From Ignavibacteria bacterium (GTDB taxonomy: Bacteria; Bacteroidota; Ignavibacteria; Tepidaquicellales; OLB5): a stretch of DNA of 59,856 nucleotides. The position numbers were made by a program, and so were the translations under genes. Under the pieces are notes generated by a model, which saw nothing but the letters and a program-made list of their open reading frames with translations, was not told the origin of the DNA and searched no databases. The stretch spans positions 1 through 59,856 of the forward strand of contig JAUQWS010000125.1 of assembly GCA_030835025.1 (NCBI GenBank). Reading direction: 5' to 3'. Positions within the stretch are counted from its first letter, which is position 1. Each line of letters starts with the position of its first letter. Below, one piece after another: positions 1 to 59,856 of this stretch.

Positions 1-303
1 TTCGCCGCAACCGAAGCCTGTATTTACATCAAAGAACCAGCCATTGTAGAAAAAGATCTGGTCAGAAGTCATTGTACCGGCAATATCATGCCTGATATAC
101 CAGTTTGCGCCGCCGTTTGTTGTTTTGATGAAAGTACCGGCGTAGCCAATACCAACAAAGCTGTTTGGCGAAAATGCCTTTACGAATCTAAGTGTATTGC
201 CCTGAGGTTTTGGGTGTGACCATTGCCAAAGCTGATTGATCTGAGAAAGTGCAGAAATGCCAAAGAATGTTAAGATTACGAAAATCGTTAGAAGTCTTTT
301 CAT
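1..303 (-). CDS. T9SS-type BNR/propeller protein, N-terminal fragment
   Basis: This gene is cut by the left edge of the window; only the first 101 codons are visible. It starts at an ATG at 303 with a signal peptide (MKRLLTIFVILTFFGISALS). The mature start contains PQGNTLRFVKAF and the BNR-type motif KTTNGGANW. The same motifs occur at the same places in the complete gene just upstream (532-2664), so the two are tandem paralogs. By analogy it should be a secreted repeat protein with a C-terminal T9SS sorting domain, but that part lies outside the window. Function unknown. Confidence 0.85.
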   Translation of the reverse strand, partial: MKRLLTIFVILTFFGISALSQINQLWQWSHPKPQGNTLRFVKAFSPNSFVGIGYAGTFIKTTNGGANWYIRHDIAGTMTSDQIFFYNGWFFDVNTGFGCGE

Positions 304-468
304 GATAGGATTCCTCCGATAGGTCTGTTTATTTTATCCGTGATTTAGGCAAAGATAGGCATTAATTAATCCTACAACAAGGTGCAAATTATCCTACAAC
401 ATTGTTCGATTTTTCCTATAAGGTGTGCTCGGGATTACTAAAAAGAAGCAAGAAATGAGGAGAAGAAC

Positions 469-508
469 AAAAAAAAAGCGTTTCTCAACTTATCGAATGA
501 GAAACGCT
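469..508 (-). terminator. Rho-independent terminator of the 532-2664 gene
   Basis: An 11-bp perfect stem (477-487 with 498-508, 10-nt loop) is followed on the minus strand by nine T residues. It begins about 24 bases past the stop codon of the gene at 532-2664, which is where an intrinsic terminator would sit. Confidence 0.85.
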
Positions 509-531
509 CCAAAAGAAACTACCAAGAGGAC

Positions 532-2664
532 CTATTTTACAAGGATCATCTTTTTAGTATCTATCATACTGTTATCAACAAAAAGTGAATAGAAATAGAC
601 ACCAGAAGCCAGATTTGTGCCGTCGAAATCATATAAAATAGTCCCCGCATTAAACGGAACTTCGTTAAACAGCATTTCAACTTCCCTGCCTACAACGTCA
701 TATACTTTAAGGGTCACTTTTCCTGCTTTTGGAATAGCAAATTTTATAGTTGTTGTAGGATTGAACGGATTTGGATAATTCTGACCAAGATAATATCCTG
801 AAGGAACTTCATTACTCCATGTAATTCCGCCCACAAGTGTACTATACATTTTCATAATACCTGCACCTGAGCATGCTATCCATGCTGAATCGTATCCTTT
901 GGCATAAACAGCGTTTATTGTTGAAGAACCGCTGTTACGTATCTGCCAATCTGCTCCGCCGTTCGAAGTCCTGAATGTATAGCCTGCTGCTCCTACAACA
1001 TAGCCCGTATTCATACTCGTAAACGAGATTGAGTATTGGCTTGCTGAAACCGGAGTCATTACAGTATCCCAGTTGGTCCCTCCATTTGTTGTCCTTCTCA
1101 AGGTTCCGCCGATTCCTACAAGGTAACCGGAAGTGGCATTCTGCATTTGAATCCAATATAGTGTTGAACTATAGTTTGATACCTGAGCAACCCATGAAGT
1201 GCCGCCATCGGTAGTTTTTCTTACTGCACCGCTGGAACCGATGATGTAGCCGGTATTTGCATCTACCATATCAATCCTGTACAGAGTTGAAGTTATTCCT
1301 GTAGTCTGCAGTGCCCAGTTCAAGCCGCCATTTGTTGTTTTGTAAACTGTCCCCGAAGAACCTGATGCCCATCCGGTATTAGCGTCTATGAAATCAGGGC
1401 AGTACAGAGTGCTTGTTGCCCCTACAAAAGAGACTGAATCCCAGTTTGCACCTCCGTTGGTAGTTTTGAACATTTTACCGGAACTGCCGGAAGCATAACC
1501 GGTGTTTGAATTAATCATCTTCAAACCATAGACTGCATTGGTTATTCCGTTACCGATATCATAGATCCACGTATTGCCGCCATTTGATGAATATAAGAAC
1601 GGCGTTGGGCTTGCTGATCCAACTGCAATTACTTTACCATTCATATTATCACACCAGATATCATTCAGTGTGGATGAATATCCCAGATAGTTATGTGCTG
1701 TCCAATTGGTACCGGCATTGGTTGAAGTATTCAGTAATCCAAATGCACCACCGATTATCATATTGCTGCCGTTTCTGTCAACAGCATAATGAGTTGAAGT
1801 ATAGTACTGAGTTGCATTGAAGGAAACTGAGTCCCATGACACTCCGTCGTTTGTGCTCCTGAAAATATAAAATGAATTACCTACAAGATAATGAGCACCT
1901 GAGCGGTACTCAACACCGTAAAATGTTGAGCTGGGCAGACCGGTTGTTAAAGAATTCCAGCTAAGACCTGCGTTAGATGTTACTCGTACAATTGTTGAAG
2001 AGCCCGCTACCATTCCATTCAGTGAATCCTTAAAGCAAGCATCATACATTGTGAATGATGCACCTGTCGAATCATTGAACCACGTAGTGCCTCCATCATA
2101 ACTGGTTAGTACAATTCCGCCTGAACTAAGCGGACAATAAATTCTATTATTCAGGGCAAAGATGTTGTAAATGGACTGCGTACCCCCGGTTGAAAGTGAT
2201 GTGAAGGTTACACCTGCATTAGTGGTCTTTAGAACAGTTCCACTGGTGCCGCCGATAAATCCGGTATTCGCATCAATAAAGTGGATCCCATACAGCGTCC
2301 CGGTAGAAGACGTACCTATTGAATCCCAGTTCAAACCGCCATTGCTAGTTCTCCAGATATTTCCGGAGCTGCCGGCAACAAGTCCGGTATTCACGTTAAA
2401 AAACCACGCAGTGTATAATGAAATTTGTGTATTGGCACGGATTCCAGCAGCATCAGAGGTAACAAACCAATTTGCACCCCCGTTGGTTGTGCGCATGAAA
2501 GTATTGCCATATCCAACTGCAACCCATTCAGTTGCTGAAAATATCTTCACATAACGAAGTGTATTTCCCTGCGGATAAGGATGTTTCCATTGCCAATTAA
2601 ATTGTGAATAAGTTAGAGCTGAAAGTAAGGTAAAAGCAATAAAGAAGAGTGTAAATCTCTTCAT
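532..2664 (-). CDS. Secreted BNR/Ycf48-like repeat protein with T9SS sorting domain
   Basis: The 710-residue product starts with a signal peptide (residues 1-20). It then carries more than ten BNR-like repeats of the form TTNGGxNW, each followed by a phrase such as DANTGYxxGSSG; this is the pattern of Ycf48-like beta-propellers. The last 85 or so residues are a type A T9SS C-terminal sorting domain (NYPNPFNPTTTIKF, GVYFYSL, ending KKMILVK). It is therefore predicted to cross the outer membrane through T9SS and be anchored or released at the surface. The start has a good Shine-Dalgarno match (AAAGGGGG) a few bases upstream. A terminator follows. Ligand and role cannot be read from the sequence. 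Confidence 0.9.
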   Translation of the reverse strand: MKRFTLFFIAFTLLSALTYSQFNWQWKHPYPQGNTLRYVKIFSATEWVAVGYGNTFMRTTNGGANWFVTSDAAGIRANTQISLYTAWFFNVNTGLVAGSSGNIWRTSNGGLNWDSIGTSSTGTLYGIHFIDANTGFIGGTSGTVLKTTNAGVTFTSLSTGGTQSIYNIFALNNRIYCPLSSGGIVLTSYDGGTTWFNDSTGASFTMYDACFKDSLNGMVAGSSTIVRVTSNAGLSWNSLTTGLPSSTFYGVEYRSGAHYLVGNSFYIFRSTNDGVSWDSVSFNATQYYTSTHYAVDRNGSNMIIGGAFGLLNTSTNAGTNWTAHNYLGYSSTLNDIWCDNMNGKVIAVGSASPTPFLYSSNGGNTWIYDIGNGITNAVYGLKMINSNTGYASGSSGKMFKTTNGGANWDSVSFVGATSTLYCPDFIDANTGWASGSSGTVYKTTNGGLNWALQTTGITSTLYRIDMVDANTGYIIGSSGAVRKTTDGGTSWVAQVSNYSSTLYWIQMQNATSGYLVGIGGTLRRTTNGGTNWDTVMTPVSASQYSISFTSMNTGYVVGAAGYTFRTSNGGADWQIRNSGSSTINAVYAKGYDSAWIACSGAGIMKMYSTLVGGITWSNEVPSGYYLGQNYPNPFNPTTTIKFAIPKAGKVTLKVYDVVGREVEMLFNEVPFNAGTILYDFDGTNLASGVYFYSLFVDNSMIDTKKMILVK

Positions 2665-2816
2665 GAGTTCCCCCTTTCGAAAGAAGTTAAATTAAGTAAA
2701 GAAATTTGATGGACCCGTATTTGATTAAAAAAAATTAAAAAATTCTTGGAAGGATAAAAGGTGATTTGATCAACTGGTTGCTGCTAACCATAAACATTGA
2801 GCACATTCAAAAATAG

Positions 2817-4148
2817 CTACTTCTTTTCAAAGATAAAAGACCCCGAATCACTAACTAGAATACTGACCTTGTCTCCCGGCAGTATTTCACCCCCCAAAAT
2901 CTTCTCAGAAAGCCTGTTTACAATGTGATTTTGGATAGTTCTTTTTAGCGGCCTTGCACCAAAAGTTACATCATACCCAATTTTAGCAAGCCAATCCTTG
3001 GCATCATCAGAGACTTCAAGCAGAGTTTCGCTGTTTTTATACAGCATATTTTTTATCTGGTCAAGCTGAATATCCACAATTTTCCTGAGTTCTTCGGACA
3101 TCAGTGGTTTGAACATTACAACTTCATCAATTCGGTTAAGTATCTCAGGCCTGATTCGCTGGCGAAGAAGCTCAAAGAGACTCTCTTTCAATCTGCCAAT
3201 TATTTCCTCCCTGTTGTCTTCGGTCATATACCGAAGCTCATCCTGGATCAAATGCGAGCCGATATTCGAAGTCATAATAATGATAGTATTCTTGAAATTG
3301 ACTGTCCTGCCCTGTGAATCGGTAAGAATGCCGTCATCTAAAAGCTGGAGCAATATATTAAACACATCCTGATGCGCTTTTTCGATTTCATCCAGCAATA
3401 CTACACTGTAAGGTTTTCTCCTTACGGCTTCGGTCAACTGTCCGCCTTCTTCATATCCAACATAGCCCGGAGGCGCACCAATAAGCCTGCTGACTGAAAA
3501 TTTTTCCATATACTCGCTCATGTCGATCCTGACCATATTATGTTCATCATCAAACAGAAATTCCGCAAGTGCCTTTGCAAGTTCAGTTTTCCCGACACCG
3601 GTTGTACCAAGGAATATGAAGGAACCGATAGGCCGGTTAACATCCTGTAGCCCTGCCCTGCTGCGCCTGATAGCATTTGCAACTGCGTTTATGGCATCAT
3701 CCTGCCCGACAACTCTTTTGTGAAGGTTGACTTCAATGTGGAGGAGCTTCTCGCGCTCACTTTCAAGCATTTTTGTTACAGGTATTCCTGTCCACTTTGC
3801 AACAATTTCGGCAATATCCTCTGAATCAACTTCTTCCTTAAGCATCTTAACTTTCTTTTGAAGTTCGCTAAGTTTCAAAGAGCTGGATTCTATATTCTTC
3901 TGCAGTTCTATTATCTTTCCGTATCTTATTTCGGCAACTTTTCCAAGTTCTCCCTGCCTCTCAAATGTTTCGGCTTCATTTTTCAGCTTTTCGACTTCTT
4001 CTTTCATAGACCGTATCGAAGATATCAGCTCTTTTTCCAGCAGCCAATGAGCCTTAAGCACGTCTCTTTCAGAGGATAACTCGGCAATTTCCTTTTCAAT
4101 TATTTCGAGTCTTTTCCTGGTCGGGTTTTCTTTTTTCTCTTTAGCCAT
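2817..4148 (-). CDS. clpB: ClpB disaggregase, C-terminal half (M domain, NBD2, C domain)
   Basis: The 443-residue product is the second half of the AAA+ disaggregase ClpB. It begins inside the coiled-coil M domain (residues 1-105), continues with the linker [18 protein letters not shown], then NBD2 with Walker A GTTGVGKT (181-188; most ClpB have GPTGVGKT), pore loop GYVGYEEGG (228-236) and Walker [11 protein letters not shown] (249-258), and a normal C-terminal domain with ILNRIDEVV. The N domain and NBD1 lie in a separate gene on the same strand at 9995-11311. Together the halves total 881 residues, about a full-length ClpB, with no motif missing. It has its own ATG start and its own upstream region, so it should be expressed separately. 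Full ClpB works with DnaK to extract proteins from aggregates; that the two chains assemble is inference. Confidence 0.93.
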
Positions 4149-4272
4149 ATCATTCCAAATGTTAAAGTTACGGATTTAATTCCGGATGCGCAGCAGAATT
4201 CGAATATAACCAATTGCGAAATTCTATAAAATGAATAGAATATTAGACACATCTTGTATATATTTGTTTTTT
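4149..4272. promoter_or_regulatory. Divergent promoter region between clpB C-half and glyco operon
   Basis: This 124-bp stretch separates the clpB C-half (minus) from the glycosyltransferase operon (plus). On the minus strand TATATTCG (4208 to 4201) lies 53 bases before the clpB C-half ATG. On the plus strand TATATTTG (4259-4266), a perfect Bacteroidota -7 type box, ends six bases before the ATG at 4273. If it is used, the operon mRNA would be nearly leaderless and an upstream ATG at 4231 would be excluded. No convincing -33 TTG element is seen for either box. Confidence 0.4.
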
Positions 4273-5883
4273 ATGAGCAAGAAAAAGACCAGCGATAATA
4301 CACTGAAGAAATCGGAATCTGTGCTTAATATCCCTTATTCCGAATCAGAAATTGAAAAGAAGTATTCCCGATACTACTGGCTTATGATCCCGGTTCTGGC
4401 AGTACTTAACTACTCGTACAGGATGGTGGCGGTAGGATTTTACCAGGATGATGAAGTGGCGCAGTATATCAATATGCTGAATTTCTGGCATGATCCATGG
4501 GTTATACTTGGAAACGGGCCTAAACCGGGTTACAAGATCTTCATGGTTATACCTGCACTTATCAGCTATGACGCTGTACTGATCTTTAATTCTCTAATTG
4601 CCGCAACAACCGTATATTTAACCTACCTGCTTATAAAGATCTACAAAGTGAATTACGCTATTATTGGTGCACTGCTCCTCGGAACCCAACCGCTTTATGT
4701 TGACCTTTCGTTCAGGTCATATTCAGAAATATTCACTGCACTTTGCCTTGTCAGCTTCCTTATTCTATTTAAGAAAGAGAAATATCTCTATAGTGCTTTG
4801 CTGCTTGGTTATATTTATACTATCAGACAGGAAATCGCACTTTTGATCATAGTCTTTGCAGTGATTTTCGTATTAAGAAAACAGTATCTCAGCGCAGCAC
4901 TGCTGTTTGTATTTCCTGTCCTCTATAATCTACTGGGCTTTATCAAGACAGGTGACATGTTTTTCGTTTTTACGGAAATGAGTTCAGTTGCCGGACTTAA
5001 TTACAAGTCTCAGGGCATCCTGCACTATTTCAAAGTATATATATTCATTGTCGGACCTGTGTGCCTGACTCTCTTCCTGCTTGGTTTTCTCGGTTTCCTG
5101 AACGAAACATCCAAGTTCAAAGAATACCTGAAGAAGTACTTTGAGTTTTACATCATATTTGTATCAATTTTTGTAATTCAAATGCTTACAATGGTTAGTG
5201 ACGGTCCTAACCCGGGAAACTGGAGATACTTGCTGCATATATCGCCCATTTGCGCTTTCTTTGCATCAGCAGGGATTGCCAATCTAACATTGCGGAATTT
5301 CAGGACAACGAATTATGTCATAACTTCCGGTTTAGCCATTGTAGTTCTGCTTTTCCTGTCATATTCAACTGACGGCTTTGTTTTGCTTGATAAACCCGAG
5401 CACATCAAATTCATCTTTGTAGCCATTTTTCTGATCCTAAGCGTTGTGCTTTGGAAAGAACGGAGTTCCGGTTCACTGAAGAATCTGGGTATCGCAGCGG
5501 TCTTGCTGGCTGTTATTCATCTCTATTTTGTAGAGACTAAGAAACTTTCTCCCGAGAATATAACAGTGAAAGAAACTGCAGAATATCTTGACACAATGCC
5601 TGAGGCAAAAGACAGAGTAAAGCTTACTAATCACACTTTTATTCAGTTCTACTCAAAGACTTTCAAAGAAAATACTGTTTCATTCAGAAAGCTTGACCTG
5701 AAAAATCTTGCCGAGGCACCCAAAGGAGCGATAATTATATGGGAATCACATTATGGCTACAGGCCTGAATTCCTGAATGATGTTCAGATCACATCGCTTC
5801 AGGATACAGCAAAATATAAACTATTCAAACAGTTCGTTTCTTCCGATAAGCGTTTTGGGGCTTTCATTTTTGAAAAGCTATGA
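4273..5883 (+). CDS. GT39/ArnT-like polytopic membrane glycosyltransferase
   Basis: The product (536 residues from the ATG at 4273) is a multi-spanning membrane protein with about ten hydrophobic segments. Early in the chain, just after the first membrane segment, it has the acidic motif FYQDDEVAQY, placed like the catalytic Asp/Glu loop of GT-C enzymes of the PMT/ArnT family, which use polyprenyl-phosphate sugars on the periplasmic face. A short soluble C-terminal region follows. An alternative ATG at 4231 adds 14 residues; I prefer 4273 because a -7 type box lies between the two. It is the first gene of a five-gene operon and its TGA overlaps the next ATG (ATGA). Donor and acceptor are unknown; the GT2 and epimerase genes downstream could supply the lipid-linked sugar. 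Confidence 0.75.
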   Translation: MSKKKTSDNTLKKSESVLNIPYSESEIEKKYSRYYWLMIPVLAVLNYSYRMVAVGFYQDDEVAQYINMLNFWHDPWVILGNGPKPGYKIFMVIPALISYDAVLIFNSLIAATTVYLTYLLIKIYKVNYAIIGALLLGTQPLYVDLSFRSYSEIFTALCLVSFLILFKKEKYLYSALLLGYIYTIRQEIALLIIVFAVIFVLRKQYLSAALLFVFPVLYNLLGFIKTGDMFFVFTEMSSVAGLNYKSQGILHYFKVYIFIVGPVCLTLFLLGFLGFLNETSKFKEYLKKYFEFYIIFVSIFVIQMLTMVSDGPNPGNWRYLLHISPICAFFASAGIANLTLRNFRTTNYVITSGLAIVVLLFLSYSTDGFVLLDKPEHIKFIFVAIFLILSVVLWKERSSGSLKNLGIAAVLLAVIHLYFVETKKLSPENITVKETAEYLDTMPEAKDRVKLTNHTFIQFYSKTFKENTVSFRKLDLKNLAEAPKGAIIIWESHYGYRPEFLNDVQITSLQDTAKYKLFKQFVSSDKRFGAFIFEKL

Positions 5884-6590
5884 GGCCGACAAAAGAAAAC
5901 TTTGACGAGTGGAATGAAACAAATGCAATAAAATACGATCTTGAAAAGTTCTACAATCATCCAAACAGGTTATTCAGGTACATTGAAAACAAAAGAATTA
6001 ATACACTGATTGAGTTTGCTGAGATCGGGAAAGACAGTACGGTACTTGATCTCGGCTGCGGCGCAGGGCATGTACTGGAGAAGATCAACTGCGGTATCCT
6101 GACAGGAATTGATGCATCAGAAACACAGGTCAAAAGGGCGTCCGCTAAATTGCGGGATAGCATTGTTCTTATCAGAGCACATGGAGAAAATTTACCCTTT
6201 GAAGACGGACATTTTGACAGGGTAATTTGCAGCGAAGTCCTGGAACATGTACTGGAACCGGGGATTCTGCTGAATGAAATGAACCGGGTACTTAAAGATG
6301 ATGGAATAATTTCTCTATCAATTCCAAATGAAAAATTGATTATTTTGACAAAGAAGATCTTACTCAGAATTGGTTTGAAAAGGATGCTGATACCGAAAGG
6401 AAGCGGGTGGGATCTTGCTGCTAAGAACAATCTGGATGAGTGGCATTTGCATGAATTCAGCCTTAAACTCATTCAGGATTTGGTTGCAGGTCTGTTCCTG
6501 ACCGAAGAACTCAGGAAGATACCTTCTGCGGTTTTCCCTTACAGATATGTATTGAAATTGCGAAAAATAACGAGCAACCAGGGAAATTGA
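5880..6590 (+). CDS. Class I SAM-dependent methyltransferase
   Basis: The 236-residue product has the Methyltransf_11-type fold: motif I VLDLGCGAGH near residue 55-65, an acidic end of beta-2 (GIDAS), and the post-motif region DRVICSEVLEHV and VLKDDGIISLSIPN. The opening FDEWNETNAIKYDLEKFYNH resembles methyltransferases found in polysaccharide and lipid-sugar clusters. It overlaps the preceding gene by four bases (ATGA) and the following gene by four bases, so translation is likely coupled. The substrate is probably a sugar or lipid-linked sugar judging from the neighbours, but this is inference. Confidence 0.85.
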   Translation: MRPTKENFDEWNETNAIKYDLEKFYNHPNRLFRYIENKRINTLIEFAEIGKDSTVLDLGCGAGHVLEKINCGILTGIDASETQVKRASAKLRDSIVLIRAHGENLPFEDGHFDRVICSEVLEHVLEPGILLNEMNRVLKDDGIISLSIPNEKLIILTKKILLRIGLKRMLIPKGSGWDLAAKNNLDEWHLHEFSLKLIQDLVAGLFLTEELRKIPSAVFPYRYVLKLRKITSNQGN

Positions 6591-7519
6591 AAGAGAACTG
6601 CATAATTTACGGTGGAGCAGGATTCATAGGCTCACATATCGCCGAGGACCTTTTGGAAAAAGGGCTCAATGTGACGATATTCGACAAGCAAAATACCTCA
6701 AAGAAGAATATTCAGCATTTAACAGACAAAATTGATTTTATTGAGGGCGATTTCATTAACGAAGTTGACATACAAAAATCTCTCAAAGGCGCAGATTATG
6801 TTGTACACCTTGTAAGTTCAACGCTGCCCGCCAGTTCCAATCTCAATCCCGTATACGATGCCGAATCGAATCTTATCTCATCGTTGAATCTGTTCGATGA
6901 GTGCGTGAAAAACAAGATCAAGAAGGTAATTTTCATTTCATCCGGCGGTACAGTGTACGGCAATCCTGTAAAACTGCCTATCAAAGAAACTCACCCGACT
7001 GAACCGATGAGTTCATATGGGATAATAAAACTAACCATTGAGAAATATCTTGGTTTGTACAAAAATCTAAACGGCCTTGATTACAGAGTATTGAGGTTTT
7101 CAAATCCGTTCGGAGAAAGGCAGAATCCGCTTCTGAGTCAAGGACTCATAGCTCACTTACTTTATAAGATAAAACATGATGAACCTCTTGAGATCTGGGG
7201 TAACGGAAAGATCATCAGGGATTATTTTTATATTAAGGATGGGGCAAGGTCAGTTTACAAGGCAATCACTGACAGATCGCACAACACTATCTACAACATC
7301 AGCAGCGGAAAGGGACTTTCAATAAATCAAATACTGGATAAGTTCAAAAGAGTGCTGAAACTTGATTTTGAAGTTAAATATACTGCTACAAGAAGGTTTG
7401 ACGTTAAATCAAATATCCTTGATAACTCACTGGCCCGCAAAGTTCTTAAATGGTCGCCTGAATACGAATTTAATGATGCATTGAAAAACACATGGAGATA
7501 TATTCTTGATTCAGAATAA
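6587..7519 (+). CDS. NAD-dependent nucleotide-sugar epimerase/dehydratase
   Basis: The 310-residue product is an extended short-chain dehydrogenase. It has the NAD-binding loop GGAGFIGSHI (residues 9-18), an acidic residue after beta-2 (TIFDKQ), the catalytic region SSGGTVYGNP with the YxxxK pair in SSYGIIK, and the substrate region RFSNPFGERQNP. This fits the UDP-glucose 4-epimerase-like group (GalE/WbpP-like). The start is a TTG overlapping the previous stop (TTGA); no in-frame ATG lies close enough to give the GGAGFIG loop its usual position. It likely makes the sugar nucleotide for the glycosyltransferases of this operon. The exact sugar cannot be decided from sequence. Confidence 0.85.
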   Translation: MKENCIIYGGAGFIGSHIAEDLLEKGLNVTIFDKQNTSKKNIQHLTDKIDFIEGDFINEVDIQKSLKGADYVVHLVSSTLPASSNLNPVYDAESNLISSLNLFDECVKNKIKKVIFISSGGTVYGNPVKLPIKETHPTEPMSSYGIIKLTIEKYLGLYKNLNGLDYRVLRFSNPFGERQNPLLSQGLIAHLLYKIKHDEPLEIWGNGKIIRDYFYIKDGARSVYKAITDRSHNTIYNISSGKGLSINQILDKFKRVLKLDFEVKYTATRRFDVKSNILDNSLARKVLKWSPEYEFNDALKNTWRYILDSE

Positions 7520-8237
7520 AGATATACGATTATCGGTATTTTTTCCGGCGTATTATGATGAGAAGAACATAGATAAAGTTGTATGCAAAGCTGTTGAAGT
7601 TCTTGAAGACCTTCAACTGAAAGATTATGAGATTACCATTATTGAGGACGGAAGCCCGGATAGAACGGGCGAAGTTGCTGACAAGCTTGCAGCACGATTC
7701 CCGAAAGTCAGGGTGATCCATCATGAAGTGAACAAGGGATACGGAGCAACATTATGGGAAGGTTTTACATCAGCAAGATTTGAATATGTTTTCTATACAG
7801 ATGGTGACAACCAGTTTGACCTGGAAGAACTCAGGAAGTTTGTTGCTTTGATACCGTTCGGTGATATGGTAGTTGGTTACAGAAAAAAGAAACAGTATTC
7901 GCCATACAGAAAATTTACAAGCTTTGTATATAATTATGTGCTTCGTTTTTACTTTGATATAGATTTCATCGATATTGATTGTGCATTTAAAATAATCAAA
8001 ACAGACCTGTTCAAAAAGATAAAGGTAAACACAAAGGACGCATTCATAGATGCTGAGATCATGATACGGGCCAGCCTTTTAGGGTACTCGTTCACCGAGC
8101 TGGGTGTTAAACACCTTCCGAGGGTTGACGGCGTTTCAACAGCCGCAAGGCCTTCAATTATCTTCAGGACGATCGGTGAAATAATTGATTTCAAAAAAGA
8201 AATAAAGAAAGAACTTCGTGAGCGAAGATCAAAATAA
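7506..8237 (+). CDS. GT2 family glycosyltransferase (polyprenyl-phosphate sugar synthase-like)
   Basis: The 243-residue product is a GT-A fold family 2 enzyme of the DPM1/dolichol-phosphate mannosyltransferase-like type. Visible motifs are [11 protein letters not shown] at the N-terminus, [26 protein letters not shown], and the metal-binding YTDGDNQFD. There is no clear C-terminal membrane anchor. It likely loads a sugar onto a polyprenyl phosphate that the membrane GT39-like enzyme at 4273 then uses; that pairing is inferred from the operon. The likely start is TTG at 7506, overlapping the epimerase gene by 14 bases. It overlaps the histidine kinase start by 20 bases. Confidence 0.85.
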
Positions 8238-9978
8238 ATCAATTAAAGACTCCAGTGATCTCAGGGATATTGTAATAATATTCTCAGTCATCATTTTCAT
8301 TCTTGTCGCAGCATCCATGCTGGATATATTTCAGTGGATGAGAGTTGTAGCCGCAAACCCCGAGGGTTTCAGAATAGTTGAGCTGTTCTTTGTTCTGATG
8401 CTGTTTGGATTTGCCTATTCAATCTTTGCCAGAAGGCGGGCAAAGTCATTCAAAAAGCTCGTGCCGGTATTTACCAAAGAAATTGAAGAATTACATGATA
8501 ACGTGAACAGGTTGCGCAGTACGGTGGACCTTTCACCGGATACTATCACAGTACACAGGGAAGGCAAGCTGTTATTTGTGAACAAGGCCGGTCTTGCCCT
8601 TTTCAGGGCTCAATCCGAAGATCAGCTTTTGGGTTTAACAATGAATGAATTGCTTCATTACTCATACCGTGAAAAAGTCTCAAAAAGACTTGAAGAAATG
8701 GAAAAGTATATGAAGCAGGTTCCGGTGATAGATGTGGCAATAAAAAGACTGGACGGTTCGTATCTTGATGTTAGTGTGGCCTCCACTCCGGTTCTGTATC
8801 ACTCAATGCCCCACGTGATAACAATATTAAGAGATATATCCGAGAGGAAGAGAAATGAAGAGATAAAATCTCAATTAGCCTCGATAGTTCTAAATTCAGT
8901 TGATGCGATTTACGCAATGAGCATGGATGGAATGATACTTAGCTGGAATCCGGGGGCGGAAAACCTGTATGGTTTCAGCGAGAAAGATGCGATAGGAAGA
9001 AATATTTCGATAGTTGTTCCTGATTTTAAGCAGGCAGAGCTTAATCACCTCTTAGGCAAAGTTGCGAAGGGTGAGCGAATTGAATCTTTCGAAACTAAAA
9101 GACAACGAAAAGATAAGAGTACACTTGACGTCTCGCTGACGATATCCCCCATCAGAGATGAATCGGGTATGGTTACAAGGGCTTCAGCAATCTCAAGAGA
9201 TATCACTTTCAAGAAACAGGTAGAAGAAGAATTGAGGAGATACGCAGAGGAACTGGCATTATCAAATGAAGAGCTTTATGTATTTTCTTATGCGGCTTCG
9301 CACGACCTTCAGGAACCATTGCGTTCGATACAGAACTTCCTTGAGACGCTGAACAAGAAGTATAAAAAGAGGCTGGGCCCGGATATGGAAGAACAGATCG
9401 CTTCTGCCGATGACGGTGTCACTAGAATGTACCGGCTGATTACAGATTTTCTTATGTATTCACGTGTGGGAACTGAACGTGCAACCAAAGAAGATATTGA
9501 CTGCAATCTGGCACTCAAAGATGCCATGGCAAACCTTGAAGTAGCTATTAAAGAAAGCAAGGCAAGCATAAAACAATTCACTCTTCCCAGAATTCACGGT
9601 AATTTTGTGCAGATAACCCAGGTATTCCAGAATCTTATCGCAAATGCCATAAAGTACCAGGGCGAAAGCAAACCCTCGATAGATATCTCTGCGGAAAAGA
9701 AAGACGGAATGTGGCTATTTGCTGTGAAAGATAACGGAATTGGAATTGAACAGTGGTTTTCGGAAAGGATATTCATTGTTTTCCAGAAGCTGCACGATCA
9801 CAGAAAATATCCGGGCTCGGGAATTGGATTAGCCCTCTGTAAAAGAGTTATTGAAAAACACGGCGGAAAGATCTGGTTTGAATCCGAAGTAGGCAAGGGA
9901 ACAACGTTCTTCTTTACGCTTCCCATTCTTGAGGAAAAAACAACCAAAACCAAGAAGACGGCAAAAGAAAAATCTTAG
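8218..9978 (+). CDS. Membrane PAS-PAS sensor histidine kinase
   Basis: The 586-residue product starts at a GTG inside the end of the GT2 gene. Two membrane helices (about residues 16-38 and 48-68) enclose only a very short loop, so there is no sizeable periplasmic sensor domain. Two PAS/PAC domains follow (about 98-215 and 216-340; the second has [19 protein letters not shown]). The HisKA domain has its H-box SHDLQEPLR with phospho-acceptor His362, and the HATPase carries DNGIGIE and the G-box GSGIGLAL (533-540). This is the phytochrome/bathy type common in PAS kinases. No response regulator is encoded nearby. Its gene overlap with the glycosylation genes suggests coordinated expression with them. 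The signal is unknown. Confidence 0.9.
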
Positions 9979-9994
9979 CTCATATCCGGCATCT

Positions 9995-11311
9995 TCAGGC
10001 TGAGAGTTCTCTTTTAAGAGCTTCCCTCTCTATCTCTAGCTGTTTTATTTTCTTCTCAACTATATCCAGCTCTTCAGGCATTGAGTCTATTTCAATCCTG
10101 AGCTTGCTTGCCGCTTCATCTATCAAATCAATAGCCTTATCAGGCAAGAACCGGTCTGTAATGTACCGGTGAGATAAGACTGCAGCCGAGACAATTGCCG
10201 AATCGGTTATCCTGACTCCGTGATGAACTTCATACTTCTCCTTTAATCCCCTCAGTATAGATATTGTATCTTCAACCGAAGGTTCATCCACCATGACCGG
10301 CTGGAATCTCCTTTCAAGCGCTGCATCTTTTTCGATATACTTCCGATACTCATCCAGTGTAGTGGCACCAATTGCGTGAAGTTCACCTCTTGCAAGGGCA
10401 GGCTTAAGTATATTTGCTGCATCCATTGCGCCTTCTGATTTGCCGGCTCCAACAAGTGTATGTATTTCATCAATGAACAGTATTATCTCGCCGTCACTCT
10501 GCTTAACTTCATTTATAACAGCTTTAAGCCTTTCTTCAAACTGACCGCGATAGCTTGCACCGGCTATAAGCGCTCCCATATCCAGAGCAACTACGGTTTT
10601 TGACTTCAGGTTTTCAGGCACTTCTCCTTTTACTATCCTGAATGCCAATCCTTCTGCTATTGCCGTTTTTCCAACTCCGGGTTCACCTACCAGTACAGGG
10701 TTATTTTTTGTTCTGCGGGATAGTACCTGTAACACCCTCCTGATCTCTTCGTCTCTTCCTATCACAGGATCCAGTTTTCCCTGCTTCGCCAGCTGATTAA
10801 GGTCCCTCCCGTATTTTTTCAATGATTGATATGTTGATTCCGGGTCTTGGTTTGTCACTCTTTGGTTCCCGCGGATATCTTTTAACGCAGTCAGAACAGA
10901 CTCTTTATTCACTCCCTGTTCATTAAGCAGCTTCCCTGATGCACCTTTATCTTCAGCTATTGCAATCAAAAGATGCTCAATACTTACGTAATCATCTTTC
11001 AGCTGCCCCGCTTCACGAATAGCTTCATCAAGCACTTTCTGAAGGCTGTTGGACAGAAACTGATTTGAAGATGTTGCTGATGACACTTTTGGAAGGCGGT
11101 CAATTAGAGCTGAAGATTTGATCCTCATAAGATCAATCGGAGCACCTATCCTTTTTAACAATGAAGAAGCGAGCCCATCATCTGACTGAATAAGTGCGGC
11201 AAGAAGATGTTCAGGTTCTATCTGCTGATTGGAGTAATTGGCGGCTATTTCGCCGGCCGCCTGCACAGCCTCCTGAGCTTTTATAGTAAATGTATTAAAA
11301 TTAAGTGCCAT
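9995..11311 (-). CDS. clpB: ClpB disaggregase, N-terminal half (N domain, NBD1, start of M domain)
   Basis: The 438-residue product is the first half of ClpB: two Clp_N repeats (residues 1-145), then NBD1 with Walker A GEPGVGKT (209-216), pore loop [11 protein letters not shown] (251-261), Walker B IILFIDE (276-282) and arginine finger ALERRFQP (331-338). It enters the M domain ([17 protein letters not shown]) and stops with TGA directly after ALKRELSA. The chain resumes in the gene at 2817-4148. Between them lie 5.8 kb and five genes on the opposite strand. The stop is 16 bases from the convergent stop of the histidine kinase. Motifs are intact, so I see no sign of decay. Confidence 0.93.
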
Positions 11312-11361
11312 TTTTGCGTACCAAATTTATTAACAAATTTCCATTATATAAATTCCAAAAT

Positions 11362-11393
11362 AAAAAAAGCCGCTACTTTTAAAAATAGCGGCT
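11362..11393 (-). terminator. Rho-independent terminator of the metalloprotease gene
   Basis: An 8-bp stem AGCCGCTA/TAGCGGCT (11368-11375 with 11386-11393) is followed on the minus strand by a run of seven T residues. It lies about 20 bases after the stop codon of the gene at 11411-13636 and before the start-side region of the clpB N-half. Confidence 0.85.
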
Positions 11394-11410
11394 CTTTAAC
11401 AAAACCGATA

Positions 11411-13636
11411 CTATTTAACCAGCATCATTTTCGATGTCTTTATGTTATTCCCGGCTTCGATTTTGTAAAAGTATATGCCGCTTGGGAAATCCGTTGCGTT
11501 CCAGTCAACTTCAAACTCACCAGCTTTCAGCTCTTCATTCGCAAGTACTGCCACTTCCCTTCCAAGAATATCGTAAACTTTGATATTCACAAAAGCAGAT
11601 TTGGGCAATCCGAATTTTATTTTTGTAACAGGATTAAACGGGTTAGGATAATTCTGATTAACAAAGAACTCCCTTGGTATCTGAGATGAAATGTTCTGAA
11701 TCCCAATTATTCCCCTTCTGAAAGTAATGAGGAAATTCGCAGTCTGGTTAGAATCGAGCAATGAGTTAGACCTGACATTCCACCTGAGCCTGAGCGAATC
11801 ACCTACGTTAACAGCTCCCCATGTGCTTATGATAGAGTCAATTCTGCCCCGGGTAATAGAAAATACAGAATCAGAACCATTATTATTGCTTAAAGCGGAA
11901 TAGATATTCGAATTGTTTGTAGTGCTTAAAAACCACCTGTATTTGATCTCAGGTAAAGTACCGCTTTTTGTATAAACAAAATGAATTCTTGATGTATCTC
12001 CGGAGGAAACTACGGTGCTGTGAAGCTGAGGCGGATCCACAAGATAAAACTGGTTTAAAAGCGGCCTGATCTGAAAGACACTATCGCTTAAGTCCCCGTT
12101 GGATTCATTACCAACCTGATAGACTCTGACTTTTGCCTGAGTAGTGGTCGGGATATACGGGATGATCCAGTTAACACTTCGCAAAGTAGATGAAACATTG
12201 TTTTGCACTGTATTCCAGTTAGAACCGTTGTTAGTTGAGTATTCTACATTAACATTCCCAACATAATCAGTACCCCAGATTATCAAGCCGTTCGTACCGC
12301 CGTTTCTGAATAACTCGCCGCCGTTTGGTGTTGCAACCAGGAAACCTGTTAGATTAGTCAAACATGATGCAGACTCTGCCCTGGTCCTGATAAGTTCAGA
12401 TGGAAGAGGACCAAAATTGAGCGCTATTGAACCGTTCAAATGACAGTAACTCATTATAGTCCCAACTCTTGCAATTGCAGGTCCTGAGTAACATCCTCCT
12501 TCTACTGCATAACAGCTATCTATCGGTCCGCCCGGCCAGGTACAGCTATGTGTGTGGGGTGAACCGAAGTTGTGTCCCGTTTCGTGTGCAACAACCATTG
12601 CATCCCAGGAATAAGTCGGAAGATTATTGAACGTACCGTCAATATCGCTGAATGCATATCCATAGCCGTTGTTTGGGTTTGCGCAAAGCACGTTTACCCA
12701 CGCAATTCCGCCTAATCCGCCTGGGCGGGTTGTTATGTAATGTGCAATAGTTCTGGGAACAGATGTCATATTCCCGTTCCAGTAATTACGGAACTCGTTC
12801 AAAAGAGTGCTTGAAGTTGTTCCGGTATAGGGATCTGCTGAAGTTTCCCATACCCTCAGATATGTTGACTGGAGCTGAACATTAATATCCCTGACATAAA
12901 GTGCTGATACGGGTGCAAGAAGTCTTAGTATATACCTGGCAGCCCCATTAGTGCCTCCAAAGTATGTGAAAGTCTCGAAATCAGTTTCAACTGCAATATT
13001 TGCTTTCAACAATTGCGAAGTGGCGAGATCATTTATATTTCCGCGAAGATCATTTTGCATATCAATGATCTTATTCGGCATTTCAAGTCCGTCCGTTCCG
13101 CACTTGAATTCTGACCTCGTTTTCATCTTGCTGCTGTTATAGAAGATATAATCAGAGTTTAGGTTGTTGCCGTTCAGGCGGGCAAGTACAGAAACTTCAC
13201 TGCCTGATGAGATCAATGCAGAGACTTCATCTTCAAAAAATGTGATCACTACAAGCGGTGCAGTTTTATCCTTAAGATCAGATGTGTAAACAACGAAAGA
13301 ACTGTTCATATCGATCTGTCTATCGCCATTCTGCGTTCCGCCGACAATTCTGGCTCCCGGAGCAAGAAGGTCAAACTTGTCAAGCTCAATATTGACCAAA
13401 TTGCCGTTCAATGGCAACTGAACTGAAATATTCCGGGATTTCAGATTCACGATCTGTTTAACAGTGCCAAAATCGACATTAATTATCTTAGCGTCATCAA
13501 CAGCATTTCTTATTTCAGATGGCAAGGAGCCTGTTTTAACGAAATTCACCGAAAACGGTGAGTATATGCTTTGCTGGGAAAACAAGCTTAATGTGAAAGC
13601 CGCTGCCAGGCAAAAGACGGAGAAAGTAGTTCTCAT
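11411..13636 (-). CDS. Secreted M12B/reprolysin-like metalloprotease with T9SS sorting domain
   Basis: The 741-residue product has a signal peptide (about residues 1-20), a pro-region, and a metzincin catalytic domain with the zinc motif HETGHNFGSPH (His351, Glu352, His355, His361) followed by an IMSYCH Met-turn. Cysteines around the active site could form disulfides. After an Ig-like region (ATPNGGELFRNGG, SVNWIIP) the last 85 residues are a T9SS type A sorting domain with NYPNPFNPVTKIKF, SGIYFYK and MMLVK. It is therefore a surface or secreted zinc endopeptidase. It is the last gene of a reverse-strand run behind a peptide-binding lipoprotein, an NlpC/P60 lipoprotein and a permease, so it may generate peptides taken up by that system (inference). 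Confidence 0.9.
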   Translation of the reverse strand: MRTTFSVFCLAAAFTLSLFSQQSIYSPFSVNFVKTGSLPSEIRNAVDDAKIINVDFGTVKQIVNLKSRNISVQLPLNGNLVNIELDKFDLLAPGARIVGGTQNGDRQIDMNSSFVVYTSDLKDKTAPLVVITFFEDEVSALISSGSEVSVLARLNGNNLNSDYIFYNSSKMKTRSEFKCGTDGLEMPNKIIDMQNDLRGNINDLATSQLLKANIAVETDFETFTYFGGTNGAARYILRLLAPVSALYVRDINVQLQSTYLRVWETSADPYTGTTSSTLLNEFRNYWNGNMTSVPRTIAHYITTRPGGLGGIAWVNVLCANPNNGYGYAFSDIDGTFNNLPTYSWDAMVVAHETGHNFGSPHTHSCTWPGGPIDSCYAVEGGCYSGPAIARVGTIMSYCHLNGSIALNFGPLPSELIRTRAESASCLTNLTGFLVATPNGGELFRNGGTNGLIIWGTDYVGNVNVEYSTNNGSNWNTVQNNVSSTLRSVNWIIPYIPTTTQAKVRVYQVGNESNGDLSDSVFQIRPLLNQFYLVDPPQLHSTVVSSGDTSRIHFVYTKSGTLPEIKYRWFLSTTNNSNIYSALSNNNGSDSVFSITRGRIDSIISTWGAVNVGDSLRLRWNVRSNSLLDSNQTANFLITFRRGIIGIQNISSQIPREFFVNQNYPNPFNPVTKIKFGLPKSAFVNIKVYDILGREVAVLANEELKAGEFEVDWNATDFPSGIYFYKIEAGNNIKTSKMMLVK

Positions 13637-13652
13637 TGGTTATAGTTTAGAT

Positions 13653-14579
13653 TTATGATAATTTCACTTTCGGATCAAGAAAAGCGTAAACGATGTCCAC
13701 GATCATGTTTACTATTATAAATATCACAGCTGTGAACAATACTGTACCTTGTATCATCGGAAAATCAAGTGAAAGAATTGAATTGATCGCAAGCAACCCT
13801 ATCCCGGGCCAGTTAAATATATACTCAATAAAGAAAGTTCCGCCAAGAAGTGCAGCCAGCCACGCACTGATAGTTGTAATGACCGGGTTCAGTGCATTTC
13901 GAAGTGCGTGTTTTATTATCACGCGCCACTCACTGACTCCCTTTGCTCTTGCAGTTCTTACGTAATCCTGCCCCAGAACATCAAGCATACTGGATCTGGT
14001 AAGTCGCGCAATGATAGATAAAGGCCTTAATGCCAGTGTTAACATGGGCAGAACAAGGTAGATTGCTCCGTTGTTAACATACCCGGATATCGGAAACCAT
14101 TTTAACCATGCACCAAATACAAGGGCCATTATAAGCCCAAGCGCAAACGGCGGGAATGAAATACCGAAAAGGGCCACCAGCATTGAAATATTATCTGCGG
14201 CAGTATACGGCCTGACTGATGAAATCACACCAATGAGAATTCCAATAATTGAAGATATGATCAACGCCGAAACTGCCAGCAAACCGGTTGCAGGAAAAGT
14301 ATCAAGAATCGTCTTGAGCACATCGCGATTGGATGAATAGGACCTGCCGAGATCTCCCTGTACAGCTTTATACATAAACCTGCCGTATTGTACATACAGG
14401 GGATCGTCAAGCCCAAGCTGCTTTCGCACGGCATCAATAGAGGCAATATCAGCCCGCTGTCCAAGCATCAGACGTGCCGGATCACCGGGGATAACATACA
14501 TTAAAGAAAAAGTTACTGTAATAACACCTATAAGTATAAGTATTGAATACAGTAACTTTCTGAGAATATAAGTAGCCAT
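13653..14579 (-). CDS. Peptide/nickel ABC transporter permease (DppB/OppB type)
   Basis: The 308-residue product is an inner-membrane permease of the DppB/OppB family. It shows the standard N-terminus (LRKLLYSILILIGVITVTF, then PGDPARLMLG), about six membrane helices, and the EAA-type cytoplasmic loop DYVRTARAKGVSEWRVIIKHALRNAL that contacts the ATPase. The gene lies four bases after the NlpC/P60 gene and 16 bases before the metalloprotease, consistent with an operon. The partner permease (DppC) and both ATPases are absent here and must be encoded elsewhere if the importer works. Confidence 0.92.
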   Translation of the reverse strand: MATYILRKLLYSILILIGVITVTFSLMYVIPGDPARLMLGQRADIASIDAVRKQLGLDDPLYVQYGRFMYKAVQGDLGRSYSSNRDVLKTILDTFPATGLLAVSALIISSIIGILIGVISSVRPYTAADNISMLVALFGISFPPFALGLIMALVFGAWLKWFPISGYVNNGAIYLVLPMLTLALRPLSIIARLTRSSMLDVLGQDYVRTARAKGVSEWRVIIKHALRNALNPVITTISAWLAALLGGTFFIEYIFNWPGIGLLAINSILSLDFPMIQGTVLFTAVIFIIVNMIVDIVYAFLDPKVKLS

Positions 14580-14582
14580 TAA

Positions 14583-15182
14583 TTACTTTATGACTCTTCG
14601 TGCAGTTACGTACTTAGCATTATAATAGTCTTCGTTTAAAGAACTGGTTTTTACTCCACCGCTTGAGGATGAATGAGCAAAAACGCCTTCACCTAAATAT
14701 ATACCAACATGCGAGATCCTTCTTCCAATAGTATTAAAGAAAACAAGGTCACCAAACTGCAGGTTTTCCCTGTCCACTTCATCTCCCACCGTAGACTGCA
14801 TAATGGATGTTCTTGGTATATCTATACCAAGGGCATATTTCATCACTCTCTGGCAAAAGGCAGAGCAATCGATGCCGTTTGTAGTTGTTCCGCCCCACAA
14901 ATATGGAGTATTGATCAGTTCAATGATCCTGATCATTACAGCATCTCTATCAACGGTCTTGTTGGAATATTCGGAAACAATGTTTGTGAGTGTCTCTAAA
15001 CTAGACTGCTCTATCAAACTCTTTTTCTGAATACCAGTTAAACTGGCGACTTCCTGTTTTTTCTTGACCTTATTGGTTTTGACACTGTACTCTCCATCTC
15101 CGCTTGCTCCGGAACATCCGATAAATCCAGCTATTACCACCGGCAATATCAGAACAGCAATGCTTCTGATGTTTTTAATCAA
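14583..15182 (-). CDS. NlpC/P60 family peptidoglycan endopeptidase lipoprotein
   Basis: The 199-residue product begins with a lipoprotein signal (VVIAGFIGC, lipid Cys23). After a linker the C-terminal half is an NlpC/P60 domain: catalytic Cys106 in GIDCSAFC, His158 in RISHVGIYLG, and His170 in FAHSSSS. This family cleaves gamma-D-glutamyl-diaminoacid bonds in murein stem peptides. It sits between a peptide-binding lipoprotein gene and a DppB-type permease gene, so the cluster could release and recover murein peptides; this is inferred from context only. Confidence 0.9.
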   Translation of the reverse strand: MIKNIRSIAVLILPVVIAGFIGCSGASGDGEYSVKTNKVKKKQEVASLTGIQKKSLIEQSSLETLTNIVSEYSNKTVDRDAVMIRIIELINTPYLWGGTTTNGIDCSAFCQRVMKYALGIDIPRTSIMQSTVGDEVDRENLQFGDLVFFNTIGRRISHVGIYLGEGVFAHSSSSGGVKTSSLNEDYYNAKYVTARRVIK

Positions 15183-15282
15183 ATAGTTTTTTCTCCTTTC
15201 TGAGATATTTAGATTGAAAATATAGTTGATTATGTTAATTATTAAAACTCAATTAGTATTTTGTTAACTACTGTTAAACCGG

Positions 15283-17028
15283 TTACTTATCAAGCCACGT
15301 AAACCGCATATTAACACGATGCATCGGATCTAGTGCATAACCGCGAACATAAGGCTGAACAAGCCGGTAATCCTCATCATAGTAGATGAATAGAAGCGGT
15401 GCATCGTTTACAGCTATCTGCTCTGCCTCTTCGTAGATCCTGTTTCTTTCGTTAATATCAGTGGTTGCAAGTGCTTTTTCAAACAGTTCGTCAAACTTTG
15501 AATTCTTGTACCTGAAGCTATTAATAGGGCTTTTGTCCTTAGGATTATCAGGGACATTCTTGCCGTACAGCAGATTCAGGAAATTCTCGGGGTCGGGATA
15601 GTCCGCTATCCATCCCAGCCGGTAAAAATCAGATCTGCCGGCATCAATATTATCAAGTAATTGGGCAAATTGCAGCAACTGAAGCTTTACTGTAACTCCG
15701 ATCTCCTTCAGCATGTTCTGAATAGCTTCTGCTATTTGAGTATTCCTTCCACCGCCCTCATTTATATGAAGGGTTACTTCCGGAAAACCTTTCCCGCCCG
15801 GATAGCCGGCTTCATTCATTAATTGCTTTGCTTTTTCAAGATCGAAACTGTACCCTTTTATCTTACCCGCATTGTAGTTAGGCATAACCGGAGGTACTAT
15901 TCCGTGAATGGCCGGATCTGAAGCCGAACCCTGCATTACATATTTTAGGATTTTATCTCTATCTATTGCATAATTGAATGCCTGCCTGACTTTGACATCT
16001 TCAAAAGCTTTGCTGGTTGTCAGGTATCCGTAATACTGGATTGCAAGTGAGGTTTTCCTCTGAAGTATGTATTTTGAATACTCTGGAGTCAGTGTCTTCT
16101 GGTCAGTAACTATCGTCTTAAACAGTTCATTCGGTATTCTGTAGGATTCATCAATCGATCCATTCTTAAATTCAAGCAGCTGCTGTGAAAGATCTTTAAT
16201 AAAACGGAACTTGACTCCGCTGAGATAAGGAATTGAATTGCCAAATTCGTCTTTATCCCAGTAATTAGGATTCCTTTTCATATTTATCTCAAGATCGGGT
16301 GTCCAGTTTTCGAAAATGAAAGGACCGGTACCTACCGGATTCTGAAAGAAATCCTTGCCGTACTTATCAACAGCTTCCTTCGGAACGATGTATGCAAAAC
16401 CAAGACACATGTAATAAATGAACGGGGCGAATGGTTTAATTATCGTTATTTGGAAAGTTGAATCATCGATGACCATAAAACCAGAAGCTTCAACTGATTT
16501 TGGCTCCCGCTTCTCTGTCACTGCTTTCGTGATCTCTTCGCTTACTTCTTTGGCACCTTCAACATAATTCCTGTAGAAATCGAACCCTAAGCTTCCGTTC
16601 CTGGTATCAAGGATCCTGTTGAAAGAGTACTTCACGTCTTCAGCTCTAAACTCTCTTCCTTTACCGCCCGGGAAACACGCATTATCATGGAAGTATACTC
16701 CTTTTCTGAGATGAAAAGTATAGGTTTGCCCGTCGGGACTGATATCCCATCTGGTTGCAAGTGCAGGTCTTAACTTAAGATTTGTATCAAGATCTATCAG
16801 CAGGTCATATATTTGGTGTGCTACGTGGTGAGAAACATTGTCGTTTATTCCGACAGGGTCCAGACTTCTGATGTTCTCCTGTTCATTTGAAACATAAACT
16901 CCGCCTCCTTTAATACCGCCCTTTAACTCAACAAGTGTTTCATCACCCGTTCTTTTCCCGCAGCCTAAGCCCACAAGAAGTAGCGGCATTAAGATATAGA
17001 ATGTCCTGAATATTTTGTTGTTGTTCAT
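15283..17028 (-). CDS. Oligopeptide-type ABC transporter substrate-binding lipoprotein (SBP family 5)
   Basis: The 581-residue product has a lipoprotein signal (LLLVGLGC, Cys23) and the SBP_bac_5 fold: SLDPVGINDNVSHHVAHQIYDLL near the N-terminus, the family signature RWDISPDGQTYTFHLRKGVYFHD, a central VRQAFNYAIDRDKI, and the C-terminal DYPDPENFLNLLYG. Members bind peptides, nickel or murein peptides in the periplasm and deliver them to DppBC-type permeases. It heads the reverse-strand run that continues with the NlpC/P60 lipoprotein, the DppB permease and the T9SS protease. Ligand specificity is not evident from sequence. Confidence 0.92.
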   Translation of the reverse strand: MNNNKIFRTFYILMPLLLVGLGCGKRTGDETLVELKGGIKGGGVYVSNEQENIRSLDPVGINDNVSHHVAHQIYDLLIDLDTNLKLRPALATRWDISPDGQTYTFHLRKGVYFHDNACFPGGKGREFRAEDVKYSFNRILDTRNGSLGFDFYRNYVEGAKEVSEEITKAVTEKREPKSVEASGFMVIDDSTFQITIIKPFAPFIYYMCLGFAYIVPKEAVDKYGKDFFQNPVGTGPFIFENWTPDLEINMKRNPNYWDKDEFGNSIPYLSGVKFRFIKDLSQQLLEFKNGSIDESYRIPNELFKTIVTDQKTLTPEYSKYILQRKTSLAIQYYGYLTTSKAFEDVKVRQAFNYAIDRDKILKYVMQGSASDPAIHGIVPPVMPNYNAGKIKGYSFDLEKAKQLMNEAGYPGGKGFPEVTLHINEGGGRNTQIAEAIQNMLKEIGVTVKLQLLQFAQLLDNIDAGRSDFYRLGWIADYPDPENFLNLLYGKNVPDNPKDKSPINSFRYKNSKFDELFEKALATTDINERNRIYEEAEQIAVNDAPLLFIYYDEDYRLVQPYVRGYALDPMHRVNMRFTWLDK

Positions 17029-17090
17029 AACCCGAATCAGTTAATTTGGCAGGCTGTCAAAAATTGGGGGCTTTAATGAATTAGTTGACT

Positions 17091-17957
17091 CTACCCGAGA
17101 TATGTCTTAAGTTGTTTGCTCTTAGAAGCGTGCTTAAGCCTTCTAATAGCTTTTTCTTTGATCTGTCTTACTCTTTCTCTTGTCAGCTTGAATTTCTCGC
17201 CAATTTCCTCGAGAGTAAGCGGATTTTCCTGATCCAATCCGTAATAAAGCTTCAATACATCACGTTCCCTTGGGCTTAAAGTGTTAAGCGCCCTCTGGAT
17301 CTCGATCTTTAAAGATTCATTAATCAATGAATGGTCAGGCAGGGGCTGGTTTTGATTAGGCATGATATCTACAAGCCGGCTGTCTTCACCGTGTACAAAA
17401 GGAGCATCAATAGATAAATGCCTCCCTGAAATTTTCAAAGTATCAGATACTTCATATAAGGACATATCAAGCTGCTCTGCAAGCTCATCAGCGCTTGGCT
17501 CTCTTTCAAATTCCTGCTCCAAAGTGCTGTAAGCCTTGCCAATTTTGTTCAGCGCGCCAACTCTGTTAAGAGGGAGCCTGACTATACGTGACTGCTCTGC
17601 AAGTGCCTGAAGTATTGATTGTCTTATCCACCAAACAGCATATGAAATGAACTTGAAGCCTCTGGTTTCGTCGAATCTTTTGGCAGCCTTTATCAGTCCA
17701 AGATTTCCTTCGTTGATAAGATCTCCAAGGGAAAGTCCCTGGTTCTGATACTGTTTGGCAACGCTTACGACAAATCTTAAGTTAGCCTTTGTAAGTTTCT
17801 CTAAGGCTTTCTGTTTCTCTTTTTCGTCGCCGTATTTGATCTTCTTTGCAAGGTCAATTTCTTCTTCAACATCCAGAAGCTCAACTTTCCCGATCTCCTG
17901 CAAATACTTGTCAATTGACTGGGATTCCCTGTTTGTAAATTGTTTACCAATTTTCAT
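17091..17957 (-). CDS. rpoD: RNA polymerase primary sigma factor, short Bacteroidota type
   Basis: The 288-residue product matches the primary sigma factor of Bacteroidota and relatives, which lacks region 1.1 and the non-conserved insert. It starts with region 1.2 ([20 protein letters not shown]), has region 2 ([38 protein letters not shown]), region 3 ([10 protein letters not shown]), and region 4.2 with the recognition helix [19 protein letters not shown]. Such sigma factors read -33 TTG / -7 TAnnTTTG promoters, which agrees with the TATATTTG boxes in this window. It lies 45 bases after rplW, an unusual place for it. Confidence 0.95.
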
Positions 17958-18002
17958 AGGCAGTTAGAATGGTTTAATTTATGAATAAATTCAGGGAAAA
18001 AC

Positions 18003-18302
18003 TTAAGCCGAGGTCTCAAAAAGATCTATCTTGTTATCCTTTGCAAGTGTAACAATTGCTCTTTTGCGAGCCGGTCTAAAGCCTTCGTATCTGCCTCGTT
18101 TTGTGAATTGAGATTTGCGTTTGCCTTTGGTTAATACAGTTCTTATGCTGTCAACTTTGACGTTAAACTTGCTTTGGATCGCATTTTTTATTTCAACCTT
18201 TGATGCATTCACACTGACTTCAAACGCATACTGGTTCTTCTGCTCCTGAAGCAAAGTCATTTTTTCGGTTATGACAGGTTTTACTATTATACTTCTTATC
18301 AT
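18003..18302 (-). CDS. rplW: 50S ribosomal protein L23
   Basis: The 99-residue product fits bacterial L23 along its length (IIVKPVITEKM at the start, YAFEVSVNASKVEIKNAI, TVLTKGKRKSQF). L23 binds 23S rRNA at the peptide exit tunnel and docks trigger factor and SRP. It is the last ribosomal gene of this block: rplB, which usually follows, is absent and rpoD comes next. The gap to rplD is 32 bases. Confidence 0.95.
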   Translation of the reverse strand: MIRSIIVKPVITEKMTLLQEQKNQYAFEVSVNASKVEIKNAIQSKFNVKVDSIRTVLTKGKRKSQFTKRGRYEGFRPARKRAIVTLAKDNKIDLFETSA

Positions 18303-18334
18303 GATCTGATTATTGCTTTCTTTTAGAAGTTCAA

Positions 18335-18964
18335 TTACTTAAGAAAAGGCTTGCACAATTCATCAATTGCACTTTTCTGGATAAGGATAAGCTGGTTATT
18401 CACCAGGTCATAAGTTGCAGCACTTGCTGCATTCAATACATTCACTTTGCTGATGTTTCTGCCGGATCTGTACACGTTCTCATTGTTAACAGCTGTTATC
18501 ATGAGCACTTTTTTGCCTTCCAGCTTAAGGTTCTTAAGAATAGAACTGAAATCCTTTGTTTTAGGTTTCTCGAAATTTATATCTTCAACAACCATAATTT
18601 CGCCATTCTTAGCTTTAAGGCTGAGTGCACTTTTCCGGGCAAGCTGGGCTGACTTCTTGGTCATGGTAAGCTTATAAGTATGAGGCCTCGGTCCGTGAAT
18701 TGTACCGCCGCCTACCCAGACGGGTGAACGGGTCGTACCTGCTCTTGCAGTGCCGCGGCCTTTTTGCCTCCATGGTTTCTTTCCGCCGCCGCGAACTTCA
18801 CTTCTTTCCTTGGCTTTATGTGTACCCTGCCTCTGGTTAGAAAGGAAAGTTCTTACAGCCTGGTAGATCAAGTGGTGGTTCGGTTCAACTTCAAATACAC
18901 CGGCCGGCAAATCGATCTTTTCTTTTGAATCTGTTCCGTCTATTTTATATACGCTTAATTGCAT
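18335..18964 (-). CDS. rplD: 50S ribosomal protein L4
   Basis: The 209-residue product is L4, with the long rRNA-binding loop typical of the family (RQGTHKAKERSEVRGGGKKP, then GTARAGTTRSPVWVGGGTIHGP). It starts one base after the rplC stop, so the two are co-translated. L4 lines the exit tunnel; in some bacteria it also represses its own operon, for which I see no specific evidence here. Confidence 0.96.
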   Translation of the reverse strand: MQLSVYKIDGTDSKEKIDLPAGVFEVEPNHHLIYQAVRTFLSNQRQGTHKAKERSEVRGGGKKPWRQKGRGTARAGTTRSPVWVGGGTIHGPRPHTYKLTMTKKSAQLARKSALSLKAKNGEIMVVEDINFEKPKTKDFSSILKNLKLEGKKVLMITAVNNENVYRSGRNISKVNVLNAASAATYDLVNNQLILIQKSAIDELCKPFLK

Positions 18965-18965
18965 C

Positions 18966-19592
18966 TTATTTCACCTTGTAAATTTCAACAACTCCGGAAA
19001 TTGCCCCCGGAACTGCACCCTTTATTAACAATAAGTTTGATTCAGGTATAACTTTAACAACAGTAAGGTTGCGAACTGTAACCTTATCCCCGCCGGTTCT
19101 TCCGGCCATTCTTTGGCCTTTGAAGACCCTGGAAGGATACGAGCTTGCCCCGATAGAACCGGGAGCCCTTAAACGGTCACTTTGTCCGTGAGTAACGGAA
19201 CCGCCGCCAAAACCGTGTCTTTTCACAACACCCTGGAAACCTTTTCCTTTGCTTGTTGCAGTTACTTTTACGGTATCACCTTCTTCGAAAATATCAGCTT
19301 TAAGTACATCGCCTATCTTGAAATCTGCAGCGTTGTCATAATCCCTTACTTCTTTAACAAATCTTAAAACAGGCAGTTTCTTTTTCTTGAAGTTTTTCAA
19401 TACAGGTTTGGAAAGTCTTTTTTCTTTTCTTTCCTCAAATCCAAGCTGAAGTGCAACATAACCGTCGTTATCTTTATCTTTTACTGCAGTCACATAGCAC
19501 GGACCGGCTTCTATTAGCGTGCATGGAACACTGTTTCCATCATCCGTGAACACCGAAGTCATTCCGAGTTTTTTTCCTATTAAGCCTTTCAT
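18966..19592 (-). CDS. rplC: 50S ribosomal protein L3
   Basis: The 208-residue product is L3, starting KGLIGKKLGMTSVFTDDG and containing the extension near the peptidyl transferase centre (VTHGQSDRLRAPGSIG, VFKGQRMAGRTG). It follows rpsJ by eight bases in a standard rpsJ-rplC-rplD-rplW order. Confidence 0.97.
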   Translation of the reverse strand: MKGLIGKKLGMTSVFTDDGNSVPCTLIEAGPCYVTAVKDKDNDGYVALQLGFEERKEKRLSKPVLKNFKKKKLPVLRFVKEVRDYDNAADFKIGDVLKADIFEEGDTVKVTATSKGKGFQGVVKRHGFGGGSVTHGQSDRLRAPGSIGASSYPSRVFKGQRMAGRTGGDKVTVRNLTVVKVIPESNLLLIKGAVPGAISGVVEIYKVK

Positions 19593-19600
19593 TACTTTCC

Positions 19601-19909
19601 TTATGTTTTTATTTCTATATAAACACCGCCCGGGGGATCCAGCTTTGTAAGAGCGTCGACTGTCTTTTTATTTGAGTTCAATATATCGATCACCCTTTTG
19701 TGCGACCTGATCTCGAACTGCTCCCTGGATTTCTTATCAACATGCGGAGACCGTAAGACGGTATACACAGCTTTCCGGGTAGGAAGCGGTATCGGACCCG
19801 ATACCACTCCTCCGGTAGACTTTATCGTCTTAATGATCCTGTCTGTCCACTTATCAATAAGCCTGTGGTCGTATGACTTTAATTTAATCCTGATTTTCTG
19901 GGTAGCCAC
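19601..19909 (-). CDS. rpsJ: 30S ribosomal protein S10
   Basis: The 102-residue product matches S10 along its whole length ([50 protein letters not shown]). It acts in the 30S head and as NusE in antitermination. It lies 23 bases after tuf, joining the str and S10 gene blocks. Confidence 0.97.
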
Positions 19910-19932
19910 GTTATTCCTTACCTGGTTTAATA

Positions 19933-21168
19933 TTATTCAATAATTTTAGTTACAACACCGGCACCTACGGTTCTTCCGCCTTCGCGGATAGCGAAACGTA
20001 ATCCTTCTTCCATAGCGATCGGAGTGATAAGCTCAACCTTAAGGTTATCTACGTTATCACCGGGCATAACCATCTGAACACCTTCAGGCAGGTGAACAAC
20101 ACCTGTTACGTCAGTTGTTCTGAAATAGAACTGGGGCCTGTAATTCCCGAAGAACGGAGTATGACGTCCGCCTTCTTCCTTTGAAAGAACGTAAACCTGG
20201 CAATTGAATATCTTATGAGGTGTAATCGATCCCGGTTTGGCAATAACCATTCCTCTTTCGATATCTTTCTTTTCAACACCTCTAAGAAGCATTCCAAGGT
20301 TATCGCCTGCAAGACCTTCATCAAGCTCTTTCTGGAACATTTCAATACCGGTAACAACTGTTTTCTTATGCTGTCCAAGGCCGATAAGCTCAACTTCCTC
20401 ACCCATCTTCACTTTTCCTCTTTCAACTCTTCCGGTTGCAACTGTTCCGCGCCCTGTTATTGAGAACACATCCTCAACTGACATCAGGTACGGTTTATCG
20501 ATCTCTCTGGTCGGCTCCGGTACATAACTGTCAACTGCTTCCATCAGGTCATAAATACACTTCAATGCAGGATCATCGGTAGTAGAACCTTCTTTCAAAC
20601 CGGCTTCCATTGCTTTGAGAGCGCTTCCGCGGATGATAGGAATTTCGTCACCGGGGAATTCATAACCGTTCAGGATATCCCTTAATTCTGATTCAACTAC
20701 TTCAAGGAGAAGTTCAGCGTCATCAGTTGTTTTCTCCTGCTCATAGATCATATCAACCTTGTTTAGGAAAACTACGATCCTGGGAACTCCAACCTGTCTG
20801 GCCAAAAGGATATGCTCCTTAGTCTGAGGCATAGCACCGTCATTAGCCGCAACTACAAGTATAGCGCCATCCATCTGTGCAGCACCTGTGATCATGTTTT
20901 TAACGTAATCAGCATGACCGGGACAATCGACATGCGCGTAATGTCTTTTTTCTGTCTCATATTCAACGTGCGCTGTAGCAATCGTAATTCCTCGTGCTTT
21001 TTCTTCAGGTGCATTATCGATTGAATCGAAAGCTCTGACTTTTGCCTTTCCTTTTTTGGCAAGCGCCATAGTGATAGCAGCAGTAAGTGTTGTCTTACCA
21101 TGGTCAACGTGACCGATCGTGCCGATGTTCACGTGAGGTTTACTTCTATCGAATTTTTCTTTAGCCAT
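19933..21168 (-). CDS. tuf: Translation elongation factor Tu
   Basis: The 411-residue product is EF-Tu, with G1 GHVDHGKTT, the switch regions [14 protein letters not shown] and [13 protein letters not shown]4 NKVDM and the domain 2/3 sequences [12 protein letters not shown] and [24 protein letters not shown] split in the usual way. It is somewhat longer than the 394-residue E. coli protein because of a loop insertion in the G domain. A Shine-Dalgarno AGGAG (21181-21185, complement) precedes the ATG. It belongs to the str block after fusA, with a tRNA gene between. Confidence 0.97.
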
Positions 21169-21283
21169 TTTTGATTGGATCTCCTAAAAATGATTTTATA
21201 TTTTTTTGGTTTTATTTACTTGTGTGAAAATTTATCGTTTTAGATGCTATTCTTGGATCAATACTTAAACTGAATTAAATAAG

Positions 21284-21357
21284 TGGGCCAGGGAGGATTT
21301 GAACCTCCCACCCCGCGCTTATAAGGCGCGTGCTCTAACCACCTGAGCTACTGGCCC
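21284..21357 (-). tRNA. tRNA-Ile with UAU anticodon
   Basis: The minus strand folds into a complete 73-nt cloverleaf plus discriminator A: acceptor GGGCCAG/CTGGCCC, D stem GCTC/GAGC, anticodon stem CGCGC/GCGCG with loop CTTATAA, five-base variable region, T stem GGAGG/CCTCC with loop TTCAAAT. The anticodon is TAT (complement of 21321-21323), which reads AUA. Body and loop resemble ordinary tRNA-Ile(GAU) with G34 replaced by T. CCA is not encoded. It lies between fusA and tuf on the same strand. In most bacteria AUA is read by a CAU tRNA modified to lysidine by TilS, so a UAU isoacceptor is uncommon. Confidence 0.93.
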
Positions 21358-21502
21358 AGTAGTTCAAGAGGAAACATCCTGTATTTAAAGACTCTTTATA
21401 TACAGTCTGTTTTACAAAGCAATTTGCTGCACCTGATCTTCTTGCGGGTGATCTACTTAAAGATTGACCCCAAATTCTATTAAAGAACGAAAAAACCTTT
21501 TA

Positions 21503-21531
21503 TGAATCCTTCACTATCGTTCAGGATGACA
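21503..21531. repeat. Short interspersed REP-like element
   Basis: The minus strand reads GTCATCCTGAACGATAGTG followed by AAGGATTC, with an ATCCT/AGGAT stem. This form (GTCATyCTGAgCGAagcGAAGgATC) is a widespread intergenic palindromic repeat of many bacterial genomes. It lies 15 bases past the fusA stop; a following T-rich stretch might give weak termination. Confidence 0.4.
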
Positions 21532-21545
21532 CGGAAAAAAAGCCA

Positions 21546-23642
21546 TTATGCCCCGACAGCTTCTTTGCCTTTGAACTTCTCAACGATCTGCTCCGAAATC
21601 GATTTCGGTACTTCTTCGTAATGAGAGAATTCCATATTATAAATAGCGCGTCCCTGTGTCATAGAACGCATTGACGTTGCATAACCGAACATTTCTGAAA
21701 GCGGAACCATAGCACGGATAACCTGAGCATCTGCACGCTGGTTCATTCCTTCAATTTTTCCTCTTCTGGAGCTTAAGTCACCCATAATATCACCCATATA
21801 TTCCTCGGGTGTAGTGACTTCAACTTTCATAATAGGCTCAAGTATGACCGGACCGGCCTTTAAAGCTCCCGCTTTGAATGCCATTGAACCGGCTATCTTG
21901 AATGCCATTTCAGACGAATCAACATCGTGGAACGATCCATCAAACAATGTAGCCTTAACATCTTCTACAGGATATCCTGCAAGCACACCATTTTTCATTG
22001 CCTCTTCAATACCCTCAGCAGTCGGCTTAATGTATTCTTTCGGCACTGAACCGCCAACGATCTTATTTTCAAATACAAATCCCTTGCCTTTTTCGTTAGG
22101 CTCAAGTGTAATCCAAACATGTCCAAACTGTCCGCGTCCGCCGGACTGCCTGATGAACTTGCCTTCCTGTTCAACTTTTTTGGTAATAGTTTCCTTATAT
22201 GCAACCTGCGGTTTGCCGATATTAGCTTCGACCTTGAATTCTCTTTTCAGTCTGTCAACAATTATCTCAAGATGAAGCTCACCCATACCTGCTAATATAG
22301 TCTGTCCCGTTTCTTCATTCGAAGATATTCTCAAAGTCGGGTCCTCATCAGCAAGCTTGGTCAAAGATTCCGAGAGCTTATCCTGATCTGCCTTGGTCTT
22401 CGGTTCAATTGCAATGTGAATAACCGGTTCGGGGAAAGTCATTCTTTCCAGAACAATCGGATCAGTTTCATCACAAAGAGTATCACCTGTCTTTGTGTGT
22501 TTCAGTCCTATAGCAGCAGCAATATCGCCTGCATAAACTTCTTCTATATCCTCACGGTGATTTGCATGCATCTGAAGCAATCTGCCGACTCTTTCCTTCT
22601 TCCCTGAAACCGGGTTAAAAGTGTACGAGCCTGCCTTAAGTACGCCTGAATAAACCCTGAAGAACGTGAGCTTTCCGACAAACGGGTCAGTCATTATCTT
22701 GAATGCAAGTGAAGAAAACTTCTCCTTGTCATCGATATTCCTGGTAATATGGTCATCTGTATGAATGTGATGTCCCCAGACTTCACCAATATCCTGCGGT
22801 GTAGGCAAATAGTCAATTACGGAGTCAAGTAACGTCTGAACTCCTTTATTCTTGAATGAAGAACCGCAAAGTACCGGAATAATTTTCACTTTTAAGGTAG
22901 CTTCCCTTAGTACTTTCTTTATCTCATCTTCACTGATTTCCTGACCGTCAAGGAACTTGGTCAAAAGAGTATCGTCAACTTCCGAAACTGATTCAAGAAG
23001 TTTTATTCTGTATTCTTTTGCTTTTTCCACCAGAGATGCAGGAATTTCCTGCTCTTCCCACGTCTGCCCCAGAGTATCAGCATTATAGATAAGCGCTTTC
23101 ATTCTGATAAGATCGATTTGGCCTACAAATAGTTCGCCCTGCCCGATAGGAAGCTGAAGCGGAACAACATTGGCTTTCAGTCTTTCTTTCATCATATCCA
23201 GCACGTGGTAGAAATCAGCGCCGGTTCTATCCATTTTGTTCACGAATGCGAGTCTAGGTACACCGTACTTATCAGCCTGTCTCCAAACGGTTTCAGACTG
23301 CGGCTCAACACCGCCAACCGCGCAGAATAATGCAACGGCTCCGTCAAGCACTCTTAAAGAACGCTCAACTTCTGCCGTAAAATCAACGTGCCCGGGTGTA
23401 TCTATAATATTGATCCTGTGATCTTTCCAGAAACAGGTTGTAGCAGCGCTTGTAATTGTAATACCGCGCTCTTTTTCCTGCTCCATCCAGTCCATAGTAG
23501 CCGCACCTTCGTGTACTTCACCCATACGGTGAAGACGCCCGGTGTAATACAGTATCCTTTCGGTCGTAGTAGTCTTACCGGCATCAATGTGCGCCATTAT
23601 ACCGATGTTTCGTGTCTTTTCTAATGTTACTTTTCTGGGCAT
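21546..23642 (-). CDS. fusA: Translation elongation factor G
   Basis: The 698-residue product is EF-G of the standard bacterial kind, with G1 AHIDAGKTT, switch [24 protein letters not shown]4 NKMDRTG, and domain IV sequence [14 protein letters not shown]. It catalyses ribosomal translocation. It follows rpsG after a 135-base spacer that holds an inverted pair of repeats, and precedes the tRNA-Ile gene and tuf. Confidence 0.97.
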
Positions 23643-23652
23643 TTTATCCTTA

Positions 23653-23772
23653 ATTGCGAACCCGCAAACGCGGGTGAAGCAATCTCTCTATTTTCTTATT
23701 ATACTTTTTGTTAAGTCTATCACGAACAAAGCATCCTGTTTCAGTTACGGATTGCTTCGCTTCGCTCGCAAT
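23653..23772. repeat. Pair of oppositely oriented hairpin repeats between rpsG and fusA
   Basis: Copy one (23653-23683) has an outer stem ATTGC/GCAAT and an inner stem ACCCGC/GCGGGT. Copy two (23751-23772) has ATTGC/GCAAT around TTCGCTTCGCTC. The second, read in reverse complement, begins and ends like the first (ATTGCGA...GAAGCAATC), so they are two copies of one element in inverted orientation, about 70 bases apart. They could be mobile REP-like elements or could pair with each other in the polycistronic mRNA. Confidence 0.55.
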
Positions 23773-23777
23773 ACATA

Positions 23778-24245
23778 TTACCACCTGAAATGAGCAAAAG
23801 CCTTGTTGGCCTCTGCCATTCTGTGTACATCTTCTTTTTTCTTAACCGCACTGCCTTCGTTATTGGCAGCTGCCATTAATTCACCCGCAAGCTTCTCAGC
23901 CATTGATCTTCCTGCTTTATCCCTTGCGTAGGTAAGTATCCACTTAATTGCGAGCGCTTTTCTTCTCTCAGGCCTTACTTCTGTCGGTACCTGGTAATTT
24001 GAACCGCCAACCCTGCGTGAGCGTACTTCTAGTGACGGCTCGCAGTTATGAATAGCTTTTTTGAACACTTCAACGGGTTCAGTATTCAGCTTTTCTTTTA
24101 TGATGCCGAATGCATCATAAACAATCCTCTCGGCTTTCTGCTTCAAGCCGTCTTTCATAACGCAGTTAATGAATCTGCCGACAAGAATATCGTCATACAT
24201 TCTATCGGTCAATCTATGCCTTTTATTTGCTGTTCTTTTTCTCAA
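23778..24245 (-). CDS. rpsG: 30S ribosomal protein S7
   Basis: The 155-residue product matches S7 (MRKRTANKRHRLTDRMYDDI at the start, RRVGGSNYQVPTEV in the middle, DVHRMAEANKAFAHFRW at the end). S7 nucleates the 30S head and, in E. coli, represses translation of the str operon by binding the rpsL-rpsG intercistronic RNA. Here a strong hairpin lies in that position (24290-24311). Confidence 0.96.
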   Translation of the reverse strand: MRKRTANKRHRLTDRMYDDILVGRFINCVMKDGLKQKAERIVYDAFGIIKEKLNTEPVEVFKKAIHNCEPSLEVRSRRVGGSNYQVPTEVRPERRKALAIKWILTYARDKAGRSMAEKLAGELMAAANNEGSAVKKKEDVHRMAEANKAFAHFRW

Positions 24246-24289
24246 TTGCTATGCTTATGAATTATTTATTATTATCGGATAAAATATTC

Positions 24290-24311
24290 TGCATCGCTCT
24301 TTCGCGATGCA
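24290..24311 (-). promoter_or_regulatory. Intercistronic hairpin between rpsL and rpsG
   Basis: A perfect 8-bp stem TGCATCGC/GCGATGCA with a six-base loop lies 10 bases after the rpsL stop. No T-run follows, so it is not a typical terminator. Its position matches the S7-binding autoregulatory region known from the E. coli str operon, but the primary sequence alone does not prove S7 binding. Confidence 0.35.
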
Positions 24312-24320
24312 AACTGAAGA

Positions 24321-24704
24321 TTACTTGCCGCCGGTCTTTGCTCTCTTTGCGCCGTATTTGGAACGTGACTGTTTCCTATCGGCAACGCCCGAGGAATCAA
24401 CTGCACCTCTTACAATATGATATCTTACTCCGGGAAGATCTTTGACTCTGCCTCCCCTTATAAGAACAATTGAATGCTCCTGAAGGTTGTGGCCTTCTCC
24501 GGGAATGTATGCTGTTACTTCCATTCCGTTGCTGAGGCGAACCCTTGCAACTTTCCTAAGTGCCGAGTTCGGCTTCTTGGGTGTAGTTGTATATACTCTT
24601 GTGCAGACACCTCTTTTTTGCGGTGATGATTCAAGCGCGGGAGACTTGCTCTTAAACTTTAGAACTTTTCTTCCCTTGCGTACTAATTGATTAACTGTTG
24701 GCAC
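24321..24704 (-). CDS. rpsL: 30S ribosomal protein S12
   Basis: The 127-residue product is S12, with the decoding-centre loops [20 protein letters not shown] and [19 protein letters not shown]. The conserved lysines of these loops, where streptomycin resistance substitutions arise in other species, are the wild-type residues. It is the first gene of the str block; upstream lies an unrelated lipoprotein gene rather than rpoC. Confidence 0.97.
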
Positions 24705-24738
24705 GTAAAATTCCTGTCTTAGCTTTAATTTACTAAAA

Positions 24739-24771
24739 TAAATATACCCGCCCCATAAGGTTTTTGGGCGG
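24739..24771 (-). promoter_or_regulatory. Candidate rpsL promoter and leader hairpin
   Basis: On the minus strand a G/C-rich stem CCGCCC/GGGCGG (24748-24753 with 24766-24771, 12-nt loop) is followed by TATATTTA (24746 to 24739), a one-mismatch -7 box about 35 bases before the rpsL ATG. The rest of the 24705-24946 gap shows nothing else recognisable. Confidence 0.3.
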
Positions 24772-24946
24772 CCTTATTATTAGAAACTACAAAATTAGCG
24801 ATTTTTTACGAAATAGTCAAGATATAGGATAATGTGGTAAAGCACTCCGTCCGAGTTTGTGGAAAATGGGTTCAAAAATGTTCAAAACGCAGAAAGATAC
24901 TATTTTTCAGTTTTTTAGCATACATCATTAAGGGTCCTTATTCGAA

Positions 24947-25423
24947 TCAATAAAACTGTATATCCCCGTAATTCCTGCAATATGGACCAGAGTTGTGGTT
25001 ATTCGCAGTCTTAACATATATTCTCTGAACTGATAGTCCAAACCCAAGGCTCCGCCCGTTAAAGCTTGTTGTATAAAAACCGGCGCTTAGGCTTTGGTCC
25101 TTCATAACAAAAACGGTATCAATAGAACTTCTAAGAAAGAAAATGCTCAATGTATCATAATCAGGGAGCTGGAACCTTAGATTTGTTGGCCCGTAATTTG
25201 GATTCGGATATGCAGGTCTAAACCGGAAAAGGCTAAGCCCATCTTGGCACCAATCAGTCGTATCCCCTCTCAAAATATTCCCTAATTCATCTGTTTCAAG
25301 TATTGTCGGATCAGCAGGAAGATCAAAACCGCCGGTATGAACAAGCTTCTCATCATCGCAGCCCGATATTAAAATTGAAGAAAATACTATGATTATGGCA
25401 AAAAAATAAGTGCAGGGAGTCAT
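24947..25423 (-). CDS. Lipoprotein with a T9SS-sorting-domain-like module
   Basis: The 158-residue product has a lipoprotein signal (SSILISGC, Cys22). The rest resembles a T9SS type A sorting domain: YPNPNYGPTNLRFQLPD corresponds to the YPNPFNPTTxIxFxLP core and SAGFYTTSFNGRSL to the following strand region. The chain then continues for about 30 residues with two more cysteines and lacks the usual KK-type end. A lipoprotein signal combined with such a fold suggests a reused immunoglobulin-like module rather than a T9SS cargo. Function unknown. Confidence 0.65.
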   Translation of the reverse strand: MTPCTYFFAIIIVFSSILISGCDDEKLVHTGGFDLPADPTILETDELGNILRGDTTDWCQDGLSLFRFRPAYPNPNYGPTNLRFQLPDYDTLSIFFLRSSIDTVFVMKDQSLSAGFYTTSFNGRSLGFGLSVQRIYVKTANNHNSGPYCRNYGDIQFY

Positions 25424-25534
25424 ATTGTATAAGTTTTGTTTTTTTTTGCTTACTTCCGGAACAAAAATTCAAAGTTTTTAGGCGAATTACAAGTGATACT
25501 GCAATTCCCTGATTTAGGTTACCACTAATACGAA

Positions 25535-25587
25535 TTGATAAATCAACAATTTTTACTATATTTGTCTAGGAAATATCCTTAAGGAGG
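25535..25587 (+). promoter_or_regulatory. Bacteroidota-type promoter and strong RBS of the trypsin-TPR gene
   Basis: TTG at 25535-25537, a 19-base spacer and TATATTTG at 25557-25564 fit the -33/-7 promoter of Bacteroidota. A perfect anti-SD match AAGGAGGT (25581-25588) sits three bases before the ATG at 25591, one of the strongest ribosome binding sites in the window. Confidence 0.65.
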
Positions 25588-25590
25588 TAA

Positions 25591-26724
25591 ATGTTAAGGC
25601 TTCAAATCTACGTATTAACTCTATATTTCATTTTTGCTTGCATAAGTGTATCAGCTCAGACAGCCGATGAACTTTCGGCAGAGCAGATCTACGAGAAAGT
25701 AGATAACTCTGTAGTAGTAGTGCTTGCTTATGATAATAACGGAAATCTTTTCCAGGGCTCAGGCGTAGTACTGAACTCAAGCGGACTTATTGCAACCAAC
25801 CACCACGTTTGCAAGGACGCAGTAAAGATAGAGATAAAACATTATACAAAGGAGATCATCAATGTTCAGGTTTTAAAATTTGATGAAGCCAGAGATATAA
25901 TACTTCTTAAGACGGCCGATTTGACCTTAACACCTGTTACACAAGGCAGCAGCCTTTCACTAAAAACCGGACAAAGGGTTTACGCTGTCGGAAGTCCGGA
26001 AGGATATGAAAATTCGATTTCAGAAGGCATAATTAGCGGATTCAGAACTGACGAAAATGGTGTCAGGCTGATCCAGATGACCTGCCCGATAACTGACGGT
26101 TCCAGCGGAGGCGCAGTGCTAAATTCAAAAGGTGAACTGATAGGGCTGAGCGTCAGCGGACAGCACGAAGGTAATCTTTATTTTGCCATCCCCGTAAGCG
26201 AAGTATTTGCGCTTGCAGATATTGAACTTAACACTGCTACAGATGATACAAAGGATGCTGCGGAATATTTTCAGATCGGCACAATTGCAAAAGAAAACAA
26301 GAATTACAGGGATGCGGAAGTTTATTTTTCGAAGTATATAGAAAAATTCTCGAACGATGTTAATGCGTATTACAACCGCGGCTATGCCAGATTTAAACTT
26401 AAGGAATACAAGAAGGCTATCAGCGATTTTTCTACTGTTCTTGAACAGGGCGCATCAAGCGAATCATATTTCTACCGGGGAAACTGCTATTACTCTCTGA
26501 AAGACTTCAAAAGCGCAATAACTGATTACACCAAGGCAATTGAACAGGAACCGGATAATTACGACATATACTATAACAGGGGTTATGCAAATTTCAGGGT
26601 GCGCAATTATTCCGAAGCTGCAAGTGACTGGCAGAAGACCATAGACCTCAACCCTGAATATGAAAATGAACTGACAGCAAAGATAAAGTTAGCCAAAGAA
26701 GAACTCGCCAAGCAGGTTAAGTGA
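25591..26724 (+). CDS. Secreted trypsin-like serine protease with TPR repeats
   Basis: The 377-residue product has a signal peptide (residues 1-22), a trypsin-like domain of the HtrA/DegP kind and three TPRs in place of PDZ domains. The catalytic triad is visible: His72 in TNHHV, Asp102 in ARDIILLK, Ser172 in DGSSGGAV. The TPRs run from about 223 to 365 (AEYFQIGTIAKENKNYRDAE, NAYYNRGYARFKLKEY, YDIYYNRGYANFRVRNY). TPRs may select protein partners or substrates in the periplasm. It has its own promoter and RBS. A small hydrophobic reading frame starts on its stop codon. The protease role is clear; the target is not. Confidence 0.9.
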   Translation: MLRLQIYVLTLYFIFACISVSAQTADELSAEQIYEKVDNSVVVVLAYDNNGNLFQGSGVVLNSSGLIATNHHVCKDAVKIEIKHYTKEIINVQVLKFDEARDIILLKTADLTLTPVTQGSSLSLKTGQRVYAVGSPEGYENSISEGIISGFRTDENGVRLIQMTCPITDGSSGGAVLNSKGELIGLSVSGQHEGNLYFAIPVSEVFALADIELNTATDDTKDAAEYFQIGTIAKENKNYRDAEVYFSKYIEKFSNDVNAYYNRGYARFKLKEYKKAISDFSTVLEQGASSESYFYRGNCYYSLKDFKSAITDYTKAIEQEPDNYDIYYNRGYANFRVRNYSEAASDWQKTIDLNPEYENELTAKIKLAKEELAKQVK

Positions 26725-26831
26725 TCCTTAAGAATAAGCACTTAAAAAGCTCCTCACAATTCTACATAATATTCATTCTGTTAATTACAACAATTATAAT
26801 CAGCGGATTGATCATTGCTATGATCATTTAA
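26721..26831 (+). CDS. Candidate 36-residue single-pass membrane microprotein
   Basis: A GTG overlaps the stop of the trypsin-TPR gene (GTGA, 26721-26724) and opens 36 codons ending at TAA 26829-26831. The product has a basic start (MILKNKHLKSSSQ) and one membrane segment (FYIIFILLITTIIISG plus LIIAMII). The four-base stop/start overlap is the same arrangement used by confirmed genes in this window, which supports translation by coupling. It ends 13 bases before the next gene. No homology can be claimed. Confidence 0.45.
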   Translation: MILKNKHLKSSSQFYIIFILLITTIIISGLIIAMII

Positions 26832-26844
26832 TAAGGAATTGTAA

Positions 26845-27144
26845 ATGTTCGAAAAAAAACAATTTGTTTACATCATAAAGCCCCACAAAGAAAATTTCGT
26901 TGAAACAGCTACTGAAGAAGAAAACAGGATAATGGGTATCCATTTCCTGCATTTACAGAACCTGCTTGAAAAGGGTATTTTAATTATGGCGGGACCCGAA
27001 ACAACGGGTAAATTCGGCTTATGTATTATTGAAACCGATACCGAAGACGAAGCCAGGCATATTATGGAAAGCGATCCGGCCGTTGTTAACGGAATCGTCA
27101 CTGCCGAGCTGTATCCCTACAGGGTCAGTTTGCTCCGTAAATAA
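26845..27144 (+). CDS. YCII family protein (first of a tandem pair)
   Basis: The 99-residue product has the YCII (YciI-like) dimeric alpha-beta barrel pattern: an N-terminal strand FVYIIKPHKENF, a helix with HFLHLQNLLEKGILIMAGP, then GLCIIETDTEDEARHIMESDP and a C-terminal strand AELYPYRVSLLRK. The central His-Leu region and the MAGP turn are conserved in the family, whose members include small enzymes and uncharacterised proteins. The next gene encodes a close paralog with the same MAGPxTTGxFG and YPYRVSLLRK ends. Its reaction is unknown. Confidence 0.8.
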   Translation: MFEKKQFVYIIKPHKENFVETATEEENRIMGIHFLHLQNLLEKGILIMAGPETTGKFGLCIIETDTEDEARHIMESDPAVVNGIVTAELYPYRVSLLRK

Positions 27145-27171
27145 ATATTTTCAATACAATAGATATTCCAG

Positions 27172-27477
27172 ATGCCTGAAAACAAAAAACAGCAGTATCT
27201 TTGCATAAAAAGGCCTCCGCGTAAGGATTTTGCTGATTCTATGACAGATGATGAAGCTGAAATAATGAGTGTGCATTTTGCCTACATGAAACAATTGCTG
27301 GCTGACGGAGTATTGATCATGGCAGGACCCGTTACAACCGGTGAATTCGGTGTCAGTGTCTTTGAAGCGGAATCAGATGAAGCAGCAAAAGAAATTGTGT
27401 ATAACGATCCCGCTGTTGCAATAGGGCTAATGACCCCTGAGATCTATCCTTACAGAGTGAGTTTATTAAGGAAATAG
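27172..27477 (+). CDS. YCII family protein (second of a tandem pair)
   Basis: This 101-residue product is a paralog of the preceding one: it shares ADGVLIMAGPVTTGEFGV, the Asp-Pro-Ala-Val turn, and the identical end YPYRVSLLRK. The spacing of 27 bases and common strand suggest co-expression. Retention of two copies implies a heterodimer or two related substrates, which is inference. Confidence 0.8.
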   Translation: MPENKKQQYLCIKRPPRKDFADSMTDDEAEIMSVHFAYMKQLLADGVLIMAGPVTTGEFGVSVFEAESDEAAKEIVYNDPAVAIGLMTPEIYPYRVSLLRK

Positions 27478-27522
27478 AAATTGTTAAAGTATACCAGACC
27501 TGGCAGGTTTATGTTTAAATCC

Positions 27523-28050
27523 TTATTCTTTCTTCCTGAACTCAAGTGATGCGGAGTTCATGCAGTACCTTAATCCGGTCGGTTCCGGGCCGTCATCGAA
27601 TACATGGCCCAAATGAGCACCGCACTTGGAACATAATATTTCAGTACGCTTCATCCCAAGCGTGTTATCCGATTCTTCCTTCACGGCATCATTTTTTGCC
27701 GGCTTAAAAAAGCTGGGCCACCCTGAGCCTGATTCATACTTAGTATCAGAGCCAAACAATTCCTGACCGCAGACAATACAGTGATATGTCCCATCTTCGT
27801 GATTGTTCCAGTATTTATTATCAAACGGGCGTTCTGTTGCCCCAAGCTGAGTTACGCAAAACGACTCCTCTGAAAGCCGTTTTTTCAATTCTTCTTTGTT
27901 TATCATATATGTTGAATCAGTTTGATTTTCTGATTTGGTTGAATCCGCAGCCGGTCCTTTTTCCCCGAAAAAGGTCATTCCGCTCCTGGCCGAACAGCCA
28001 AAGAGCACTATTGAAGCAATTACAAACCCCAAAATAAACATTTTTTTCAT
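27523..28050 (-). CDS. msrB: Lipoprotein methionine-R-sulfoxide reductase
   Basis: The 175-residue product has a lipoprotein signal (SIVLFGC, Cys19) and a full MsrB domain: zinc pairs C91-x2-C94 and C140-x2-C143, substrate region SGSGWPSFFKP, and catalytic Cys163 in RYCMNSASLEF. It reduces the R form of methionine sulfoxide in proteins. The lipid anchor places it in the periplasm, so it should repair envelope proteins. A -7 type box lies 23 bases before the start. It is convergent with the YCII genes. Confidence 0.95.
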   Translation of the reverse strand: MKKMFILGFVIASIVLFGCSARSGMTFFGEKGPAADSTKSENQTDSTYMINKEELKKRLSEESFCVTQLGATERPFDNKYWNNHEDGTYHCIVCGQELFGSDTKYESGSGWPSFFKPAKNDAVKEESDNTLGMKRTEILCSKCGAHLGHVFDDGPEPTGLRYCMNSASLEFRKKE

Positions 28051-28072
28051 TATTTGTTATTTAACTTTACAA

Positions 28073-28080
28073 CAAATATA
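28073..28080 (-). promoter_or_regulatory. Candidate -7 box of msrB
   Basis: TATATTTG on the minus strand (28080 to 28073) ends 22 bases before the msrB ATG at 28050. No clear TTG -33 element is visible at the expected distance. Confidence 0.4.
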
Positions 28081-28118
28081 CGTAAACGTTTGTTTCAGGG
28101 ATTTCATTACCGATATTT

Positions 28119-28526
28119 TCAGCCTATTTTCATTCCTTCAAAAGGATCTGTGAGTATGAGGATAAGAAATACGGCCAGCAAAATTGAGCCGACGATTATT
28201 CCAACCGTTAAGAGCACATTATTTTCATACACTTCAACTTTAACTCTATCAATATCAGTAAGCTTTATGATCTCACGCTTTCCTTTTGCATCATACACCA
28301 GCACATTTTCCATCGCTTCATAATTCTTCATGAATTTCACGTCCTTGCCGGCCAGTTCTATAATTGACCCGTCTTTCAAATATATAGTCGAGATCTTATA
28401 AACTTCTTTCGGCGGGAAATCTTTTTCTTTAACATATTCAATTTTAGCAGTAACACAGCCTGTAAAACCTGCCAATATCAGAATTACAATGGTTTTGATG
28501 AAAAGGATCTTTCGAAATTCTTTCAT
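28119..28526 (-). CDS. Hypothetical lipoprotein with C-terminal membrane segment
   Basis: From the ATG at 28526 the product has 135 residues; a TTG at 28535 and an ATG at 28532 are alternatives. It shows a lipoprotein signal (ILAGFTGC, Cys24), a small domain with ISTIYLKDGSIIELAGKDVK and YDAKGKREIIKLTDIDRVKV (the last part reads like a beta-strand pattern of small SH3-like lipoproteins), and a C-terminal helix VGIIVGSILLAVFLILIL. I do not recognise a function. Confidence 0.7.
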   Translation of the reverse strand: MKEFRKILFIKTIVILILAGFTGCVTAKIEYVKEKDFPPKEVYKISTIYLKDGSIIELAGKDVKFMKNYEAMENVLVYDAKGKREIIKLTDIDRVKVEVYENNVLLTVGIIVGSILLAVFLILILTDPFEGMKIG

Positions 28527-28535
28527 GGTCATCAA

Positions 28536-28974
28536 AATTAGTTAATTTCAATTAAATAATAGAGCCATTATATTAGAGCATAATCTAATATTTTTGTCCG
28601 GAACAGAACAGAAAATAGTAATTCTTGTCACAATAATCATTTTTGTGATCATTCTATTGAGGGTAATGCTTTAATGCCTGTTATTTGCATAATGACTCTC
28701 CCCTTTGAAAAGAATCCTGATAACCCTGCAATTCTAAAAAAATAGTAATCAGTAAACAGCTGCATGAACTTAGTAATGTTTTCCCCCGGATATTGTGTTA
28801 AGGATGTGTTACACCCAATTGAAAATTAATTTGGTAATATTTTGAAATAATGATTATATTTGTATGAAAGTTTGCAAAGTTCTGAAAAATCAAATCACGT
28901 GTTTACTGCTGTACCGAGGTTCAAAAAGATCTCCCCTGCATTAACTATCCTATTTTCCAACCAATACCTATTTA
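28536..28974. other. 439-bp intergenic region upstream of phoH
   Basis: The region separates the divergent lipoprotein (minus) and phoH (plus) genes. It holds a promoter (28830-28862) and a possible 26-codon reading frame with a TTG start (28594-28674) encoding a short charged start (SGTEQK) and a single membrane stretch. No RNA gene or repeat was recognised. Confidence 0.4.
28830..28862 (+). promoter_or_regulatory. Candidate promoter of phoH
   Basis: TTTG at 28830-28833, a 21-base spacer and TATATTTG at 28855-28862 fit the Bacteroidota -33/-7 pattern. The box lies 112 bases before the phoH ATG, leaving a leader of about 105 nt. Confidence 0.5.
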
Positions 28975-30318
28975 ATGAAGATCAATAAATCTCCAAAGAA
29001 GACCTTTGTTTTAGATACTAACGTTATACTTCACGATTCAACCTGTATAAACCAGTTCAAAGAACATGATATCGTTATACCTATAACGGTCATAGAAGAG
29101 CTTGACCACTTCAAGCGCGGCAGCCAGGTGATCAATCTGAATGCGAGAGAGTTTGCACGTACACTGGACAGCCTGACGGGCTCTGCCCTCTTCAACGGAG
29201 GCGTACCTCTTGGAAAAGGCAGAGGGAAAGTTTCAATAGCATTAAGCCGCGGATTGAGTGACGAAATTAGAGATATTTTCAAGGAAGATAACCCTGATCA
29301 CAGAATACTCAGCACAGCCCTTGATATAAAGCAGAAGAAGAATTCAGACAGTGTAATCCTCATCAGCAAAGATGTTAATCTGCGGATGAAAGCCAAAGCA
29401 GTGGGTATCAAGGCAGAAGATTATAAGACCGATAAGATAATAAATGTTGAAGAGCTTTACAGCGGAAAGGACACTATTGAAAATTTCAATCACGATCTTA
29501 TCGAGAAGCTTTACCAGGCCCCTTTTGAAATTCCCATAAAAAGTACACTCAAGAAGACCAGGACCGAGATCGTTCCGAACAAGTATCTTGTTCTTAGAAA
29601 CTCCAGCCATTCAGTGCTTGCTTCAATTGACCTGAAAAACGAAATATTGAGGAAAGTTGATAAAAACCCGGTATATGGAATAAAGCCGCGCAATGCAGAG
29701 CAGACCTTTGCAATTGATGCGCTTTCAAACCTTAATATTCCGCTTGTTACAATAACCGGAAAAGCCGGCACCGGAAAAACGCTGCTTGCTTTGGCTTCGG
29801 CATTGAACATAAAGAAATATTACAGGCAGATATATATTGCCAGGCCTGTCGTTCCCTTAAGCAACAAGGATATCGGCTACCTGCCGGGAGACGTTGAAAG
29901 CAAGCTTGCTCCGTATATGCAGCCGCTATGGGATAATCTTAAGGTAATTCAGGACCAGTATTCCGAAACAGAAAAGCAACATCAGCAGATCACACAGATG
30001 GTTAAAGAGCAGAAACTTGTAATTGAACCGCTTAGCTACATCAGGGGCAGAAGCCTGCAGAGAATATTTTTTATAGTAGATGAAGCACAGAACCTGACGC
30101 CTCATGAGATAAAAACAATTATTACAAGGGTCGGAGAAGGCTCAAAAATTGTGTTTACAGGTGATGTTTACCAGATTGACCATCCGTACCTTGACTCACA
30201 ATCAAACGGTTTAACTTACCTGATTGAGCATTTTAAAGGGCAGAATCTGTATGCGCATGTAAACCTTGTTAAGGGAGAGCGTTCGGAGCTTGCAGAAATG
30301 GCAAGCAACCTGCTTTAG
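28975..30318 (+). CDS. PIN-PhoH2 ATPase
   Basis: The 447-residue product has an N-terminal PIN ribonuclease-like domain (residues 9-140) with acidic residues in VLDTNVIL (Asp14), EELD (41-44) and SKDVNLR (Asp133). It continues with a PhoH ATPase domain: Walker A GKAGTGKT (262-269) and Walker B RIFFIVDEAQNL. This PIN-PhoH arrangement is the PhoH2 family, reported as RNA-unwinding ribonucleases. No antitoxin gene (phoAT type) precedes it unless the 26-codon frame at 28594 counts. It ends four bases from the convergent membrane/TPR gene. Confidence 0.92.
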   Translation: MKINKSPKKTFVLDTNVILHDSTCINQFKEHDIVIPITVIEELDHFKRGSQVINLNAREFARTLDSLTGSALFNGGVPLGKGRGKVSIALSRGLSDEIRDIFKEDNPDHRILSTALDIKQKKNSDSVILISKDVNLRMKAKAVGIKAEDYKTDKIINVEELYSGKDTIENFNHDLIEKLYQAPFEIPIKSTLKKTRTEIVPNKYLVLRNSSHSVLASIDLKNEILRKVDKNPVYGIKPRNAEQTFAIDALSNLNIPLVTITGKAGTGKTLLALASALNIKKYYRQIYIARPVVPLSNKDIGYLPGDVESKLAPYMQPLWDNLKVIQDQYSETEKQHQQITQMVKEQKLVIEPLSYIRGRSLQRIFFIVDEAQNLTPHEIKTIITRVGEGSKIVFTGDVYQIDHPYLDSQSNGLTYLIEHFKGQNLYAHVNLVKGERSELAEMASNLL

Positions 30319-30322
30319 AGTT

Positions 30323-32362
30323 TCACTGCAGCCGGTTCAGGTTATCCTTTGCTGCTGTGTTATTAGGATCTGCCTCAAGAGCTTTTTTAAAAAATTCAAT
30401 TGCCTTGACCTTATCCCCTTTCTTTTCATACGCCTGACCAAGATTGTTGTACCCTGTTGAGAACTTCGGGTCTGCTTTAACGCTCATATCAAAACTGCTG
30501 ATAGCATCATCAATTTTCCCGCCGTCAAAGTAACACATTCCCATGTTATTATAGTAACCTTTTGAGCCTGATGGGTTCATTTCGATAAGCATTTTCAGAT
30601 CTTTTATGGCTTCATCATATTTTTTTGCAGAATAATTTGTATAGCTGGAGCTTTCAAGCTCTGCTATTCTTGAAAGAGATTTCGGATCGAGCAGCATTCT
30701 TGGATCCGGCTGAACAGGATTAGTCTCCTGTTTAAGCTTAAGTTCACTAAGCATTTGCTCTGAATTCATATAATTCGGCGAGACTTTCTGCACCCTCTCA
30801 AGCCAGTGTATCGCTTCCGGAAGCCTATCGAACCTGGCAAACAATGCTGCAAGAGTATGCATCGGCTCAGGGGATAAAGTATCAAGCATATGGGCTTTAT
30901 GAATGTAGAAGTATGCTGAATCATAATTGCTGTTCACCATAAATATTTTCCCCAGGTTATTATACGCAAGTACGCTCGGCACATTCAGATCGATCGCCAG
31001 CCTGTAATACCCTTCAGCGGTCTTATAATCACCTTTGTTTGCATAAATATTGCCGATATTAACATACAAGACCGAACCCGGCTTTCCCTCTGCACTTAAG
31101 AATAGTTCATCATTTGTTTTCCAGTCAGCATTTCTTGAAACTGTCATAAATCCAAACACAAAAAGCAGTATCCCGCTGAGTGCGTAGATCAGCTTGACGT
31201 TTTCCTTTGTGTAATATTTGATTGCTATTGCAGTCAGGCTCAGGCTCAGGAACAATGACGGGATGTAAAGAAATCTATCACCCATAAAATTCATTGTAGG
31301 CACAATATTAAGCACCGGCAAAAGAGTCAGGAAGAAGAAGATCAGCGAATAAGAAACCATGGGAAATCTTTTATACAGGTAATAAATGATGAACGCAACA
31401 ACAATCACAAAACCCGCTGCAAAAATTACGGAAGGTTCTGAGATCGAATTGACATACGGCAGGTATCCGCCATAATGATAGAGCATTCCAACGGGGAAAA
31501 CCGCAAGCTTGAAATAAAACGGCAGAGTCTGGAACATTGTAAAAAATGCTGTTGCTGAATCCTTGCCATAGAAATAGAAATAGCTTTCCCTCTGCGGAAC
31601 GTCTTTCAGAACGGCCCATCTTAATACAAGGTAAATTACTGAAAGAATAATGAAAGCTGCATAGACTTTGGATCTTTCGCTTATCATCTGCTTAATGCTC
31701 ATCCGGTTAATAATAAGGTCAAAGAGAATTATCACCGCCGGAATCGTAATTGCCATTTCCTTCGATAAGAGTGCCAGCAGGTAAAACAGCAGTCCGAATA
31801 CAAGATTGCTGTTTCGGTTTCCATCCGGTCTTGAGTATTTGAGGTAATATATAAATGCCGCAAAAAAGAATGTACACGAGAGGCTGTCAGTTCTGCCGCT
31901 TACCCAGGCCACTGCTTCAGTGTGGATCGGATGAAGGGCAAAGGTCAATGTTCCGATTAATATTGCGTAATCTTTGAATTTTGAAGAGGAAGATTCAAAG
32001 ATCAGCTTAAGAAGTGCAAATAAAAGCAGAGCATTTATTACGTGGATGAGAACATTGGTCAAATGGAAACCAAACGGTTTCAATCCCCAAATTGAATAGT
32101 CTAGCGCATATGTTGCTGATACTATGGGCCTGTAATATCTCCCGATGACTTTATGGAAACCCAGTTCTCCGGTAAAATATTTGGGTATATTCGAAAGAGA
32201 AGTAATGGTTTCATCACCGACAACTACAGATTCATCATCGAACACAAAATCATTGGAAAGTGAATTGGCAAATACTGCAAAAGTGATTACTGCAAGTATT
32301 ACACTTACGCCAAGTGAATTGAATCTGCCGGAAGCTGTCTTCTTTTCCTTATTAGACTTCAT
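30323..32362 (-). CDS. TMTC-like multi-pass membrane protein with TPR repeats (copy 1)
   Basis: The 679-residue product has about eleven membrane helices in the first 400 residues and TPRs after residue 430. The first periplasmic loop carries FVFDDESVVV and YYRPIVSATYALDYSIWG, then HPIHTEAVAWVSGRTD; this is the pattern of TMTC proteins, GT-C type O-mannosyltransferases in eukaryotes, and of their many bacterial relatives. TPRs (AYNNLGKIFMVNSNYDSAYF, GYNNLGQAYEKKGDKVKA) may bind acceptor proteins. Its neighbour at 32397 is a clear paralog. A role in protein O-glycosylation is inference from family membership. Confidence 0.8.
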   Translation of the reverse strand: MKSNKEKKTASGRFNSLGVSVILAVITFAVFANSLSNDFVFDDESVVVGDETITSLSNIPKYFTGELGFHKVIGRYYRPIVSATYALDYSIWGLKPFGFHLTNVLIHVINALLLFALLKLIFESSSSKFKDYAILIGTLTFALHPIHTEAVAWVSGRTDSLSCTFFFAAFIYYLKYSRPDGNRNSNLVFGLLFYLLALLSKEMAITIPAVIILFDLIINRMSIKQMISERSKVYAAFIILSVIYLVLRWAVLKDVPQRESYFYFYGKDSATAFFTMFQTLPFYFKLAVFPVGMLYHYGGYLPYVNSISEPSVIFAAGFVIVVAFIIYYLYKRFPMVSYSLIFFFLTLLPVLNIVPTMNFMGDRFLYIPSLFLSLSLTAIAIKYYTKENVKLIYALSGILLFVFGFMTVSRNADWKTNDELFLSAEGKPGSVLYVNIGNIYANKGDYKTAEGYYRLAIDLNVPSVLAYNNLGKIFMVNSNYDSAYFYIHKAHMLDTLSPEPMHTLAALFARFDRLPEAIHWLERVQKVSPNYMNSEQMLSELKLKQETNPVQPDPRMLLDPKSLSRIAELESSSYTNYSAKKYDEAIKDLKMLIEMNPSGSKGYYNNMGMCYFDGGKIDDAISSFDMSVKADPKFSTGYNNLGQAYEKKGDKVKAIEFFKKALEADPNNTAAKDNLNRLQ

Positions 32363-32396
32363 TCATCAAAAATAGTCAAGGCATAAATCAGAAACA

Positions 32397-34442
32397 CTAC
32401 CTTATGTTCTCCAGTCTTTGTTTTGCCAGCTGGTTTCCCGGATCGAGCTGCAGTGCTTTTTCGTAATTTTCTTTTGCTTTTTGTTTATCACCGGACATTT
32501 CAAAGGCATATCCGAGGTTATTATATGCTGTTGAGAACTTAGGGTCACTATTGATCGAAGACTGAAAATATCCTATTGCCTCAAAAAACCTGTTCTGATC
32601 CATATAACACATTCCGATATTGCTGTAATATACCGAAGACCTGGAAGGATTAATACGGATCAGCTCTTTCATTTGCTCTATTGCCTCTGAGTAGTTCTTC
32701 TTATTGTAACTAATCCCCGATAACCTCTCAAGTTCGTATATATCACTTGAACTATGCGCAGTACTGTCACTTTTCGGCTGAGTACTGCCTTTGTTAATTG
32801 TGTCACGGGCAAGCATCTGAGCTTTAATATTATCCAGCCTCTGTTTTGCATTCATATATTGCGGCGCCATTGCATTCAGCTTCTCAAGCCAAACCATGGC
32901 TTCAGAAGTCATATTGGATTTCTCGTGAAGCTCGGCAATAGAACTGACAGGTTCAGGTGATAGTGTATCAAGAAGCCTAGCCTTGTTCATGTAAAACAAA
33001 GCTGAGTCATATTGTCCCTTGACCATAAATACCTTCCCCAGATTATTATTGGCAATCAAGGTTTCTGGCCTAAGATCTAACGCTTTCCTGAAATACAGTT
33101 CTGCTTCATCCATATTGCCTTTCCTTGCTGAAACATTTCCAAGGTTGATATACGTAAAAACTCCCTGCCTGCCCTGCGCACTTAAGAACAGAGCATCATT
33201 TGTTTTCCAGTCACCATTTCGGGCAATTGTCATATACCCGAACACTACCGAAGCTAGGAACACTGCTCCCAATACATATTTTGAATAATTAAAATTTGCG
33301 AGCTTAAGCAGGATTGAACACACTACGATCGAGAGAAAGACCGAGGGAATATAAAGGAACCGCTCAGCCATAAAATTGGGAGTTGGTATGATATTCATAA
33401 CTGGAAGAAGCGTAACAAGGAAGTAAAGCAATCCAAAAGATAACTGCGGCATTCTGTTTCTCAGCCATATTGCAGCGAAGATAAGAACTGCCACTACTCC
33501 GATTGCAATCAATGCGCCGGTTTCCAGCGGCGAAGAGATATCCGGCAAATAGCCGCTGTAATGATACAGTAATCCGTACGGAAGAACCATAAGTCTAAGG
33601 TATAACGGAATTGTCTGAAGCATTGTGGAAAAGGCAGTCGCTGAATCCTTGCCATAGAAATATATGTATGATTGCCTTGGTGTAATTTGGCTTAAAACAA
33701 TACTTCGATATACAATATATATCAGCGAAATGAGTATAAGGGTAATATACATAGCGCTTTCAGATCGAATTAGCTTTTTTATTCCCCTCTTGTTCACAAT
33801 CAGCTCATACAGCAGCACAACGGCAGGGAAAGTAATTGCCATTTCCTTGGATAGAAGCGATAACGAATAGAAAATTCCTGTGAAGACCAGGTCATTTGTT
33901 CTTCTGCTCTTTGCAAACCTTAGATAGAAAATAAATGCCGGTAAGTAGAAAACACATGCCAGTCCATCGGTACGCCCGCTTACCCAGGAAACCACTTCGG
34001 TATGGATGGGATGCACTGCAAACAATGCAGTTACAAGAAGTATCGAGTGGTCTTTGATATTTGAATGACTGCCCGAAAACATCATCATAAGCAGCCTGTA
34101 AAGAAGAAGTACACAAATGATGTGTATCAATACATTTGTCAAATGGAAACCGAATGGATCGTATCCCCAAATTGCATAATCAACGGTAAACGAAGTTGAA
34201 ACCATCGGTCTGAAATAAGCGCCAATGACTTTATGAAAACCCATTTCACCTGTGAAGAAAAGCGGAATATTTGAAAGCAAAGTTATGGTAGGATCACTTA
34301 AGATGAGTGATTCGTCATCAAAAACAAACTGATTACTAAGAGAGTTTGCGTATACGGCAAAAGCAATAATTGCAAGGATAAGATAATAATACAATTGGTT
34401 CCCCTTAATGGGCGTGCTGACGGCAGGTCTAACCACGTTCAA
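32397..34442 (-). CDS. TMTC-like multi-pass membrane protein with TPR repeats (copy 2)
   Basis: The 681-residue product matches the gene at 30323-32362 throughout: the same FVFDDES loop, HPIHTEVVSWVSGRTD, LLSKEMAITFPAV, YFYGKDSATAF and C-terminal TPRs. The two genes are 34 bases apart on the same strand, so they are probably co-transcribed. Both keep the Asp-Asp-Glu loop expected for GT-C activity. It has a divergent lipoprotein gene upstream. Substrate unknown. Confidence 0.8.
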   Translation of the reverse strand: MNVVRPAVSTPIKGNQLYYYLILAIIAFAVYANSLSNQFVFDDESLILSDPTITLLSNIPLFFTGEMGFHKVIGAYFRPMVSTSFTVDYAIWGYDPFGFHLTNVLIHIICVLLLYRLLMMMFSGSHSNIKDHSILLVTALFAVHPIHTEVVSWVSGRTDGLACVFYLPAFIFYLRFAKSRRTNDLVFTGIFYSLSLLSKEMAITFPAVVLLYELIVNKRGIKKLIRSESAMYITLILISLIYIVYRSIVLSQITPRQSYIYFYGKDSATAFSTMLQTIPLYLRLMVLPYGLLYHYSGYLPDISSPLETGALIAIGVVAVLIFAAIWLRNRMPQLSFGLLYFLVTLLPVMNIIPTPNFMAERFLYIPSVFLSIVVCSILLKLANFNYSKYVLGAVFLASVVFGYMTIARNGDWKTNDALFLSAQGRQGVFTYINLGNVSARKGNMDEAELYFRKALDLRPETLIANNNLGKVFMVKGQYDSALFYMNKARLLDTLSPEPVSSIAELHEKSNMTSEAMVWLEKLNAMAPQYMNAKQRLDNIKAQMLARDTINKGSTQPKSDSTAHSSSDIYELERLSGISYNKKNYSEAIEQMKELIRINPSRSSVYYSNIGMCYMDQNRFFEAIGYFQSSINSDPKFSTAYNNLGYAFEMSGDKQKAKENYEKALQLDPGNQLAKQRLENIR

Positions 34443-34517
34443 AGCTTCCCGTTATAAGAGTTTGTTTTGTGAACAAAGCGGAATTTAAATGTCATATTTT
34501 TGCACAAAAAGTTGAAA

Positions 34518-34525
34518 TATATTCG
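34518..34525 (+). promoter_or_regulatory. Candidate -7 box of the 34562 gene
   Basis: TATATTCG at 34518-34525 differs by one base from TATATTTG, lies 36 bases before the ATG, and is identical to the box ahead of the clpB C-half. No spaced TTG is convincing. Confidence 0.3.
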
Positions 34526-34561
34526 TAAATTTACAGAAATAATAACAGGATTACAACGAAA

Positions 34562-35035
34562 ATGCATACTAAACGCCGCCGAAATTACGCAGGAAACTTC
34601 TTCAGGTTACTTGCAGCTTCAATGTTTACTTTGATTCTCTTTTCGTGCCAAAATATTCACAAATCTCCTGACGGTGCAGTAGTTGCATTTATTGTCGCAG
34701 CCGAACAAAGAGATATGACCAAAGCGTGGAACATCCTAAGCCCCGAACTGCAGGCATATTACAATGGTCTTGGGGAGAAAATGAGAAAATCCGGAAGAGG
34801 TGCACTTGAAAATGAAATTGCGAGGATACAGAAATTCAGGAGTGTGAAAAAAGATTATACAATTCAAGTTGATAGTACCGATGCAAAGACAGTCAATCTG
34901 ATAACAATCGGCGGACCTACCCACAGGGTAGAGACAGTAGATATTGACGGTGACTATAAGATTAAAGATGAAGTTTCACTAAGAAACCTCTTTTCAGCAA
35001 TTACCGCTGTTCAGGGAAAACCTGACGGATATTAA
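34562..35035 (+). CDS. Small lipoprotein (DUF4878/NTF2-like)
   Basis: The 157-residue product has a lipoprotein signal (TLILFSC, Cys29). The mature part begins KSPDGAVVAFIVAAEQRDMTKAWNILSPE, typical of DUF4878-like lipoproteins with an NTF2-like fold, in which an N-terminal helical pair precedes a cone-shaped beta sheet. Function is unknown in the family. It is convergent with the GWxTD gene, 26 bases away, with no obvious terminator between. Confidence 0.75.
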   Translation: MHTKRRRNYAGNFFRLLAASMFTLILFSCQNIHKSPDGAVVAFIVAAEQRDMTKAWNILSPELQAYYNGLGEKMRKSGRGALENEIARIQKFRSVKKDYTIQVDSTDAKTVNLITIGGPTHRVETVDIDGDYKIKDEVSLRNLFSAITAVQGKPDGY

Positions 35036-35061
35036 AATCGAATACTGATCACTGAAGCTGG

Positions 35062-36339
35062 CTACTTCTCAAATCTGAATGTGTCCCAAATTGGCGTGAT
35101 AAGCCTGTAATCGCCAAAACCGGTGTTGTCAACAAATACAAACTGCTTATTTTCTCCATAGTAATCCCATACTTCATAAGGTTTAGTATCCATATCATAC
35201 GGATGGCGCTCAATATTGCTTGGCTCACCGAAGATTATATAGACCATTCCCATATCTGATTTCCAGCCGGGAGTATACGTGGTTGAAAAGAACTTGTTTG
35301 CATTCATAAGGCGCTTGTAATACTCCTGCATTACTTCATTCCGTTTCGTGTTGGGGCTTGGATCTTTCTTCTTCCAGTAATCAAGGAATCTTTTTTGCTT
35401 TTCAACGTCGGTCTTTCCGTCGCGCATATGGTCAAGCTCTTCATCTTTTGCAATATACTGCAGCTGCTCTATCAGCTCATCAATATTCTTCAGCGGTGCC
35501 GGAAAATCAGGGCTTACATTTTCAAATGATGAAGATTCTGATGCATTATAGTTAGTGCTGAGTGCCGAGATCTCTACGGAGTACTTGCCAAAACCCATAT
35601 CAGCCGTGGGTACGGCAACAAAAACCTGGTTTTGAAAGCTGAGACCGGTTGTAAAATCTATTGTCTCTTTTTTTGCAAAGACCTCTTTCTGTTCAGCGTC
35701 CGAAATACGGCAGTTTATGTTAACACTTTGGTCATCATTATTCTTGTAAACATAGAAGAACAGGAAGAATGTATCAACTATTCCGACATTTCTCTGGATA
35801 TCCGGTGTGATGATCTTCTTGCCCTCTGATGAAGAAATCTTCGATACAATCATAACATCACTTATGCTGAGCGGCGGTGTTGAATAGTCTTCTACTTTGA
35901 TCTTCTTGTCCTTTTCTGTCTTCTTCTTGGTACTCTGCTCAAAAACCGTCACCTTCACGTCATATTCACCGGGCGGAAGGAAGAGATTCCTTGTCAGTAT
36001 CTGGGAATTACGGGAAAGATATTCTTGGCCGGTTTCTTTCGTTTTGACCTCTTCTTTTGAAAGGTTGTTATAGACAAGGCTGTTATCCTTATCCATCACA
36101 TCTATATTAAGGTCAAATTTCGAAATGTAGCTCTCTTTATCCGATTTTGAGCGCTTGAATTCCATATTCTTGAGCGGAATTTCGACATAAACATCAACTC
36201 TTGAGCGTGTGCCTTCTGTGGAATAGAAGTTCAGTACATCCAGGTTAAAAAGATCCGTGCTCTCTTTTTTGATCTGCGAAAACGAGGGGCTGTTAAGAAG
36301 AAGAAGGGCTGCTAAAGTAGCAGTAAATAATGCTCTCAT
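35062..36339 (-). CDS. GWxTD domain-containing protein
   Basis: The 425-residue product has a signal peptide (about residues 1-21), a middle beta-rich region and a C-terminal GWxTD domain: TYTPGWKSDMGMVYIIFGEP, then ERHPYD, YEVWDYYG and FVFVDNTGFGDYRL. The signature reads GWKSD, with Ser for the usual Thr. The family is a Bacteroidota/Chlorobiota/Gemmatimonadota-group envelope protein of unknown role. A 215-base gap to ychF (36340-36554) shows nothing recognisable. Confidence 0.85.
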   Translation of the reverse strand: MRALFTATLAALLLLNSPSFSQIKKESTDLFNLDVLNFYSTEGTRSRVDVYVEIPLKNMEFKRSKSDKESYISKFDLNIDVMDKDNSLVYNNLSKEEVKTKETGQEYLSRNSQILTRNLFLPPGEYDVKVTVFEQSTKKKTEKDKKIKVEDYSTPPLSISDVMIVSKISSSEGKKIITPDIQRNVGIVDTFFLFFYVYKNNDDQSVNINCRISDAEQKEVFAKKETIDFTTGLSFQNQVFVAVPTADMGFGKYSVEISALSTNYNASESSSFENVSPDFPAPLKNIDELIEQLQYIAKDEELDHMRDGKTDVEKQKRFLDYWKKKDPSPNTKRNEVMQEYYKRLMNANKFFSTTYTPGWKSDMGMVYIIFGEPSNIERHPYDMDTKPYEVWDYYGENKQFVFVDNTGFGDYRLITPIWDTFRFEK

Positions 36340-36554
36340 TATTTTTGGCTTTATGAGATTATCAATTGTTCATAAAATTAATACATTGTTTAGGAATATC
36401 AAATGTAAAAAAACGAACATTCAGTTCCGTAACAATGTATCCTTCAATTATTTAGACATTAAGAAAGAGTAAGTGTGACTGCCTGAGCTAATCAAGAACC
36501 AAAATCTGCAGTTCAGCCTCAGGAAACTCTGCTCTGCATTAAATCTTCAAAATA

Positions 36555-37667
36555 TCATACATTGAACCTGAAATACACAATGTCACCGTCTTTGATTTCA
36601 TAATCCTTGCCTTCAACTCTCATCAGACCTTTTTCCTTAACAGCGTGTTCACTTCCGCATGCGATCAGGTCATCGTAGCTCATAATTTCTGCGCGGATAA
36701 ATCCATGTTCAAAATCAGTATGTATCACACCTGCAGCCTGGGGTGCCTTAATCCCGCCCGTAATTGTCCACGCATGAACTTCTTTTTCACCGGCTGTGAA
36801 GAAAGTCCTTAAGCCAAGGAGTTTGTAAGCGGTGTGTATAAGCTTATCAAGACCGGGTTCGTCAATTCCAAGCTCTTTAAGGAATTCCTGTTCTTCCTCG
36901 GCTTCAAGCTGAGCAAGTTCAGCCTCTATTTCAACTGAAAGTACAATTGCCATTTCTCCTTCTTTACCTGCAATTTCTTCCACCACTTTTGAATACTCAT
37001 TGCCGTGAATACTCTTATCATCAACATTTGCAACATACAGCACATGCTTATCCGTCAGAAGGTTCAGGTCATTCAGGTGCTTGATGTCATCCGGCGCATG
37101 GCTTTTGCGGAACACATCTATGAAGTATTTGGCCAGCCTGCCTGATTCCAGATGCTTTTTCAGATCGTTGTAATGCTGGTACTCTTCCTTTACTTTCCTG
37201 TCACCGCTCTTCAGCCCTTTTTCCGTCTTCTGAATCCTGTTCTCAATTGTTTCAATATCCTTAAGTATCAGCTCCGTTTCAATTATTTCAATATCTGCTT
37301 TCGGGTCCACCCTGTTGTTAACATGAATAACATTTTCATCATCGAAGCACCTGACAATGTGGATTATGGCATCAACTTCACGGATATGAGATAAGAACTG
37401 GTTCCCCAGTCCCTCGCCTTTGGATGCACCGGCAACCAGACCGGCAATATCAACAAATTCAATTACTGTCTTCGCTGTTTTCTTGGGCTTGTATATCTTT
37501 ACAAGCTCATCTATTCTCTTATCCGGAACTATCACCACGCCAAGGTTTGGTTCAATTGTACAGAACGGATAATTTGCAGCATCTGCCTGCTGAGATGAGG
37601 TCAGGCAATTGAACAATGTGGATTTGCCTACATTGGGCAATCCTACTATTCCGCATTTTAATGACAT
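36555..37667 (-). CDS. ychF: Ribosome-binding ATPase YchF
   Basis: The 370-residue product is the Obg-family ATPase YchF (EngD): P-loop GLPNVGKST (residues 9-17), Switch I region NYPFCTIEPN, DIAGLVAGASKGEGLGNQFL, a helical hairpin, and a C-terminal TGS domain (GIKAPQAAGVIHTDFEHGFIRAE). It binds ribosomes and prefers ATP to GTP in the family; here the NKxD-type motif is replaced by NVDDK as in other YchF proteins. It is followed 30 bases away by the kinase-like gene. Confidence 0.95.
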   Translation of the reverse strand: MSLKCGIVGLPNVGKSTLFNCLTSSQQADAANYPFCTIEPNLGVVIVPDKRIDELVKIYKPKKTAKTVIEFVDIAGLVAGASKGEGLGNQFLSHIREVDAIIHIVRCFDDENVIHVNNRVDPKADIEIIETELILKDIETIENRIQKTEKGLKSGDRKVKEEYQHYNDLKKHLESGRLAKYFIDVFRKSHAPDDIKHLNDLNLLTDKHVLYVANVDDKSIHGNEYSKVVEEIAGKEGEMAIVLSVEIEAELAQLEAEEEQEFLKELGIDEPGLDKLIHTAYKLLGLRTFFTAGEKEVHAWTITGGIKAPQAAGVIHTDFEHGFIRAEIMSYDDLIACGSEHAVKEKGLMRVEGKDYEIKDGDIVYFRFNV

Positions 37668-37697
37668 TTCAGATCTTTGATTTAGAGATTCTAAGAA

Positions 37698-38351
37698 TTA
37701 GAAAATTATTCCCGGGTAATTCAAAAGATACAGCACATACAAAACCGTGCACGAAACTACGGGAATTGTAAAATTATCGTCAACAGGCAGGCTTAATCCG
37801 TCAGCAACTGTTGTCACAATAACCATTATGATACCCAATACATATTCCCCTGCTGAATAGAAATATTTCGGAGTGAGCAGCGCAACAAGCAGGCCCACAA
37901 CAAAAAAAACACCGGTACCTACATATGACCTGTTGGGTGCATATAATTTCTTTCCGAAAAGCCTGCCAAGAAGTGCAGAGGTGCTGTCTGCAAATGAGAG
38001 CATTAATAATCCCGTTACGGCTATCAGCTTCGGGTAAACAAGTATGCAGAAAATTGCTGAGAGGATCACCCATGATGCACCGTTAATCCTGAACCTTTGC
38101 TTATCGTATTCGTGCTCCCTCAGCATAACTCTGAAATACTTAAGGTAGAGCCAGTAAACGGCATCACTTTTATATTTAGCAAGCTCAACAAGTGCCATAA
38201 AAAAGAGGAGCAAACCAAGAATAAGTAAGACAATATTTCTTTCAATGAAAAGGTAGCCTATGGGTATTGCAGCGGAAGAATAGTGGATCATCTTCCTGAG
38301 GATCTCACCTTTAAAGGGAGTTGAGTTATTTTCCGTTATTCCGTTTGTCAT
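37698..38351 (-). CDS. Dolichol/phytol kinase-like membrane protein
   Basis: From the ATG at 38351 the product has 217 residues (a TTG at 38354 is the alternative). It carries about seven membrane helices and the signatures of the SEC59/VTE5 CTP-dependent polyprenol kinase family: an early RKMIHYSSAAIPI, FADSTSALLGRLFGKK in the middle, and ADGLSLPVDDNFTIPV near the end. It should phosphorylate an isoprenoid or lipid alcohol. Possible substrates are polyprenol for the glycosylation enzymes or phytol/diacylglycerol; sequence alone does not decide. Confidence 0.75.
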   Translation of the reverse strand: MTNGITENNSTPFKGEILRKMIHYSSAAIPIGYLFIERNIVLLILGLLLFFMALVELAKYKSDAVYWLYLKYFRVMLREHEYDKQRFRINGASWVILSAIFCILVYPKLIAVTGLLMLSFADSTSALLGRLFGKKLYAPNRSYVGTGVFFVVGLLVALLTPKYFYSAGEYVLGIIMVIVTTVADGLSLPVDDNFTIPVVSCTVLYVLYLLNYPGIIF

Positions 38352-38370
38352 CAAGTCCTGTACAGTAACA

Positions 38371-38395
38371 AAATAAAAGTCCGCCTTAAGCGGAC
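38371..38395 (-). terminator. Rho-independent terminator after ftsH
   Basis: A 6-bp stem GTCCGC/GCGGAC (38379-38384 with 38390-38395, 5-nt loop) is followed on the minus strand by TTTTATTT. It lies about 40 bases after the ftsH stop. Confidence 0.7.
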
Positions 38396-38433
38396 CGGCT
38401 TAAAAAAATAAATTCAAATAGTGGGATAAAGTC

Positions 38434-40479
38434 TTATTCGTTTTTGGTATCGGAAATATTATCTTCCTGTTTCACTTCCGTTGTTTTCACTTCTTCTGTT
38501 TCTGCCTCTCCGTTTGTCATCTCGCCATTCACTTTTATCTTTTCAAAAGGCGGCAGGTCTTCACCCTTCATAACCCTGTCAATTTCATCTGAATCCAGGA
38601 TCTCCCTGTCAAGCAATGCTGCAGATAGCCTGTGCAGAGTATCCATGTTGTTCAATAAGACCGCTTCTGCTCTTTCCATACCCCTGTTAACGATCTTCTT
38701 CACTTCTTCATCTATCAGAATTGCGGTGTTTTCGCTGTAATCTCTGTGCTGGGAAATTTCCCTGCCAAGGAATATCTCTTCTTCCTTCTTCCCGAAAGTC
38801 AGCGGTCCAAGCTTATCGCTCATCCCCCACTCGCATACCATTTTTCTCGCAAGTGCTGTAGCCCGTTCAATATCATTGCCGGCACCGGTTGTAAGCTGGT
38901 TAAATACTATTTTTTCGGCAGCGCGCCCGCCCATTGCGTATGCAATCATTGCCTCAAGATACTCTTTTGAATATGTATGTTTTTCATCTATCGGCAGGTA
39001 TGTAGTTACTCCAAGAGCCCTGCCGCGCGGGATGATTGTTACTTTGTGCACAGGGTCAGATTCCGGCGTCATTTTTGCAACCAGTACATGCCCTATCTCA
39101 TGATACGCAGTGGTCTTTTTTTCTTTCTCAGAAATTATGAGGCTCTTTCTTTCCATTCCCATCATAACCTTATCTTTTGCCTCTTCAAAGTCCGCCATCG
39201 TCACTTTATCCTGATTCTTCCTTGCTGCAAGCAGAGCGGCTTCATTCACAAGATTGGCAATATCCGCACCGGATAACCCCGGAGTACCTTTGGCAAGTAT
39301 TTCCAGGCTAACGTTCTTTTCAAGCGGAATATTCCGCACATGGACCTTGAATATTCCCTCACGTCCTTTCACGTCCGGCCTGTCTACAACTACCTGCCTG
39401 TCAAACCTTCCCGGCCGCAGTAATGCAGGATCGAGCACATCGGGCCTGTTAGTTGCCGCTATGATAATTACTCCGGCATTCTGTTCAAAACCGTCCATTT
39501 CAACAAGCAGCTGGTTAAGAGTCTGCTCTCTTTCATCGTGTCCGCCGCCAAGTCCGGCACCGCGGTGCCTTCCGACAGCATCAATTTCGTCTATGCATAT
39601 TATACACGGGGCATTCTTCTTGCCTTTTTCAAACAGGTCGCGTACTCTGGAAGCGCCCACACCAACGAACATTTCAACAAAATCTGCACCGCTGATGGAA
39701 AAGAATGGAACTCCTGCTTCACCTGCAACTGCACGGGCAAGCAATGTTTTGCCGGTTCCCGGGGGACCCAAAAGCAATACACCGCGCGGAATTTTTCCGC
39801 CCAGCCTCTGGAATTTTGAGGGCTCCCTTAAAAACTCAATTATCTCTTCAAGCTCATACTTTGCTTCATCAGCGCCTGCAACATCCTTAAACGTCACGCG
39901 AAGCTGGCTTTCCGTAAGCATTTTTGCTTTCGATTTCCCGAACGAGAAGATTCCTTTTGAGCCGCCCGCCTGCCCCTGCATACGGCGCATTATAATTATC
40001 CAGAAAACGATAATGAGTATCCACGGCAGTGCGCCGATTAAGGGACCTATCCAGCTTGTATCCTCTTTCTCAATTCTGAAAGCAATATTTTTCTCGTTCC
40101 ACGATTTTATTACAGCATCATCAATATTTGTATAGGGCAGCAACACCGAAAATTTATCGGCAGTTATCTGGCGCGAACCGGCATTTAAGCTTTCCGGCTG
40201 CTTTAGCACTCCGTGGAATGTATATGTATTATCAAGCTTCTTAACAATTGCCTCTTTGATCTTATCTTCCTGAAGCAATCTCTGGTACTGGTCAAACCCG
40301 ATCTCTATTTCACCGCTGTCGCCTGATTTTGACCATATCATTATCAAAAAGAAACCAAACAGTATAGCGCTCCAGCCCAGGACTACTTTGAAAACCCTGT
40401 TCCAGTTAAACTCTTCATTACGCCTCCTTTTGGGAGGTTTCGGATTTGAAGATCCGTTATTTTGAAAATCGTCAGACAT
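38434..40479 (-). CDS. ftsH: ATP-dependent zinc metalloprotease FtsH
   Basis: The 681-residue product has two membrane helices (about 31-50 and 144-165) around a periplasmic domain, then an AAA domain with Walker A GPPGTGKT (238-245), pore loop [12 protein letters not shown], Walker [13 protein letters not shown], the [12 protein letters not shown], and the M41 protease motif HEIGH (His460). It degrades membrane and short-lived cytosolic proteins. The gene starts eight bases after hpt, as in many bacteria with the tilS-hpt-ftsH order, but here tilS is not adjacent. Confidence 0.97.
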
Positions 40480-40487
40480 CTAATTAA

Positions 40488-41081
40488 TTAATTTCTTAGA
40501 ATAAAAATTTCTTTAAGGTTCCTGTATTTCTGCGCATAGTCCAGTCCGTAACCCACAACAAACTTATTCGGAATTTTGAATCCAACATACTTGATACCGA
40601 AATCGAGGCTGCTTATTCCTTTCTTAAACAAGAGCGCCGCAAACTGAAGCGATGCCGGGTTATGAGAAAGCACAAGATCTCTTATATATTTTATCGAAAG
40701 CCCCGAATCAATTATATCTTCAACAATTATGATATCTCTGCCCTCGATTGTGCAGTTCAGGTCTTTAAGCAGCTTTACATCACCCGATGAAATCTTGCTA
40801 TCACCGTAGCTTGAAAGCTTCAAAAAATCTATTTCTGTTTCAAGCTTCACCTCTCTTACAAGGTCACTGATAAAAATAAAAGAACCGTTTAAAACTCCGA
40901 TAAAGATGGGTATCTTTCCTTTGTAATCTTTATCGATCTTCGCAGCAAGTTTCCTGACCCTGCTTTTTATTTCTTTCCTGCTGATGTACCGTTTCAGTTT
41001 GCTTTTTTTTAGCTGAGCTGATGATTTTTCACCTCCTGTTACGGTTACTTTTTGAAGGCCGGAATTTTGCTGTAAATTCAA
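40488..41081 (-). CDS. hpt: Hypoxanthine phosphoribosyltransferase
   Basis: The 197-residue product has the PRTase PRPP loop IIIVEDIIDSGLS, the N-terminal RKEIKSRVRKLAAKIDKDYK, GVLNGSFIFISDLVREV, and the C-terminal NKFVVGYGLDYAQKYRN, all typical of type I purine PRTases. It salvages hypoxanthine and guanine. The best in-frame start is TTG at 41081, which gives an N-terminal extension of about 25 residues with no recognisable signal. A strong AGGAGGTGA sequence lies inside this extension without a suitable in-frame start codon after it, so the true start is uncertain. Upstream is rpsU, not tilS. Confidence 0.92.
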   Translation of the reverse strand: MNLQQNSGLQKVTVTGGEKSSAQLKKSKLKRYISRKEIKSRVRKLAAKIDKDYKGKIPIFIGVLNGSFIFISDLVREVKLETEIDFLKLSSYGDSKISSGDVKLLKDLNCTIEGRDIIIVEDIIDSGLSIKYIRDLVLSHNPASLQFAALLFKKGISSLDFGIKYVGFKIPNKFVVGYGLDYAQKYRNLKEIFILRN

Positions 41082-41149
41082 AATTTATAACAACTTTTTG
41101 ATAAAAGCAGTTTCAAAAATCAGCTTTATTGATGAAAAATATCCATAAT

Positions 41150-41187
41150 AAAAAACCCATCCTTCGTTTGTTCAGTACCGGATGGGG
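41150..41187 (-). terminator. Rho-independent terminator of rpsU
   Basis: A 7-bp stem CCCATCC/GGATGGG (41156-41162 with 41180-41186) is followed on the minus strand by six T residues. It lies about 25 bases after the rpsU stop. Confidence 0.75.
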
Positions 41188-41212
41188 CAAATCTTTAAGC
41201 AAGAAGCGTTCT

Positions 41213-41413
41213 TTAACTTACACTTTCTTCAGCAAGAGTTCTCTTGTTCCTACGGATAGCCTTAGCCTTTTTCATTCTTTTCTTGATTGAAGGTTTCACG
41301 AAAAAGCCCCTTTTCCTTACTTCTTTAAGTACTCCCGCTTTTTCATATTTCTTCTTGAATCTCTTGAGAACCTTATCAATGGACTCGTTTTCCTGGATTG
41401 TTACTTTGATCAA
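41213..41413 (-). CDS. rpsU: 30S ribosomal protein S21
   Basis: The 66-residue product matches S21 (VTIQENESIDKVLKRFKKKY, then FFVKPSIKKRMKKAKAIRRN), the small basic protein of the 30S platform near the anti-SD. The start is TTG at 41413, preceded by GGGGTG ten bases upstream. It has its own promoter box and terminator, so it is probably a single-gene unit. Confidence 0.95.
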   Translation of the reverse strand: MIKVTIQENESIDKVLKRFKKKYEKAGVLKEVRKRGFFVKPSIKKRMKKAKAIRRNKRTLAEESVS

Positions 41414-41467
41414 ATGATTTTCACCCCTTTATTGGTTTTGACCGTGTTATTTATGATTTTTAGCTTA

Positions 41468-41475
41468 CAAATATA
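41468..41475 (-). promoter_or_regulatory. Candidate -7 box of rpsU
   Basis: TATATTTG on the minus strand (41475 to 41468) lies 54 bases before the rpsU start. A TTTG (41504 to 41501) is 25 bases upstream, slightly too far for the usual spacer. Confidence 0.45.
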
Positions 41476-41638
41476 AGGATTTCATAATTTAAAAACACCA
41501 CAAATTCTGCGCATTTTATTGAGTTGTTTGTGGATTTGCGCGGCTATTTGTTTGTCCGGACTTTGTTTTTGAATAAAGTTATTTCATTGAAAACCCCTTA
41601 AATATATGTTAATTTAAGGTAACTAAGGCCCTGTATTT

Positions 41639-42892
41639 ATGAAACGCCTCATACTCTTTGAACTAATCTTAATTTTCTTCGCCACCACATTCGAGACTGA
41701 CTCTCCGCCGGGCTGGTTTCAGCAGGTATTGCCGGTGAATGACCAGATAAATGATATCTTTTTTTTGGATAGTTTAACAGGCTGGGTAGTGACTGCCGGT
41801 GCAAGCTCCGGAAGTGATACAGGGTACGTAATGAAAACAACCGATGGCGGAAATAGCTGGTCGGTTCAGCTAAACCAGATATTGAATTTGAATGTTGTGC
41901 AGTTTTTAGATGCAAATACAGGCTATGCAGGCGGTGGCTATGGGTTCCCAAGGATTATAAAAACAACCAATGCAGGCAATAGCTGGAATAACACAACACC
42001 AATAGGTAATGTAACGATTACAGATATGTATTTTATAAATAAAGACACCGGATGGGCGTGTGATGACGATCCAATTGGCGGCGGCTTATGGCGAACAACA
42101 AACGGAAGCAGCACCTGGCAGCCGCAGCTGGGGGCGAGTTTTTCTCCAAAGAAGCTGTTCTTTTTAAATAAAGATACAGGGTGGGTAGTTTGCAACTCCA
42201 ATCTATTATACAGAACTACAGATAGTGGTTTAAATTGGGAATTACAAGCTACTCTCGCTCAACAACTTAACGATATATATTTTTTTAACCAGTTAACTGG
42301 TATATTAACATCCGGTGTCAGCTATAAAACGACAAATGGAGGTTTCAACTGGGTTCTTTCAAATGATGGAGGTATTAAGATTACATTTGCAAATGATACG
42401 CTTGGCTGGGCAGGAAGTAACTTTAACAGAATTATGAAAACTACGAATGGAGGCAATAGTTGGTTCAGGCAGGCCTCTCCTATTTTTGATAACTCATCAA
42501 CACAGGCAATTGATACTCTAAAAGCATGGGCGGGTGGAACTGGTTTGGTCAGAACAACAGATGGCGGTGGACCGCCTATTGGCATACAGTGGATAGGTAA
42601 CGAAGTACCGGATAATTTTATTCTTTATCAGAATTACCCAAATCCATTTAATCCTGTAACAAACATCAAATACAGCATAATGTCAAACATGAAACGTCAA
42701 ACGTCAAACGTGAGACTTGTTATTTTTGATATTACCGGAAAAGAAGTGAAAAAGCTTGTTGATAAAGATCAGAGTGCAGGTACATATTTAGTCGATTGGA
42801 ACGCTTCCGGCTTTTCATCAGGAGTATATTTTTATTCTTTGATGATTGAAGATAACCTGATTGACACAAAGAAAATGCTTATGATAAAATAA
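41639..42892 (+). CDS. T9SS-secreted Ycf48/BNR-like protein (copy 1)
   Basis: The 417-residue product starts with a hydrophobic signal (MKRLILFELILIFFATTF) and has about seven repeats of the type KTTDGGNSW/DTGWV, forming a Ycf48-like propeller, then a T9SS type A sorting domain (NYPNPFNPVTNIKYS, DWNASGFSSGVYFYSLM, ending KKMLMIK). The first 29 bases and the first residues are the same as those of the third gene in this cluster (43901-45184), so they are paralogs. The protein should be a surface or secreted protein; function unknown. Confidence 0.9.
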   Translation: MKRLILFELILIFFATTFETDSPPGWFQQVLPVNDQINDIFFLDSLTGWVVTAGASSGSDTGYVMKTTDGGNSWSVQLNQILNLNVVQFLDANTGYAGGGYGFPRIIKTTNAGNSWNNTTPIGNVTITDMYFINKDTGWACDDDPIGGGLWRTTNGSSTWQPQLGASFSPKKLFFLNKDTGWVVCNSNLLYRTTDSGLNWELQATLAQQLNDIYFFNQLTGILTSGVSYKTTNGGFNWVLSNDGGIKITFANDTLGWAGSNFNRIMKTTNGGNSWFRQASPIFDNSSTQAIDTLKAWAGGTGLVRTTDGGGPPIGIQWIGNEVPDNFILYQNYPNPFNPVTNIKYSIMSNMKRQTSNVRLVIFDITGKEVKKLVDKDQSAGTYLVDWNASGFSSGVYFYSLMIEDNLIDTKKMLMIK

Positions 42893-42906
42893 ATTAAGTA
42901 TTTCAA

Positions 42907-43899
42907 TTGAAGATCAATAAAATATTTCAGGCAGCAGTTGCAGTTATACTGCCGGTTGTATATTTTTATTTAATGGGCGGATTCAACAGTACTGCACCAT
43001 CTCAAACTGAACAGGTAATCATTGATCCCTTGTCTGTCATCAGTCGTGATTTTCTCCGCTATGCTGCGGATAAGAAGATTCAGCCAACCGGTCTCTGCGG
43101 GAAAGAAAAGAGTGATTCAGCCTCCTCTGTACTTATTAACAGGCTCGTTCTCTCTCAAAGACTTGATATTAAAGTCATTCATGATACTTCACATATTTCA
43201 GGCATGGGTTTAGGATTCAGAAAGCTGTACGGGTATTTTGAAAAGGATTCAGGCGGCAAAGAAATAATATATGTATCAACCGGGAATTACGAAGACGGAA
43301 GAACTCCTCTTCAGAAGGGTTACATTGCACAGAATGTTTCCTCAGGGAAACAGTCCGGAACTTTGCTTCATTCTGCAGATATTGGCTCATGGTATCTGAA
43401 GCCAAGTCTGAAGATAAGGAAAGCGGATTTCAGTCCGGCAGATACAAGGCCAGTGGCAGCGGTTGTAACCGTAAATTTTGAAGGTAAGGTCATTGATTCA
43501 ACTATTTTGAAAGTCAGGAATTTTTCTGATCTGCAGGGCAAATACGACGGCGGGTTTAAGAATAGATTCATGACTGAGTATGAAAAGCCGGGCGACAATT
43601 TTAGCATTTCAAACCGTGAGATGTTTGCAGGAAGCAGCACCTCCGCACTTTTTGATATAAAGATATACTGGTTCGGTGAAGTTGATCTTTGGCTTGAAAA
43701 AGTAATGCTCGATGATGAAATCGCAAATCAGCTTCTGGAAGGGCAATACACTTCAAAAATAATTGAATCCTCATCGCCGGGGTTATTCGATTGTGTTATT
43801 ACAGGCGTATGTAACGGAAAGTATAGTCAAGCGAATTCTATTTCTCTTAATTATGTGCTCAATATTATGAGTGCACACCTGAACAAAACTGCTAATTAA
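42907..43899 (+). CDS. Hypothetical exported protein between two T9SS paralogs
   Basis: The 330-residue product begins at TTG 42907 (no in-frame ATG precedes its membrane segment) with a likely N-terminal anchor or signal (FQAAVAVILPVVYFYLMGG). The middle part is soluble; the region SALFDIKIYWFGEVDLWLEKVMLDD resembles a phrase I associate with carbohydrate-binding modules of secreted proteins in this group, a weak clue. It has no T9SS sorting domain. It lies 14 bases after one paralog and one base before the next, so it is translated with them. Function unknown. Confidence 0.6.
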   Translation: MKINKIFQAAVAVILPVVYFYLMGGFNSTAPSQTEQVIIDPLSVISRDFLRYAADKKIQPTGLCGKEKSDSASSVLINRLVLSQRLDIKVIHDTSHISGMGLGFRKLYGYFEKDSGGKEIIYVSTGNYEDGRTPLQKGYIAQNVSSGKQSGTLLHSADIGSWYLKPSLKIRKADFSPADTRPVAAVVTVNFEGKVIDSTILKVRNFSDLQGKYDGGFKNRFMTEYEKPGDNFSISNREMFAGSSTSALFDIKIYWFGEVDLWLEKVMLDDEIANQLLEGQYTSKIIESSSPGLFDCVITGVCNGKYSQANSISLNYVLNIMSAHLNKTAN

Positions 43900-43900
43900 T

Positions 43901-45184
43901 ATGAAACGCCTCATACTCTTTGAACTAATTTTAATATTTTTAGCCACGACCTTTGAGAGTGACTCTCCTCCTGGTTGGTTTCAGCAGAGCATTTCTCTTG
44001 GTAATAAATTAATTTCAGATATTCAGTTCCTTGATTCTTTGAACGGATGGGCTGCAACTGATTGGGGTCCAACTTTTGATACAGGCTATGTCTTTAGAAC
44101 AAGTAATGGCGGCAATAATTGGGAGTTTCAATACAGGTATCCGGCGAGTTTTACTGTGATACAAATGATAGATTATGATACTGGGTATATTGCCGGTTCA
44201 ACAGGTTTTGGGAAAATGTGGAAGACTACTAATGGTGGGATAAACTGGAATATTGTATCAAATTTTTCAGCAAGCCCGATGACGGATTTGCATTTTGTAA
44301 ACGTAAACACTGGCTGGATATGCAGTGATGATATATTGGATGGGGGATTGTTTAAGACAACAGACGGTGGTTTAAACTGGGAAACACAATTAAACCAAAC
44401 CTACCAGCCTGTAAGTATATTTTTTATAAACAGTGATACTGGGTGGGTAGGAACATCAGAGACAAATGGAAGACTTTTTAAAACTGTAAATGGCGGAGCA
44501 AATTGGAATTTACAGTTTACCTCGATCGCACATATTGAATCAATATTTTTTTTAACAACGCTAAAAGGATGGATCAGAGGAGGGACTGCGGGTACTAATG
44601 GAATAGCCTTTACAACAAATAGCGGACTAAATTGGATAAACGGACAAGGAGAAATTGGAGGTTATGATGTCAAATTTATGACTGATTCGATAGGATATGC
44701 CGGAGGTGGAAGTCAGCCACTTAGAATAATTAAATCTACCGATGGCGGCAAAAATTGGGGTTATCAATCAGCACAAGTAACTCCGGACATTTCAGTATCT
44801 GTTATTTGTAATGATACTCTAAATGCTTGGGCGGGTAAGCAAATCCTTATCCATACTACTGACGGCGGAGGACCATTGTTCTTAGGTATAAATCAAATCA
44901 GTACTGAAATACCTACAGATTATAAGCTTTATCAGAACTATCCAAATCCATTCAATCCGTTAACAAATATTATATACCAGATACCAGATAACAAATCGAA
45001 TGTCAAGATAACAGTATTTGATATTACAGGAAAAGAGTTGGTAAAGCTTGTAGATATGGAGCAAAGCGCCGGTACTTATGTGGTTGACTGGAATGCTGCC
45101 GGATATTCATCCGGAGTATATTTTTATTCATTGATAATAAATGGAATTAGAGTTGACACAAAGAAAATGCTTATGATAAAATAG
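43901..45184 (+). CDS. T9SS-secreted Ycf48/BNR-like protein (copy 2)
   Basis: The 427-residue product is the paralog of 41639-42892. It shares the signal sequence MKRLILFELILIFLATTFES, the DSPPGWFQQ entry, the propeller repeats (RTSNGGNNW, KTTNGGINW, KTTDGGLNW), and the sorting domain (NYPNPFNPLTNIIYQ, DWNAAGYSSGVYFYSL, KKMLMIK). It starts one base after the hypothetical protein. A duplicated T9SS cargo with an unrelated gene between is notable. Function unknown. Confidence 0.9.
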   Translation: MKRLILFELILIFLATTFESDSPPGWFQQSISLGNKLISDIQFLDSLNGWAATDWGPTFDTGYVFRTSNGGNNWEFQYRYPASFTVIQMIDYDTGYIAGSTGFGKMWKTTNGGINWNIVSNFSASPMTDLHFVNVNTGWICSDDILDGGLFKTTDGGLNWETQLNQTYQPVSIFFINSDTGWVGTSETNGRLFKTVNGGANWNLQFTSIAHIESIFFLTTLKGWIRGGTAGTNGIAFTTNSGLNWINGQGEIGGYDVKFMTDSIGYAGGGSQPLRIIKSTDGGKNWGYQSAQVTPDISVSVICNDTLNAWAGKQILIHTTDGGGPLFLGINQISTEIPTDYKLYQNYPNPFNPLTNIIYQIPDNKSNVKITVFDITGKELVKLVDMEQSAGTYVVDWNAAGYSSGVYFYSLIINGIRVDTKKMLMIK

Positions 45185-45225
45185 AAAACTTCATCCTGTA
45201 ATCCCGTATAAGGGGAGTTCTTATT

Positions 45226-45436
45226 TTTCCCCCGTTGTTGGTGTTTTCACCAACAACAAATACAGCCAGCAACACGCGCTACCTCATCAATCGCTCTGAA
45301 TAACTCATCAAAGGTTCCGGCCCGTATCCTCTTTGTAATTTTCTCCCCATTGTTGGTGTTGTCACCAACAACACACTATTCATCAATTGCCTATGAATAA
45401 TTCGTCAAAGGTTCCGGCCTGTATTTTCTTTGTAAT
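45226..45436. repeat. Two direct repeats each carrying a hairpin
   Basis: Copy A (45226-45339) and copy B (45342-45436) each have a hairpin (GTTGTTGGTG/CACCAACAAC at 45234-45257 and a nine-bp version at 45350-45371) followed by a shared 55-base tail (45285-45339 and 45381-45436). The shared tail includes TCAAAGGTTCCGGCC and CTTTGTAAT with only a few differences. No T-run follows either hairpin. They look like copies of one short element. Confidence 0.7.
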
Positions 45437-45524
45437 AAAGTCCTGCCGGTGAAAATATGTAGTCGTGAAACTCTCTCACAAATTCCTACTTGGTTATGTA
45501 AGCACAAAGTTTTTAGCTTTCAAT

Positions 45525-45744
45525 CCCCTTTCGTTTTTGTGAAGGGGGGATGTGGGTCTAAAATATGTTAATACTGATAATTTATCCTGTTTTATTTTCC
45601 ATCTAAGATCCTAAAAGGGGGTTTAGCTTTTGACCATAGCAAAGCAACCCCCATCATTGTCTTCAGAATACCTTTATGCATTATTCTATTTGCATTACAT
45701 AGGTGATCACGTACAACATCCCCCCTTTTCAGAGGCAAAGGGGG
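45525..45744. repeat. Three C/G-run hairpins
   Basis: Stems of C-run plus T-run against A-run plus G-run occur at 45525-45547, and 45721-45744 (CCCCCTTT/AAAGGGGG). A third at 45617-45652 is the inverse type (GGGGGTT/AACCCCC) and continues after a two-base bulge with GCTTT/AAAGC. Similar sequences are common intergenic elements in related genomes, so they are probably degraded small repeats. Confidence 0.55.
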
Positions 45745-45786
45745 CATGAAAACCATACACTTATCATAAAATATCTTGCCCTGCTC

Positions 45787-45816
45787 TTGACAAATGCGAA
45801 TTCCCTATTATATTTG
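45787..45816 (+). promoter_or_regulatory. Bacteroidota-type promoter in the gene-free region
   Basis: TTG at 45787-45789, a 19-base spacer and TATATTTG at 45809-45816 form a perfect -33/-7 pair pointing toward the foldase operon. The same stretch also contains TTGACA (45787-45792). A transcript from about 45823 would begin with the two strong hairpins at 45847-45893, and could be a long structured leader of the operon or a separate small RNA. Confidence 0.5.
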
Positions 45817-45846
45817 TATAATATATGCTTGTGGCATATATTCTCC

Positions 45847-45893
45847 TCCCCCTCTCCATTTTTGGAGAGGGGGAAGGCGCACCTATGGTGCGC
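45847..45893. repeat. Two adjacent strong hairpins
   Basis: An 11-bp stem (45847-45857 with 45864-45874, loop ATTTTT) is followed two bases later by a 7-bp stem GCGCACC/GGTGCGC (45877-45883 with 45887-45893, 3-nt loop). Neither is followed by a T-run. Together they would form a stable structure near the 5' end of a transcript from the 45787 promoter. Confidence 0.6.
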
Positions 45894-46021
45894 AGGGGGT
45901 GAGGAGTTTAACTGATTAACTAATCTAGCATTGTTATGTTCTTTCTCATTTCAAAACATCGTTCTTTTAAATTCTATGGAAAACATATACATGAAAGCCC
46001 GTACGCATTCTGGGGGACTCA

Positions 46022-46221
46022 GTACGCTGCGTACAGCGGTCATTTGTGCCGCTTTGAAATTGAAATGTTTCGTTTTTGCACCGCAATCGCCAAGGGTTGG
46101 TTCTGGAGAAAAAAAAATGTGTCAGTACGCTGCGTACGCCGGTAAAATATCTGTTTTTACAACACGGGACCTTTCTTTGTACGCTGCGTACTCGAGATTT
46201 TGACCAAAGTACGGTGCGTAC
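46022..46221. repeat. Array of four interrupted palindromes GTACGCTGCGTAC
   Basis: The 13-base sequence GTACGC-T-GCGTAC occurs at 46022-46034, 46125-46137 and 46179-46191; a variant GTACGGTGCGTAC is at 46209-46221. A half site GTACGC sits at 46001-46006. The repeat distances are 103, 54 and 30 bases. The last site is 165 bases before the start of the foldase operon. The flanks are not alike, apart from a preceding A in three copies. The pattern suits a dimeric DNA-binding protein or short hairpins. Confidence 0.75.
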
Positions 46222-46385
46222 AGACTGTTTCGAAGGGGTGAGGAGAAAACCATTGTGGAGTGATAAGAAAACCAAAAGGGAGATTTGATGGCCTGAATAT
46301 TAAGCTAATTGCATTGAAACTATATATATTAATGCCTAAAATAGTAGACTATTTTCCTGAAAATCAAAACATTTACATACTTTCT

Positions 46386-48143
46386 ATGAACAAACTGAAT
46401 ACATTAAAAATGTACGGAATTCTATTGGTTTTAGCGTTTATAACGCTTTCTGCTGTAAACTGCGGCAGGGCTAACAAGACCCTTGTTGAAATCGGCGACG
46501 AAAAGATCACACTCGGTGAATTTGAAAAACAGTATCTTAAAACTGTTGGCAGTGTTGATAGCGCCAAGATAAAAACTCTTGAAGAAAAGAAGCAGTTTTT
46601 GAACCTGTACATCAACTTCAGGCTTAAGGTAAAAGATGCCCGTGAAAGAGGACTCCTTAATAACCCCGAGATACAGAAAGATATTGAAGAATATAAAAGG
46701 AACTACTCCCCTACCTACCTGGTAGATAAAGAAATTGTCAGGGAAAAAGTTGAGGAGCTTTACGATAAAAGAAAAGACGAAGTAAGGGCTTCGCACATTT
46801 TGATAAACCTCCCTGAGAATGCTCCTCCGCAGGATTCCATAACAGCTTACCAAACCGCTGATTCGATCATCCAGAAGCTTGATAAAGGTGGTGATTTTGG
46901 AGAACTGGCTATTCAGTACTCAATGGATAGGACTGTGAAATCAAACAGAGGTGATCTGTATTACTTCACTGCCGGAATGACCGTTCCTGAATTTGAAGAT
47001 GCAGTGTATGCAATGAAGGTCGGTGAATTCTCTAAAAAGCCTATCAGAACAATGTTCGGGCTTCATATCATTAAACTTACGGATAGAAAACCAAGGACTG
47101 AATCAGTCAGAGTTTCGCATATTTTGATCCAGGATAAAAGAGACAGCTTAGGCAATATGATAGATTCTGCCGGTACCTACCAGAAAGCGCTTGATATTTA
47201 CAACAGGGCCAAAAAGGGCGATAGCTTCGAGGCACTTGTTCAGGAATTTACCGAAGATATGGGTTCAAAGGCATCTAACGGTGATCTTGGAAATGTTGAA
47301 AGAAGGCGCCTTGCACAGCCTTTAGACTCGGTTAGCTTTGTGATGAGTGTCGGTGATATAGCAGGACCGGTCAGGTCACCATACGGCTGGCATATTGTAA
47401 AGAAATTCGGAGAGAAAAAAGTAGGCTCTCTTGAAAAAGAATTTGAATCAATAAAGAATGAATACAAGAAGACGAAGAATTATAAGGATGACTATGCAAA
47501 ATTTGTTGAAACATTAAAGCAGAAATACAGTTATAAGATATTAGATGAAGGCCTGAACTTCCTCAGGTCAAAGTTTGATACAGTTAAGACTATCTCTGAT
47601 TATAATGTTGACAGCCTTTTCTCTCCACAGGATAAAGAAGTAGTTCTAGCTTCTTATGACGGAGGACAGGTTAAGGTTATTGATATTATCAATCATTTGA
47701 ATGTGAACAGGGATTATTCAAGAATGGCGCTGACTTTGCAGACTATCACTTCGATAATCAACTCATCTTCAGAAAGCCCGATACTTAACAAGAAAGCCGT
47801 TGAGTCAGGCATTGAAGATGATGACGAATATATTGCAAGCATAACCGATTACGAAAACGGGCTTCTGGTGTTCAGAATTGACCAGGATGAACTGTGGTCT
47901 AAGGTAAAACTTTCGGATAACGATCTGCTGAGTTTCTATGAATCGAACAAATCGAAATACGTTAAGAATGATTCAACCGGGGCACAGGTTGTAAAGCCGT
48001 TTGATGAGGCAAAGCCTGAAATTTCTAACGAGCTTCAACAGTTAAAGTATAAAGATTCAGAAAAGGCTTATCTTGAATCACTAAGGCAGAAATACCCCGT
48101 AGTGATGCACGAGGATATCCTGAACGAAGCATTTAAAGATTAA
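46386..48143 (+). CDS. Parvulin-type peptidyl-prolyl isomerase lipoprotein (PpiC/PrsA-like)
   Basis: The 585-residue product starts at ATG 46386, which places the lipoprotein signal correctly (TLSAVNC, Cys26); an upstream ATG-less extension to 46260 adds only an unlikely leader. It has a SurA-like N-terminal region (VEIGDEKITLGEFEKQYLK) and two parvulin domains, each beginning VRxSHILI and containing GDLYYFTAG or GDLGNVERR and a closing GLHIIKL or GWHIVKKFGE. It folds envelope proteins. It lies 12 bases before the next SurA-like gene, an operon. Family role is firm; partner proteins are unknown. Confidence 0.9.
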   Translation: MNKLNTLKMYGILLVLAFITLSAVNCGRANKTLVEIGDEKITLGEFEKQYLKTVGSVDSAKIKTLEEKKQFLNLYINFRLKVKDARERGLLNNPEIQKDIEEYKRNYSPTYLVDKEIVREKVEELYDKRKDEVRASHILINLPENAPPQDSITAYQTADSIIQKLDKGGDFGELAIQYSMDRTVKSNRGDLYYFTAGMTVPEFEDAVYAMKVGEFSKKPIRTMFGLHIIKLTDRKPRTESVRVSHILIQDKRDSLGNMIDSAGTYQKALDIYNRAKKGDSFEALVQEFTEDMGSKASNGDLGNVERRRLAQPLDSVSFVMSVGDIAGPVRSPYGWHIVKKFGEKKVGSLEKEFESIKNEYKKTKNYKDDYAKFVETLKQKYSYKILDEGLNFLRSKFDTVKTISDYNVDSLFSPQDKEVVLASYDGGQVKVIDIINHLNVNRDYSRMALTLQTITSIINSSSESPILNKKAVESGIEDDDEYIASITDYENGLLVFRIDQDELWSKVKLSDNDLLSFYESNKSKYVKNDSTGAQVVKPFDEAKPEISNELQQLKYKDSEKAYLESLRQKYPVVMHEDILNEAFKD

Positions 48144-48155
48144 GAAGAGAGTATA

Positions 48156-49454
48156 TTGGTAAAATTCAAGCTTCACAGTATTTTTGGTGTTTTTGCCGTT
48201 CTGGCTATTGTTTTCTGGTGTAATTTAGCTTACGCGCAGGAAGAAGGCGACAAGATAATCGCAATTGTAGGGAACGATGTTATTCTGCAATCTGACCTGA
48301 ATTTCCAGTTGTATAATTATCTCACCCAGAACAATCTTCAGCAGATCAATAACCAGATAGTAGAGGAAGTATTCCAGAATCTTCTGACCGAAAAACTTAT
48401 GCTCGCAAAGGCCGAGCAGGACAGCATCTATGTTTCACAGGATGAGATCAACAAGCAGGTTGAAGGCAGGCTAAAGGAAATTGTTGGGCAGATGGGCTCG
48501 GAAAAAAATGTCGAAGAGGCATACGGGCTGACCATTCCGAAGATAAGGAAGCTGCTGCAGGAACAGGTTGAACGCAATACCAAGATCAGCCGTGTAAAGC
48601 AGGAAAAGTTCGGTTACGGCATTACGGTTACAAGGCCGGAAGTTGTAAAGTTCTATAATGATTACAGGGATTCGCTCCAGCCTGTACCGGAAACATTTGA
48701 GCTGTCGCAAATAGTCAGGATTCCCAAAATTAGCGAAGACGCTAAGTTTATCGCCAAAGAAAAAGCGCTGCAGCTGCTTGATAGTGTTAAGGCAGGCAGG
48801 GACTTTTCTGAGCTTGCTAAGAAATATTCTGATGATTCACTCTCGGCAATTCAGGGCGGCGGTCTTGGGAAGGCCAAGAGAGGCTCTTTTGTGAAGGAGT
48901 TTGAAGACGCAGCATTCCTTCTTCAGCCGGGCGAAGTATCGGATATAGTGGAAACCGAGTTCGGCTATCACATCATCAAGCTGAATGAAAAGTCCGGTGA
49001 TTTCATCACGGCTCAGCACATTCTTGTGAAATTTCCCAGGCTTGAAGCCGCAGATTTTACCGAGATAGCTTTCTTAAAGAATCTTAAAAGTGATATACTT
49101 TCAGGCAAGTTAACTTTCAAACAGGCAGCAGTGCTCAATTCACAGGAGCCAAAATCTGCAGCCGATAGCGGATATGTAGGAAAGCTAAGCATAAACAATC
49201 TTGATAGCCTTGAGATAATGGCAATCAAAGACCTTAACCAGGGCGAGATCTCAGACCCTGTTAAAGTAGGTGATAGCAGGTATTATGGTTATTATCTGTA
49301 CCGGCTTATTGAAAGATTCCCCGAGCATAAAGCTACAATTGAAAGTGACTATGTACTTCTGCAGCAGTATGCTCAGCGGTATAAAGAGCAGAAATTGCTT
49401 AGTGAATGGATAGATGAGCTTAAGAAGACCATCTATGTAGAAATTAAATTATGA
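48156..49454 (+). CDS. Periplasmic SurA-like chaperone/peptidyl-prolyl isomerase
   Basis: The 432-residue product starts at TTG 48156 (AAGAGAG upstream) with a cleavable signal (VLAIVFWCNLAYAQ). The SurA N-domain opens GDKIIAIVGNDVILQSDLNF, and one clear parvulin domain follows (FELSQIVRIPK, GDLSDDSLSAIQGGGLGKAKRG type loop, EFGYHIIKLNE), with a second, divergent one in the last 130 residues (TAQHILVKFPR). Such proteins chaperone outer-membrane barrels; in this group they may also assist T9SS cargo. An intrinsic terminator follows directly. Confidence 0.88.
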   Translation: MVKFKLHSIFGVFAVLAIVFWCNLAYAQEEGDKIIAIVGNDVILQSDLNFQLYNYLTQNNLQQINNQIVEEVFQNLLTEKLMLAKAEQDSIYVSQDEINKQVEGRLKEIVGQMGSEKNVEEAYGLTIPKIRKLLQEQVERNTKISRVKQEKFGYGITVTRPEVVKFYNDYRDSLQPVPETFELSQIVRIPKISEDAKFIAKEKALQLLDSVKAGRDFSELAKKYSDDSLSAIQGGGLGKAKRGSFVKEFEDAAFLLQPGEVSDIVETEFGYHIIKLNEKSGDFITAQHILVKFPRLEAADFTEIAFLKNLKSDILSGKLTFKQAAVLNSQEPKSAADSGYVGKLSINNLDSLEIMAIKDLNQGEISDPVKVGDSRYYGYYLYRLIERFPEHKATIESDYVLLQQYAQRYKEQKLLSEWIDELKKTIYVEIKL

Positions 49455-49460
49455 AAATAG

Positions 49461-49483
49461 GGCAGCAGAGTTGCTGCCTTTTT
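49461..49483 (+). terminator. Rho-independent terminator of the foldase operon
   Basis: A 7-bp perfect stem GGCAGCA/TGCTGCC (49461-49467 with 49472-49478, four-base loop) is followed by five T residues. It begins seven bases after the stop at 49454 and ends 12 bases before the next ATG. Confidence 0.92.
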
Positions 49484-49494
49484 AATATAAATTA

Positions 49495-51591
49495 ATGCCA
49501 GGATTTTCTTCATCTTACTCCCCTCTTTTCCTGTTGGTTTTTCTCATTGTTTCAGCCGCAGTTTCTTACTGGTTCTATAGAAATACTGTTCTTTCAAAAC
49601 AAAAGAAACTTCTGCTCATAATTCTCAAATCCCTAGGGATATTCTTACTGTTGACACTGTTTATTGAGCCGGTGCTTTCTTCTTTGATAGATACTGATAA
49701 TGACAGGATGGATATTGTGCTTGTTGATAATTCAAGAAGCAATGAGCTGTTAAATAAGAAAATTGAGCTGAAGCGAATTATAGATAACAGCGCTATGCTT
49801 AACAGTGATCTGGAAGTTATTGCATTTTCAAACAACATTAAGCGGATAGAAAATGCAGATTCACTGACTTCTGAAGGTTGCGAAACATCCCTTTCAGATG
49901 CACTTAGAGAGCTTAAAACATCTTACCCTGATAGAGTTTTCAACAGCATCACCGTTATATCTGACGGCATCTTTAATGCGGGAGGAAACCCGCTGTACGA
50001 AGCAAAGATTCTGCAGTCTCCGTTCTTGACAATTGCAATTGGTGATTCCATACAGCAGAAAGATATACTTCTTAGATCAGTTGACTATAACGAGAAAGCG
50101 TTCATAGATCAGCCAACTACAGTTAGAGCGGGAGTTAACTCATTTTTCAATATTGCATTATCGGTGAAGGTAAACCTGTACAGAGAAGGATCCCTCTCAT
50201 CAACTAAGAATGTTGTATTCGAGGGTAAAACGGATGCCCTGAAAGAAGTTGAATTCGCAATAACCGAATCCGCACCGGGTAAGGTAAGATACAAGATCGA
50301 AACCGAATTCACAGACGGCGAATTGTCAGGGAAGAATAATTATGAAGACTTCTATATAACATTTATTGATAACAAAACAAACTTGCTTGTTATATCCGGC
50401 GGGCCGGGTTACGATAATGAATTTGCCGGATCAGTTCTCAAACGGATCGGTAATTACAGTCTCACTTTCAGGACGGCAAAGAACCAGTCAGAATTTTATG
50501 AAGGCGGAATTGATGAGCGGTTATTTCCAGAGCAATCTGCAGTGCTGTTCCTTAATTACCCTACAGGTCAAAGTGCGGCAAATGTTGTAAGCAGCATTAC
50601 AGAAAAAATAAAGCAGCATAATATTCCGCTTATATTCTTTGCAGGCAAAAACACAGATTATCAGAAAACAAATTCATTTGAAGAACTGCTGCCATTTGGA
50701 TTAAGCAGGCCAAATTCAGGGGAATCATTATTCAGCCTGCAGGTTGTCGGCTCTGTTGAAAATCCGTTAAGCAAAATTACAGGGCTCAATTCTGCTCCGC
50801 AGCTCTTCAGGAATGTTTCGGGTATTCAGACCAAACCGGGCTCAATTGTGCTGGCTACTGATAAAATTTCAGGAGAACCGGTCATGATCACAAGGGTCAA
50901 CGGGGACACAAGATCTGCTGCGCTTTTAGGATACGGCTTGTGGAGATGGCGTCTAAATGCCTCAGGAGATTTGGGAAAAACTCTTGAGTCTTTTATCCCT
51001 GAAATGATAAACCTGACTTTGCAGAAGGAAAAGAAAACAAGATTCCGGGTATATCCTTCCAAAGATATTTTTGATTATACAGAAGAACCGGTTATATATG
51101 CAGAAGTATTTGATGATAATTACATTCCAACACGGAATGCAGAGGTGAGCGGATTCATTAAGGATAAGTCCGGAAACAGAAGTGCCGACCTGAAATTTGA
51201 AGCAATTGAAAACAGATTCATTGCCCGCACTCACGCCCTTGGCATCGGTGAATACAGCATAGAGGCAAACTGTGATTTTAATGGCACGTTCTTATCCGCG
51301 GCAAGCAACAGGTTTCTGGTTGATTCTTTAAACACTGAATTTATCGAAACAAAAACAGATGCTCCTGCGCTAAGGGAGCTTTCCGAAAATACCGGCGGGC
51401 GAGTTGTTACAGGTGATGAGGCGGATGAAATTGTGAATATCATTAAGAACGTGAAGAATCCCTCTTTGAGTGAACAAAAAAGGGAAAGACCAATCCGTTT
51501 TAATCTTTGGGAAAACAAGTATGTCCTGTTAATTATTATCTTGTTTTTTGCAGCTGAATGGATTCTGAGGAAAAGAAATAACCTGGCTTAA
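49495..51591 (+). CDS. BatA/VWA-like membrane protein
   Basis: The 698-residue product has two N-terminal membrane helices (about 10-27 and 38-60), a long extracytoplasmic region, and a C-terminal helix (YVLLIIILFFAAEWILRKR). The first soluble part resembles a VWA fold (MDIVLVDNSRSNE, SITVISDGIFNAGG) but the MIDAS motif DxSxS is replaced by DNSRS. A region with VISGGPGYDNEFAG then resembles the GATase-like domain of such proteins. This is the layout of BatA-associated membrane proteins of Bacteroidota, of unknown role in stress or envelope integrity. The downstream ferredoxin has its own promoter. Confidence 0.75.
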   Translation: MPGFSSSYSPLFLLVFLIVSAAVSYWFYRNTVLSKQKKLLLIILKSLGIFLLLTLFIEPVLSSLIDTDNDRMDIVLVDNSRSNELLNKKIELKRIIDNSAMLNSDLEVIAFSNNIKRIENADSLTSEGCETSLSDALRELKTSYPDRVFNSITVISDGIFNAGGNPLYEAKILQSPFLTIAIGDSIQQKDILLRSVDYNEKAFIDQPTTVRAGVNSFFNIALSVKVNLYREGSLSSTKNVVFEGKTDALKEVEFAITESAPGKVRYKIETEFTDGELSGKNNYEDFYITFIDNKTNLLVISGGPGYDNEFAGSVLKRIGNYSLTFRTAKNQSEFYEGGIDERLFPEQSAVLFLNYPTGQSAANVVSSITEKIKQHNIPLIFFAGKNTDYQKTNSFEELLPFGLSRPNSGESLFSLQVVGSVENPLSKITGLNSAPQLFRNVSGIQTKPGSIVLATDKISGEPVMITRVNGDTRSAALLGYGLWRWRLNASGDLGKTLESFIPEMINLTLQKEKKTRFRVYPSKDIFDYTEEPVIYAEVFDDNYIPTRNAEVSGFIKDKSGNRSADLKFEAIENRFIARTHALGIGEYSIEANCDFNGTFLSAASNRFLVDSLNTEFIETKTDAPALRELSENTGGRVVTGDEADEIVNIIKNVKNPSLSEQKRERPIRFNLWENKYVLLIIILFFAAEWILRKRNNLA

Positions 51592-51697
51592 CGCTGGAGG
51601 GAACAATCTATACAACAAAGTATATTTAATCTTCATTTGCCGGGCGATAAAAATCATATACCGGTAAACTTCACTTTAAGATATCTCAATATTTTTA

Positions 51698-51705
51698 TAT
51701 ATTTG
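51698..51705 (+). promoter_or_regulatory. -7 box of the ferredoxin gene
   Basis: TATATTTG (51698-51705) lies 35 bases before the ATG at 51741; the RBS AGGAGA (51727-51732) is eight bases before it. No TTG at the expected spacing is evident. Confidence 0.5.
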
Positions 51706-51740
51706 TATGAACAACTTACTATAAACAGGAGAAAACTATT

Positions 51741-52097
51741 ATGCCTTGGGTTATAACAAAATTATGTCTTGACTGCAAAGATACTGAATGTGCCGAAGTT
51801 TGCCCGGTTGATTGCATTTATGAGTTAACTGTAGACGACCCTGATTTTTCGAAGAACATGCTTTACATTCACCCTACTGAGTGCATAGATTGTGCAGCAT
51901 GCGAACCCGCTTGTCCATGGCAGGCAATATTTGAAGATTCACAGGTACCTACTATATTTGCCGATGATATTGCACTGAACGCAAATATTTTCGAAAAGCA
52001 TCCGCCGGAGGACTTTACAACAGAAGTCACCCCGATAAGCAAGAACCCCTCACCTGAACAGATAGAAGCTAATAAGAAAAAATGGGGATACGCTTAA
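51741..52097 (+). CDS. fdxA: 7Fe-type ferredoxin
   Basis: The 118-residue product begins MPWVITKLCLDCKDTECAEV, and its cysteines lie at 9, 12, 17, 21, 25 and 48, 51, 54, 58. This spacing matches the Azotobacter-type 7Fe ferredoxin, in which one site is [3Fe-4S] and the other [4Fe-4S]; the first group has the extra Cys at position 12. The C-terminal 40 residues lack cysteines. It is a soluble low-potential electron carrier. It has its own promoter and terminator. Confidence 0.92.
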   Translation: MPWVITKLCLDCKDTECAEVCPVDCIYELTVDDPDFSKNMLYIHPTECIDCAACEPACPWQAIFEDSQVPTIFADDIALNANIFEKHPPEDFTTEVTPISKNPSPEQIEANKKKWGYA

Positions 52098-52118
52098 AAC
52101 TTAGTTTTTAAGACAGCA

Positions 52119-52146
52119 AAGGCCGGACAAAATCTCCGGCCTTTTT
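52119..52146 (+). terminator. Rho-independent terminator of fdxA
   Basis: A 9-bp stem (52119-52127 with 52135-52143, loop CAAAATC) ends in a T-run at 52142-52146. It sits about 20 bases after the fdxA stop. Confidence 0.9.
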
Positions 52147-52168
52147 AATTTAATTCCTGTTAATCTTC

Positions 52169-53857
52169 CTATTTAACCAGGACCATTTTCTTAGTCTGAA
52201 CAAAATTGCCCGAAGTTAATTCATAAAAGTACACTCCGCCGGAAAGGTTACTTGCATCAAAATCAACTGAATAGTTCCCTTTCAATTTGAATCCTTCAAT
52301 TATCCTCTTAACCTCTTTACCTGTCATATCGTAAACCTTAAGTGATACGATACCGTCATTGGGCAATGAGAAACCGATCCTGGTAGCAGGATTGAACGGA
52401 TTGGGGTAGTTCTGTGCAAGTGAAAACTCCTTAGCAATCTCATTGTTTGAGCCAATACCTGTCAGTGAGCCGCATACAACTCTTTCTGCAGTTGTGGGAT
52501 TAACGACCTGCGGTTGAATGCTAACGTCGCTTAATTGCAGTATCTGTCTCTGACAGCTGTCGCTCCACTGTCCCGGTCTTGGCTGGAACACAGTTGAGTC
52601 CTGGCATGCTGCAGTTACTCTGCCGAAACCGTCTGTCTTCAGGAAGAACGGGTCATTGCTTAAGCTTGTGGAATGGAATAACTTTCCGGTTACACTATAA
52701 CCCAATGGAGATGAAGCTTCCTTAAGGTCATAGCCTCTATCGGCTCCGGCAGTGTTTGGATATCTTCTTGTCCAAACCGGAGCGCCGGCAGCAACTGTGA
52801 TCTTGGATAGGATAATGTCTTCCGTACTTCCACCTGGAATTGCAGAACCTGTAAAAACGAGGGACATATCTGATGCCTGATATATTATGCTTTGGCTTTG
52901 TTCCATAACACCCGGCATACCGTAAGTGTTCTGCCATACAACAGCACCTGTTGAGGTGACTCTTATTACATAAACATCCCCCATTGGATCAAAAGCAGTG
53001 CTGTTACCGGTAACTGCAAATCCGCCGTCAGGCAATGCCACAATCTTCTTTCCGTCGCTGGGTGCACCGGGCATCGGACTGTATCCTTTGAACCAAACAG
53101 GAAATCCTGCAGAATTAATTTTCATTATGAAGACCTGATAGGGTCCGGCAGCGCCTGTGAATCGGTTTGTTATACCTGTAATTGCATAACTTCCGTCTAT
53201 AGGCTGGTACACGATTGAAAATGCTCTTTCATCCACCCATGGAAACGGGGGAACATAATTGAAAGCCCACATCAATCCTCCTGCAGGAGAATATTGAGAT
53301 GCAAGAATATGGTTCTTGGTTACTGATCCGGGTATGAATGTTTCAATATATCCCGCCATTGTGAAAACATCTGCTGTGTTCTTTACAACCTGGCGGTATT
53401 CATGCCTTAATGAATCAACTATCTGCCTTGAAAGAACATGAAAGCAGTTCGTATCCAGCATGCTGAAAGATGCTTTTTCCCTGCCGTTTGGTGCCCGGTA
53501 AAAACCGGCAAGAACATTCCTTCGCTGTGAAGCACTTTGCTGAATATGCGAAAAACACGAATCAGCCAGTGAAAAGCCCAGCAATGTCGCACATGACACT
53601 GCACCTGAGTTTGTTAATTTCAGATACATCCAGTCAAAACTTCCTGCATTCGGAGTTGAGTTTGATACACCGGCCACACTCCATTTGCCGGCAACAGTGC
53701 CATCAAAGTTCTTCTCTATCGAATAACCCAGCTCTGTTCTGGTTGAGAATGGAGGCAGGTCATAAGATTTAAGAAAATACTGTGCATTCAAATGGAATGT
53801 ATTTATCAGAATGAAAAATGCACAGAAAATGACGAAATTTGAAATTTTGTTTTTCAT
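52169..53857 (-). CDS. T9SS-secreted propeller-like protein
   Basis: The 562-residue product has a signal peptide (FVIFCAFFILINTFHLNA, about 1-26) and a repetitive central part with units like GGFAVTGNSTA, VYVIRVTSTGAVVWQNTYG and DIILSKITVAAGAPVWTRRY, the pattern of delta-60/PQQ-like propellers. The C-terminus is a T9SS type A sorting domain (NYPNPFNPATRIGFSLP, SGGVYFYELT, KKMVLVK). An AGGAG motif precedes its ATG. It is divergent from the large regulator at 54083, which may control it (inference from position). Function unknown. Confidence 0.88.
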   Translation of the reverse strand: MKNKISNFVIFCAFFILINTFHLNAQYFLKSYDLPPFSTRTELGYSIEKNFDGTVAGKWSVAGVSNSTPNAGSFDWMYLKLTNSGAVSCATLLGFSLADSCFSHIQQSASQRRNVLAGFYRAPNGREKASFSMLDTNCFHVLSRQIVDSLRHEYRQVVKNTADVFTMAGYIETFIPGSVTKNHILASQYSPAGGLMWAFNYVPPFPWVDERAFSIVYQPIDGSYAITGITNRFTGAAGPYQVFIMKINSAGFPVWFKGYSPMPGAPSDGKKIVALPDGGFAVTGNSTAFDPMGDVYVIRVTSTGAVVWQNTYGMPGVMEQSQSIIYQASDMSLVFTGSAIPGGSTEDIILSKITVAAGAPVWTRRYPNTAGADRGYDLKEASSPLGYSVTGKLFHSTSLSNDPFFLKTDGFGRVTAACQDSTVFQPRPGQWSDSCQRQILQLSDVSIQPQVVNPTTAERVVCGSLTGIGSNNEIAKEFSLAQNYPNPFNPATRIGFSLPNDGIVSLKVYDMTGKEVKRIIEGFKLKGNYSVDFDASNLSGGVYFYELTSGNFVQTKKMVLVK

Positions 53858-54055
53858 TTTGGTTTCTCCTACCCCTGTTTTTTTGGGGTTTTAGTTTAGG
53901 AATTGTGGATTGGTAACCAATCATGTACAAACTTATTTCCAGACCCTACAGAAACCTTAGCAAAAACCTTATCAGGTATGAAAATTCTATTTTAAGGCCG
54001 TATTACGCAGGATTGCTGTTTTGCTATTGTTGTGTTATTTGCAGGTTTAGTTTAT

Positions 54056-54063
54056 TATATTTA
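54056..54063 (+). promoter_or_regulatory. Candidate -7 box of the STAND regulator
   Basis: TATATTTA (54056-54063), one mismatch to TATATTTG, lies 20 bases before the TTG start at 54083. A TTG at 54030-54032 gives a 23-base spacer. The 225-base divergent region 53858-54082 shows nothing else clear. Confidence 0.35.
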
Positions 54064-54082
54064 GCGAATTTAAGACGAACCA

Positions 54083-57000
54083 TTGCTGAGCGTAATCAAT
54101 CAGACACGGATCACTGCACCGAAATTCCCTGAAGGAATCATCAGGCGGCAGGATTTGCTTGAAAAACTAAAGGAAAACAAGAATAAAAAGCTTCTGCTTG
54201 TCACGGGTCCTGCAGGTTTCGGCAAAACAACACTTATCATAGATCACATTTATGGCAGTGAGATGAGTTATGCCTGGATGCAGATCAAAAAAGATATCGG
54301 CAGCATTTATCTTTTTTACAGGTATGTTATTGCATCACTTCGAAAGGTTAAAAGTGAATTTGGGGATGCAACCATAAAGCTTATTTCACAAATCGAAGAA
54401 GACTCATCAAAAATATCCGAACCGGAGCGTGCTATAGATCAGATCACAAGTTCATTTACTAATGAATTTATGCAGTGTTTTAAGGAGGATATTACAATTG
54501 TTCTGGATGACATTCATGAAATAATTCCTTACAGCTGGCACAAGTACCTGCTTGATTCAATTATTGAGGAAACTCCGCATAATCTGCACATTGCAATTAC
54601 AAGCAGGTCACTTCCGGAAATAAATCTCTCTTCGCTTCGTTCAAAAAGGAACTTACTTGAAGTAAACAAGAAAGATCTGTTGTTTGCCCGAAATGAGATC
54701 GAGCTTTTAGCCAAAGACATTTACAATAAGGCATACAGCGATGAAGAGCTTGATTACTTCGAGGAATTTATCGGGGGTTGGGTAACCGGCATCCACCTTA
54801 TGATCCAGGCTTACGGAGACAGGATAACTTCAGGAGAGATGTCAGCAGGTTTCATTCCGGAAAACCTGTTCGATTACTTCGCAAATGAGATCTTTGAAAG
54901 ACAGACAGAAGAAATTAAGAGTTTTCTTATCCATACTGCTTACTTTGATGAGTTCGGAGAGGAACTGTGCAATTCACTCCCGGGAATTTCCGGCAGCAGG
55001 GAGATACTGAAGTATCTATCTGGGAAGAACATCTTCATCGAAACTATTCAGCAGCCAAGTACGGGAGGCATACAGGACCAGAAATTCAGTTATAATCAGC
55101 TTTTCCGGAATTTCCTGCTTAACAAATCAACCCGTGAGCTAGGCGCAGGTGAATTAAAGAGGCTCTACCTCGCAATTGCAGGTGTGTTTGAAGAGAAAGG
55201 GATTAGTGATGAAGCATCGAAGTATTACCAGCTTGCAGGTAATATTGATAAATCACTGGCACAGCTAAAACAATGCTTTCAGCCGCTCTTTCTCAGCGGT
55301 CAATACGGTAAGCTTTGGGAACTTGTTTCTTCATTTCCCGAGGATAAAGTTTCTGCGAACAGTGAGTTGCTTTATTACAATGCTCTCCTTTGGAAATATT
55401 ATAAAGGAAATCTTGATGCTGCACTGGACTATGTGAACAGGGCGATCGAAAAGACAGTGATTGCAGGTGATGAAGATTACATGATAACGTGCATTATTGC
55501 CAAATCCGAGCTGCTCCTTAACCAGTCTAGAGCAAATGAAGTAATGGGATTGCTTTCAAAACTTGATACGAAAAGCATATCGGCTGAAAACAAAGCAAAG
55601 ATCATGTTTTATTTGGGTAATGCAAATTTTACGGTGAATATGTATGATATCTCTGAGAATTACCTGAAAAAGGCACTTGAGCTTTGCGAAGAACATTCGA
55701 TAACCGAACTTGTACCGGATATTTACCATTTGCTGGGAAGCATAAATATAAATAAGGGCGAGTTCATTCTTTCAAAGCATTATTTTGAGCTTACAATAGG
55801 CAAGACAAACAGCTTATACAAGAAGCTAATAGCATCAGGGAATCTTTCAATTTTATACTCAAGAAGCGGAAAGTTCCAGAAAGCTAAGGAGTATCTGGAT
55901 GATGCAAGAAAGCTGGTTACACTCTTTAGAACACCTATAATTGATCTTGTCATCAAAATGATAGACTATACCCTTACATTTGAGATCACCGATTATGATT
56001 CAGCAGCTTTGCTTGCAAAAGAGATCAATGAAGCGGCGCTGAAACTGAATCTGAACAATTACATTTTTCTAAGCTACCAGTTTTTGGGAGAAGTTAACTA
56101 CTACTCCGGCAGCCCCTCAAACTCAACCGCGTATTATAGAATTGCTGAAAATTACATTGATGACTCTAACGAAGCTGAAAAGCTTAATCTTGAAATACTT
56201 ATGATCATATCCGAAAAAGAAGCACTTAAAAGGCCGGATACAGAATCCAAACTGCTGAAGGCATATGCTTTCCAGGATGCCACGGGTTATAATTATGATA
56301 AGACATCAACTGGATATCATTTATCTTTGTACTATTATTTGAACAACCAACCCACTACTGCGCTTGAATACTTGAAAAAAAGCATTTCATTGGCCGGAGA
56401 AAAGGAGTATTACGGATTTCTGATAAGGGAGTATCTGTACAATTCGATCCTTTTTAACCTATTGATCAGTAATGAATCCGAGAAAGTTCTGGTTCGCTCA
56501 CTTGCAGATCAGGTAAAAGAGATTTCAGAGCTTTCATGGATAACTGATTCACACAGGACCAAGCTTAGGTCAAAATTGCTGGAACTTTATGACATCAGGC
56601 TTTCTTCTTTCGGGAATCCTGAATTCACTCTGAAAGGTAAACTGATCGAAGAATCAAAGTGGAAAAGAAAGAAACATAAGCTCTTGCTCTGTATGTTATT
56701 TGTTTCAACCGGGAGGCAAATTTCAAAAGACAGGATAATTGACAGCTTCTTCCAAACCGCAGGCGTAGAAAGTTCTGATAACCTGTTTCACCAGGCAGTT
56801 TCAAATATCAGAAGCACATTAAAGACGGGGAAGGAAACAAAAGAAAAACAATCCAACCCGGAAAATTACATATTGTATGAAGGAAAATCATTAAGATTGA
56901 ATCCTGACTATACGTATTACTGCGATATTGAAGAATTTGATAAACTGATAAGTAAGAGCCATTCCGCCGTCGAAATCTCCGACAAAATAATGTTATTGGA

Positions 57001-57352
57001 GTCGGCCGTGGAACTTTATAAGGGTGAACTCTTTGAAGGCTTTTACGAAGACTGGTGTGAATCACTAAGGGAAGAGTACAGAAATAAATACATAAACATT
57101 ATCGAACAATTACTTGAACTTCTGGAAGTAAGTAACAAGACATCAGTAATCCCGAAATTTGCGGAAAAACTGATTCAGACTGATAAACTCAACACCGCAG
57201 CATATTCTTCAGTTATTTCAGCGCTTGTTAAACTGGGTAAGAAGCAATCAGCCAGGGAGAAATACGATCAGCTTAAAAAATCATATGAATCCGAATTAGG
57301 TGAATCAATTCCGAACGATTTGGTCAGGAAAATTGAGAAACTTCTTAATTAG
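54083..57352 (+). CDS. MalT-like STAND ATPase with TPRs and C-terminal winged helix-BTAD
   Basis: The 1089-residue product begins at TTG 54083. The N-terminal part (1-330) is a MalT-type STAND NTPase: TRITAPKFPEGIIRRQDLLE, Walker A GPAGFGKT (42-49), Walker B ITIVLDDIHE, then TSRSLPEINLSSLR and FIGGWVTGIHLM. A long TPR-like helical region spans about 340-830. At 845-950 an OmpR/SARP-like winged helix follows (WKRKKHKLLLCMLFVSTGRQ, LFHQAVSNIRSTLK), then a BTAD (CDIEEFDKLI, LYKGELFEGFYEDWCESLRE). MalT itself has a LuxR HTH at the end; here a SARP-type output is used. It is probably a ligand-activated transcription activator. It converges on and overlaps argD by eight bases. Confidence 0.85.
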   Translation: MLSVINQTRITAPKFPEGIIRRQDLLEKLKENKNKKLLLVTGPAGFGKTTLIIDHIYGSEMSYAWMQIKKDIGSIYLFYRYVIASLRKVKSEFGDATIKLISQIEEDSSKISEPERAIDQITSSFTNEFMQCFKEDITIVLDDIHEIIPYSWHKYLLDSIIEETPHNLHIAITSRSLPEINLSSLRSKRNLLEVNKKDLLFARNEIELLAKDIYNKAYSDEELDYFEEFIGGWVTGIHLMIQAYGDRITSGEMSAGFIPENLFDYFANEIFERQTEEIKSFLIHTAYFDEFGEELCNSLPGISGSREILKYLSGKNIFIETIQQPSTGGIQDQKFSYNQLFRNFLLNKSTRELGAGELKRLYLAIAGVFEEKGISDEASKYYQLAGNIDKSLAQLKQCFQPLFLSGQYGKLWELVSSFPEDKVSANSELLYYNALLWKYYKGNLDAALDYVNRAIEKTVIAGDEDYMITCIIAKSELLLNQSRANEVMGLLSKLDTKSISAENKAKIMFYLGNANFTVNMYDISENYLKKALELCEEHSITELVPDIYHLLGSININKGEFILSKHYFELTIGKTNSLYKKLIASGNLSILYSRSGKFQKAKEYLDDARKLVTLFRTPIIDLVIKMIDYTLTFEITDYDSAALLAKEINEAALKLNLNNYIFLSYQFLGEVNYYSGSPSNSTAYYRIAENYIDDSNEAEKLNLEILMIISEKEALKRPDTESKLLKAYAFQDATGYNYDKTSTGYHLSLYYYLNNQPTTALEYLKKSISLAGEKEYYGFLIREYLYNSILFNLLISNESEKVLVRSLADQVKEISELSWITDSHRTKLRSKLLELYDIRLSSFGNPEFTLKGKLIEESKWKRKKHKLLLCMLFVSTGRQISKDRIIDSFFQTAGVESSDNLFHQAVSNIRSTLKTGKETKEKQSNPENYILYEGKSLRLNPDYTYYCDIEEFDKLISKSHSAVEISDKIMLLESAVELYKGELFEGFYEDWCESLREEYRNKYINIIEQLLELLEVSNKTSVIPKFAEKLIQTDKLNTAAYSSVISALVKLGKKQSAREKYDQLKKSYESELGESIPNDLVRKIEKLLN

Positions 57353-58535
57353 CAGATCTTAAAACTTCGGTAAACCTTTCAATAAAAATGTCAATTTCTT
57401 TGTTTGTAATAATGTACGGCGGCAGCAGCCTTATTACATTCTCATTAGTGCAGTTCACCAAAACACCCATTTCCATCATCGCATCTACCACGAATCCACC
57501 GGGTTTATTAAGCTCAATTCCGGCCATCAACCCTTTACCTCTGACTTCTTTAATCATCTCCGGAAATTGGGATTTTAGAGATTCGGCCCTTGCAATTAAG
57601 TAATTTCCAAGTTCAGTGATCTTACTCATCAACCCGTTATTGAGCATATCGAATATTACACTTCCGCATGCGGCAGCAACGGGATTTCCTCCGAATGTGG
57701 AACCGTGCTCTCCCAAAGTGAACACATCCTCAACTCTTGCATTGCCGAGTATCGCACCAAGCGGAAGCCCGCCTCCTATTCCTTTGGCCAGGATAACTAT
57801 ATCAGCATTAAGACCGTAATGCTCAAATGCATGCAGTCTTCCTGTTCTGCCCACACCTGTTTGGATTTCATCTGCTGCAACAATGAAGCCAAATTTACTT
57901 TTCAGAGAATTCAGCTTATCAACAAATTCCTGTTTAACAGGGTTAACGCCTCCTTCTCCCTGTATACTTTCAATAAAAACTCCGGCTGTACTATCGTCGA
58001 TGTTCTTGTCCAGATCAGCGGGTGAATTAAACTCCAAATGCTTTACCTCAGGCAGCAAAGGTGCAAACTGATCGCGGTATTTTTTCCGGGCAGTCAGCGA
58101 AAGTGCTCCCATAGTCCTTCCGTGGAATGAACCGCTGAATGAAATGAGCGTCTTTTTCTTCGTACCAAGAAAGAACTTTCTGATTACTTTGATTGCAGCC
58201 TCGGTTGATTCCGTACCTGAATTTGAAAAAAACAATTTACTGAATCCTGAGCGTTTAAGTAACTTCTCAGCCAGTTCTAATTGCTTTTCCTGGTAGAAAT
58301 AATTGGAGATGTGGATATATTTGTATAGCTGTTTAACAATTGCTTCGTTTATTGCAGGGTGATTATAACCCAGAACATTCACAGCAAGTCCTCCGAACAT
58401 ATCAAGTATCTTATCACCTTTATCAGTATAAAGATAGCAGCCTTCCCCTCTTTTAATTGCTACGGGCAGGCGCTTATAGGTTCTGAAGAAATCATGCTCC
58501 TCGGTTGATCTGAATTCGTCTAATCTATCAATCAT
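57345..58535 (-). CDS. argD: Class III aminotransferase (acetylornithine/ornithine type)
   Basis: The 396-residue product has the PLP fold type I features: GGLAVNVLGYNHP, FFSNSGTESTEAAIK, SFSGSFHGRTMGAL, Asp222 in VAADEIQTGVGRTG and Schiff-base Lys251 in ILAKGIGGGLPLG, then GSTFGGNPVAAA. It is in the ArgD/RocD group. Function as acetylornithine aminotransferase is likely but related ornithine or lysine-pathway enzymes are hard to separate by sequence. It overlaps coaE by ATGA, and no other arginine genes lie in the window. Confidence 0.8.
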   Translation of the reverse strand: MIDRLDEFRSTEEHDFFRTYKRLPVAIKRGEGCYLYTDKGDKILDMFGGLAVNVLGYNHPAINEAIVKQLYKYIHISNYFYQEKQLELAEKLLKRSGFSKLFFSNSGTESTEAAIKVIRKFFLGTKKKTLISFSGSFHGRTMGALSLTARKKYRDQFAPLLPEVKHLEFNSPADLDKNIDDSTAGVFIESIQGEGGVNPVKQEFVDKLNSLKSKFGFIVAADEIQTGVGRTGRLHAFEHYGLNADIVILAKGIGGGLPLGAILGNARVEDVFTLGEHGSTFGGNPVAAACGSVIFDMLNNGLMSKITELGNYLIARAESLKSQFPEMIKEVRGKGLMAGIELNKPGGFVVDAMMEMGVLVNCTNENVIRLLPPYIITNKEIDIFIERFTEVLRSAN

Positions 58536-59134
58536 GCTAAAACTCTCAGAATTTCGTTAAATGATCTTATGCTATTCCAAAGTTCTTTTTTGCTTCCGTT
58601 ATTTTTGATAACAAAATCTGCCAGTTTCAGCTTTTCTCTTTCCGGCATTTGAAGTGACATAAGCCTGCTGACGTATGTTTTCGGAAGTTTATCCCTGCCT
58701 GCAACTCTGCTTATCCTGAGCAATTTATTTGCATAGATCAGCACGGCATAATTAACAGTATCAGAGTAACCGGATTCAAACATTATTGCCGCTTCTTTTA
58801 TTATAATCCTGTTCTTAAGTCTTCTTACCTGTCTTTCAATTTCTTTAACGACAAAAGGGTGAACCAGTGAGTTCACCCTTTTTATGCTCTTTGTGTCAGA
58901 AAGTATTATCCTTCTTGCATTAGCTCCTGCAATATTACCCTTTTCATCCAAAATATCGCTGCCAAATTCCTTAACAAGTTTGCTCTTCAGGTTTCTATTG
59001 GTCCTGTAAAGCTGCTTTGCGATATCATCGGCATGAATTACCGGGTAACCAAGCTTTTTGAAGTATTCAGCAGCAAGTGATTTACCCGAACCAATGCCGC
59101 CGGTTAATCCTATCAGCAGCTTCTTATTTCGCAT
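58532..59134 (-). CDS. coaE: Dephospho-CoA kinase
   Basis: The 200-residue product (from ATG 59134; a TTG at 59140 is the alternative) is CoaE: P-loop [11 protein letters not shown] near the start, [12 protein letters not shown], and the later [19 protein letters not shown] and [19 protein letters not shown]. It performs the last step of coenzyme A synthesis. The start overlaps the end of rny by about 11 bases, and its TGA overlaps the argD ATG, so the three genes form a translationally coupled run. Confidence 0.93.
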
Positions 59135-59856
59135 AGGCAACGGAACGTCTTTCCCTAATGACAGTTACTTTTATCTGTCCGGGGTATTCCATCTCGTCCT
59201 GTATCCTTGTTGCTATATCTACTGAAAGCTGGTCGGCAAGTGCATCACTGACTTTATCGTGCTCCACAATTACTCTCACTTCCCTTCCTGCCTGAATTGC
59301 ATATGTCCTGCCAACGCCTTCAAATGACCTTGCAACTTCTTCCAGTTTAGTTAGCCTTTTTACATAGCCTTCAACCGATTCACGCCTTGCCCCCGGCCTT
59401 GCACCGCTGATCGCATCGCATGACTGCACAATGACTGCAATTGGAGTTTCCATCTCCATATCTTCGTGATGTGCTCCAATGGCATTACAAACAACAGGAT
59501 GTTCTTTATACTTCTTTGCCAGCTCGTAACCAAGTATGGCGTGAGGACCTTCGACTTCTCTATCTATCACTTTACCCACATCGTGCAGTAAACCTGCTCT
59601 TTTTGCCATTACCGGGTCAAGCCCGAGCTCCACAGCCATAATTCCGCACAGATGGGCAACTTCAATACTGTGCTGCAGAAGGTTCTGCCCGTAACTTGTG
59701 CGATACTTCATTCTACCAACAAGCCTTACCATTTCAGGATGCAGCCCGTGCAATCCGCATTCAATAATTGTATTTTCACCGATCCTGATAATTTCTTCTT
59801 CAAGCTCTTTTCTGACTTTTTCAACAACTTCCTCTATTCTTGTCGGATGGATCCTG
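59124..59856 (-). CDS. rny: Ribonuclease Y, C-terminal part
   Basis: The 5' end lies beyond the right edge; 243 codons are visible, from [20 protein letters not shown] to SVAYAK. It has the RNase Y HD domain ([32 protein letters not shown] with metal-binding His-Asp, [10 protein letters not shown]), the region [20 protein letters not shown] and the terminal [18 protein letters not shown]. It initiates mRNA decay at the membrane. The KH domain and N-terminal anchor are upstream of the window. It overlaps coaE. Confidence 0.95.

What the first reader, a model, noticed from the sequence alone, without database searches (positions are those of the whole stretch)
2817..11311. clpB is split in the M domain into two intact genes with a five-gene operon between them
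The N-terminal half (9995-11311) stops after ALKRELSA and the C-terminal half (2817-4148) begins [17 protein letters not shown]. Aligned with ordinary ClpB, these are adjacent points in the first M-domain helices, so nothing is missing: 438 plus 443 residues equals a full-length protein. Both halves have complete NBDs, own start and stop codons, and no frameshift. A 5.8-kb insert of opposite orientation carries only a glycosylation and sensor operon. If both are translated, this would be a two-chain ClpB whose joint falls in the M-domain helix, the region that in ordinary ClpB contacts DnaK. I am not aware of such a natural split being described.
Basis: partly seen in the sequence, partly recalled or inferred. 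Interest (0 to 1): 0.85.

Follow-up and report, generated by a model that had tools for sequence, protein, structure and literature searches.

The report
Naturally split ClpB disaggregase, two genes
In this bacterium and many relatives, including green sulfur bacteria, the protein-untangling machine ClpB is encoded as two separate half-proteins cut at one fixed spot, an apparently ancient arrangement that resembles a known laboratory construct.

Summary
In detail: clpB-N (9995-11311, 438 aa) and clpB-C (2817-4148, 443 aa) are two intact genes with a five-gene operon between them, and no intact clpB was found in the genome. It is neither a recent insertion nor an assembly error. Among 198 genomes of families that carry the split, 169 hold both halves (some partial), 20 list one, 9 neither, and 0 a ClpB over the model cut-off. 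In nine single-contig genomes the halves lie 20 kb or more apart. All 59 N-halves and 58 C-halves compared break at one place, E. coli ClpB residue 432/433. Both halves are under strong purifying selection and keep their catalytic residues. Most likely they form a two-chain ClpB protomer, held by the L1:L2 coiled coil and the ring interfaces. Trees reject a single clade of all split lineages, so this loop was probably broken at least twice. Two-chain assembly is inferred, not shown. Searches of the held papers found no description.

The parts
9995..11311 (-). clpB-N: Clp_N domain (2 repeats), NBD1 and M-domain helix L1; 438 aa, own start and stop
2817..4148 (-). clpB-C: M-domain helix L2 onward, NBD2 and D2-small domain; 443 aa, own start and stop
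10001..10144 (-). C-terminal helix of clpB-N (residues 390-437 in the AlphaFold2 model), its last part being M-domain helix L1; residue 435 aligns with E. coli E432
3957..4124 (-). first helix of clpB-C (residues 9-64 in the AlphaFold2 model) = M-domain helix L2; K49 aligns with E. coli K476
10664..10687 (-). NBD1 Walker A (GEPGVGKT, residues 209-216)
3585..3608 (-). NBD2 Walker A (GTTGVGKT, residues 181-188)
4231..5883 (+). hydrophobic protein, probably of the membrane (my reading of the sequence), first gene between the halves; no Pfam or NCBIfam family at E 0.001
   Evidence: present in 6 of 6 family genomes read
5880..6590 (+). SAM-dependent methyltransferase (PF08241), between the halves
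6587..7519 (+). NAD-dependent sugar epimerase/dehydratase (PF01370), between the halves
7506..8237 (+). family 2 glycosyltransferase (PF00535), between the halves
8218..9978 (+). PAS-domain sensor histidine kinase, between the halves; convergent with clpB-N, 16 bp apart
11364..11397 (-). terminator-like hairpin (15 pairs) between the upstream gene and clpB-N, so clpB-N may have its own promoter
   Evidence: pattern match only

Best explanation
The window carries a natural two-gene ClpB. Shown: clpB-N encodes the N-domain, NBD1 and the first M-domain helix (L1); clpB-C encodes the rest of the M-domain (from L2) and NBD2. In the genomes sampled from the window's order, from twelve further families of its class and from four families taken to be green sulfur bacteria and kin, this pair stands in place of an intact ClpB. 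Inferred: the two chains pair one to one into a ClpB protomer, with L1 of one chain lying against L2 of the other in the motif-1 coiled coil, and with the NBD1-NBD2 and subunit interfaces of the hexamer doing the rest. Six such pairs form the double ring that threads aggregated proteins with DnaK. Because the cut is at the tip of motif 1, beside the residues (E. coli K431/E432) near motif 2 of the neighbour in the resting ring, I expect the M-domain brake to be looser or differently tuned, while the DnaK dock on motif 2 is untouched.
For: Same break in 59 N-halves (433-447 aa) and 58 C-halves (438-454 aa) from 18 families (start codons chosen by script). 0 of 198 split-family genomes have a ClpB over the model cut-off; 169 have both halves, 20 list one, 9 neither (tallied by hand from the listings). 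Walker A and B residues, the NBD1 arginine pair (R334, R335 = T. thermophilus R322/R323), NBD2 pore-loop G228, Y229, G231 and Y232, and E435 (= E432) are invariant; K49 (= K476) and Y76 (= Y503) are kept in at least 90%. dN/dS is about 0.03 for both halves between G333 and G374; in the window's family dN is 0.05-0.15 with synonymous differences of 0.68-0.84. Distances of the two halves correlate beyond rpoBC: partial r 0.54, 0 of 999 permutations as high, 36 genomes. A DnaK match in 13 of 13 genomes tested, 12 over the cut-off. Precedent: noncovalently linked NBD1 and NBD2 form a complex when NBD2 is extended by 15 residues (Beinker 2005 as described in PMC2689388, passage seen; [quoted passage not shown]
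Against: No protein or expression data. Two-chain assembly was not modelled: only single chains could be folded, and those models have moderate whole-chain confidence (pTM 0.67 and 0.58). Twenty genomes list one half only (12 C-only, 8 N-only), some scored 97-100% complete (C only: G118, G212, G240, G293, G475; N only: G155, G344, G380), which sits badly with strict mutual need. All 20 are drafts, 18 of them with 100 or more contigs, and all ten single-contig split genomes have both halves (G067's C-half with a frame change). Nine genomes have neither, two of them with about 20 contigs (G024, G058), so the system is dispensable in places. The engineered T. thermophilus split was at another point (NBD1-M plus NBD2; PMC4239642 passage).
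Confidence: 0.85

Rival explanations
1. The halves no longer work together: each forms its own ring, the N-half as a single-ring remodeller or substrate binder, the C-half as a ClpX-like single-ring motor with a coiled coil.
For: Genes are far apart in the single-contig genomes outside the window's family; 20 of 198 genomes list one half only, 12 of them the C-half.
Against: 169 of 198 have both and 9 neither; M-domain switch residues on both chains are conserved; the distances of the two halves correlate beyond rpoBC.
Confidence: 0.08
2. The two pieces are rejoined after transcription or translation, by trans-splicing RNA or a split intein, into an ordinary full-length ClpB.
For: Nothing is missing at the junction.
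Against: N-halves end 1-13 residues after the residue aligned with E432, and C-halves start about 8-15 residues before the invariant arginine of the next helix, leaving no room for intein halves; at E up to 1 the only two Rfam matches near the genes, both below threshold, are a microRNA and a ribosomal leader, no intron (window only); each half has its own start and stop.
Confidence: 0.02
3. A decaying or misassembled clpB.
For: Two other genomes do show simple frame changes (G175 in an intact-type clpB, G067 in its C-half).
Against: Same break and same neighbourhood in 6 of 6 family genomes of three genera, same break in 18 families, strong purifying selection.
Confidence: 0.01
4. Evolutionary rival: one fission in the common ancestor of green sulfur bacteria and the window's class, followed by return to an intact gene (re-fusion or gene transfer) in the intact families, rather than two or more fissions at the same loop.
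For: The break is at the same place in all groups; the splits inside the window's class can be one clade in both trees (AU p 0.346 for ClpB; 0.253 for rpoB+rpoC).
Against: One clade of all split lineages is rejected (AU p 0.0206 ClpB; 0.00265 rpoB+rpoC); return would have to join distant genes or import intact ones several times.
Confidence: 0.3

Closest known systems
ClpB / Hsp104 (Hsp100 disaggregases), e.g. E. coli and T. thermophilus ClpB
   Same: Same domains in the same order, catalytic and switch residues kept; the ClpB model is the best NCBIfam match of each half and ClpB chains are the best PDB sequence matches.
   Different: Two polypeptides from two genes instead of one of about 850 residues; the L1-L2 loop is replaced by free ends.
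Engineered split T. thermophilus ClpB (Beinker et al. 2005; known here from passages in PMC2689388 and PMC4239642 and reference lists, abstract recalled)
   Same: NBD1 and NBD2 modules made as separate chains that re-associate.
   Different: Laboratory construct, cut as NBD1-M plus NBD2, whereas nature cuts before most of the M-domain, which stays on the NBD2 chain.
ClpB lacking motif 1 (delta E410-Y455; PMC4023160 passages)
   Same: Motif 1 altered; that variant keeps substantial disaggregation activity, so the region tolerates change.
   Different: Here motif 1 is complete in sequence but interrupted at its tip; the deletion is hyperactive and toxic, the natural pair is conserved.

Membership tests
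ClpB (Hsp100 disaggregase) | N-terminal Clp_N double repeat | tested here: met
   PF02861, 2 stretches in clpB-N
ClpB (Hsp100 disaggregase) | NBD1 with Walker A/B and paired trans-acting arginines | tested here: met
   G209, P211-T216, D281, E282, R334, R335 invariant in 59 N-halves; aligned with T. thermophilus R322/R323
ClpB (Hsp100 disaggregase) | coiled-coil M-domain with motifs 1 and 2, distinguishing ClpB from ClpC/ClpA | tested here: met
   alignment to E. coli ClpB runs on across the two chains, 432 to 433; present but shared between chains
ClpB (Hsp100 disaggregase) | NBD2 with Walker A/B, GYVGYE pore loop and D2-small domain | tested here: met
   PF07724, PF10431; invariant columns in 58 C-halves
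ClpB (Hsp100 disaggregase) | one polypeptide; curated whole-protein score of TIGR03346 (1232.1 bits) | tested here: not met
   693.3 and 624.7 bits apart; two genes with opposite-strand genes between them
ClpB (Hsp100 disaggregase) | partner DnaK in the genome | tested here: met
   TIGR02350 at E 1e-100 or better in 13 of 13 genomes, 12 over cut-off, incl. the window's genome; G034 partial
ClpB (Hsp100 disaggregase) | ATP-dependent hexamer with DnaK-dependent disaggregation | not testable with these tools
   needs biochemistry
ClpB (Hsp100 disaggregase) | no ClpP-binding loop | not tested
   not examined

The most novel reading that the evidence does not exclude
ClpB has been cut independently at least twice, in green sulfur bacteria and in the Ignavibacteria/Kapabacteria side, at the same loop at the tip of M-domain motif 1, giving an obligate two-chain disaggregase whose two motor rings are encoded by separate, separately regulated genes and whose M-domain brake carries free chain ends.
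Probability: 0.5. Interest if true: 0.85.

Novelty: new variant of a known kind. Interest (0 to 1): 0.74.

Why it matters
ClpB is a textbook machine in which the coupling of two ATPase rings through one chain, and the M-domain switch, are much studied. Bacterial lineages that run it as two chains would show that the covalent link between rings is dispensable in living cells. They would point to the tip of motif 1 as a natural place to cut, and offer separately expressible, separately mutable rings for testing how the rings talk and how DnaK lifts the brake. It may also show why the split is easily overlooked: each half falls below the ClpB cut-off, and a 2007 survey (PMC1887533, passages seen) names only one Chlorobi species as containing the protein.

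Tried and rejected
Rejected: assembly error or recent insertion; pseudogene; hidden intact ClpB in the 95%-complete genome; trans-splicing or inteins. A CIRCE operator upstream of the halves was sought in a script and not found: the best matches, in 5 of 117 upstream regions, have 6 of 18 mismatches. No shared promoter was established; the sigma-70-type scan gave 19 sites against 21.0 expected. A single clade of all split lineages was tested and rejected by AU tests, with the caution that LG+G4 was used and some rows have long branches or odd composition.

Rows dropped. rpoB was found in 60 of 60 genomes; 3 with broken rpoB (G002, G065, G192) were not fetched. Of 57 rows, two (G296, G255) were mis-parsed and dropped; some rows lack rpoC. 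G175 was dropped from the ClpB tree; G096 (C-half cut by a stop) and G067 were left out from the start. Loop lengths were measured in 61 of 100 loci scanned. The distance correlation used 36 genomes with both halves and rpoBC.

Limits of the counts. The both/one/neither tallies were made by hand (sums checked for the first 124). Thresholds were 1e-158, so fragments may be missed there; G127 and G155 were not rechecked at a laxer threshold, and the listing was cut off. G022, counted as neither, shows a 231-aa C-terminal fragment. The phylum search scored only two candidates per genome and listed no halves for f50 genomes in which one search then found them, so it was not used for counts. Of its 67 f37 genomes, 65 were rechecked (60, 5 more); G519, G522 and the f50 genome G525 (13% contamination) were not. 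Against my reading: Gupta and Lorenzini report a ClpB in C. phaeobacteroides, whereas 0 of 65 f37 genomes rechecked have one over the cut-off; I could not tell whether that species is in the sample.

My early note recalled E432A as derepressed; the paper says it is repressed and Y503D is hyperactive, and the report follows the paper. Paper searches showed listings only; passages were read in four papers, none whole.
Full report
What is there. The window holds two complete genes on the minus strand, clpB-N (9995-11311, 438 aa) and clpB-C (2817-4148, 443 aa), separated by 5.8 kb with five plus-strand genes. These encode a hydrophobic protein without a named family, a methyltransferase, a sugar epimerase, a family 2 glycosyltransferase and a PAS histidine kinase. 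clpB-N has the Clp_N repeats, NBD1 and its lid; clpB-C has NBD2 and the D2-small domain. By phmmer the N-half ends at E. coli ClpB residue 432 and the C-half begins at 433. The window's genome (136 contigs, 95% complete) shows no other ClpB; the other two-ring Clp match is an 834-aa frame that lacks the middle of the ClpB model, hence of ClpC type, and there is one weak match.

It is conserved, not an accident. In the window's family (15 genomes, 3 genera) no genome has a ClpB over the model cut-off, and in 11 of 15 both halves lie on one contig and strand. Of six further family genomes read across the locus, six keep the same five genes in the same opposite orientation between the halves; one (G007) has extra ORFs beside clpB-N. 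In the order (44 genomes, 19 genera) 0 are over the cut-off: 29 have both halves (two of them cut by a contig end), 2 have both with one only in part, 4 N only, 3 C only, 6 neither, one of which shows a C-terminal fragment. In the class, 294 genomes sampled, 145 are over the cut-off. Twelve further families that show the split hold 80 of the 294: 67 both, 3 both with one broken or in pieces, 2 N only, 5 C only, 3 neither, 0 over the cut-off. The remaining 25 belong to families with no split gene of this kind: contig-end fragments, no ClpB found, or the frame change of G175. In 60 genomes of family f37, 55 have both, 2 N only, 3 C only, 0 over the cut-off. Fourteen more of f35, f37, f50 and f62 give 13 both and 1 C only. 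Together: 198 genomes, 169 both, 20 one half (12 C, 8 N), 9 neither, 0 over the cut-off. All 20 half-only genomes are drafts, 18 with 100 or more contigs, but several are scored 97-100% complete, so true loss of one half is not excluded. All ten single-contig split genomes have both halves, G067 with a frame change in the C-half.

Who they are. Among 80 titled GTDB loci that encode relatives of clpB-N (the best 80 of more), ten end at the same point: records labelled Ignavibacteria (3), Kapabacteria or Kapaibacterium (3), Bacterium HR21, Chlorobaculum sp. 24CR, a bin labelled Melioribacter and one unassigned bacterium. 65 are full length, 4 run off the contig and 1 stops elsewhere. Single-contig lengths of G374 and G297 equal what I recall for Chlorobaculum tepidum TLS and Chloroherpeton thalassium, so f35/f37 are taken to be green sulfur bacteria. 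I also recall, without having checked, that databases list the two C. tepidum halves as ClpB 1 and ClpB 2.

The halves are neighbours only in the window's family. In nine single-contig genomes with both halves intact (G036, G076, G226, G297, G333, G341, G350, G374, G424) they lie from about 20 kb to over 1 Mb apart. The closest pairs I saw outside the family are 10.8 kb (G180) and 11.6 kb (G052) apart; in most drafts they sit on different contigs. So the operon in this window is better read as one family's arrangement than as a wedge that split a gene.

Where the cut is. Full-length proteins were taken for 59 N-halves (433-447 aa, median 438) and 58 C-halves (438-454 aa, median 443) from 18 families; start codons were chosen by script. 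N-halves end 1-13 residues after the glutamate that aligns with E. coli E432, which is invariant. C-halves begin about 8-15 residues before an arginine that is invariant near the start of the next helix. AlphaFold2 on alignments A1 and A2 gives the C-half (mean pLDDT 83.3, pTM 0.67) a helix from residue 9 to 64 after eight non-helical, low-confidence residues, and the N-half (80.3, pTM 0.58) a helix 390-437 reaching its end. Foldseek matches both to ClpB and ClpC structures. The cut is therefore the loop between helices L1 and L2. In intact ClpBs this same loop is where lengths differ: of 61 measured (of 100 loci scanned), 45 have the usual spacing, 8 are three residues shorter, 1 two shorter and 7 seven to nine longer. 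The seven long ones carry the same RE(L/I) extension as split N-halves.

What that means for the mechanism. In E. coli ClpB, E432 and Y503 lie at opposite ends of the M-domain coiled coil; E432A is repressed and Y503D hyperactive. Motif 1 contacts motif 2 of the neighbour in the resting state, supported by a K431C-S499C cross-link. DnaK binds the tip of motif 2. Deleting motif 1 (E410-Y455) leaves substantial disaggregation but makes the protein hyperactive and toxic (PMC4023160, passages). The natural cut is thus at the brake contact and away from the DnaK dock. E435 of clpB-N (= E432) is invariant; K49 (= K476) and Y76 (= Y503) of clpB-C are kept in at least 90% of rows (numbering carried over from the alignments), so the switch is probably still used. 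Holding of the two chains by L1 against L2 and by the ring interfaces is inference, backed by the re-association of separate T. thermophilus NBD1 and NBD2 pieces (PMC2689388 passage).

Selection and co-inheritance. Between G333 and G374 dN/dS is about 0.03 for each half (0.009/0.29). In the window's family dN is 0.05-0.15 with synonymous differences of 0.68-0.84, near saturation. Distances of N and C halves correlate beyond rpoB+rpoC distance (partial r 0.54, 0 of 999 permutations, 36 genomes). A DnaK match is present in 13 of 13 genomes tested, including four counted as lacking both halves, one of them with a partial match.

How often it happened. A ClpB tree of 78 rows rejects one clade of all 58 split rows (AU p 0.0206), and an rpoB+rpoC tree of 55 genomes rejects it too (p 0.00265). 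The splits within the window's class can be one clade (p 0.346; p 0.253), although neither best tree shows one. The simplest reading is at least two fissions at one loop; one ancient fission with several returns to an intact gene is the rival. G175 is not an example: it is an intact-type gene with a frame change.

Literature. Searches for split ClpB, ClpB with split and Ignavibacteri*, gene fission, Chlorobium and Chlorobaculum tepidum, two separate genes and clpB1/clpB2 gave no account of it (listings). Gupta and Lorenzini 2007 (PMC1887533, passages) call C. [quoted passage not shown] That fits the halves having been overlooked, but it also says that one Chlorobi species has a ClpB; none was over the cut-off in 65 f37 genomes. 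Subscription journals are largely not held, so absence from print is not shown.

Verdict. A real, conserved, probably recurrent natural two-gene ClpB: a new variant of a known kind. The genomic case is strong; the two-chain machine itself is untested.

Noticed in passing
L202 (G175), reverse strand, start of M-domain helix L1: A single-contig genome of family f10 has an intact-type clpB with a frame change just before the L1-L2 loop, giving two overlapping frames; either a sequencing error or a fresh, independent break.
   Followed up: partly
L209 (G067): The C-half of a single-contig genome changes frame near residue 275 of the query; possibly a sequencing error.
   Followed up: partly
L051, L059, L063, L233, L234, L242, L243: Seven of 61 intact ClpBs measured have the L1-L2 loop seven to nine residues longer, with the same RE(L/I) extension as split N-halves: a possible halfway stage to fission.
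   Followed up: partly
G118, G212, G293 (C-half only) and G058 (neither), family f14: Genomes scored 97-100% complete that list the C-half without the N-half, or neither; possible loss of ClpB-N or of ClpB altogether.
   Followed up: no
G135, G141, G155, G189: A further Clp-type frame of 884-933 aa scoring 742-761 bits against the ClpB model exists beside the split halves in some f7 and f15 genomes; its kind was not determined.
   Followed up: no
G180, G052 and genus g164 (e.g. G341, G409, G439, G498): Outside the window's family some genomes keep the halves 11-34 kb apart, which may be a trace of ancestral closeness.
   Followed up: no
L133:1951-3658 (G007): Two extra ORFs lie between clpB-N and the histidine kinase in one genome, so the conserved block does accept insertions.
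   Followed up: no
window 532-2664 and 11411-13636: Genes flanking both clpB halves encode large proteins with YPNPFNP-type C-terminal domains (recalled as type IX secretion signals).
   Followed up: no
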